From an uncultured Lachnospiraceae bacterium (GTDB lineage Bacteria; Bacillota; Clostridia; Lachnospirales; Lachnospiraceae): DNA of 36,449 bases. Positions 1-36,449 of this stretch are shown here, piece by piece (within the stretch, counting starts at the first letter, position 1; every line of letters starts with the position of its first letter). The translations under genes and the position numbers were made by a program. The notes under the pieces are model-generated. The model ran no database searches and had not been told where the DNA came from. It saw only the letters and a list, made by a program, of their open reading frames with translations. Location: NCBI GenBank assembly GCA_947630595.1, contig CANRIG010000028.1, positions 1 through 36,449 of the forward strand, in the 5' to 3' direction.

Positions 1-564
1 ACAGGATGTTGCGGTGGCCTGCGAACTGTCCCTGACAAATTTCAGGAACTCCACCAAAGCAGGCTCCACCTCATCCTCATTGTTTCCCTCCGTATTCAGA
101 AAAACCGTGTACAGCCCGTCCTCCAGCGTCAGCTCCGGAACCTCCCGGCAGCGGTTGTCAAACGTATAGCGATATTTGCCGTAACCGAACAGATCGAATC
201 CGCAGATAAAAATAATACAGGCTGTCGGCAGACGGTCAAATCCGGCCTCGCCGCTCTTTAACAGCGGTGCATCCAGCAGCGCCTTGTAAAAGCGCGTCCG
301 CTTCGGAATATTGCCTGTATTCCTGGCCTGCATCTCCACGTCGTAAAGATGTCCCGTCTCGTCGATCACATAGAAATCCAGACGGATCCCGCGGCATCCC
401 GGCACGTTGTGCACCACTTTCTGGCCCTCTTTCCAGCGAATCTCGCGGATGCGGATGTTCAGACTCAGCTCTATGATGTCCTTGCAGGTCTCAAGGTCTA
501 CGGTGGCCACATCAAATAAAAAATCATCGATCAGATTCAAATCTGCAAACGGTTTGCTGCTCAA
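1..564 (-). CDS. Rpn-family recombination-promoting nuclease / PD-(D/E)XK transposase-like protein, C-terminus outside window
   Basis: The reading frame is open from the left edge and starts at a TTG (562-564), with AAGGAGG eight bases upstream; this is why no ATG is needed. The 188 visible codons begin SSKPFADLNLIDDFLFDVA and contain IRLDFYVIDETGHLYDVEMQ-like sequence, i.e. an Asp followed about ten residues later by Glu-x-Gln, the D...ExQ active-site pattern of the PD-(D/E)XK nucleases grouped as Rpn or PDDEXK_2 transposase-like proteins. Related proteins are DNA nucleases that raise RecA-independent recombination in E. coli; they are usually solitary and often multicopy. The gene points toward the left edge, so its 3' end cannot be judged. 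It is separated from aspS by a repeat-rich 540-bp gap. Family assignment is from recognition of the motif and N-terminal sequence; the exact activity is unknown. Confidence 0.8.
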   Translation of the reverse strand, partial: MSSKPFADLNLIDDFLFDVATVDLETCKDIIELSLNIRIREIRWKEGQKVVHNVPGCRGIRLDFYVIDETGHLYDVEMQARNTGNIPKRTRFYKALLDAPLLKSGEAGFDRLPTACIIFICGFDLFGYGKYRYTFDNRCREVPELTLEDGLYTVFLNTEGNNEDEVEPALVEFLKFVRDSSQATATSC

Positions 565-820
565 TCGCTTTTCCTCCTTATTTTAACATAACGGATTCTT
601 TTTTCGCAACGGATATGCGGAATTTTTCAGGTCTTTTCCGGTATACACACAGAAAGTTTCGGACGAATGCCTGGCAAAGTTTCAAAGCAGTACTGGAGGG
701 TGTCGGATGAATATCCCATCGAGACAATTTATCATATGTGCGTCAAGAATAATCTCTAAATATATTTACATGTTAACATAAACTTTATATGTTTTCAAGT
801 GTTTCCTGAAATTATCTTCT
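565..820. other. AT-rich intergenic stretch between Rpn-like gene and minisatellite
   Basis: No convincing gene was found here. A 30-codon plus-strand frame (667-759, from ATG to TAA) exists but lacks a good ribosome-binding site. A TTGCGA-18-TAAAAT pair (604-609 and 580-585, minus) would place the transcription start inside the ribosome site of the Rpn-like gene, so it is not called as a promoter. Confidence 0.5.
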
Positions 821-1012
821 GATTTTCTACATTCCTGATTTTCTGTATTTCTGATTTCCTGTATTTCTGATTTCCTGCATTTTTGATTTCCTGCATTTCT
901 AATTTCCTGCATTCCTAATTTCCTGTATTTCTAATTTCCTGCATTTTCGATTTCCTGCATTCCTGATTTCCTGCATTCTGGATTTCCTGCATTTTTGATT
1001 TCTTACATTTCT
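821..1012. repeat. Minisatellite, 12 tandem 16-bp units
   Basis: Twelve consecutive 16-base units can be laid out without gaps from 821 to 1012. The consensus is GATTTCCTGCATTTCT; the first base alternates between G and A, and position 10 between C and T. Sequence divergence is greatest in the first two and last units, as expected for a tandem array that expands from the middle. The array lies between the aspS terminator-like hairpin and the Rpn-like gene. A 16-base period is not a multiple of three, so the apparent open frame on the minus strand is a by-product of the repeat. Confidence 0.93.
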
Positions 1013-1026
1013 TTCTTACCATAAAT

Positions 1027-1081
1027 TCAGCCCCTCTCTTTCCCTGCGCCGCAAAGCACAGTCCGAAAGAAAAGGGGCTGA
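1027..1081 (-). terminator. Terminator-like inverted repeat downstream of aspS
   Basis: TCAGCCCCT at 1027-1035 pairs perfectly with AGGGGCTGA at 1073-1081, and the pairing continues inward through CTCTTTC/GAAAGA with a small bulge. It begins about 20 bases after the aspS stop on the minus strand. The stretch after the stem (ATTTAT) is only moderately T-rich, so termination strength is uncertain. Confidence 0.55.
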
Positions 1082-1102
1082 TACTCAAAATTCTTATTAC
1101 TA

Positions 1103-2893
1103 TTACTGCTCCTCCGCCGTGCATTTCAGCGCCAGCTCGCGCAGCTGCTTTTCGTCCACGGGGCCCGGCGCCTCGGTCATCAGGTCGGAAGCGTCCTTTA
1201 CTTTCGGGAAAGCGATCACCTCACGGATGCTCTCGCTGCCGGTCATCAGCATGATCAGGCGGTCGAAGCCGAACGCCAGTCCTGCGTGAGGCGGCACTCC
1301 GTATTTGAAAGCGTTCAGCAGGAAACCGAACTGTTCCTGCGCCTGCTCTTTCGTAAAGCCCAGCATGTCGAACATCTTGCTCTGGATGTCGCTCTGGAAG
1401 ATACGCACGCTGCCGCCGCCGAGCTCCGTGCCGTTGAGCACGATGTCGTACGCTTTCGCGCGCACCGCGCCCGGGTCGCTGTCCAGCTTGTCGAAATCCT
1501 CCTCCATCAGCATCGTGAACGGATGATGCATCGCCACATAGCGCTGCTCCTCCTCGTCCCACTCCAGCAGCGGGAACTCCGTCACCCAGAGGAAACGGAA
1601 ATCGTCCTTTTTCAAAAGGCCCAGATTTTTCGCCAGCTCCACGCGCAGCGCGCCCAGCACATCCCAGACCACCTTATTTTTATCCGCCGCGAACAGCAGC
1701 AGATCGCCCGGCTCGCCGTCCAGCGCCTGCACCAGCGCGTCCAGTTCAGCCCCGGTCATGAATTTCGCGAACGAGGACTTGTAGCTGCCGTCCGCATTCA
1801 CCGCCAGGTACGCCAGCCCTTTCGCGCCGTAACCCTTCGCAAACTCCACCAGCGCGTCGATCTTCTTGCGCGGCATGCCGCCCTGTCCTTTGGCGTTGAT
1901 GCCGCGCACGCTGCCGCCTGCCGCCAGCGCGTTCGTGAACACACCGAACCCACAGTCCCGCACGAGCTGCGAGACATCGTGCAGCTCCATGCCGAAGCGC
2001 AGATCGGGCTTGTCCGAACCGAAGCGGTTCATCGCCTCCTGCCAGGTCATGCGCGGAATCGGCAGCGGCACCTCGACGCCCAGGATTTTACCGAACAGGT
2101 GCGCCAGCAGACGCTCGTTGACGTCGATGACGTCGTCCACGTCGACGAATGAAAGCTCCATATCGATCTGCGTGAACTCCGGCTGGCGGTCGGCGCGCAG
2201 GTCCTCGTCGCGGAAGCATTTTGCGATCTGGAAATAGCGGTCATAGCCCGAGCACATCAAAAGCTGCTTGAACAGCTGCGGCGACTGCGGGAGCGCATAA
2301 AAATGTCCCGGATGCACGCGGCTCGGCACCAGATAGTCCCTCGCGCCCTCCGGCGTGCTCTTGATCAGCACTGGCGTCTCGATCTCGAGGAATCCATCCT
2401 TGGTCAGGAAATTGCGCACCTCGGCCGCCACGCGGCTGCGCAGCATCAGGTTGCGCTGCAAATCCGGCCGGCGCAGGTCCAGAAAACGGTATTTCAGGCG
2501 CAGCTCCTCCTTGGTCTGGCTGTTCTCCTCGATCGGGAACGGCGGCGTCTCCGCCTCCGAGAGAATCCGCAGCTGTGTCGCGCGCACCTCGATCTCGCCG
2601 GTCTCCAGGTTTTCGTTGACCGCGCCCTCGCGCAGCTCCACGCGGCCCACCACCGCGATCACATATTCGCTGCGCAGCGTGCCCGCCTTTGCAAAGCCCT
2701 CCGCGCCGATATCCTTCTCGTCAAAGATAATCTGCAGCAGACCGGAGCGGTCCCGCAGATCCACAAAGATCAGACTTCCCAGATTTCTTCGTTTCTGCAC
2801 CCAGCCCATCACCGTTACGCTGGCGCCGCAGTTCGCCTTCGACACCTCGGTGCAGCGGTGGGTGCGTTTCAAACCCTTCATTGCTTCTGCCAT
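1103..2893 (-). CDS. aspS: Aspartyl-tRNA synthetase
   Basis: This cytoplasmic class IIb synthetase charges tRNA-Asp with aspartate using ATP. The 596-residue length is normal for the bacterial form. An N-terminal OB-fold anticodon-binding domain (about residues 15-110) is followed by the catalytic core, with QSPQLFKQLLM, motif 2 around FRDEDLRADRQPEFTQ and motif 3 GLAFGFDRLIML near the C-terminus; the bacterial GAD insertion lies between. The start chosen (MAEAMKGLKRTH) has GAGGAGG eight bases upstream; a further 39 upstream codons are open but do not resemble the family. It is the last gene of the apt-to-aspS cluster, 113 bases after hisS, and a terminator-like stem follows. Whether it also aspartylates tRNA-Asn cannot be told from this window. 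Confidence 0.97.
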   Translation of the reverse strand: MAEAMKGLKRTHRCTEVSKANCGASVTVMGWVQKRRNLGSLIFVDLRDRSGLLQIIFDEKDIGAEGFAKAGTLRSEYVIAVVGRVELREGAVNENLETGEIEVRATQLRILSEAETPPFPIEENSQTKEELRLKYRFLDLRRPDLQRNLMLRSRVAAEVRNFLTKDGFLEIETPVLIKSTPEGARDYLVPSRVHPGHFYALPQSPQLFKQLLMCSGYDRYFQIAKCFRDEDLRADRQPEFTQIDMELSFVDVDDVIDVNERLLAHLFGKILGVEVPLPIPRMTWQEAMNRFGSDKPDLRFGMELHDVSQLVRDCGFGVFTNALAAGGSVRGINAKGQGGMPRKKIDALVEFAKGYGAKGLAYLAVNADGSYKSSFAKFMTGAELDALVQALDGEPGDLLLFAADKNKVVWDVLGALRVELAKNLGLLKKDDFRFLWVTEFPLLEWDEEEQRYVAMHHPFTMLMEEDFDKLDSDPGAVRAKAYDIVLNGTELGGGSVRIFQSDIQSKMFDMLGFTKEQAQEQFGFLLNAFKYGVPPHAGLAFGFDRLIMLMTGSESIREVIAFPKVKDASDLMTEAPGPVDEKQLRELALKCTAEEQ

Positions 2894-3006
2894 TTTTTTC
2901 TTCCTCCTCATTTCCCGGTCAAGCGATTCCGTACAGCCATCCGGCAGCCGTTTCTGCGGGCCTGCGCCCGCCTCAGCCAAAACGGCGCGCTGTCCTTTCA
3001 CAAAAC

Positions 3007-4257
3007 TCACTTTTGCAGAATAAACTCCGCAATCTGATCCAGCGCCACCTCGGTCTCCTCGCCGGTTTCCATGTTTTTGACGCGCGCCCGGTTGTCCTCC
3101 AGCTCCTGCGTGCCGATGATCACCGTCCGCTGCGCGCCGATTTTGTTGGCGTATTTCATCTGCGCTTTCACGCTGCGCTCCATATAATCGGTCTCCACGA
3201 TCAGGCCTGCCCGGCGCAGCCGGTCCACCACGCGGTAAGCGCGGCCCCGCGCCTCCTTGCCGAGGATGCCCACGTACAGCGCCACTGGCTCCTGCGGCGG
3301 GAACTGCACGCCCTCTTTTTCCATAAAATAGAGGATGCGCTCGATGCCCATGCCGAAACCGACGGAGGGGATATCCTGCTTGCCGTCGATCTCGTGAATC
3401 AGGCCGTCGTAGCGGCCGCCGCCGCAGAGGGTGAAGCCCTCGGAGTCCACAAATTCAAACACCGTCTTTGTATAATAATCCAGGCCGCGCACGATGCCGG
3501 TGTCCACCGTGTATTCGATGCCCATCTCGTCCAGCAGCGCTTTCAGCTCCTCAAAGTGCGTGCGGCACTCCTCGTCCAGATACTCGATGGTGCGCGGCGC
3601 GTGCGCCACGATCTCTTTGCAGGTGTCCACCTTGCAGTCGATGACGCGCAGGGGATTTTTCTGCATCCGCTCGCGGCAGGTCGGGCAGAGTCCATCCTCG
3701 TGCCCGCGCAGGTAGGCGAGCAGCGCCTCGTTGTAGGTGCGGCGGCAGTTTTTGCAGCCGATGCTGTTGATGTGCAGCTTCGCATCCTTCAGGCCCAGCT
3801 TCCCGATCAGCTCCGTGATCAGTGTGATGATCTCCACCTCGGCCAGCGGGCTTGACGAGCCGACAAACTCCACGCCGAACTGGTGGTGCTGCCGCAGCCG
3901 CCCGCTCTGCGGCTTTTCATAGCGGAACGCCTGAGTCACATAATAAAGCTTGGTCGGCGCCGGCTGTGCGTACATGTTGTGCTCCAGGTAAGCGCGCATG
4001 ACGCCCGCGGTGCCCTCCGGCTTCAGCGTAATGCTGCGCCCGCCCTTGTCCTCAAACGTATACATCTCTTTCTGCACCACGTCCGTGGTCTCGCCGACGC
4101 CGCGCGCAAACAGCACGGTGTGCTCAAACATGGGCGTGATGATCTCCGTCATATTGTAGGTTCTCGCAGTTTCGCGGGCTATCTTCTCCACAATCGCCCG
4201 TCTGCGCATATTTTCTCCATACCAGTCCTGTACTCCTCTCGGAGCCTGTGTAATCAT
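3007..4257 (-). CDS. hisS: Histidyl-tRNA synthetase
   Basis: This class II synthetase attaches histidine to tRNA-His. The 416-residue protein has motif 2 around [16 protein letters not shown] (112-127), the histidine-specific signature [11 protein letters not shown] (258-268) and GGGRYDGL (279-286), then a C-terminal anticodon-binding domain ending [13 protein letters not shown]. Between residues 168 and 213 it carries six cysteines arranged as C168-x2-C171, C191-x2-C194 and C208-x4-C213; the first four look like a zinc-binding pair inserted in the catalytic domain, a variant found in some clostridial HisRS proteins. The ATG is preceded by GAGGAGG with good spacing. It lies 25 bases after the HD-GYP gene and 113 bases before aspS; the hisS-aspS pairing is widespread in Firmicutes. 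Confidence 0.97.
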
Positions 4258-4282
4258 GCCGTTTCCTCCTCATTTTTTTAGC

Positions 4283-4972
4283 TTAAGCCATATCACCGTA
4301 CTCCAAAGCCCGCAAATGCTCCTCCTGACTGCCCTCAAACGGCGTCTCGCCCTTGGCCGCCCGCCGGGCCAGCGTCTTTTCCAGCTCATCGGTATTCAGA
4401 AGGCGGTCGAGGTTCGCCGTGTGCACCACATTCATAAAGGCAAGAAAGACCTGCAGGTCAAAATCCTTGGCCTCGTCGATCATCATCTCCATCGCGGCCT
4501 CCACGTCGAACGCCTGCCGGTACGGGCGGTCGGCCGTGAGCGCGGCAAACACGTCGCAGACGCGGATCACGCGCGAGCCGATGGGAATGTCCTCCCGCTG
4601 CAGGTTCATGGGGTAGCCGGAACCGTCGCAGTTCTCGTGGTGGAATCTTACCATATTTACAATTTTTTCGGAATACCCTTTTTTCTCAAGCAGGTCTGCG
4701 CCCAGCTTCGTGTGCAGGCGGACGTACTTCATCTCCTCGACGATCATCGTCTCATCCTCGTGCCCGTATACATACTCTGCCAGCTCCAGCTTGCCGATGT
4801 CGTGCAGCAGTCCGGCGATCGCCAGGTCATGGCAGTCCTCCTCGGAGAACCCCATCTCCTTTCCCACCTGGAACGCCAGATTGCTGACCGTAATTCCGTG
4901 TGCCAGCTCCTTGATCACGGTCGGCCGGATAATGGGATATTTCTTTTTGTATTCATGCGCCTTTTTGTCCAT
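4283..4972 (-). CDS. HD-GYP domain phosphohydrolase
   Basis: The 229-residue soluble protein is a single HD-GYP domain without a recognisable sensor or membrane segment. Metal-binding and signature residues are present: HD at residues 57-58 in LLHDIGKLEL, H86, then HHENCDGSGYP at 111-121, followed by RVCDVFAALTADRPYR. HD-GYP proteins usually hydrolyse cyclic di-GMP or related dinucleotides; which substrate this one uses cannot be read from the sequence. The ATG chosen has GAAAGAGG ten bases upstream; an in-frame TTG eight codons earlier (4994-4996) is the alternative. The start overlaps the last 20 bases of hemZ, suggesting translational coupling, and hisS follows after 25 bases. Its place inside a tRNA synthetase/stringent-response cluster is noteworthy but does not define its role. 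Confidence 0.85.
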   Translation of the reverse strand: MDKKAHEYKKKYPIIRPTVIKELAHGITVSNLAFQVGKEMGFSEEDCHDLAIAGLLHDIGKLELAEYVYGHEDETMIVEEMKYVRLHTKLGADLLEKKGYSEKIVNMVRFHHENCDGSGYPMNLQREDIPIGSRVIRVCDVFAALTADRPYRQAFDVEAAMEMMIDEAKDFDLQVFLAFMNVVHTANLDRLLNTDELEKTLARRAAKGETPFEGSQEEHLRALEYGDMA

Positions 4973-6674
4973 GCAGGCCCGACCTCTTTCTTTCAATCAT
5001 TTCTTCCACGCGCCCGATATAATTCCTGACATCCTTGACGTTCTCAATGCGTTCGATCCTGTCCTCCGCCCAGACCAGCTTGGTCGACGCGCCGGCGCCC
5101 AGCGCGAGAATGCTCTGAACTTCCTCCATGATCAGGATGTTGTAGATTCCTTCGCTTCCCTCTTTCGCGTAGCCGACGTTCTCAAAATTGCCGGCCATAT
5201 TTTTCTGCCGGTACAGATAGTACGGATGAAGCCCCAGGCGCTGCGCGTACTGCGCCGTCATGTCCATGATTTCGCGGTTGTTCGTCATCGTCATCTCCCG
5301 GTGTTCCTGCTGGAACAGGCGCAGCCTGGAGGCCCGCTTGACCGCCAGGGAATGCACGGTGACGCTGTCCGGGCCGAGCTTTTCCAGCTCCTGCAGCGTG
5401 TGCTCGACCTCCGCCCGCCCCTCGCCGGGCAGGCCCACGATCAGGTCCATGTTGATGTTGTCAAAGCCCATCCGCCGCGCCAGATAAAATGCGTCCCTGA
5501 TCTGCTCCACCGTATGCCGCCTACCGATCAGATCCAGCGTCTTCTGGTTCATGGTCTGGGGATTGATGGAAATGCGCGAAATCCCGTGCCGGCGCAGCAC
5601 CGCCAGCTTTTCTTCGGTGATGCTGTCCGGACGACCGGCCTCCACCGTAAACTCCTGCAGATGGTCGAAGCAAAAGCGCTGCTCCAGCCGCGTCAGCAGC
5701 CGGTCCATCTGGTACGGCTCCAGCGTGGTCGGCGTCCCGCCGCCGATGTAAACCGTGTTCAGCTCTTTGCCGGCGAACAGCTCCGCCGCCGCGTCGATTT
5801 CCCGGCACAGCGCGTCGAGATAATCGTCGACCTGGTCCCGCCACAGGTGCAGCGGGTTGGAACTGAACGAGCAGTACAGGCAGATGCTCGGGCAGAACGG
5901 AATCCCCACGTAGAGGCTGAACCCGTTCTCAAAGCTGATATTGCGCAAAATATGGCGCTCCCGATTGGCAATGGCAATGGCGAGCGCCGTTTTTTCATTG
6001 CTCGTATAATAAGTCTCGCGCATGTAGCGCGCGATCTCGGAATTTTTCCATCCCTGGCGCAGCAGGCTCATGGGAATCTTGGTCGGGCGGATGCCGGTCA
6101 GGGTGCCCCACGGAAGCGTCTGCCCCGTATGCTGCGAGAGCACGCGGTACAGCACGCGCTTGAGCTCGTTTTTGACCTCCTGGCGGCTGGTGCCCTCCGT
6201 CAGGGCGGCAGTCTCGCACCGCTCGCGCTCCCCCTGCCGCAGCGTCACCCGGATGCAGTCCCCTCCGACGGAAACCGTCAGCTCCGGAAGCGGCTCCTGC
6301 TCCGTCTCCGCGCCCTGCGCGGCGGAATCCGGCATCTGGGCGGTCTGCGTCCCGCAGCCTTCCTCATCCGAACCAGATGCCTCCCGGCTTTCCCCGTCGG
6401 AAACAGATGCCTCCCGGCTTTCCCCACCGGAAACGGATGCCTCCCGGCCTTCCCCACCGGAAACGGATGCCTCCCGGCCTTCCCCGCCGGAAACGGATGC
6501 CTCCCGGCTTTCCCCGCCGGGAACCGGTTTCCTCTTGCGGCTCTGCCACTCCTCCCGCGCGACGCGTGCGGGCTCGTTCACGCAGACATCCTGCCCCGGA
6601 TAAAACGCTTTCACAAGGGAGTGGACGTCGTATGCAAAACTCGGCTGGTCTAAATGTACTGTAATCATATTCAT
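4953..6674 (-). CDS. hemZ: HemZ-type radical SAM protein (coproporphyrinogen dehydrogenase-like) with a repeat insertion
   Basis: This radical SAM protein belongs to the HemN/HemZ branch linked to oxygen-independent coproporphyrinogen III oxidation, though the true substrate of HemZ proteins in anaerobes is not settled. The cluster motif C261-x3-C265-x2-C268 sits in GIPFCPSICLYCSF, followed by the glycine motif YIGGGTPTTL. Of 573 residues, about 80 are extra compared with typical relatives: residues 53-102 are five copies of a 10-residue unit like GGESREASVS, encoded by a 30-bp tandem array, followed by an acidic linker to about 130. The N-terminal 50 residues and the core from about 131 look normal. 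It begins 6 bases after the hydrolase stop, so translation is probably coupled; no strong ribosome site is evident. The ATG two codons later is an alternative start. Confidence 0.9.
   Translation of the reverse strand: MNMITVHLDQPSFAYDVHSLVKAFYPGQDVCVNEPARVAREEWQSRKRKPVPGGESREASVSGGEGREASVSGGEGREASVSGGESREASVSDGESREASGSDEEGCGTQTAQMPDSAAQGAETEQEPLPELTVSVGGDCIRVTLRQGERERCETAALTEGTSRQEVKNELKRVLYRVLSQHTGQTLPWGTLTGIRPTKIPMSLLRQGWKNSEIARYMRETYYTSNEKTALAIAIANRERHILRNISFENGFSLYVGIPFCPSICLYCSFSSNPLHLWRDQVDDYLDALCREIDAAAELFAGKELNTVYIGGGTPTTLEPYQMDRLLTRLEQRFCFDHLQEFTVEAGRPDSITEEKLAVLRRHGISRISINPQTMNQKTLDLIGRRHTVEQIRDAFYLARRMGFDNINMDLIVGLPGEGRAEVEHTLQELEKLGPDSVTVHSLAVKRASRLRLFQQEHREMTMTNNREIMDMTAQYAQRLGLHPYYLYRQKNMAGNFENVGYAKEGSEGIYNILIMEEVQSILALGAGASTKLVWAEDRIERIENVKDVRNYIGRVEEMIERKRSGLHGQKGA
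6374..6523. repeat. In-frame 30-bp minisatellite inside hemZ, five units
   Basis: Five gap-free 30-base units (6374, 6404, 6434, 6464 and 6494 starts) differ at only a few positions. They encode five copies of a 10-residue, Gly/Glu/Ser-rich, likely disordered unit between the N-terminal part and catalytic core of HemZ. Because the unit is a multiple of three, changes in copy number would keep the frame. Confidence 0.95.
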
Positions 6675-6680
6675 TCTATT

Positions 6681-7307
6681 CTAATAGGGGTTGTACTTTT
6701 TCTCGTATCCGATCGTCGTCTCCTCGTTGTGCCCCGGAAGCACCCGCGTACCGTCGGGGAGAGCGAACAGCCTGCGGTGGATGGAATCATGCAAAAGCGC
6801 GCCGCTCCCGGTCGGGAAATCCGTGCGGCCGACGCTGCAGCAAAACAGCGTGTCGCCGGAAAACAGCACGCCCTCCCCCGGCAGATAATAGCAGGCGCTG
6901 CCCGCCGTGTGTCCCGGCGTGTGGAGCACCTGAATGACGGCGCCGGCCAGCTCAAGCTCCTGCCCGTCATGAAGAAAATGATCGGCCTTCAGCACCGCGC
7001 TGTGCCGGATCATCTGCGTCAGGTTTTTGACGGGATCCTCGAGCACCTCCTGCTCGGCGTCGAGCGCATACACCGGAATCCGATACTGTTCACGCAATGC
7101 CTCCACGGCTCCGATGTGATCGAAGTGTCCATGCGTCAGCAGTATCGCCGCAGGCTTTCCCTGCATCTGTTCGATCTCCGAAACGATTCTCTGCGCCTCG
7201 GCCGCCGGGTCGATGAGCAGCAGTTCACCCGTCTCCCGGTTTTTGACGAGGTAGCCGTTGGTCGGCATCATGCCGAGCACCAGCGGCCTGATTTCCAATT
7301 TGTCCAT
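6681..7307 (-). CDS. Metallo-beta-lactamase-fold hydrolase (glyoxalase II-like)
   Basis: The 208-residue protein carries the metal site THGHFDHIG (H59, H61, D63, H64), then HTPGHTAGS and FSGDTLF, and a last histidine in LPGHNEET, so the binuclear metal centre appears complete. Its compact size and motifs match stand-alone glyoxalase II-like proteins such as YcbL that hydrolyse thioesters or related substrates; the substrate is not predictable. The ATG at 7305-7307 is preceded by AGGAG at suitable spacing; upstream codons are open but unlike the family. It lies 98 bases after rel and 6 bases before hemZ, in the same orientation, a gene order seen in many Clostridia. Confidence 0.9.
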   Translation of the reverse strand: MDKLEIRPLVLGMMPTNGYLVKNRETGELLLIDPAAEAQRIVSEIEQMQGKPAAILLTHGHFDHIGAVEALREQYRIPVYALDAEQEVLEDPVKNLTQMIRHSAVLKADHFLHDGQELELAGAVIQVLHTPGHTAGSACYYLPGEGVLFSGDTLFCCSVGRTDFPTGSGALLHDSIHRRLFALPDGTRVLPGHNEETTIGYEKKYNPY

Positions 7308-7405
7308 GCGTTTTCTCCTGTCTGCGTTTTCCCATCCGGAAGGCCTGTATAGCTTCCGGCCGCCGTTTCCCCGGCCTCTCCTCGGAATCCCCCGGCCGCA
7401 ATTTC

Positions 7406-9709
<2,304 letters not shown>

Positions 9710-9733
9710 AAAATCACCACTCTATCCTGTCTG

Positions 9734-10258
9734 TCATTTGCCCTCGTATCGGATTACGGACTCCACGTCATAGCCGGCCAGTCTCTCCCGGCCCTTCAGG
9801 CCTGCCAGCTCCATCAGGAAGATCACCTTCACCACTTCGCCGCCGAGCTGCTCGATCAGCTTGATCGCCGCCTCGATGGTGCCGCCGGTCGCGATCAGGT
9901 CGTCGATGACGACCACTTTCTGTCCCGGCCGGACCGCATCCTTGTGCATCTCGATCTCGGCGGTGCCGTACTCCAGCGCGTACTCCATGGAGACGGTCTC
10001 GCAGGGCAGCTTGCCCTTCTTGCGCACCGGGATAAACGGCTTGTGCAGATTATATGCCACCGGCACGCCGAAAATGAAGCCGCGGGACTCCGTGCCCGCA
10101 ATCAGGTCAAAATCAACGCCTTCCAGCTTTTCCTGAATCAGGTCAATGGAGAGCTTCAGCCCGTCCGCGTCCTGCAGGATGCTGGTCACATCCCGGAAAA
10201 TAATGCCCGGCTCCGGAAAGTCCGGAATACTTCTAACATATTCTTCTATCTTCTTCAT
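9734..10258 (-). CDS. apt: Adenine phosphoribosyltransferase
   Basis: This salvage enzyme makes AMP from adenine and PRPP. The 174-residue protein has the PRPP-binding loop VVVIDDLIATGGT at 115-127, the FRDVTSIL segment near the N-terminus and GTESRGFIFG at 55-64, all typical of bacterial Apt. The start MKKIEEYVRSIPDFP follows GGAGGG closely. A clear sigma-A promoter lies 56-84 bases upstream, and rel follows after 24 bases; apt next to rel is a conserved arrangement in Firmicutes and ties purine salvage to alarmone metabolism. Confidence 0.97.
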   Translation of the reverse strand: MKKIEEYVRSIPDFPEPGIIFRDVTSILQDADGLKLSIDLIQEKLEGVDFDLIAGTESRGFIFGVPVAYNLHKPFIPVRKKGKLPCETVSMEYALEYGTAEIEMHKDAVRPGQKVVVIDDLIATGGTIEAAIKLIEQLGGEVVKVIFLMELAGLKGRERLAGYDVESVIRYEGK

Positions 10259-10269
10259 GGTTCCCTCCG

Positions 10270-10284
10270 GCGGCCTTCGGCCGC
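10270..10284. terminator. GCGGCC/GGCCGC hairpin in apt leader
   Basis: GCGGCC (10270-10275) pairs with GGCCGC (10279-10284) across a three-base loop. On the plus strand it is followed by ACTTTTTTT, as in an intrinsic terminator, but no plus-strand gene precedes it. On the minus strand it lies in the apt leader immediately before the GGAGGG ribosome site and has no T-run after it, so it may instead shape that leader. Confidence 0.45.
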
Positions 10285-10313
10285 ACTTTTTTTATTTTGC
10301 ATTTAGCCTAAAA

Positions 10314-10342
10314 AGTATAACATTTTCCGCATTTTTTCGCAA
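10314..10342 (-). promoter_or_regulatory. Promoter of the apt-rel cluster
   Basis: On the minus strand TTGCGA (10337-10342) and TATACT (10314-10319) are separated by 17 bases, and TG one base before the -10 gives an extended -10. The expected start is about 50 bases upstream of the apt ATG. Confidence 0.75.
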
Positions 10343-10399
10343 TATGCAGTTTACCCGCAAAGCCATGCACAGTTTGCCCGCAAGACCGCGCGCAGCGGT

Positions 10400-10996
10400 T
10401 CAGGAGAAAAACCTCCGGTAAATCCACATCCCCGCGGCGATCAGAAGCAGCACCGGCAGCAGCTCCCACAGGATCGTGAACAGCGTGCCCAGCACGAGGA
10501 ACACGATCGCCAGCACCAGAATCAGGATCAGCCAGCCCTTGAATCCGAATTTGTGCACATGAAAACCGCCCCCGTAGACGTCCGGTCCGGACTCGTCGTA
10601 CCCGTCGTACCCATTGCCGTACGGATTTTCTTCCTGCGCGTTTCCATAGAAACCGCCGTACGCGTCGTCAAAGGGATTCCCGTAGACCTCCCGGTACGGT
10701 TCCTGCGCGTCGTCCGCCTCCCCGTACGAGCCGTCCGCGCGCTCCGTGTAAACGGTTTCGGCGCGGCTGTAGGCCGGCTCCTGCTCCCCCTCGCGCTCCT
10801 GGTCCACATCCAGGATCGTGCGCGCAATCAGGCGGGGATCGCCGAGCGTCTCCAGCACCTGCTCCTCGGTCTTTCCCTTCTGTATTTCCTGCTCGATATA
10901 GTTTCCGTAGTAGCGGAGCGTATCCTCCACTTCCCCGTCGGACAGCTCCCTGCGCAGCATGCGGCCGAGCGTCTCCAGAAATTCCTGCCTCGTCAT
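10400..10996 (-). CDS. DUF1700-type membrane protein
   Basis: The 198-residue protein opens with MTRQEFLETLGRMLRRELSDGEVEDTLRYYGNYI, the short helical N-terminal domain of DUF1700/HAAS-type proteins, including the LGDPRLIARTIL segment that marks the end of that domain. A long Gly/Tyr/Glu/Asp-rich, probably disordered linker (about 70-145) follows, then two close membrane segments (about 155-195) ending WIYRRFFS. Related proteins are often encoded with PadR-type regulators; none is present here. The ATG has AGGAGGT a few bases upstream and its own promoter. Function is unknown; the family is thought to link cytosolic signals to membrane partners. Confidence 0.8.
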   Translation of the reverse strand: MTRQEFLETLGRMLRRELSDGEVEDTLRYYGNYIEQEIQKGKTEEQVLETLGDPRLIARTILDVDQEREGEQEPAYSRAETVYTERADGSYGEADDAQEPYREVYGNPFDDAYGGFYGNAQEENPYGNGYDGYDESGPDVYGGGFHVHKFGFKGWLILILVLAIVFLVLGTLFTILWELLPVLLLIAAGMWIYRRFFS

Positions 10997-11050
10997 ATAA
11001 CCTCCTGTACCTGCCTGTTCCGGCTTCCTGTCAGTTTCCGTTTGATACCT

Positions 11051-11079
11051 ACTATACCCCAATCTCTTTTCTTCCGCAA
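11051..11079 (-). promoter_or_regulatory. Promoter of the DUF1700 gene
   Basis: TTGCGG (11074-11079) and TATAGT (11051-11056) are 17 bases apart on the minus strand, about 55 bases before the ATG. Confidence 0.7.
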
Positions 11080-11123
11080 GTATCTCGTTTCCGATATTCC
11101 GGCCAAACGTCCGCGATATGCGA

Positions 11124-11158
11124 AACCGGAGCCCCTCCTTCGCGGAAAAGCCCCGGTT
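11124..11158 (-). terminator. Terminator-like hairpin downstream of cstA
   Basis: AACCGGAGC (11124-11132) and GCCCCGGTT (11150-11158) form a nine-pair stem with one G-U pair, 26 bases past the cstA stop on the minus strand. Only three T residues follow the stem, so it may be a weak terminator. Confidence 0.5.
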
Positions 11159-11184
11159 CTGGTATTGCTTATTTTCGATGCAGA

Positions 11185-12906
11185 TTATTTCTTCTGCTTG
11201 GTCAGCGTCTGAATGCCTTCCACTGCCAACACGATTGCCAGGATGACAAGCAGGATTGCGATGCCTGCGCGCGTCCACATCCAGCCGACGCCTGCCGCCG
11301 CGCCCGCGGTTGCGTTCTTGACGTTGGTCATGATGGTCTGGCACAGGGATACGATGGTAACCACCAGCATGAACGCCATCGGGAACAGGAACATCTTGTT
11401 GTTCTTGCCCATCTTGCCGAGCCATGCCGCCACTGCCAGCAGGCCGAGCGCTGCCAGAAGCTGGTTTGCCGCGCCGAACAGCGGCCAGATGTTGGAGTAA
11501 CCGGTCATGCCGAGCGCGATGCCGAGCACTACCGTGATGATCGTAGCCACGTACGGGTTGGTCAGGGTCTTCTTGAAGCCGGTCGCATCCTCATAGGTCT
11601 GACCCGGCTCAAGCCAGAACTCCTGGAACATGTAACGTGCCAGACGGGTCGCCGTGTCGAGGGATGTCAGACAGAAAGCGGATACCGCCAGGATCAGCAT
11701 TGCGTAGATTACGCTCTCCGCGCCTTTCAGGAACGGGATCGTCGCGCACATGCGGGAGATACCGGTTGCGAATACCTGCGTCGGATTGGTGATGCCGCCC
11801 GGAACATAGTCTTTCCAGATGTAGCCGACTGCGCACAGGGAAATCAGCGCCAGCGCGCACTCGATCAGCATGCCGCCGTAAGCGATCGGCTTCGCGTCCG
11901 TCTCTTTATCCAGCTGCTTGGACGTCGTACCGGAACCAACCAGCGAGTGGAAACCGGAGATTGCGCCGCAGGCGATGGTGACGAACAGCGCCGGGAACAG
12001 GCTGCCCAGAGAGGTGCCTGCGCCTGCCGTCGCCTGATCTACGAAACCGGTGAACGCCGGAATCTCCAGCGACGGATGAGCGCCGAGGATGCCTACCACT
12101 GCCACGATCATCATGCCGTAAAGCAGGAAGGAGCTCAGGTAGTCACGCGGCTGGAGCAGAATCCAGACCGGGGTGACGGATGCCACCGCAATGTAAATAC
12201 CAACGATGATCATCCAGGTGGAACCGCTCAGGTAAATCGGATGGAAGTTCAGGCCGATCGCCATGCAGACGATGATGGCAGCCACGCCGATCACAGTGGA
12301 AACACCGAGGGATGCGTTCTTTCTGTATACCATCATACCGAAGATAATCGCGATGACGATGAACAGAACGGAAATCATGGCCGTCGACGCGTTCGCCGAG
12401 CTTGCCGCCATGTCGAGAGCGCCGCTCTCATCATATGTAGCCTTGAACGTGTTGGCAACGATGGATGCAAATGCCGCCACGACAAGGATCAGGGTCAGGT
12501 AGGAGAAGATGATGAACAGCTTCTTCGCACGCGAACCGATACTCGTCGCGATAACCTCACCGATGGACTGTCCTTTGTTTCTTACGGATGCAAACAATGC
12601 GCCGAAGTCATGCATTGCACCGAAGAAGATGCCGCCGATCAGAACCCACAGCATAACCGGCACCCAGCCGAATACTGCCGCCTGAATCGGTCCGTTGATC
12701 GGGCCCGCGCCCGCGATGGATGAGAAATGATGTCCCATCAATACCGGTGCTTTCGCCGGAACGTAGTCGTTGCCGTCTTCCAGCTCATGCGCCGGGGTCG
12801 TCTTTACGTCGCCGACTCCCCACTGGTCTGCCAGCCATTTGCCGTAGCAGACGTAGCCGAGAATCAGGACAACAACACCTACTAACAAAATTACTACCGC
12901 ATTCAT
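11185..12906 (-). CDS. cstA: CstA-family carbon starvation protein / pyruvate transporter
   Basis: This polytopic inner-membrane protein belongs to the CstA/BtsT family; studied E. coli members take up pyruvate or peptides. The 573-residue sequence shows the family hallmark GHHFSSIAGAGPINGPIQAA (58-77) and many hydrophobic segments spread along its length, ending in a hydrophobic helix and KKK tail. The ATG has AGGAGGT nine bases upstream. It follows an uncharacterised 173-residue protein by 25 bases, so the pair is probably one transcript starting at the promoter near 13634-13662, with a terminator-like hairpin inside the leader. No BtsSR/LytTR-type regulator is nearby. Confidence 0.93.
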   Translation of the reverse strand: MNAVVILLVGVVVLILGYVCYGKWLADQWGVGDVKTTPAHELEDGNDYVPAKAPVLMGHHFSSIAGAGPINGPIQAAVFGWVPVMLWVLIGGIFFGAMHDFGALFASVRNKGQSIGEVIATSIGSRAKKLFIIFSYLTLILVVAAFASIVANTFKATYDESGALDMAASSANASTAMISVLFIVIAIIFGMMVYRKNASLGVSTVIGVAAIIVCMAIGLNFHPIYLSGSTWMIIVGIYIAVASVTPVWILLQPRDYLSSFLLYGMMIVAVVGILGAHPSLEIPAFTGFVDQATAGAGTSLGSLFPALFVTIACGAISGFHSLVGSGTTSKQLDKETDAKPIAYGGMLIECALALISLCAVGYIWKDYVPGGITNPTQVFATGISRMCATIPFLKGAESVIYAMLILAVSAFCLTSLDTATRLARYMFQEFWLEPGQTYEDATGFKKTLTNPYVATIITVVLGIALGMTGYSNIWPLFGAANQLLAALGLLAVAAWLGKMGKNNKMFLFPMAFMLVVTIVSLCQTIMTNVKNATAGAAAGVGWMWTRAGIAILLVILAIVLAVEGIQTLTKQKK

Positions 12907-12931
12907 GTTGTAATGACCTCCTTTTTCTCTT

Positions 12932-13453
12932 TCATGAATTTAGTATATTTTTCATAAATTTCGCGTTGCCGCGGCCCATCCGGTTCGTGAACACCCTGGA
13001 ACCGTCGCGGACGATGGCGGCCGTATGGACGTGCATCCATCCATACCACGAAAAATGAAAACTTTTGTAAATCCGGCATTTCTCAACCAGCTTCCTGGCC
13101 CCGGCGGTACAGGCGTCGCAGACAAACACCGCCGTGATGTAGCTGTACATGTGGCCCGGTTTGGGGTCGATCAGCTTCATGCCTTCCTCATATGCATACG
13201 CTTTGCAGCGCTCAAATATATCCTCCGTCAGCTCCGGAACGGAAAACAGATACACAAACTCGTTGCTGTCCGCCTCCCACAGCTTCGCCTTTTTCAGCAG
13301 CACATACTTTTCGGAGTGAACGTAAAAGTAACAGGTCGCCTCCAGCGGAAGCCCCTCCTGCGGCGGCTGCGCAAACCGCTCCACATCGAAATACGGTTCG
13401 TAGTTTTTCAGCAGCCTTTCAACAATCTGTTCCCGGCTCAGCGCCAATTCCAT
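12932..13453 (-). CDS. Conserved-looking hypothetical protein encoded with cstA
   Basis: I do not recognise an experimentally characterised family. The 173-residue product (MELALSREQIVERLLKNYEP) is soluble with no signal peptide. It is rich in aromatic residues, with a segment FDVERFAQPP near the N-terminus, LKKAKLWEADSNEFVYLF in the middle, KPGHMYSYITAVFVCDACT with a C-x2-C pair, and YKSFHFSWYGWMHVHTAAI near the end. The second ATG is chosen since AAGGAAG is six bases upstream; the first ATG (13457-13459) directly abuts that site. The gene ends 25 bases before cstA, suggesting a role linked to carbon-starvation transport. A leader with a strong hairpin precedes it. Confidence 0.8.
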   Translation of the reverse strand: MELALSREQIVERLLKNYEPYFDVERFAQPPQEGLPLEATCYFYVHSEKYVLLKKAKLWEADSNEFVYLFSVPELTEDIFERCKAYAYEEGMKLIDPKPGHMYSYITAVFVCDACTAGARKLVEKCRIYKSFHFSWYGWMHVHTAAIVRDGSRVFTNRMGRGNAKFMKNILNS

Positions 13454-13486
13454 AGACATCTTCCTTATCGCGGGACGGGCGTTTGT

Positions 13487-13512
13487 GCTTTTTCACTTTA
13501 ACTTGAAAAAGC
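13487..13512. other. Inverted repeat in the leader of the cstA unit
   Basis: GCTTTTTCA (13487-13495) and TGAAAAAGC (13504-13512) form a perfect nine-pair stem with an eight-base loop, between the terminator-like hairpin and the ribosome site of the gene at 12932-13453. Confidence 0.7.
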
Positions 13513-13528
13513 GTTCTGTGTGGAAAAA

Positions 13529-13551
13529 TACCGATGCCGGGGGCATCGGTA
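13529..13551 (-). terminator. Strong intrinsic terminator, possibly an attenuator, before the cstA unit
   Basis: TACCGATGCC and GGCATCGGTA form a perfect ten-pair stem with a three-base loop; on the minus strand TTTTT follows directly. It lies 171 bases beyond the Na/Pi gene and 76 bases before the next start codon, but downstream of a good promoter (13634-13662). It may therefore act both as a terminator for upstream transcripts and as an attenuator for cstA. Confidence 0.85.
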
Positions 13552-13633
13552 CCTGCCAGTGATGAACTCCTTTGTCCCTGTTACATTCTAAAGCGTTTCT
13601 AAATTTATTAAAATTCTATAAATATCTGAATGA

Positions 13634-13662
13634 ATATTAGCACCAATGCAGGAAAAATGCAA
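13634..13662 (-). promoter_or_regulatory. Promoter of the 12932-13453/cstA unit
   Basis: TTGCAT (13657-13662), a 17-base spacer and TAATAT (13634-13639) lie on the minus strand. The same two hexamers and spacer occur at the groES promoter. Transcription would start near 13627, giving a leader of about 175 bases. Confidence 0.7.
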
Positions 13663-13721
13663 GCACATATTTCAGATAATCATAAGAATCTGTCGCGCAC
13701 CTGAAATACGCGGGTTTTCGC

Positions 13722-15365
13722 TCAGTTCTGCTCCGGCCGCAGGAACGGGGCGGAGCTCTCGTTGCCGACCGCCTCCGCGATGTTGATCGCGTGGTTGACG
13801 ATTCTCAGGTAGCTGTTGATCGCCTCCACGAAGGTCAGGCCCTGGGAGAACGTGCACTCCTTGCGCTTCAGGCGCTCCATGTGGTTGGTCTGCGCCAGGG
13901 AGGCCTTCTTGATGATCTTTCGCTCGCGCTTGCGCAGGTCGATCCAGGCTTCCACGGTGATCTCGCGGTTGTGGAACAGCACCATCGCCTCGTTCAGCAC
14001 GTCCAGCACCATCTCGTAAATCTCCTGCAGCTCCTCCTTCGCGGCCACGGAGTACACCAGCCCGTCCTCCACGCAGGTCTCGTTCTGCATCAGGATCCGC
14101 ACCGTGTGGTCGCCGATCTGCTCCAGGTCATTGATGACGTGGAACGCGCAGCCGATGTAGCGCGACACCCGCGACGGAAGCTGCAGCGCGTTGATCTTGG
14201 TAAAATAGGAAGTAATCTCGGAGGCCAGATAATCGGTCACCTGCTCGCGGTCGCGGATGTCGCCGGCCGTCGAGACGTCGTGCCGGAGCAGTCCCTCGGT
14301 CGCCTCGGAAAGCCCGACCCGCACGATGTCCGCCATGCGCGCCACTTCCTTGTCCACCTGCAGCACGATCACGGCCGGGGAACCGGTCATGTTGGAGTCG
14401 ATGTACTCGAGGCGGAACGCGCTCTCGTGCGCCTGCTTCGGGATCAGCATATAAGTCCATTTTACCACCAGGTTGACCAGCGGCAGCAGCACCACGCCCG
14501 TCACGACCTTAAACAGGATGTGGTACAGCGAAATCTGGAACATCGCGTTCGGGACGTACGTCTCGATCAGCGAGGTCAGCGGCGTCAGCATGGTAAGCGG
14601 CATAAACAAAACCGCGCCGACGACGTTGAAAATCAGGTAAATCATGGCCGCGCGCTTGGCGTTGTTCTTGGCGTTGAGCGCGGACAAAAGCGGCGGCGTC
14701 GAGGAGCCGACGTTGATGCCGCAGATGATAAAAGCCGCAAAGTAAAGAGGCATCAGGCCCTGCATGGCCAGCGCCTGCAGCACGCCGACCGCGGCCGACG
14801 AGCTCTGGATGATCGCGCACAGCAGCACGCCCACGGCAAAGCCGAGCAGCGGGTTTTTGGCGTGCATGATGAAATTCTGGAACGGCGCATAGTCCTTGAG
14901 CGGGGACATGGCCGCGCTCATCGTGTGCAGTCCCTGAAACAGCAGGCCGAAGCCCAGCACCACCTGGCCGATGTAGCGCTTTTTCTTCTTGCGCGCATAC
15001 AGAAGGAGCGCCGCGCCGAGGCAGATACAGATGGGCGCGATCCCGGAAACGTCGAGCGCGATCAATACGCTCGTGATGGTGGTACCGATGTTGGCGCCGA
15101 AGATGACGCCCGTCGCCTGCGCCAGATCCATGATCTCGGCATTGATAAAGCCCATCACCATCACGGTCGTCGCCGAGGAGGACTGAATCACGACCGTGAC
15201 CAGAGCTCCGAGCAGGAAGCCTATGACGCGGTTTCTTGTCAGCTTTTCCAGCAGGTCTTTCATCTTGGAACCGGCCGCCAGTTCAAGTCCCTCTCCCATG
15301 TACTTCATGCCGAACAGGAAAAGGCCCAGGCCGCCAAACAGCGAAATAATACTGCTAATTCCCAT
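13722..15365 (-). CDS. Na/Pi cotransporter family protein with C-terminal PhoU-like domain
   Basis: The 547-residue protein contains two inverted copies of the Na/Pi-II core, each with the signature QSSSA: VVIQSSSATTVMVMGF (about 58-73) and AIIQSSSAAVGVLQAL in the second half. Several membrane segments cover residues 1-310; the remaining part (about 340-540) is helical and cytosolic and resembles PhoU. Such proteins are often annotated as sodium-dependent phosphate exporters or importers; direction is not known. It has no ribosome site immediately before the ATG; instead a GGGAAA/TTTCCC hairpin intervenes between AAAGGGAGG and the start. It stands alone between tRNA-Gly and the cstA leader. 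Confidence 0.92.
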   Translation of the reverse strand: MGISSIISLFGGLGLFLFGMKYMGEGLELAAGSKMKDLLEKLTRNRVIGFLLGALVTVVIQSSSATTVMVMGFINAEIMDLAQATGVIFGANIGTTITSVLIALDVSGIAPICICLGAALLLYARKKKKRYIGQVVLGFGLLFQGLHTMSAAMSPLKDYAPFQNFIMHAKNPLLGFAVGVLLCAIIQSSSAAVGVLQALAMQGLMPLYFAAFIICGINVGSSTPPLLSALNAKNNAKRAAMIYLIFNVVGAVLFMPLTMLTPLTSLIETYVPNAMFQISLYHILFKVVTGVVLLPLVNLVVKWTYMLIPKQAHESAFRLEYIDSNMTGSPAVIVLQVDKEVARMADIVRVGLSEATEGLLRHDVSTAGDIRDREQVTDYLASEITSYFTKINALQLPSRVSRYIGCAFHVINDLEQIGDHTVRILMQNETCVEDGLVYSVAAKEELQEIYEMVLDVLNEAMVLFHNREITVEAWIDLRKRERKIIKKASLAQTNHMERLKRKECTFSQGLTFVEAINSYLRIVNHAINIAEAVGNESSAPFLRPEQN

Positions 15366-15375
15366 TTGTACTTTC

Positions 15376-15395
15376 GGGAAACGCCTTTGTTTCCC
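15376..15395. other. Hairpin in the 5' leader of the Na/Pi gene
   Basis: GGGAAA (15376-15381) and TTTCCC (15390-15395) pair across an eight-base loop, ten bases before the ATG on the minus strand. A ribosome-binding-like AAAGGGAGG lies on its far side. Confidence 0.5.
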
Positions 15396-15530
15396 TTGCC
15401 TCCCTTTATAAAATTACACTGCTTCCTATTAAAATTCAAAATTAAGTCAGGATAAGCATACCACAAAATACCGGATTATGTAAAGGGCGGGTAAAGCAAA
15501 TGTAAAAACAATCATAAATCACCGCACAAA

Positions 15531-15556
15531 AAAATCTCTGATTTCTCAGAGATTTT
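15531..15556 (-). terminator. Terminator of tRNA-Gly
   Basis: AAAATCTCTG (15531-15540) and CAGAGATTTT (15547-15556) form a ten-pair stem with a six-base loop. On the minus strand it begins five bases after the tRNA end and is followed by a run of T. Confidence 0.88.
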
Positions 15557-15560
15557 CAAG

Positions 15561-15633
15561 AGCGACAGACGGGACTCGAACCCGCGACCTCCACCTTGGC
15601 AAGGTGGCATACCACCAACTGTACTACTGTCGC
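15561..15633 (-). tRNA. tRNA-Gly(GCC)
   Basis: On the minus strand the acceptor arms GCGACAG (5') and CTGTCGC (3') pair completely. The anticodon stem CCACC/GGTGG encloses TTGCCAA, giving anticodon GCC (15598-15600), and the T arm carries TTCGAGT between GCGGG and CCCGT. CCA is not encoded. It is a single-gene unit with its own promoter and terminator. Confidence 0.97.
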
Positions 15634-15662
15634 ATATTCATTTGTTCTGCTGAACAATGGTT

Positions 15663-15691
15663 ACTATACTACAACTTGCCCGGGATGTCAA
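15663..15691 (-). promoter_or_regulatory. Promoter of tRNA-Gly
   Basis: TTGACA (15686-15691), a 17-base spacer and TATAGT (15663-15668) on the minus strand make a near-consensus sigma-A promoter about 30 bases upstream of the tRNA. Confidence 0.9.
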
Positions 15692-15748
15692 CAGGTTTTT
15701 TCAAAAATTTTTCGCCGCAAAAAAATTTCCATATTCTGCAAAAATGTA

Positions 15749-15777
15749 TCGTCATTCTAAAAAAGATGTGTTAAAAT
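15749..15777 (+). promoter_or_regulatory. Promoter of fba
   Basis: TCGTCA (15749-15754) and TAAAAT (15772-15777) are 17 bases apart; TG at 15769-15770 extends the -10. Transcription would start about 25 bases before the fba ATG. Confidence 0.65.
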
Positions 15778-15809
15778 AGGTGCAAATTATTAGAAGGAGG
15801 GATTTACCC

Positions 15810-16748
15810 ATGGCTTTAGTAACAACTACCGAGATGTTCAAAAAAGCTTATGCCGGCGGCTATGCGATCGGCGCATTCAACGTAAACAATATGGAAATCG
15901 TCCAGGCGATCACCGAGGCGGCGGGCGAGCTCAACTCCCCGATCATCCTTCAGGTGTCCGCTGGCGCAAGAAAATATGCGAACCACACCTATCTGGTAAA
16001 GCTGGTTGAGGCGGCTCTGATCGAGAACCCGAATATCCCGATCGCTCTGCATCTGGATCACGGCGCAGACTTCGAGATCTGCAAATCCTGCATCGACGGC
16101 GGCTTCACTTCCGTTATGATCGACGGCTCCAAGTACGCGTTCCAGGACAACATCGAGCTGACCAAGAAGGTCGTGGAATACGCGCACGCGCACGGCGTTG
16201 TCGTTGAGGCTGAGCTCGGCAAGCTGGCAGGCATCGAGGACGACGTAAAGGTATCCGCTGAGGATTCTTCCTACACGCAGCCGGATGAAGTCGAGGAGTT
16301 CGTCACCAAGACCGGCGTTGACTCCCTGGCAATCGCGATCGGCACCAGCCACGGCGCATACAAGTTCAAACCGGGCACAAAGCCGCAGCTTCGCTTCGAC
16401 ATCCTGCATGAGATCGAAAAGAGGATTCCGGAGTTCCCGATCGTGCTTCACGGCGCATCCTCCGTTCCACAGGAATACGTGAAGATCATCAACGAGAACG
16501 GCGGCCACCTCAAGGATGCCATCGGCGTTCCGGAGGATCAGCTCCGCGAGGCGGCAAGATCCGCAGTCTGCAAGATCAACATCGACTCCGACCTTCGCCT
16601 TGGCCTGACCGCAGGCGTCCGCGAGGTCCTGTTCAAGGATCCGTCGATCTTTGATCCGCGCGATTACCTCAAAGTCGGCCGCGCAAACGTAAAGGCAGTC
16701 GTCGCTCACAAGATCAGAGACGTGCTGGGCAGCGAAGGCAAGGCCTGA
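15810..16748 (+). CDS. fba: Class II fructose-1,6-bisphosphate aldolase
   Basis: This zinc enzyme of glycolysis and gluconeogenesis cleaves fructose-1,6-bisphosphate into two triose phosphates. The 312-residue protein has the metal/catalytic motif HLDHG (81-85), GTSHG (178-182) with a further zinc histidine, and LHGASSVP with the last one, matching the class II family; length is normal. The ATG follows GAAGGAGG at eight bases. Upstream codons in frame lack a ribosome site. It is transcribed alone, opposite to most neighbours, from its own promoter and closed by a strong terminator. Codon choice is strongly biased toward GCC/GGC/AAG-type codons, as expected for a highly expressed gene. Confidence 0.97.
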   Translation: MALVTTTEMFKKAYAGGYAIGAFNVNNMEIVQAITEAAGELNSPIILQVSAGARKYANHTYLVKLVEAALIENPNIPIALHLDHGADFEICKSCIDGGFTSVMIDGSKYAFQDNIELTKKVVEYAHAHGVVVEAELGKLAGIEDDVKVSAEDSSYTQPDEVEEFVTKTGVDSLAIAIGTSHGAYKFKPGTKPQLRFDILHEIEKRIPEFPIVLHGASSVPQEYVKIINENGGHLKDAIGVPEDQLREAARSAVCKINIDSDLRLGLTAGVREVLFKDPSIFDPRDYLKVGRANVKAVVAHKIRDVLGSEGKA

Positions 16749-16808
16749 CGCCGGCGGCGGGAGGCGCACCGTTTCCCGGTATCCGGTCCCGGATTTCAGA
16801 AAACAGTC

Positions 16809-16846
16809 AAAAACACCCGTCAGGCTTTTTCGCCGCGGGTGTTTTT
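16809..16846 (+). terminator. Terminator of fba
   Basis: AAAAACACCCG (16809-16819) pairs perfectly with CGGGTGTTTTT (16836-16846) over a 16-base loop, about 60 bases after the fba stop. The A and T tails allow it to work in both directions, also for the convergent gene at 16937. Confidence 0.88.
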
Positions 16847-16936
16847 CTCAGTATCGGTTTTTATTTATACCGGTCTTTCTCCCTGCATATCGTTATCGGA
16901 CTTCATCCATGCCGGACGTTCCCTTGCGCCGTTCCG

Positions 16937-17716
16937 TCACCGCAGGGCGGCCAGCTTTCCTCCGGCCGCCTCGAAGGCAGCCGCGTCCTCCCTCCGGCAC
17001 ACGCTCGCCATATAGCGCTGATGCTGCGGACGCGCCGCCTCCATCCCGTCCACGTGCACAATCCGCAGGTCAATCCACAGCTCCTCTCCCGCCGCCATCA
17101 CATTAGCAAGGGCAATCCCGGTCTCAAACTGGGCCGCCGCCATCTTCCGCGCCGGCGTGGCCCCGGCCATGAAATGAATGCAGCCGTCGCGGCACAGCAC
17201 GCGGGCCGCTCCCGCGGACACCCGCAGCTTGGTCCTGGCGTCGGAGAGCACCTCCGCGTCCCAGTTGTTCGCAAATTCTCTGCACACGCAGGGCCGCTCA
17301 GATGGTGCGGCCGTCTTTTTCCGCCGCTCCCCGTCCGGCACGGCCGCGCCGAACGCCAGCGCCGCGCTGCAGCGGCCGCGCTCCGCCTCCGTGCGCAAAG
17401 AAGGCGGCAGCTCCCGCAAAATCCGGGCCGCCAGTCCCAGAAACCGCAGAAACAGAGCCAGCTGTCCGGCCGCGTACCCGAGGCTGAAAAAATCCTTTCC
17501 GGGCGTCGACAGGACCAGATAATACGGGGCCGCGCCGTTTTTTCGCCCGTCCTGCCCCGGCTGCCCGGCCAGACGGTACGCAAGCGACGCCGAAGCATCC
17601 GGCAGCGTCAGCCGCCCGGCATACCGCAGCACAGAGTCCAGCAGCGCGGGATCCAGTTCCTCCTGCAAAAACTCCTGTACCGGTTCCCGGTCTCTCCATT
17701 TTTTCCATAAATCCAT
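16937..17716 (-). CDS. Nitroreductase-like protein (putative)
   Basis: The 259-residue product begins MDLWKKWRDREPVQEF. The stretch PYYLVLSTPGKDFFSLGYAAGQLALFLRFLGLAARIL (about 65-101) resembles the FMN/dimer-interface helices of TM1586-type nitroreductases, but I see no full flavin-binding set, so the activity is unsure. The C-terminal half carries many Arg/Cys residues and no known motif. AGGTGG lies ten bases before the ATG. The gene is 143 bases after the MATE transporter, with a possible extended -10 promoter and a 12-base palindrome in between, and it meets fba tail to tail at the shared terminator. Confidence 0.6.
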   Translation of the reverse strand: MDLWKKWRDREPVQEFLQEELDPALLDSVLRYAGRLTLPDASASLAYRLAGQPGQDGRKNGAAPYYLVLSTPGKDFFSLGYAAGQLALFLRFLGLAARILRELPPSLRTEAERGRCSAALAFGAAVPDGERRKKTAAPSERPCVCREFANNWDAEVLSDARTKLRVSAGAARVLCRDGCIHFMAGATPARKMAAAQFETGIALANVMAAGEELWIDLRIVHVDGMEAARPQHQRYMASVCRREDAAAFEAAGGKLAALR

Positions 17717-17760
17717 GTTCGTTCATCCACCTGACATCTATTTGATATTTTTTATTAACA

Positions 17761-17778
17761 TTTGTTAACAAAATTGTA
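17761..17778 (-). promoter_or_regulatory. Extended -10 element with adjoining palindrome
   Basis: On the minus strand TG-T-TACAAT (-10 at 17773-17778) is directly followed by the 12-base palindrome TTTGTTAACAAA (17761-17772), with another TTAACA nearby. The placement at the transcription start suggests an operator for the nitroreductase-like gene; no repressor is identified. Confidence 0.4.
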
Positions 17779-17859
17779 ACATATATCTTTTCAAAATGCC
17801 AGTGGTTTTTATAAATTTTTCTACATTTTTTTGCATCGCCGCGCGGGCCGCCGGACATC

Positions 17860-19236
17860 CTACGCGACAATGTTGTTCAGCCACACGCCCTTCTTCACAA
17901 GGACAAACCCGAGCACGCATTTGAGGATTTCCAGCGCCTGGCACAGGATATAGGTCGCCAGAATCGGGAATCCCGAATAACGGCTCAGGACAAAGGCCGC
18001 CGGAATCGAGCACAGCCACATGAAGCCGGAGTCAAAGAAAAAGGTAATCCCGGTCTTGCCGCCCGAGCGCAGCGTAAAGTAGGCCGCATTCAGGAAAGCC
18101 TGCACCGGCGCGAAGCAGGCGGTCACCAAAATCAGCCGCATCGCCAGCGTCCGCACCTCGCCCGAGGTGTTGTAAATCTGCGGGAACACCGGCGCGAGCA
18201 GCAGCAGCGCCGCCACCACGAACAGACAGCTCGTCACGGCGAAAAAGATCAGCTTTCGGTCCGTGTCTTTGGCCTCCTCCATTTTGCCCGCGCCCAGCAG
18301 CTGGCCGACAATGATCGAGAGCGCGTTGCCCATCGAAAGCCACACGACGTTGGTGACGTTGGAGAGCGTCGTCGCGATGTTGAGCCCGGCCACGACCGTC
18401 AGCCCGTACAGAGAATAGCACTGCGTGAGCGTCGCCATGCCCAGCGACCACAGAAACTCGTTGACCATCAGCGGCGAGCCCTTGACCAGTATCCTCCGCG
18501 TCAGCCCGCCCGGCACGCGCAGGCTGCGGTAAGCGCCTTTGATGAAGCACAGCTGCTCCGACCGCCGGTGCGTCCACAGCGCAATGCAGCCGCACTCCAC
18601 AAACCGTGACACCACCGTGGCGATCGCGGCCCCGGCAACGCCGAGCCGCGGCGCGCCCAGCTTGCCGAAAATCAGGATATAGTTCAGCACCATGTTGACG
18701 CACACCGCCGCCATCCCGGCGCGCATCGGGGCCATCGTCTCCCCCATCTCCCGCAGCGTGCTGGCGTAAATCTGGGCGAACGCGTACGGCAGCATCCCGA
18801 TCAGCATGATTCTCAGGTAGGAAATCCCGTAGGCCAGCGTGGCCGCGGCGCTGCCCATATCGCTCTTGCCCTGCAGGTACAGGGAGATCAGGAAATCTCC
18901 CCGGAAAAACAGGAGGGCGATGCCGAGCAGCGTCATCAGCGTCATCGACACCACCTTAAAGCGGAAGGTGTCGCGCACGCCCTCCATATTGCGGCTGCCG
19001 AAAAACTGGGCGCCGAAAATACCGGCGCCGGATACCATACCGAACATGCTGATGTTGAAGACGAACAGCAGCTGATTGGCCACCGCCACGCCCGACATCT
19101 GCTCCGTCCCCACGCGGCCGATCATGATGTTGTCGAGCATGGACACAAAATTGGTGATCCCGTTCTGTATCATAATAGGCGCTGCGATCGACAGCGCCAT
19201 TTTGTAAAATTTTTTATCTCCGATGTATTTTCCCAT
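17860..19236 (-). CDS. MATE-family efflux transporter
   Basis: The 458-residue membrane protein begins with a MATE-type first half (LSIAAPIMIQNGITNFVSMLDNIMIGRVG, GIFGAQFFGSRN) and has about twelve hydrophobic segments in two halves. MATE proteins export drugs or metabolites in exchange for Na+ or H+; the substrate cannot be predicted. GAGGAG lies three to four bases before the ATG. It starts 7 bases after the HEAT-methyltransferase stop codon, so the two are likely cotranscribed, as the 3' end of the guaB group. Confidence 0.93.
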   Translation of the reverse strand: MGKYIGDKKFYKMALSIAAPIMIQNGITNFVSMLDNIMIGRVGTEQMSGVAVANQLLFVFNISMFGMVSGAGIFGAQFFGSRNMEGVRDTFRFKVVSMTLMTLLGIALLFFRGDFLISLYLQGKSDMGSAAATLAYGISYLRIMLIGMLPYAFAQIYASTLREMGETMAPMRAGMAAVCVNMVLNYILIFGKLGAPRLGVAGAAIATVVSRFVECGCIALWTHRRSEQLCFIKGAYRSLRVPGGLTRRILVKGSPLMVNEFLWSLGMATLTQCYSLYGLTVVAGLNIATTLSNVTNVVWLSMGNALSIIVGQLLGAGKMEEAKDTDRKLIFFAVTSCLFVVAALLLLAPVFPQIYNTSGEVRTLAMRLILVTACFAPVQAFLNAAYFTLRSGGKTGITFFFDSGFMWLCSIPAAFVLSRYSGFPILATYILCQALEILKCVLGFVLVKKGVWLNNIVA

Positions 19237-19243
19237 AATCTCC

Positions 19244-20737
19244 TCAGCGCGCAGGCGCCTCCCTGCGTATCACAAACACCGAGGCCCCGCTTTTTTCATT
19301 GAGAAGGAACCGCTCCGCAATCCGGAAGCGCGGCTGCGTCCGCACCGCTTCCGTCAGAAACTCCGGCTCCGCCGCGTAGACGACCAGCACCGCTTCCTCC
19401 TCCAGGTACCGGCCGATCCTGCCGAAAAAGTCCTGATACAGCCGGCGGATCTCCCGCTCCGGGTGCCCCGCCGTCACCTGCGGCATGTCCGTGATCACTT
19501 CGTCAAACAGATACTTGTGTGCAAACGCAAAAAAGTCCTTATTTATATAGTAGACAGAGCATCCGGCCAGCTCCGTGTTCCGCTTTGCCTTTTCAATGGC
19601 CTCGCCGTACACATCGACGCCGTACATCACCTCCGCCGGCAGCGCCAGGTTCCGCTCGATCAGCATGGTGCCCACGCCGCAGAACGGGTCGAGGACATGC
19701 GCGCGCTCCTTCAGGTACGGCCTGGCCAGCTGCACCGCGAGCGCCGCGTTCACCGGCGCGATCGAAGACGCCACATATTCCTTGCGATAGGCAAACCGCC
19801 GGTCGGGAATCGTAAACAGCCGCAGAAAGGCGGCCAGCGTCCCGTCCCTGCGCTCCAGCAGCCGCAGCTCCAGCTCATACTCCGACACGGAATTGATCAG
19901 CGCGCCCCGGGACGCCTGCTCCAGCGCGTGCGCCGCCCTGCGGATCCAGACGCCCCGGCGCCCGGCCTCCATGCGGCTTTTCAGCTCCACGCGGAACAAA
20001 AACGGCGGCTCGCCCTCATGCAGCGCGCACGCCTTCTCCAGCGCCGGCTGCGCCAGCGCCTCCCCGGCCAGCTCCGGCCGGTCCGCGGGCAAAAGCCCGG
20101 CCTCCAGCGGAAACAGCAGTTCGCTGTACGTGCGGACCGGCAATATATCGCCGATCTTCGCGTCCTTTACCCGGATGCCGCCGGCCAGCATGGTCAGGCT
20201 GCCCTCCCGAATCTGCTCTGCCGTCGCCTGCCGCTGGCAGCGGTTGACCACTAAAACCAGTTCCGGCTTTTCCTGATACCCGGAAAAACGGTGCCGCTTC
20301 GCGCCGCGGCAGCGCAGCACCATCTCCTGCAGAACGCGCAGCTCGTCCGCCGCGTGCTTCTGCTCCTCCGGCGGCAGGTCGGCGCCGCGCAGCTCCTCCA
20401 GCCGGCTCTGCAGCTCGTCCAGCCAGGGACGGTAATCCAGCTTTGCGATGGCGCGCAGGTAATCCGCCCGCACGAAGCGGGTCTGTTCGTTTTTATACGC
20501 TTCAAAAAGAACCGGAAGCAAATCTTCCGATTCCATCTCGCCCAGTATCAGCGCCGCGTTTTTGCGGACCTTGGGGTCTGCGTCCGCAAGCAGGCCGCAC
20601 AGCGGCGTAAAATCGCCGCCCGCCAGATACGCCAGCGCCCGTCTGTTTTTTTCGTCCCGCAGCGCGCCGCGCAGCGCAATCAGGTTTTCCCTGACCTGCC
20701 GTCCCGCGCAGACGCTCTCGTAGTAAGCTCTGATCAT
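19244..20737 (-). CDS. HEAT-repeat / THUMP-less RNA methyltransferase-like fusion protein
   Basis: The 497-residue protein joins two parts. Residues 1-145 are helical with HEAT-like units (LLADADPKVRKNAALILGEM at 49-68, then YKNEQTRFVRADYLRAIAKL). Residues about 330-490 form a Rossmann methyltransferase with the SAM motif DPFCGVGTMLIER (350-362), as in the RlmL/Trm14 group of RNA guanine-N2 methylases. The catalytic motif IV, normally N/D-P-P-Y, reads TDMPQ (416-420), so the target is uncertain. The middle region has no motif I recognise. GGGAGG lies just before the ATG. It follows the amidase by 42 bases and precedes the MATE gene by 7. Confidence 0.8.
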   Translation of the reverse strand: MIRAYYESVCAGRQVRENLIALRGALRDEKNRRALAYLAGGDFTPLCGLLADADPKVRKNAALILGEMESEDLLPVLFEAYKNEQTRFVRADYLRAIAKLDYRPWLDELQSRLEELRGADLPPEEQKHAADELRVLQEMVLRCRGAKRHRFSGYQEKPELVLVVNRCQRQATAEQIREGSLTMLAGGIRVKDAKIGDILPVRTYSELLFPLEAGLLPADRPELAGEALAQPALEKACALHEGEPPFLFRVELKSRMEAGRRGVWIRRAAHALEQASRGALINSVSEYELELRLLERRDGTLAAFLRLFTIPDRRFAYRKEYVASSIAPVNAALAVQLARPYLKERAHVLDPFCGVGTMLIERNLALPAEVMYGVDVYGEAIEKAKRNTELAGCSVYYINKDFFAFAHKYLFDEVITDMPQVTAGHPEREIRRLYQDFFGRIGRYLEEEAVLVVYAAEPEFLTEAVRTQPRFRIAERFLLNEKSGASVFVIRREAPAR

Positions 20738-20779
20738 AATCCTCCCGTCGTCTGACGGATGCCCTCCGGCCGCAGTCCC

Positions 20780-21499
20780 TTACTGTCCTGCCGCCGCATA
20801 GCACTCCGCAATGTAATTCATCACGTCGTCCCGGAACGCCTCCCACTTATCCTCGTGCTCCACATAGTACAGCGGGCATTCCTTCCCCGTCACGTCGTAA
20901 TGGCGGATGATATCCTCGCGAGAAAGGCCGTACTGATCCACCAGATACGCGGCCAAATGCACGCAGGACTCGTACGTCTTCTCCGTAAACCGCCCGGTAT
21001 CGTCCAGATGGCAGTTCTCAATGGAGACCGAGAGGTGGTTCATGGAATTGGACGCGTACGCGATCTCGCCCGGCGGCACGCACTCGATGATCTCGCCGTC
21101 GATGCCGACGACAAAGTTCGCGCTCATGGAGGTGTCCTGCAGATCCTTGAGGCTCTCGAAGTAGTCGCGGTTCTGCTGCGCCGTGGTCCGCGGATTGCCC
21201 AGATAATGGATCACGATCTTCTCGATGGCGTCCGTCTTTTCGCCCGGCCTGGAAAAATCGTTGACCGTCAAAAGCTGCACATCAATATCCGGCTGGGGCA
21301 CCGCCCCATCCGGCTCCGTCTCTGTCTCAACTATAATCGCGGTGGTCTCCTCCAGGAGCACATCCACATCTGCGTCATCCTCCGGTATCAGCTGCAGCAA
21401 GAGCCAGATGGCCGCTGCCGTCAATACGGTTGCCAGTGTCCACACCAGAACGTGATCCCAGCGGATCCCGTTCCGGCGGTCACGTTTCCCGTCCTGCAT
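20780..21499 (-). CDS. Membrane-anchored N-acetylmuramoyl-L-alanine amidase (Amidase_2)
   Basis: The predicted product removes the peptide from muramic acid in peptidoglycan. It has an N-terminal membrane anchor (about residues 16-38) after a basic cytosolic tail, an acidic linker, then an Amidase_2/PGRP-type domain: H98 in IVIHYLGN, H200 in IIRHYDVTGK and C208 are placed as the zinc ligands of this fold. The domain would be outside the membrane. Starts are ambiguous: this ATG has GGAG twelve bases upstream, while a TTG four codons earlier (21509-21511) lies at better spacing from AGGG. It sits 55 bases after guaB. Confidence 0.87.
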   Translation of the reverse strand: MQDGKRDRRNGIRWDHVLVWTLATVLTAAAIWLLLQLIPEDDADVDVLLEETTAIIVETETEPDGAVPQPDIDVQLLTVNDFSRPGEKTDAIEKIVIHYLGNPRTTAQQNRDYFESLKDLQDTSMSANFVVGIDGEIIECVPPGEIAYASNSMNHLSVSIENCHLDDTGRFTEKTYESCVHLAAYLVDQYGLSREDIIRHYDVTGKECPLYYVEHEDKWEAFRDDVMNYIAECYAAAGQ

Positions 21500-21554
21500 A
21501 TCTGTTTTCAACTCCGACCCTGTATTTTCACGGAAGCCCCGCGCGGCTCACCTT

Positions 21555-23054
<1,500 letters not shown>

Positions 23055-23066
23055 TTATGAATATCT

Positions 23067-23095
23067 ACTCTAACAAATTCATTTTTTAATGTCAA
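23067..23095 (-). promoter_or_regulatory. Promoter of guaB
   Basis: TTGACA (23090-23095), a 17-base spacer and TAGAGT (23067-23072) lie on the minus strand. A perfect TGAAAGC/GCTTTCA inverted repeat (23099-23114) sits just upstream of the -35; it could be the end of the DUF6106-like transcript or a regulator site. Confidence 0.75.
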
Positions 23096-23120
23096 GTATG
23101 AAAGCTCGCTTTCAGGATTT

Positions 23121-23627
23121 TTACATGAGACTGACCCTGCGCGGCGCGATCCGGCGCACATCCTCGAGGATCTCGCTGTTCAGCTCCAGGCGGATGATCT
23201 CCTGCGTCTTGTCCGTATTGATGACCGCCACGTATTTCTTCGCCTTCTCCTCCCCGGAAGAAAAATCTTTGATCTTCACGCCCTGGCGGTTGACGTAGCT
23301 GTCCAGCGCGTGGGAGCCCTCCGGGGCCAGCATCTCAATGTCGTGCAGGTCGTACCCGGCGATCCGTTTGCGCTTCTGCTTCGCGTAAATGGCGTCGATG
23401 TCCAGCTCGCCGTTCACATAAAGGTATTCGTACTCCACGTCGAACCGCGGGAGCACCAGCCACCACAGCAGCACCCCCAGAATCACGGCCACCGGCAGCA
23501 GCAGCGGCATGATCAGAATCCCGGCCGCCGCAATCAGCACCACCAGCGCGATCAGCGCCGTCTTGGCGAGCAGGTCGGTCGACGTCGGTTTCTTCTTGAC
23601 CAAAATCTCCTGATATAAATCGCTCAT
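23121..23627 (-). CDS. DUF6106-like membrane protein
   Basis: The 168-residue protein (MSDLYQEILVKKKPTSTD) has a short cytosolic head, two close hydrophobic segments (about 20-60), and a cytosolic C-terminal half with FDVEYEYLYVNGELDIDAIYAKQKRKR, a pattern I associate with DUF6106 of Lachnospiraceae; the name is from memory. Function is unknown. GGAGG is eight bases before the ATG. The gene is separated from groEL by the repeat element and from guaB by its promoter, so it is likely monocistronic. Confidence 0.75.
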   Translation of the reverse strand: MSDLYQEILVKKKPTSTDLLAKTALIALVVLIAAAGILIMPLLLPVAVILGVLLWWLVLPRFDVEYEYLYVNGELDIDAIYAKQKRKRIAGYDLHDIEMLAPEGSHALDSYVNRQGVKIKDFSSGEEKAKKYVAVINTDKTQEIIRLELNSEILEDVRRIAPRRVSLM

Positions 23628-23768
23628 CTCTTTTTCCTCCGTGTGTCTGTCGTGCATAAGGTTACGGTTCACGCGAACGGCTTTGCGGCGCGGGCGAGCC
23701 GTAACGATTCTGTAAGGTATTGTAGCACAAAAATGAGGGGGCGTCTATTGGGAATGTGAAATAAGTAA
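23628..23768. other. Intergenic region before the duplicated element
   Basis: No gene is seen here. It should hold the promoter of the DUF6106-like gene, but no convincing pair of hexamers was found. Confidence 0.4.
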
Positions 23769-24028
23769 GCAATGAGCCGTGCCAGCTCGAGAGCTCCGCT
23801 CTCTCGCTGTTCGGCATTCGCCGAATCATTCACCGTCAAAAAAATCCGGCAGGGGAGTAAACTCCCCGCCGCTATTCTCGCCGCATTCGGTATATTGAGC
23901 CGTGCCTCAGCTCGAGAGCTCCGCTCTCTCGCTGTTCGGCATTCGCCGAATCATTCACCGTCAAAAAAATCCGGCAGGAGAATAAATTCTCCGCCGGATT
24001 TTTGCCGCTGAATGGCACGGCTCATTGC
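23769..24028. repeat. Duplicated structured intergenic element with inverted ends
   Basis: The 260-bp element is bounded by perfect 15-base inverted ends (GCAATGAGCCGTGCC at 23769-23783 and its complement at 24014-24028). Inside are two direct copies offset by 125 bases: 23784-23853 and 23909-23978 are 70 bases identical. Each copy carries GAGAG/CTCTC and TTCGGC/GCCGAA hairpins and an A-run followed by a long stem. The latter differs between copies by paired changes (GGGGAG/CTCCCC against GGAGAA/TTCTCC). It encodes no protein and ends five bases before the groEL stop codon. Confidence 0.93.
23965..24003 (-). terminator. Terminator of groESL, within the repeat
   Basis: AAAAATCCGGC and GGAGAA pair with TTCTCC and GCCGGATTTTT across a TAAA loop, a 17-pair stem with one bulged A; T7 follows on the minus strand. 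It lies 30 bases past the groEL stop. A second, partly degenerate copy is at 23840-23871. Confidence 0.9.
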
Positions 24029-24032
24029 TATA

Positions 24033-25730
<1,698 letters not shown>

Positions 25731-25770
25731 TCAGAATGATCTGACCGTCTGTGTCTTTCCCGCCGCGCAC

Positions 25771-26055
25771 TTATTTTACAACAGCGAGAATATCGCTCTG
25801 CTTCACAATGATAAACTCCTCGTCGCCAAGCTTCACTTCGTTGCCCGCATACTTGGAATAGATTACCTTGTCGCCCTCTTTCACCTGCATGGTGATCTCC
25901 TTGCCGTCCACCATGCCGCCCGGGCCTACCGCGATGACTTCCGCTTCCTGCGGTTTCTCCTGCGTCTTGCTGGTGAGGATGATGCCGGACTTGGTCGTCT
26001 CCTCCGCCTCGAACTGCTTCAATACAACTCTGTCGCCCAACGGTACTAACTTCAT
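25771..26055 (-). CDS. groES: Co-chaperonin GroES (Hsp10)
   Basis: The 94-residue lid of the chaperonin has the family start MKLVPLGDRVVLKQ, the mobile loop EAEETTKSGIILT, and the GDKVIYSKYAGNEVK strand. AGGAGG is eight bases before the ATG; a further 20 codons upstream are not used. It follows the CIRCE element, so HrcA control is expected. Confidence 0.98.
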   Translation of the reverse strand: MKLVPLGDRVVLKQFEAEETTKSGIILTSKTQEKPQEAEVIAVGPGGMVDGKEITMQVKEGDKVIYSKYAGNEVKLGDEEFIIVKQSDILAVVK

Positions 26056-26108
26056 ATTTGATTCCTCCTTAGATGATAAATCTTCTGCCTTACCTTGTTT
26101 TGCTTTTA

Positions 26109-26135
26109 TTAGCACTCATTTAGATCGAGTGCTAA
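26109..26135. promoter_or_regulatory. CIRCE operator (HrcA site)
   Basis: TTAGCACTC, nine bases, GAGTGCTAA is a perfect match to the CIRCE consensus. It lies between the groES promoter and its start codon, near the transcription start, as in other HrcA-repressed groESL operons. hrcA is not in the window. Confidence 0.98.
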
Positions 26136-26146
26136 CGAACATCCTT

Positions 26147-26175
26147 ATATTAGTTAAAATATGTAAATAATGCAA
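26147..26175 (-). promoter_or_regulatory. Promoter of groESL
   Basis: TTGCAT (26170-26175), 17 bases and TATA-like TAATAT (26147-26152) on the minus strand sit just ahead of the CIRCE element. Confidence 0.8.
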
Positions 26176-26284
26176 CTTCTATTACGGCCGCGGATTACGA
26201 TTTATTTTCATTTTATATCAATATATCTCTTTTTTTCTCTTTATATCTCACTAATTCTTATTTTTTAAAAATATCGCAAAAAAA

Positions 26285-26354
26285 GCCGCTGCAAAATCCA
26301 TTTTCTCATCTCGCCCGCATCCGCAGGCGGTGGCAAAAATAATTTTGCAGCGGC
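26285..26354 (-). terminator. Terminator of codY, long-loop inverted repeat
   Basis: GCCGCTGCAAAAT (26285-26297) pairs perfectly with ATTTTGCAGCGGC (26342-26354). On the minus strand T7 follows immediately, about 85 bases after the codY stop. The 44-base loop is GC-rich and holds a smaller CGCC/GGCG pairing. Confidence 0.8.
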
Positions 26355-26439
26355 CTTTATAGATATAACCTGTCATACAAATAACCTGTCAGCAAATAGC
26401 CTATTTCATTCATACACTGTCAGCCAAATACCCTGTCGG

Positions 26440-27222
26440 TCAAATTTTTCTGTTCTTTCGGATTTCTTCCAATTCATCAAACACTACATCGTTCAGAACC
26501 TTGATGTAAGTGCCCTTCATTCCCGAAGACCTTGATTCGATCACGCCCGCGCTCTCAAACTTCCTCAGCGCGTTGACGATGACAGAACGTGTGATTCCCA
26601 CGCGATCTGCGATTTTACTCGCTACCAGAATACCCTCCGTGCCGTCCAGCTCGTCAAAAATGTGAATGATCGCTTCCATCTCCGAAAACGAAAGCGTACT
26701 GATCGCCGATTTGACAATCTGGATTTTCCGGTTCTCCTCTGCATTTTCCTCATTGACGGAGCGCATCATTTCAAGGCCGACCACTGTCGTGCCGTATTCA
26801 CTTAAAATAATGTCGTCAATTTCGTACTGCTCTCCGTACTTGTACATAAATACCGTACCAAGACGCTCTCCCGCAATATCGATGGGATTGATGATCGCCT
26901 GGTACTTTCTGATGTTCTCTCCTTCAAAGCCCAATGTTTCCAGATTTACATTCTCTTTGGTTGATAAAACGCCCAGAAGCCGCTCATTTAACATTGGATC
27001 AATAAAACCGCCTACGCTGTCAACAATTAACTCCTCAAGCTCGTCAATATTCTCACACAGTCCTACTCCCAATACCTTACCCTTGCGGCTGATCACCAGA
27101 ATGTTGGAGTTCAGGATGCCGGTCAACACATCGCAGATGTCGTTGAACACTACCTTACTCGCGTTGTTATTATGTAACAACTGGTTGATCTTTCTGGTCT
27201 TATCCAGAAGTTGAACGCTCAT
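26440..27222 (-). CDS. codY: GTP- and branched-chain amino-acid-sensing regulator CodY
   Basis: CodY is a global DNA-binding regulator that represses starvation genes when GTP and branched-chain amino acids are abundant. The 260-residue protein has an N-terminal GAF sensor and a C-terminal winged helix-turn-helix (about 205-232, SKIADRVGITRSVIVNALRK), the conserved CodY recognition helix. GGAGGT lies at good spacing before the ATG. It follows topA by 123 bases but has its own promoter covered by a CodY box, so it probably represses itself. The topA-codY neighbourhood is common in Firmicutes. Confidence 0.97.
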   Translation of the reverse strand: MSVQLLDKTRKINQLLHNNNASKVVFNDICDVLTGILNSNILVISRKGKVLGVGLCENIDELEELIVDSVGGFIDPMLNERLLGVLSTKENVNLETLGFEGENIRKYQAIINPIDIAGERLGTVFMYKYGEQYEIDDIILSEYGTTVVGLEMMRSVNEENAEENRKIQIVKSAISTLSFSEMEAIIHIFDELDGTEGILVASKIADRVGITRSVIVNALRKFESAGVIESRSSGMKGTYIKVLNDVVFDELEEIRKNRKI

Positions 27223-27266
27223 TCTATACCTCCTTTTCTTTTATAGTATAATTTGACGGCATTTCT

Positions 27267-27295
27267 ATAATAACATAAAATTTTCAGAAAATCAA
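27267..27295 (-). promoter_or_regulatory. Promoter of codY
   Basis: TTGATT (27290-27295), 17 bases and TATTAT (27267-27272) on the minus strand, 45 bases before the ATG. Confidence 0.75.
27279..27293. promoter_or_regulatory. CodY box in the codY promoter
   Basis: AATTTTCAGAAAATC matches the published CodY consensus AATTTTCWGAAAATT at 14 of 15 positions. It overlaps the -35 and spacer, where bound CodY would block RNA polymerase. Confidence 0.85.
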
Positions 27296-27345
27296 TGCTT
27301 TATATGAATATTGGCATATTTTTTTATAAATTCCTTTTCTAACCC

Positions 27346-29406
27346 CTATTTGTTGCAGATATATCCGCAAACTTTGTCCGCACAGACAATTTTGCTGCCC
27401 CGCTCCACCATGTAGCCGCCGCATTTCGGGCACGCCTGCTTTGCGGGCCGCTGCCAGGACATGAAGTCGCACTCCGGATTGTTTTCACAGCCGTAATATC
27501 GTCTGCCCTTCTTGGTCTTGCGGATGACCAGGTCGCGGCCGCACTTCGGGCACGGCACGCCGATCTTCTCCAGATAGGGCTTGGTGTTGCGGCACTCGGG
27601 GAATCCGGGGCAGGCCAGGAACCTGCCGTGCGGCCCGTACTTGATCACCATGTGGCGGCCGCACTCCTCGCAGACCACGTCCGTGACCTCGTCCTCGATC
27701 GTGATCTTCTCCAGCGTCTTCTCCGCTTCCTTCACGGCCTCGTCGAGATCCGGGTAGAAATTCTCCACCACCGTCTTCCAGTAAACCTTTCCGTCGCCGA
27801 TGGAATCCAGCAGCGATTCCATGTTGGCGGTAAAGGTCACGTCCACGATGCTCGGGAACGCTTCCTTCATGATAGAGTTGACCACCTCGCCGAGCTCCGT
27901 CATGTAGAGGTTTTTGTTTTCCTTCGTCACGTAGCGGCGGGCGAGGATCGTCGTGATCGTCGGCGCGTACGTGCTGGGCCGGCCGATCCCCTGCTCCTCC
28001 AGGGCGCGCACCAGCGAGGCCTCCGTGTAATGCGCCGGCGGCTTTGTGAAATGCTGCTGCGGGTCGATGCTTTTCAGCGTCAGCTTCATCCCCGGCTCGA
28101 TGCTGCCGGTGATCACGTTGTCCTTTTCCTGCGTGTCCTCGCTGTCCGTATAGATGTAGCGGAAGCCCTCGAAGGTGACGCGGGAAGCGGAAATCGTAAA
28201 CCGGTAGTCCGCCGCCTTCACCTGAACCGTCGTCGTCTCATAGACGGCGGCCTTCATGCGGCTGGCCACAAACCGCTTCCAGATCAGCTGATACAGCCGG
28301 AACAGGTCGCGGCTCAGGGAATTTTTGACGGCAAACGGCGTCCTGCCCACATCCGTGGGGCGAATGGCCTCGTGTGCGTCCTGCACATTGCGGCCCCCGG
28401 CCGTCCCGGCGCTCTTTCCGGCCACAAATTCCTTCCCGAACTCGTTTTCGATGTAGCCGCGCACCATCTGGTCGGCCTCCTCCGAAATGCGGGTGGAATC
28501 GGTACGCAGGTACGTGATCAGGGCCACGGTGCCGGCGTCCTGCAGCTCCACGCCCTCGTACAGCTGCTGCGCCAGGCGCATGGTCTTCTGCGTCGAAAAG
28601 TTGAGCACGTTGGCCGCCTCCTGCTGCAGCGTGCTGGTCGTAAACGGCAGCGGCGCCTTCTTCGTGCGGCTGCTCTTTTTCACGTCCTCCACCACATACT
28701 CCGCGTCCTGCAGCCGGCGCAGAATCTCGTCCGCCTGCTTTTGGGAGGTGACGGTCATCTTTTTGCTCTTGCCATAAAACTTGGCGGTCAGCGGCTTCCG
28801 CTCTCCTTTCGCCGTCAGCTCCGCATCCAGCGTCCAGTATTCCTCCGGGATAAACGCGTTGATCTCGTCCTCGCGGTCGCCGATCATCCGCAGGGCCACC
28901 GACTGCACGCGGCCCGCGCTCAGTCCGCGCTTTACTTTCTGCCACAGCAGCGGGCTGATGCGGTAGCCCACCATGCGGTCCAGAATCCGCCGCGTCTGCT
29001 GCGCGTCCACCAGGTCCATGTCGATCGCCCGCGCGTGCTTTAACGACTCCTTCACCGCGTTTTTCGTAATCTCATTAAAGGTAATCCGCCGCTGCTTTTT
29101 CTCATCCAGCTTCAGCGCCGCCGCCAGATGCCAGGAAATCGCCTCGCCCTCGCGGTCTGGGTCCGTCGCGAGATAGACGGTCTTCGCCTTTTTCTCCGCC
29201 TTGCGCAGCGCCGCCAGAATGTCGCCCTTGCCGCGGATGGTGATATACTTCGGTTCGTAATCGTGCTCCACATCGATTCCCATCCTGCTCTTTGGCAGAT
29301 CGCGCACATGGCCGTTCGACGCCATCACCTCGTAATCCGACCCGAGAAACTTTTTGATCGTCTTGACCTTGGCAGGCGACTCCACGATCACCAGATACTT
29401 CGCCAT
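27346..29406 (-). CDS. topA: DNA topoisomerase I
   Basis: This type IA enzyme relaxes negative supercoils. The 686-residue protein begins with the TOPRIM domain (MAKYLVIVESPAK; TDPDREGEAISWH at 81-93) and has active-site Y299 in TYLRTDSTR. Three C-terminal four-cysteine zinc ribbons follow, starting near CEECG, CPKCG and CPKCG. GGAGGT is seven bases before the chosen ATG. It lies 24 bases after dprA and is cotranscribed with comM and dprA. Confidence 0.97.
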   Translation of the reverse strand: MAKYLVIVESPAKVKTIKKFLGSDYEVMASNGHVRDLPKSRMGIDVEHDYEPKYITIRGKGDILAALRKAEKKAKTVYLATDPDREGEAISWHLAAALKLDEKKQRRITFNEITKNAVKESLKHARAIDMDLVDAQQTRRILDRMVGYRISPLLWQKVKRGLSAGRVQSVALRMIGDREDEINAFIPEEYWTLDAELTAKGERKPLTAKFYGKSKKMTVTSQKQADEILRRLQDAEYVVEDVKKSSRTKKAPLPFTTSTLQQEAANVLNFSTQKTMRLAQQLYEGVELQDAGTVALITYLRTDSTRISEEADQMVRGYIENEFGKEFVAGKSAGTAGGRNVQDAHEAIRPTDVGRTPFAVKNSLSRDLFRLYQLIWKRFVASRMKAAVYETTTVQVKAADYRFTISASRVTFEGFRYIYTDSEDTQEKDNVITGSIEPGMKLTLKSIDPQQHFTKPPAHYTEASLVRALEEQGIGRPSTYAPTITTILARRYVTKENKNLYMTELGEVVNSIMKEAFPSIVDVTFTANMESLLDSIGDGKVYWKTVVENFYPDLDEAVKEAEKTLEKITIEDEVTDVVCEECGRHMVIKYGPHGRFLACPGFPECRNTKPYLEKIGVPCPKCGRDLVIRKTKKGRRYYGCENNPECDFMSWQRPAKQACPKCGGYMVERGSKIVCADKVCGYICNK

Positions 29407-29430
29407 TGCAATTACCTCCAAAAACACATC

Positions 29431-30531
29431 TCATCTTGCCGGCAGCCCGTCCGGAGGCTTTCGTCTGTACCAGCCGCGCTCCGTCTCCTGAATCAGCCCC
29501 CGCAGCTCCAGCGAGAGCAGGCTCTCGCTCAGCTCCGGCAGGGAAAGCGCCGTGCGCGCCTGCAGCTCATCCAGGCTTTCCGCCTGCAAACCGAAACTAC
29601 TATACACCAATTCTTCGGCAGGCGCAAGCAAAATATCGTCCGATAATTGTCTGTTTTGCGGTTTGTAGTTGGGAAAAAGCGTTTTAATCAGGGATTCTGC
29701 TGACAAAAATATCCCCGCTCCCTGATCTATCAGTTCGTTGCAGCCGACACTCAACACATCTCCTGGCCGTCCCGGCACCGCCAGGACGGTCCGCCCCTGC
29801 TCCGCCGCACAGCCCGCCGTGATCAGGGAACCGCTTTTCCGGCGCGCCTCCACCACGACCACCACGTCCGCCAGCCCGCTGATGATGCGGTTGCGCATCG
29901 GAAAATGGTGCCGCACCGGAGGAGCGCCCGGCGGCAGCTCGGAGAGCACGCCTCCCTCCGCGGCCGCGCGTTCCAGCAGCCGGGCATGGGAGGCCGGATA
30001 ACAGACGTCGGCCCCGCATCCCAGCACGGCAAAGCTGGGCCCGCCCGCCTCCAGCGCCGCCCACTGCGCCGCCCCGTCGATTCCGCAGGCGGCTCCGCTG
30101 ACAATCTGCGCGCCCGCCCGCGCCAGGCTGGCCGCCAGATCCTGCGCCAGCTCCCGTCCGCCCCGGGTGCAGAGCCTGGCCCCGACGACCGCCACTGAGG
30201 GCTGTCCGTCGGCCGGCAGCGCGCCCCGGTAAAACAGGCCGTGCGGCCGGTCCGGAAGCATGCGCAGACGTTCCGGATAGCTAGTATGCTCACAGCTGAT
30301 AAATTGTATTCCCTTTTCCAGGCGCATATTCACAGTTTTTTCCGGCGGCAGCTCCCGCTGGCAGCGCAGGACCCGTTCCGCCCAGCGAAAACCCTTCTCG
30401 ATCAAATATTCCAGCTCCCGGCTGGAGGCGCGCCAGACTCCTTCCGGCGTGTGAAAGCAGCGCAGCAGAATCTCCCGCTGCCGCGGATAAAGGCAGGGGA
30501 TGCTGCAGAGCCATTCCCAGTACTGTTCCAT
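29431..30531 (-). CDS. dprA: DNA-processing protein DprA
   Basis: DprA binds incoming single-stranded DNA and loads RecA during transformation. The 366-residue protein has a helical N-terminal part, the Rossmann-like domain with VAVVGARLCTRGG (113-125), SGAACGIDGAAQ (145-156), LGCGADVCYP (170-179), NRIISGLADVVVVVEA (214-229) and KSGSLITA, and a C-terminal winged-helix remnant. GAGG lies about seven bases before the ATG. A frame that runs further upstream is unlike the family. It sits between comM and topA, the classical order. Confidence 0.96.
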   Translation of the reverse strand: MEQYWEWLCSIPCLYPRQREILLRCFHTPEGVWRASSRELEYLIEKGFRWAERVLRCQRELPPEKTVNMRLEKGIQFISCEHTSYPERLRMLPDRPHGLFYRGALPADGQPSVAVVGARLCTRGGRELAQDLAASLARAGAQIVSGAACGIDGAAQWAALEAGGPSFAVLGCGADVCYPASHARLLERAAAEGGVLSELPPGAPPVRHHFPMRNRIISGLADVVVVVEARRKSGSLITAGCAAEQGRTVLAVPGRPGDVLSVGCNELIDQGAGIFLSAESLIKTLFPNYKPQNRQLSDDILLAPAEELVYSSFGLQAESLDELQARTALSLPELSESLLSLELRGLIQETERGWYRRKPPDGLPAR

Positions 30532-30578
30532 GCAGTTCCTCTCTTTCCGATTTGCAGGCCGTCTGAAACCCGTCCGCG

Positions 30579-32099
30579 TCACATCAGGGCTTCGACGGGC
30601 CGGTAGGACACGGCCTCGCTGAGGTGGCGCAGGCCGATCTGTTCGCTCTCCTCGAGGTCGGCGATGGTCCGCGCCACCTTGATCAGTTTGTGGTAGGCGC
30701 GCGCGGTCAGCCCTTTCTGCTCGTAGACCTGCCGCATCTTTGCCTGTGCCGCGCCGTCGATCGCGCAGTAGCGCTGCAGGGCGGGCGCGGTCAGCTCGGA
30801 GTTGAAGCGGAAGGCGCTGCCGCGGTAGCGCTCGGTCTGCATCCGGTGGGCGCGCAGCACGCGGGCGCGAATCTGCGCCGTCGTCTCCGCGCCTCCCTCC
30901 CCGACCAGCTCGCCGTACTGCATCGGACGCGCCTCCGCGTGCAGGTCGATGCGGTCTAACAGCGGCCTGCTGATCCGGTGCAGATAACGCGTCACTTCCG
31001 CCTCGCTGCAGCGGCACCGGCTGCGGTCCGGATAGTAGCCGCACCGGCAGGGATTGCGGGACGCCACCAGCATGAAATCCGCCGGAAACACAAACTGTCC
31101 GCCGCTGCGCGCGATGTGCACGCGCCCCTCCTCCAGCGGCTGCCGCAGGATTTCCAGCGTCTCCTTCTGAAACTCCGGCAGCTCGTCAAGGTACAGCACG
31201 CCGCGGTGCGCAAGGCTGATCTCGCCGGGACGCGGCGCCTGCCCGCCGCCCGCCAGAGCCGCCGCCGAGACCGTGTGGTGCGGCATGCGGAACGGGCGCC
31301 GCCGCAGAATCCCGTCCTCCGGCAGCGTGCCCGCCACGCTGTGAATCTGCGACACCTCCAGCGCCTCCTCCAGCTCCATCGGCGGCAGGAGACCCGGAAT
31401 CCTGCCCGCAATCATCGTCTTGCCGGAACCGGGCGGCCCGCTGATCAGCAGATTGTGCATCCCGGCAGCCGCGATCTCCGCCGCCCGCTTCACGATGCGC
31501 TGCCCTTTGATGTCCGCAAAATCGGGCGCCGCCGGCCCGCCCGGCAGGCTTTTTTCTTCTATATTATAGACGGCCGGCTGCAGTCTGCGGACGCCGGTAA
31601 TGTGATCCACGGCCTCCCGCAGGTGGCCCACGCCGTACACGGTGATCCCCTGGATCACGGCTCCCTCCTGCGCGTTCTCCCGCGGGACAAGGCAGGCGGT
31701 GCAGCCCGCCCGCCGCGCCTCCATGACCATACCGAGCACGCCGCGCACCGCGTGTACGCTCCCGTCCAGGCTGAGCTCGCCGGTCAGAAACAGACCCTCC
31801 AGCCCCTCCGGCGGCAGATAACCGTAGACCGCCGTCACCGCGAGCGCAATCGGCAGGTCGAATCCCGAGCCGGACTTGCGGATGTCCGCGGGCGCCAAGT
31901 TGACCGTGATTTTCCGCGGCGCGAGCCGGTAGCCGCAGTTGCGCAGGGCCGTGCGCACGCGGTCCTGCGCCTCCCGCACCTCCGAAGCCAGATAACCGAC
32001 CATCGCAAACTGCGGCAGGCCGTCCGAGGCGTCCGCCTCGACCGACACCAGCCTGCTCTCGATCCCGCTGATCGCAGCCGAATAAACCTTACTGAACAA
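30579..32099 (-). CDS. comM: YifB/ComM-family Mg-chelatase-like AAA+ ATPase
   Basis: ComM proteins act as helicases that extend branch migration during natural transformation; in anaerobes the role is less clear. The 506-residue protein has an N-terminal ChlI-like domain (MFSKVYSAAISGIESRLVSVE), Walker A GPPGSGKT (221-228), Walker B-like LYLDELPEF and the C-rich NPCRCGYY segment. The start is TTG (32097-32099) with AAGGAG seven bases upstream. It leads the comM-dprA-topA unit. Confidence 0.95.
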   Translation of the reverse strand: MFSKVYSAAISGIESRLVSVEADASDGLPQFAMVGYLASEVREAQDRVRTALRNCGYRLAPRKITVNLAPADIRKSGSGFDLPIALAVTAVYGYLPPEGLEGLFLTGELSLDGSVHAVRGVLGMVMEARRAGCTACLVPRENAQEGAVIQGITVYGVGHLREAVDHITGVRRLQPAVYNIEEKSLPGGPAAPDFADIKGQRIVKRAAEIAAAGMHNLLISGPPGSGKTMIAGRIPGLLPPMELEEALEVSQIHSVAGTLPEDGILRRRPFRMPHHTVSAAALAGGGQAPRPGEISLAHRGVLYLDELPEFQKETLEILRQPLEEGRVHIARSGGQFVFPADFMLVASRNPCRCGYYPDRSRCRCSEAEVTRYLHRISRPLLDRIDLHAEARPMQYGELVGEGGAETTAQIRARVLRAHRMQTERYRGSAFRFNSELTAPALQRYCAIDGAAQAKMRQVYEQKGLTARAYHKLIKVARTIADLEESEQIGLRHLSEAVSYRPVEALM

Positions 32100-32136
32100 T
32101 CGCTTTCTCCTTTTATTACATATATTTTGTTGTATT

Positions 32137-32165
32137 ATGGTATCATATGTAATCTTCTATTGCAA
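32137..32165 (-). promoter_or_regulatory. Promoter of comM-dprA-topA
   Basis: TTGCAA (32160-32165), 17 bases and an extended TG-A-TACCAT (-10 at 32137-32142) on the minus strand. Confidence 0.6.
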
Positions 32166-32304
32166 GCGGAATTTCCGGATTTCCAAGTATATTTCTCTGC
32201 GCATCCGCCATACTATAGCAAACGTCAAATATATTTTCCTGTCGTTTCCTATAACAGAAACCGCGGCCGGGCAGAATCCCGGACAGCATCAGAAAGGAGT
32301 TTCT

Positions 32305-32535
32305 ATGAACGAAAAAGAAGATCTGAAAAATGAAACCAGAAAAGAAAAGGAACCGGAAAGCGACCCGCCGGTCTGTCTCTCCGATTCCTGTTTTTCCAAA
32401 AGCATCTGTTCCGCCACCGACTGCACCGGACTGATTCCGGCGCTGCCCTCCTCCGAGGAGGAGCTGGAGGCTTACGAGGAAATGTATCAGTTTTGTCTGT
32501 CCAGGGCCGTCCCGCCCCGGTCTCCCGAATCCTGA
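32305..32535 (+). CDS. Small Cys-rich, acidic hypothetical protein
   Basis: The 76-residue product (MNEKEDLKNETRKEKE) has a charged head, then a segment with four cysteines (VCLSDSCFSKSICSATDCTG), and an acidic tail with SSEEELEAYEEMYQFC. AGAAAGGAG lies five bases upstream of the ATG. It is one of only two plus-strand genes in the window, divergent from comM and converging on carD with 11 bases between the stop codons. The cysteine spacing may hint at metal binding, but no family is assigned. Confidence 0.7.
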   Translation: MNEKEDLKNETRKEKEPESDPPVCLSDSCFSKSICSATDCTGLIPALPSSEEELEAYEEMYQFCLSRAVPPRSPES

Positions 32536-32546
32536 TCTCCGTGCGC

Positions 32547-33080
32547 TTACTGCACGGCTGCGCTCTCTGTCTGTTTCAACGCTTCCCGCACGCGGGCTTC
32601 TACAAACTGCTTGGCCTCTTCCCGGCTCATGTCCAGGGAGACGGCCAGCTCTCCATAAAGATTCTCCTCTGCGATCCGATAATACTTGCTGTCCGAAACC
32701 GTCGTCTTCTTCCCGGCAGCCATACGGGAACGGCTTCTGCGGTAAATCGTCTTGATAATCCGCACCAGCTCTCGGTTGTCGCAGGCCCTGATTGCCTCTT
32801 TGTACGCATATTCGCGGCTCTTCTCATCCCTGATCCACAGCTCCTCCAGCTCCGGAATGCTGTCGATCAGCTCCATGACCTCCTCACGGCTCATCACCGG
32901 ACGCATGACCACTCCCACTTTTTCCACCGGCACGTACACCGTGCTGTTGTCCGTGTAGCAGGGAGTCAGCGTATAATACAGCTTTTCTTTGGCAGCGCCT
33001 GTGAAATCCAGCGCGCCGATATTCGTTACCTTGCAAACGCCGCGGGTCCCATAAATGACATAATCTCCCGTCTGAAACAT
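32547..33080 (-). CDS. carD: CarD-family transcriptional regulator
   Basis: CarD/CdnL proteins bind the beta subunit of RNA polymerase and steady promoter opening. The 177-residue protein starts with the Tudor-like RNA-polymerase interaction domain (MFQTGDYVIYGTRGVCKVTNIG) and continues with a helical DNA-binding part. A weak AAGGA site precedes the ATG; a TTG eight codons earlier (33102-33104), with GGAG four bases ahead, is also possible. It likely has its own promoter and lies 225 bases from nth. Confidence 0.92.
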   Translation of the reverse strand: MFQTGDYVIYGTRGVCKVTNIGALDFTGAAKEKLYYTLTPCYTDNSTVYVPVEKVGVVMRPVMSREEVMELIDSIPELEELWIRDEKSREYAYKEAIRACDNRELVRIIKTIYRRSRSRMAAGKKTTVSDSKYYRIAEENLYGELAVSLDMSREEAKQFVEARVREALKQTESAAVQ

Positions 33081-33117
33081 TCTTTCACCATCCTTCGGCT
33101 GCAATCATCTCCATTTC

Positions 33118-33146
33118 ACTTTAACACGTTTTGCGAATCTTCGTAA
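33118..33146 (-). promoter_or_regulatory. Possible promoter of carD
   Basis: TTACGA (33141-33146), 17 bases and extended TG-T-TAAAGT (-10 at 33118-33123) on the minus strand. A 13-base palindrome GTGCATTATGCAC is at 33210-33222 further upstream. Confidence 0.4.
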
Positions 33147-33305
33147 GCGTTTTTTCACAAACTGCACAGAAATTCATCGTTTTACACAGGAAAACCAGGG
33201 GCTTGTATTGTGCATTATGCACTATATCAAATGTCTCCCCGCAAGCCTCGTCTCTCGCTTCCTCCTGCACTGGCGTGCAGATGTATGTTGCCGTAAATCC
33301 ATACG

Positions 33306-33941
33306 CTACAGTCCGCGCTTCGCGCAGACGTCCTCCAGACAGCAGCGGCTGCAGTGCGGCGTCGTCCGCGCCGTGCAGACATCGCGGCCGTGGTACACCA
33401 GCCGGTGGCAGAAATCGCTGCCTTCCTCAGGCGGAATGAGCTTCCACAGCGCCATCTCCACCTTTTTCGGCTCTTTCTCGCCGTCCACCAGGCCGATGCG
33501 GTTCACCAGACGGATGCAGTGCGTGTCCGTCACAATCGCCGGCTTTCCGAACACGTCGCCCATGATCAGGTTCGCGCTCTTGCGGCCGACGCCCGGCAGC
33601 TTCAGCAGGGCGTCAAAATCGTCCGGCACCTTCCCGCCGTACTGCGCCTTCAGAATGCGCATGCAGCCGCTGATGTCCCGCGCCTTGCTGCGCCCCAGAC
33701 CGCAGGGACGCACGATTTCCTCGATCTCCTCCGGCGTGGCCGCCGCCAGCGCGTCGACGTCGGGAAATTTCTCATACAGTTTTTCCACGACTACGTTCAC
33801 GCGCGCATCCGTGCACTGCGCCGCCAGACGCACGCTGACCAGCAGCTTCCACGCCTGATCGTAATCCAGCGTGCACTCCGCGATCGGATACGCTTCCTTC
33901 AGTCTCCGGACCACCTCCAGAGCAAGCTCTTCTTTTGTCAT
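33306..33941 (-). CDS. nth: Endonuclease III
   Basis: This base-excision-repair glycosylase/AP lyase removes oxidised pyrimidines. The 211-residue protein has the helix-hairpin-helix LPGVGRKSANLIMG with its catalytic lysine, VTDTHCIRLVNRIGL with the catalytic aspartate, and a C-terminal four-cysteine iron-sulfur loop. The first gap is seven residues (C-x7-C-x2-C-x5-C) where the usual spacing is six. GGAGAGG is just upstream of the ATG. An open extension of 36 codons overlaps a degenerate repeat and is not used. It follows yjjG by 165 bases. Confidence 0.94.
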   Translation of the reverse strand: MTKEELALEVVRRLKEAYPIAECTLDYDQAWKLLVSVRLAAQCTDARVNVVVEKLYEKFPDVDALAAATPEEIEEIVRPCGLGRSKARDISGCMRILKAQYGGKVPDDFDALLKLPGVGRKSANLIMGDVFGKPAIVTDTHCIRLVNRIGLVDGEKEPKKVEMALWKLIPPEEGSDFCHRLVYHGRDVCTARTTPHCSRCCLEDVCAKRGL

Positions 33942-33960
33942 CCCGCTGTCCTCTCCGTCC

Positions 33961-34096
33961 CCGGAACCTTTCGTTCCGGTGTTTTCTCTCTGCCGGAATC
34001 TTTTCTTCCAGCGTTTTCTCTCTGTACCGGAACCTTGCCTTTCCGGCATTTCCGCTCCGCAGCCGGAGCCTTTCTTTTCAACGTTTTGCGCTTCGT
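33961..34096. repeat. Four degenerate 32-36-bp repeats upstream of nth
   Basis: Four successive units start with CCGGAA or CCGGAG at 33961, 33993, 34027 and 34063. Each has a T-rich tail, and the first forms CCGGAAC/GTTCCGG with a five-base loop. They fill the gap between yjjG and nth. Confidence 0.75.
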
Positions 34097-34106
34097 ATCT
34101 CTACCA

Positions 34107-34802
34107 CTACACGATTTCCGCGCACAGCCGCTCCACTTCCTGCAGGCGTCGTATCTCGTAATCCACGCGCACGCCCGCCGTATTCTCCAGGCCGCGCGGG
34201 TTGTACCAGCAGCAGAGAATCCCGGCCCGGTTGCCGCCCAGGATGTCGCTGGTCAGCGAGTCGCCCACGATCATGACACGCGAGCGCTCCACCGCGCCGA
34301 TCTGCCGGAATACATAGTCAAAAAATCCGGCTCCCGGCTTCTCCACCCCGATCTCGTCGGAAATAAAGACGCCGTCCATGCACGCGCCCAGCCCGGAGCC
34401 CTCCAGCTTGGCGCGCTGCGCTTCCACGGTGCCGTTGGTCACCACATACTGCCGCACCCGCTCATGCAGGCGGCGGCACAGCGCCACCGAGTCTTCGTTT
34501 TCAAAAAAATTCTCGCCCAGCCTGCGCTGATAGGCCGCGTTGAACGCTTCGACATCCGCGCACGGAATGCCCTCCTGGCGGAAAAAGTCACGGAACCGTC
34601 CCACCAGCACCTCCGTCTTGCTGATCTCGCCGCGCTCCAGCGCCTCCCAGTAACGGCGGTTGATCTGCGCGTAGCGTTTCAGCATCGCGTCGTCATATCG
34701 ATGGAAACCGATTTCACGCAGCCCGGCCTCCAGGCCGCAGCGCTCGGACTTTGAAAAGTCCAGAAGCGTTCCGTCCACGTCCCACAAAATCACGTCCAGC
34801 AT
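34107..34802 (-). CDS. YjjG-type HAD hydrolase (nucleotidase family)
   Basis: The 231-residue HAD phosphatase has D8-x-D10 in ILWDVDGTLLDF, VVTNGT with the motif II Thr, and GDSLTSDILGG with motif IV. The cap region matches the YjjG group, which hydrolyses nucleoside monophosphates, including non-canonical ones. AGAGGAGC lies near the ATG. It is 12 bases after the PurF-like gene, so the pair is likely cotranscribed; a nucleotide-salvage link is inferred only. Confidence 0.88.
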   Translation of the reverse strand: MLDVILWDVDGTLLDFSKSERCGLEAGLREIGFHRYDDAMLKRYAQINRRYWEALERGEISKTEVLVGRFRDFFRQEGIPCADVEAFNAAYQRRLGENFFENEDSVALCRRLHERVRQYVVTNGTVEAQRAKLEGSGLGACMDGVFISDEIGVEKPGAGFFDYVFRQIGAVERSRVMIVGDSLTSDILGGNRAGILCCWYNPRGLENTAGVRVDYEIRRLQEVERLCAEIV

Positions 34803-34814
34803 GAGAATGCTCCT

Positions 34815-36224
34815 CTATTCTTTTCCGTTGAAGCAGTAGGTGCACAGCTTGCACGGGGAAATGCCGATCGATTCCTCCAGATCGTCCAGACGGTGGTAGC
34901 GCAGCGTCGTGAAATTCTGCTGTTTGCAGACCGCGTCCACCATCTCCTCGTAGCGTTTGCTGTGCGGGTCCGCGTACTCGTCGAGCACCTCCTGCGAGAC
35001 GTCGCCCTCGCGCTCCCGGATAATCCTGCGCGTGATCAGATCCATCTCGGACTTGGAGCGCGAAAAATTCAGGTACTTGCAGCCGTACAGAAGCGGCGGG
35101 CAGGCCGGGCGCACGTGCACTTCCTTCGCTCCGCTCTGATACAGGAATTCCGTCGTTTCCCGCAGCTGCGTGCCGCGCACAATCGAGTCGTCGATCAGCA
35201 GCAGCTTCTTGTTCTGAATCAGCGCCCTGACCGGAATCAGCTTCATACGCGCGATCAGGTCGCGCTGGCTCTGCTGCGTCGGCATAAACGACCGCGGCCA
35301 GGTCGGCGTGTACTTGATGAACGGCCGCGCGTAGGGAATGCCGGACTCGTTGGAATAGCCGATCGCATGGGCGATGCCGGAATCCGGCACTCCTGCCACC
35401 ATGTCCGGCGCGATGCTGCCCTTATCGCGCTTCGCCAGCATGCTGCCGCATTTGTAGCGCATCTCCTCGACGTTGACCCCCTCGTAGGACGAGGTCGGGT
35501 AGCCGTAATACACCCACAAAAACGAGCAGATCCGCATCTTCTCCTGCGGCTCGCCCACGGTCCGCACGCCGTCCGGCGTGATGAATACAATCTCCGCCGG
35601 CCCCAGCTCCCGGTAATCCGTAAAGCCCAGATTGATATAAGCGAAGCTCTCAAAGGAAACGCAGTACGCGTCCTCCTTCTGCCCGATCACCAGCGGCGTC
35701 CTGCCGTAGCGGTCGCGGGCCGCATACAGTCCCTCCTTCGTCATCAGCAGCAGTGTCATCGAGCCGTCCACGATCTCCTGCACGAAGCGGATGCCCTCCA
35801 CGATGCTGTCCTTTTTGCAGATCAGCGAGGCGACCAGCTCGGTCGCATTGATCTGACCGCTGCTCATCTCCTGAAAATGGGTGTTGCCGTTCTGGTAAAC
35901 GTATTCCAGCAGCTGTTCCATGTTGTTGATTTTGCCGACCGTCGTGATCGCAAAGCTGCCCAGATGGGACTGGATCAGCAGCGGCTGCGGCTCGTAATCC
36001 GAAATGCAGCCGATCCCCAGATTGCCCTCCATCTCCTCCACATCGCGCTCAAACTTCGTGCGGAACGGGGAATTTTCTATATTGTGGATCGCCCGCTGAA
36101 ATCCCTGCTCTCCGCAGACCGCCATGCCGCCGCGTCTGGTCCCCAGGTGGGAATGATAATCTACGCCGTAAAACAATTCCAGTATGCAACTTTTTTTTGA
36201 AGCAACTCCAAAAAAGCCTCCCAT
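34815..36224 (-). CDS. PurF-like amidophosphoribosyltransferase lacking the catalytic cysteine
   Basis: The 469-residue protein has the full PurF layout. Its N-terminus reads MGGFFGVASKKSC, whereas active PurF starts at Cys (M-C-G-x-x-G) for glutaminase activity; the expected HNGN segment is VGKIN (96-100). The PRPP domain is intact, with LLLIDDSIVRGTQ (341-353) and GVPDSGIAHAIGY (278-290). Cysteines at 233, 382, 458 and 461 or 464 match the iron-sulfur ligands of clostridial-type PurF. The protein therefore probably cannot use glutamine and might act with ammonia or regulate. AAGGAGAG precedes the ATG. It heads a unit with a nucleotidase and nth. Confidence 0.9.
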   Translation of the reverse strand: MGGFFGVASKKSCILELFYGVDYHSHLGTRRGGMAVCGEQGFQRAIHNIENSPFRTKFERDVEEMEGNLGIGCISDYEPQPLLIQSHLGSFAITTVGKINNMEQLLEYVYQNGNTHFQEMSSGQINATELVASLICKKDSIVEGIRFVQEIVDGSMTLLLMTKEGLYAARDRYGRTPLVIGQKEDAYCVSFESFAYINLGFTDYRELGPAEIVFITPDGVRTVGEPQEKMRICSFLWVYYGYPTSSYEGVNVEEMRYKCGSMLAKRDKGSIAPDMVAGVPDSGIAHAIGYSNESGIPYARPFIKYTPTWPRSFMPTQQSQRDLIARMKLIPVRALIQNKKLLLIDDSIVRGTQLRETTEFLYQSGAKEVHVRPACPPLLYGCKYLNFSRSKSEMDLITRRIIREREGDVSQEVLDEYADPHSKRYEEMVDAVCKQQNFTTLRYHRLDDLEESIGISPCKLCTYCFNGKE

Positions 36225-36325
36225 AGAAACGAACTCTCCTTTATTTTTGTTGTTACTCTTACTTTACCATGAACCGGCGGCCGCGGTAAAGCATTTTTTC
36301 TGTCCCGCCGCATAAAATGAAAAAA

Positions 36326-36347
36326 CCTGCAGACATAAGCCTGCAGG
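36326..36347 (-). terminator. Terminator of an upstream minus-strand transcript
   Basis: CCTGCAG (36326-36332) and CTGCAGG (36341-36347) form a seven-pair stem with TTTTTT next to it on the minus strand. The gene it serves lies beyond the right edge. Confidence 0.7.
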
Positions 36348-36413
36348 CATCAGCGTGCGCAAGAGGATTCGAACGGGTCTTCGACACTTGTAACTGAATA
36401 AAATCCCCGCAAT

Positions 36414-36435
36414 CCGCAGAAATGCGGTATTTTTT
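36414..36435 (+). terminator. Short terminator-like hairpin
   Basis: CCGCA-GAAA-TGCGG followed by TATTTTTTT on the plus strand. The stem is only five pairs and no plus-strand gene precedes it. Confidence 0.35.
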
Positions 36436-36449
36436 TGTCAAATTTCTCT

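Follow-up and report, generated by a model that had tools for sequence, protein, structure and literature searches.

REP/REPIN sequences are intergenic hairpin repeats that are accompanied by RAYT proteins. MITEs, such as the Correia elements, are short and non-coding, carry terminal inverted repeats and are present in many copies near genes (PMC10969869). The BOX elements of S. pneumoniae are also small dispersed repeats. Their inverted ends are base-paired with each other in RNA fold predictions, the internal boxB module is either missing or repeated in tandem, the elements are co-transcribed with genes, and one composite with T-box riboswitches is reported; BOX is also reported to be over-represented between convergent genes and its mobilisation by ISSpn2 was proposed (PMC3049150). 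Comparative RNA genomics has yielded mobile or repeat candidates as well, structured motifs with many copies per genome, and the excerpt available stresses their inconsistent orientation (PMC11109978).

The window, i.e., the whole stretch of 36,449 nt that was analysed, contains directly behind groEL a two-unit array (Table 1). It belongs to a family of small dispersed elements without coding capacity that is spread across the Lachnospiraceae. No published account of such repeats in Lachnospiraceae was found in the open-licence literature, judged partly by titles. The element unit is ~135 nt long, and its terminal inverted repeats (P1) close three hairpins, the variable P2, P3, and P4. A preliminary description, made from the sequence of the window, presented the array as perfect 15-base inverted ends around two direct copies. 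The ends are indeed perfect (100% complementary), but they measure 17 nt. Both direct copies were re-found (23783-23871 and 23908-23996; 89 nt, 96% identical) and so were the two paired changes described in the adjacent hairpin, as the units differ only at 4 of 89 positions, all in the apical stem, where two G-C pairs are replaced by A-T pairs. Under a rough model, the chance that four random differences in 89 nt form such pairs is about 3e-6 to 2e-5. A repeated 35-mer has two occurrences in the window versus a mean of 0.00 in shuffles, and the TTCGGC/GCCGAA (P3) and GAGAG/CTCTC (P4) stems and the closing arm TGAGCCGTGCC are all present. What had to be corrected is the frame of two copies: the array consists of one complete unit (24035-23897, minus) and a second one, which has no 5' arm of its own and is closed off by the far inverted repeat.

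Table 1. Coordinates of the array behind groEL and of neighbouring features in the window.
Feature	Position	Strand	Remarks
Two-unit array, whole	23768..24029	-	folded strand is minus, the same as groEL
Unit 1, complete	23897..24035	-	full-length covariance-model match, 73.1 bits, E 1.7e-17
P1 5' arm / terminal inverted repeat	24013..24029	-	AGCAATGAGCCGTGC
P2 of unit 1, variable long hairpin	23952..24014	-	GC stem, then AUUUUUUU; terminator-like
P3 hairpin, unit 1	23935..23950	-	TTCGGC-GAAT-GCCGAA
P4 hairpin, unit 1	23908..23934	-	GA/GA internal loop, GGA triloop
P1 3' arm, unit 1	23897..23905	-	GCACGGCTC
Inter-unit spacer	23872..23896	-	
Apical P2 hairpin, unit 2	23847..23871	-	two compensatory pairs differ from unit 1; then ATTTTTTT
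P3 and P4, unit 2	23783..23826	-	second covariance-model match
Far (3') arm of terminal inverted repeat	23768..23784	-	
Native groEL terminator remnant	23719..23750	-	left arm lost; continues into the next gene's -10 (from empty-site comparison and promoter-like match)
groEL (Cpn60)	24033..25727	-	3 nt from stop codon to inverted repeat
DUF6106 gene, downstream	23121..23672	-	

On both strands, the array folds better than all 200 dinucleotide shuffles (z -11.1 for the minus and -12.0 for the plus strand). A covariance model, R1, was trained on a 24-sequence MAFFT alignment from which the window copy was left out, and it finds the window unit, outside the training set, on the groEL strand. In the 24-sequence alignment, two-sided changes were observed in 28 of 46 pairs, and the covariation score is 0.389 compared with 0.160 after shuffling and 0.075-0.106 after sliding; for 105 matches in a model-fitted alignment, the corresponding values are 41 of 46 pairs and 0.575 versus 0.143. 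The selection on structure that had been suggested from the two units of the window is borne out by these changes, and each copy is predicted to encode a four-way-junction fold on one strand, in which P1 closes the variable P2, P3, and P4. G-T is more frequent than A-C among paired cells, both in the unfitted MAFFT alignment (33 vs 8) and in the model-fitted one (148 vs 31), and the minus strand gives the more stable fold in all five other copies compared, by a margin of just 0.6 kcal/mol in one; hence the fold belongs to the groEL (minus) strand. The P3 loop is GAA or GAAN in 95 of the 95 copies parsed (of 98); since GGGCGA was part of the pattern used to collect the 98 copies, this finding is informative only for the remainder of the loop. 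The commonest P4 apex is C(GNA)G (39/95 copies, simple finder), the commonest P2 apex is C(TT)G (28/95), and tandem G-A is seen at three places in 12-19 of the 24 sequences. Loops of the C(GNA)G and C(TT)G type occur, as does tandem G-A, in stable hairpins of RNA and of DNA, so the strand is fixed but the molecule, RNA or single-stranded DNA, is not. The folded strand presumably acts as RNA. The stability of the motifs in DNA would also suit a purely selfish MITE-like repeat, whose fold serves transposition as single-stranded DNA and whose placement and orientation reflect target preference and tolerance with no host role; we consider such a repeat an unlikely explanation.

R1 has 20 matches in the genome of the window (3.31 Mb, 151 contigs) and at least one match in 32 of 40 genomes of the genus, this one included, with a maximum of 40 matches in one relative. 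A copy number between 0 and 40 within one genus is in favour of a selfish repeat. These many dispersed copies with conserved ends are what the preliminary description had expected of a genuine element. In a sample of the phylum, searched with stricter filters that may miss weak matches, R1 was found in 5 of 398 genomes including that of the window, all five from one family, which the record titles give as Lachnospiraceae. The end sequence, with at most one mismatch, occurs 31 times in the genome of the window versus twice for the reversed control. Ten distinct complete copies, that of the window among them, were found there; their P1 and P3 cores are constant, whereas P2 differs strongly from copy to copy. 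When genomes of named species were scanned with a pattern, at least 115 stretches were obtained, and 80 listed titles include one non-Firmicutes group (Phycisphaerales) and two entries named just "bacterium". The Phycisphaerales locus (L084) was rejected as a chance pattern match, because R1 finds 0 in that genome. The complete genome of Claveliimonas bilis c-25 has 16 R1 matches at 14 loci, and Parablautia sp. Marseille-Q6255 has 31 matches. Positions and scores of the latter coincide with those in G016, a relative from the genus of the window, which is thus probably Parablautia. No copy was found in viral contigs with the exact pattern, nor in plasmids; a human-faecal phage record (MT835504.1, 25824-25866) contains 44 nt that are 84% identical to P3-P4, at a marginal E of 9e-3. 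Arrays are also found elsewhere in the family, one with four units of 131 nt in the genome of the window (C4) and others with periods of about 147 and 75 nt, and 61 nt. In L287 (C. bilis, 75 nt) and L034 (C101 of the window's genome, 61 nt), arrays of shortened units lie beside one complete unit. Paired inverted ends with a module that can be repeated in tandem resemble the organisation described for BOX (PMC3049150).

The position of the element was surveyed upstream of 110 distinct copies of the at least 115 listed stretches (L084 and copies with short or repeated upstream sequence were dropped), accepting as -10 hexamer at most one mismatch to TATAAT and counting the distance to CAATGAG. 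Among the matches listed, the distance from the end of the hexamer to CAATGAG is exactly 11 nt in 40/110 copies and 8-14 nt in 56/110; among the other 54, 21 follow a T-tract and 33 show neither. The R1-found set comprises 42 loci of three genomes, with three loci dropped for short upstream sequence, and R1 excludes the -10; here, a -10 is present at 25 of 39 loci and at exactly 11 nt at 21. The exact distance therefore holds in a third to half of the copies. Orientation was read from codon-scored, heuristic gene calls. In tandem-gene regions, 63 copies are sense and 4 antisense among 114 listed pattern-found loci, 14 of them without a callable downstream gene (binomial p 1e-14), and 21 are sense and 2 antisense in the 42-locus set (binomial p 7e-5); both p values overstate the case, because several loci share one genome and some loci belong to both sets. 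Orientation cannot be read from divergent regions (21 and 15 loci, respectively). Convergent regions are rare, 4 of the 114 listed loci and 1 of 42, in contrast to BOX, for which such sites are reported to be favoured and for which a fixed -10 spacing is unmentioned in the available part of the source (PMC3049150). The consistent orientation also differs from the inconsistent one stressed, in the excerpt available, for the comparative-RNA-genomics candidates, which are likewise structured motifs in many copies per genome (PMC11109978). Calls based on the longest ORF are messier, and codon-scored calls were used instead; the longest-ORF counts in the pattern-found set (+E+ 42, -E+ 31, +E- 12, -E- 6, the rest of the 115 listed neighbourless) point the same way, and those in the R1 set (+E+ 13, -E+ 15, -E- 6, +E- 5, ?E+ 2, ?E- 1; n=42), with 13 vs 6, agree weakly. 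Sense orientation and a fixed -10 distance are new and go beyond the claims of the preliminary description. Transcripts of the -10-class copies would begin inside the element.

The genes downstream are unrelated, presumably DnaJ-like, dGTPase, glyA, pfkA, mutS2, valS, rpoA, and others, named from protein starts, and the median gap between element and start codon is 116 nt. Claveliimonas bilis and Parablautia (L285, L300) each have a copy at the -10 before a gene that we take, from its protein start, to be mutS2-like, either by shared ancestry or by repeated insertion. In another Parablautia locus (L127 5154-5571, minus), a T-box leader (Rfam RF00230) is closely followed by a copy, which comes after a T-tract and precedes a gene resembling a substrate-binding protein gene; this neighbouring T-box is the sole hit of the Rfam search, in which the window region and 15 loci gave no family at gathering score. 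The position of this copy right after a T-box leader resembles the T-box composite reported for BOX (PMC3049150). Sense strand, 5' UTR position, and conservation of P1 and P3 would all be expected of a leader RNA with a cis-regulatory role, either riboswitch-like or bound by a protein, which was duplicated by accident, but unrelated downstream genes, the long gap to the start codon, copies at 3' ends, and dispersed copies with empty orthologous sites make this improbable. Still less credit can be given to a mobile uORF or leader-peptide element using the AUG in CAAUGAG. Many copies of the 79-nt class do have an ORF that ends at a conserved UAG (23 codons in 30/95), and in 41 class-A copies a weak tilt towards an ORF is seen (9 in-frame stops vs 16 and 16 in the other frames); however, over all copies, stop codons are about as common in the AUG frame (37/95) as in the others (44/95 and 40/95), and the uORF reading was rejected. 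With respect to the selfish repeat, the placement speaks both ways. Among the matches listed, T is found at -10 relative to CAATGAG in all three site classes (51/56, 20/21, and 26/33 for copies with a -10, with a T-tract, and with neither), as target preference would give; tolerance alone, however, does not explain why the 5' end lies at a single, exact spacing from the -10.

Occupied and empty sites, whose comparison had been proposed in the preliminary description, were both found at cdaA and behind groEL. At cdaA, a 3'-truncated R1 copy is present at 1 of 30 loci, in G022. The occupied site reads TGATATAATG, then the copy from TTCGCGAAAGC to GGGCGA, and then ATTATAATTAG; in the near relative G005, whose upstream region is similar, the empty site reads TGATATACTG joined directly to ATTATACTG. 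Because the empty site has the same -10, the cdaA promoter is native and not element-borne. A promoter carried by the element is ruled out at cdaA, as relatives without the element share this -10. At this one clean -10-class site with its 3'-truncated copy, there is no target-site duplication, in agreement with the earlier statement that none was clear, and, to the extent that the truncated end can show this, no base was lost either. Insertion without duplication would also be compatible with a selfish repeat. Correia-type MITEs differ from the element in both respects seen at cdaA, the missing duplication and the native promoter (PMC10969869). In the interval between pgk and tpiA, R1 copies were detected at 7 of 30 loci, with scores of 63-67 bits in five cases and 33-35 bits in two, and some of the remaining loci have remnants or other repeats; in G020, the element supplies the stop codon of pgk. 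Comparison of L351 with L352 in this interval shows another short palindromic insert, AATGAGCCGGGT...CTGGCTCATT, with repeated AGAAAACAGATG flanking it, which is absent in the relative. The dgt locus (L009 / L315) is uninformative as an empty-site test, because the upstream region in the genome of the window, promoter plus element, is unlike that of most relatives read.

The suggestion of a "MITE-like or REP-like" element thus holds in part. Terminal inverted repeats, small size, lack of coding capacity, and dispersal make the element largely MITE-like, with the exception of the target-site duplication, absent when the occupied and empty cdaA sites (one site, 3'-truncated copy) are compared. 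Among the end-sequence matches of the window's genome, no long element with these ends, i.e., no parent IS, was noticed. The REP-like part is not supported. Intergenic hairpin repeats are shared with REP/REPIN, but a hit to PF01797 (Y1) is absent in 8 of 12 draft genomes with at least 10 copies, and Y1 presence does not follow copy number (p 0.29); a Y1/RAYT mobiliser is therefore unsupported, and mobilisation was probably due to an enzyme other than a Y1 transposase. The missing Y1, the one transposase examined, also counts against the selfish repeat. The elements were presumably once mobile.

In the groEL survey, 38 of 40 genomes were matched and 30 loci fetched, 28 of which have a readable 3' side. 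The element directly follows the groEL stop in 8 of these 28 (in L184, where the contig ends after 105 nt, as read by eye), at a shared spot with TGATAAAG or TGATATAG before CAATGAG or CATTGAG. The groEL tree places the window and five others in one clade with support 100/99, and G019 and G002 elsewhere. Since the six occupied loci belong to one supported clade, they go back to one old shared insertion. Occupancy needs a minimum of three changes on the tree (the starred branches force three), so the spot was either hit again twice, in the lineages of G019 and G002, or lost repeatedly elsewhere; its occupation in three lineages would fit a selfish repeat with a target preference. Empty groEL loci have a hairpin ahead of the next promoter, which was matched by pattern in 10 of 17 parsed loci and recognised by eye in six more, L209 being cut. 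In the two non-clade lineages (L191 3121-3260 and L200 3142-3275), the element occupies the same spot and the native terminator is intact, its stem being kept in G019 and, by eye, in G002. In the clade, this stem is gone in 4 of the 4 members with enough sequence for a judgement (window, G022, G044, and G050), as G003 and G005 (L182, L184) end too early. The fold of the element, on the other hand, was kept. Similar four-stem folds are predicted for the five typed clade members and G019, and P1 changed on both sides in G044 and G050. The identity of P3-P4-P1 among the five typed members is 68-95%, while that of P2 (G005 untyped) is 47-71%, with a shuffled mean of 46-48% and 6 of 10 pairs within the range of 40 shuffles. 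The preservation of the fold by compensatory changes during loss of the native terminator stem is difficult to reconcile with a repeat devoid of a host role.

The array may have replaced the native transcription stop of groEL. By eye and by fold, the P2 of the window is a GC-rich stem with a U-tract, although the array region received no terminator call from a consensus-based scanner, probably due to a bulge in P2. The longest T run of P2 in the clade is 7 in the window, 6 in G022, 5 in G050, 4 in G003, 4 in G044, and 2 in G005 (cut after 105 nt), and in the other lineages it is 2 in G019 and, by eye, 2 in G002. A terminator-like P2 is thus present in half of the six clade members and absent from both lineages with a native terminator. 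This is suggestive of a terminator takeover without proving it, and P2 would then terminate groEL transcripts. Half of the clade has no marked U-tract, which is in favour of the selfish repeat. Over the family as a whole, a T run of at least 5 in the 3' half of P2 is found in 17 of 98 copies, and so the supply of terminators, which the preliminary description attributed to the element in general, looks local rather than family-wide; it is plausible for the groEL copy, where the native stem was lost. The G002 lineage aids the reading of insertion at transcript boundaries about as much as the T-run counts weaken that of a terminator.

We propose that copies insert in sense orientation at transcript boundaries, i.e., just 3' of a native -10, after the T-tracts of terminators, or at stop codons. 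They would then be co-transcribed as a 5' leader or a 3' tail, and their units would become repeated in tandem. In the clade of the window, an ancestral insertion behind groEL would have been kept as the native terminator decayed, and groEL transcription would now stop at P2 hairpins with U-tracts, which would also protect the 3' ends of the transcripts. This explanation as a whole, takeover of the groEL terminator included, appears probable to us. A more specific mechanism is offered only tentatively, and we would sooner doubt it than not: the element might target open promoters, with the folded strand entering the exposed non-template strand of the transcription bubble within ~3 nt past the -10 and becoming the standard structured 5' leader of many unrelated housekeeping mRNAs, and terminator bubbles might give rise to the T-tract class.

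Small dispersed repeats are known already, but sense-oriented insertion at an exact distance from the -10 is an unusual choice of target, if true. Many of the carrier genomes come, by their titles, from gut samples, and the prediction can therefore be checked in RNA-seq data. The groEL case suggests that a repeat can replace a native terminator, and at promoters the element would give unrelated genes a common structured leader.
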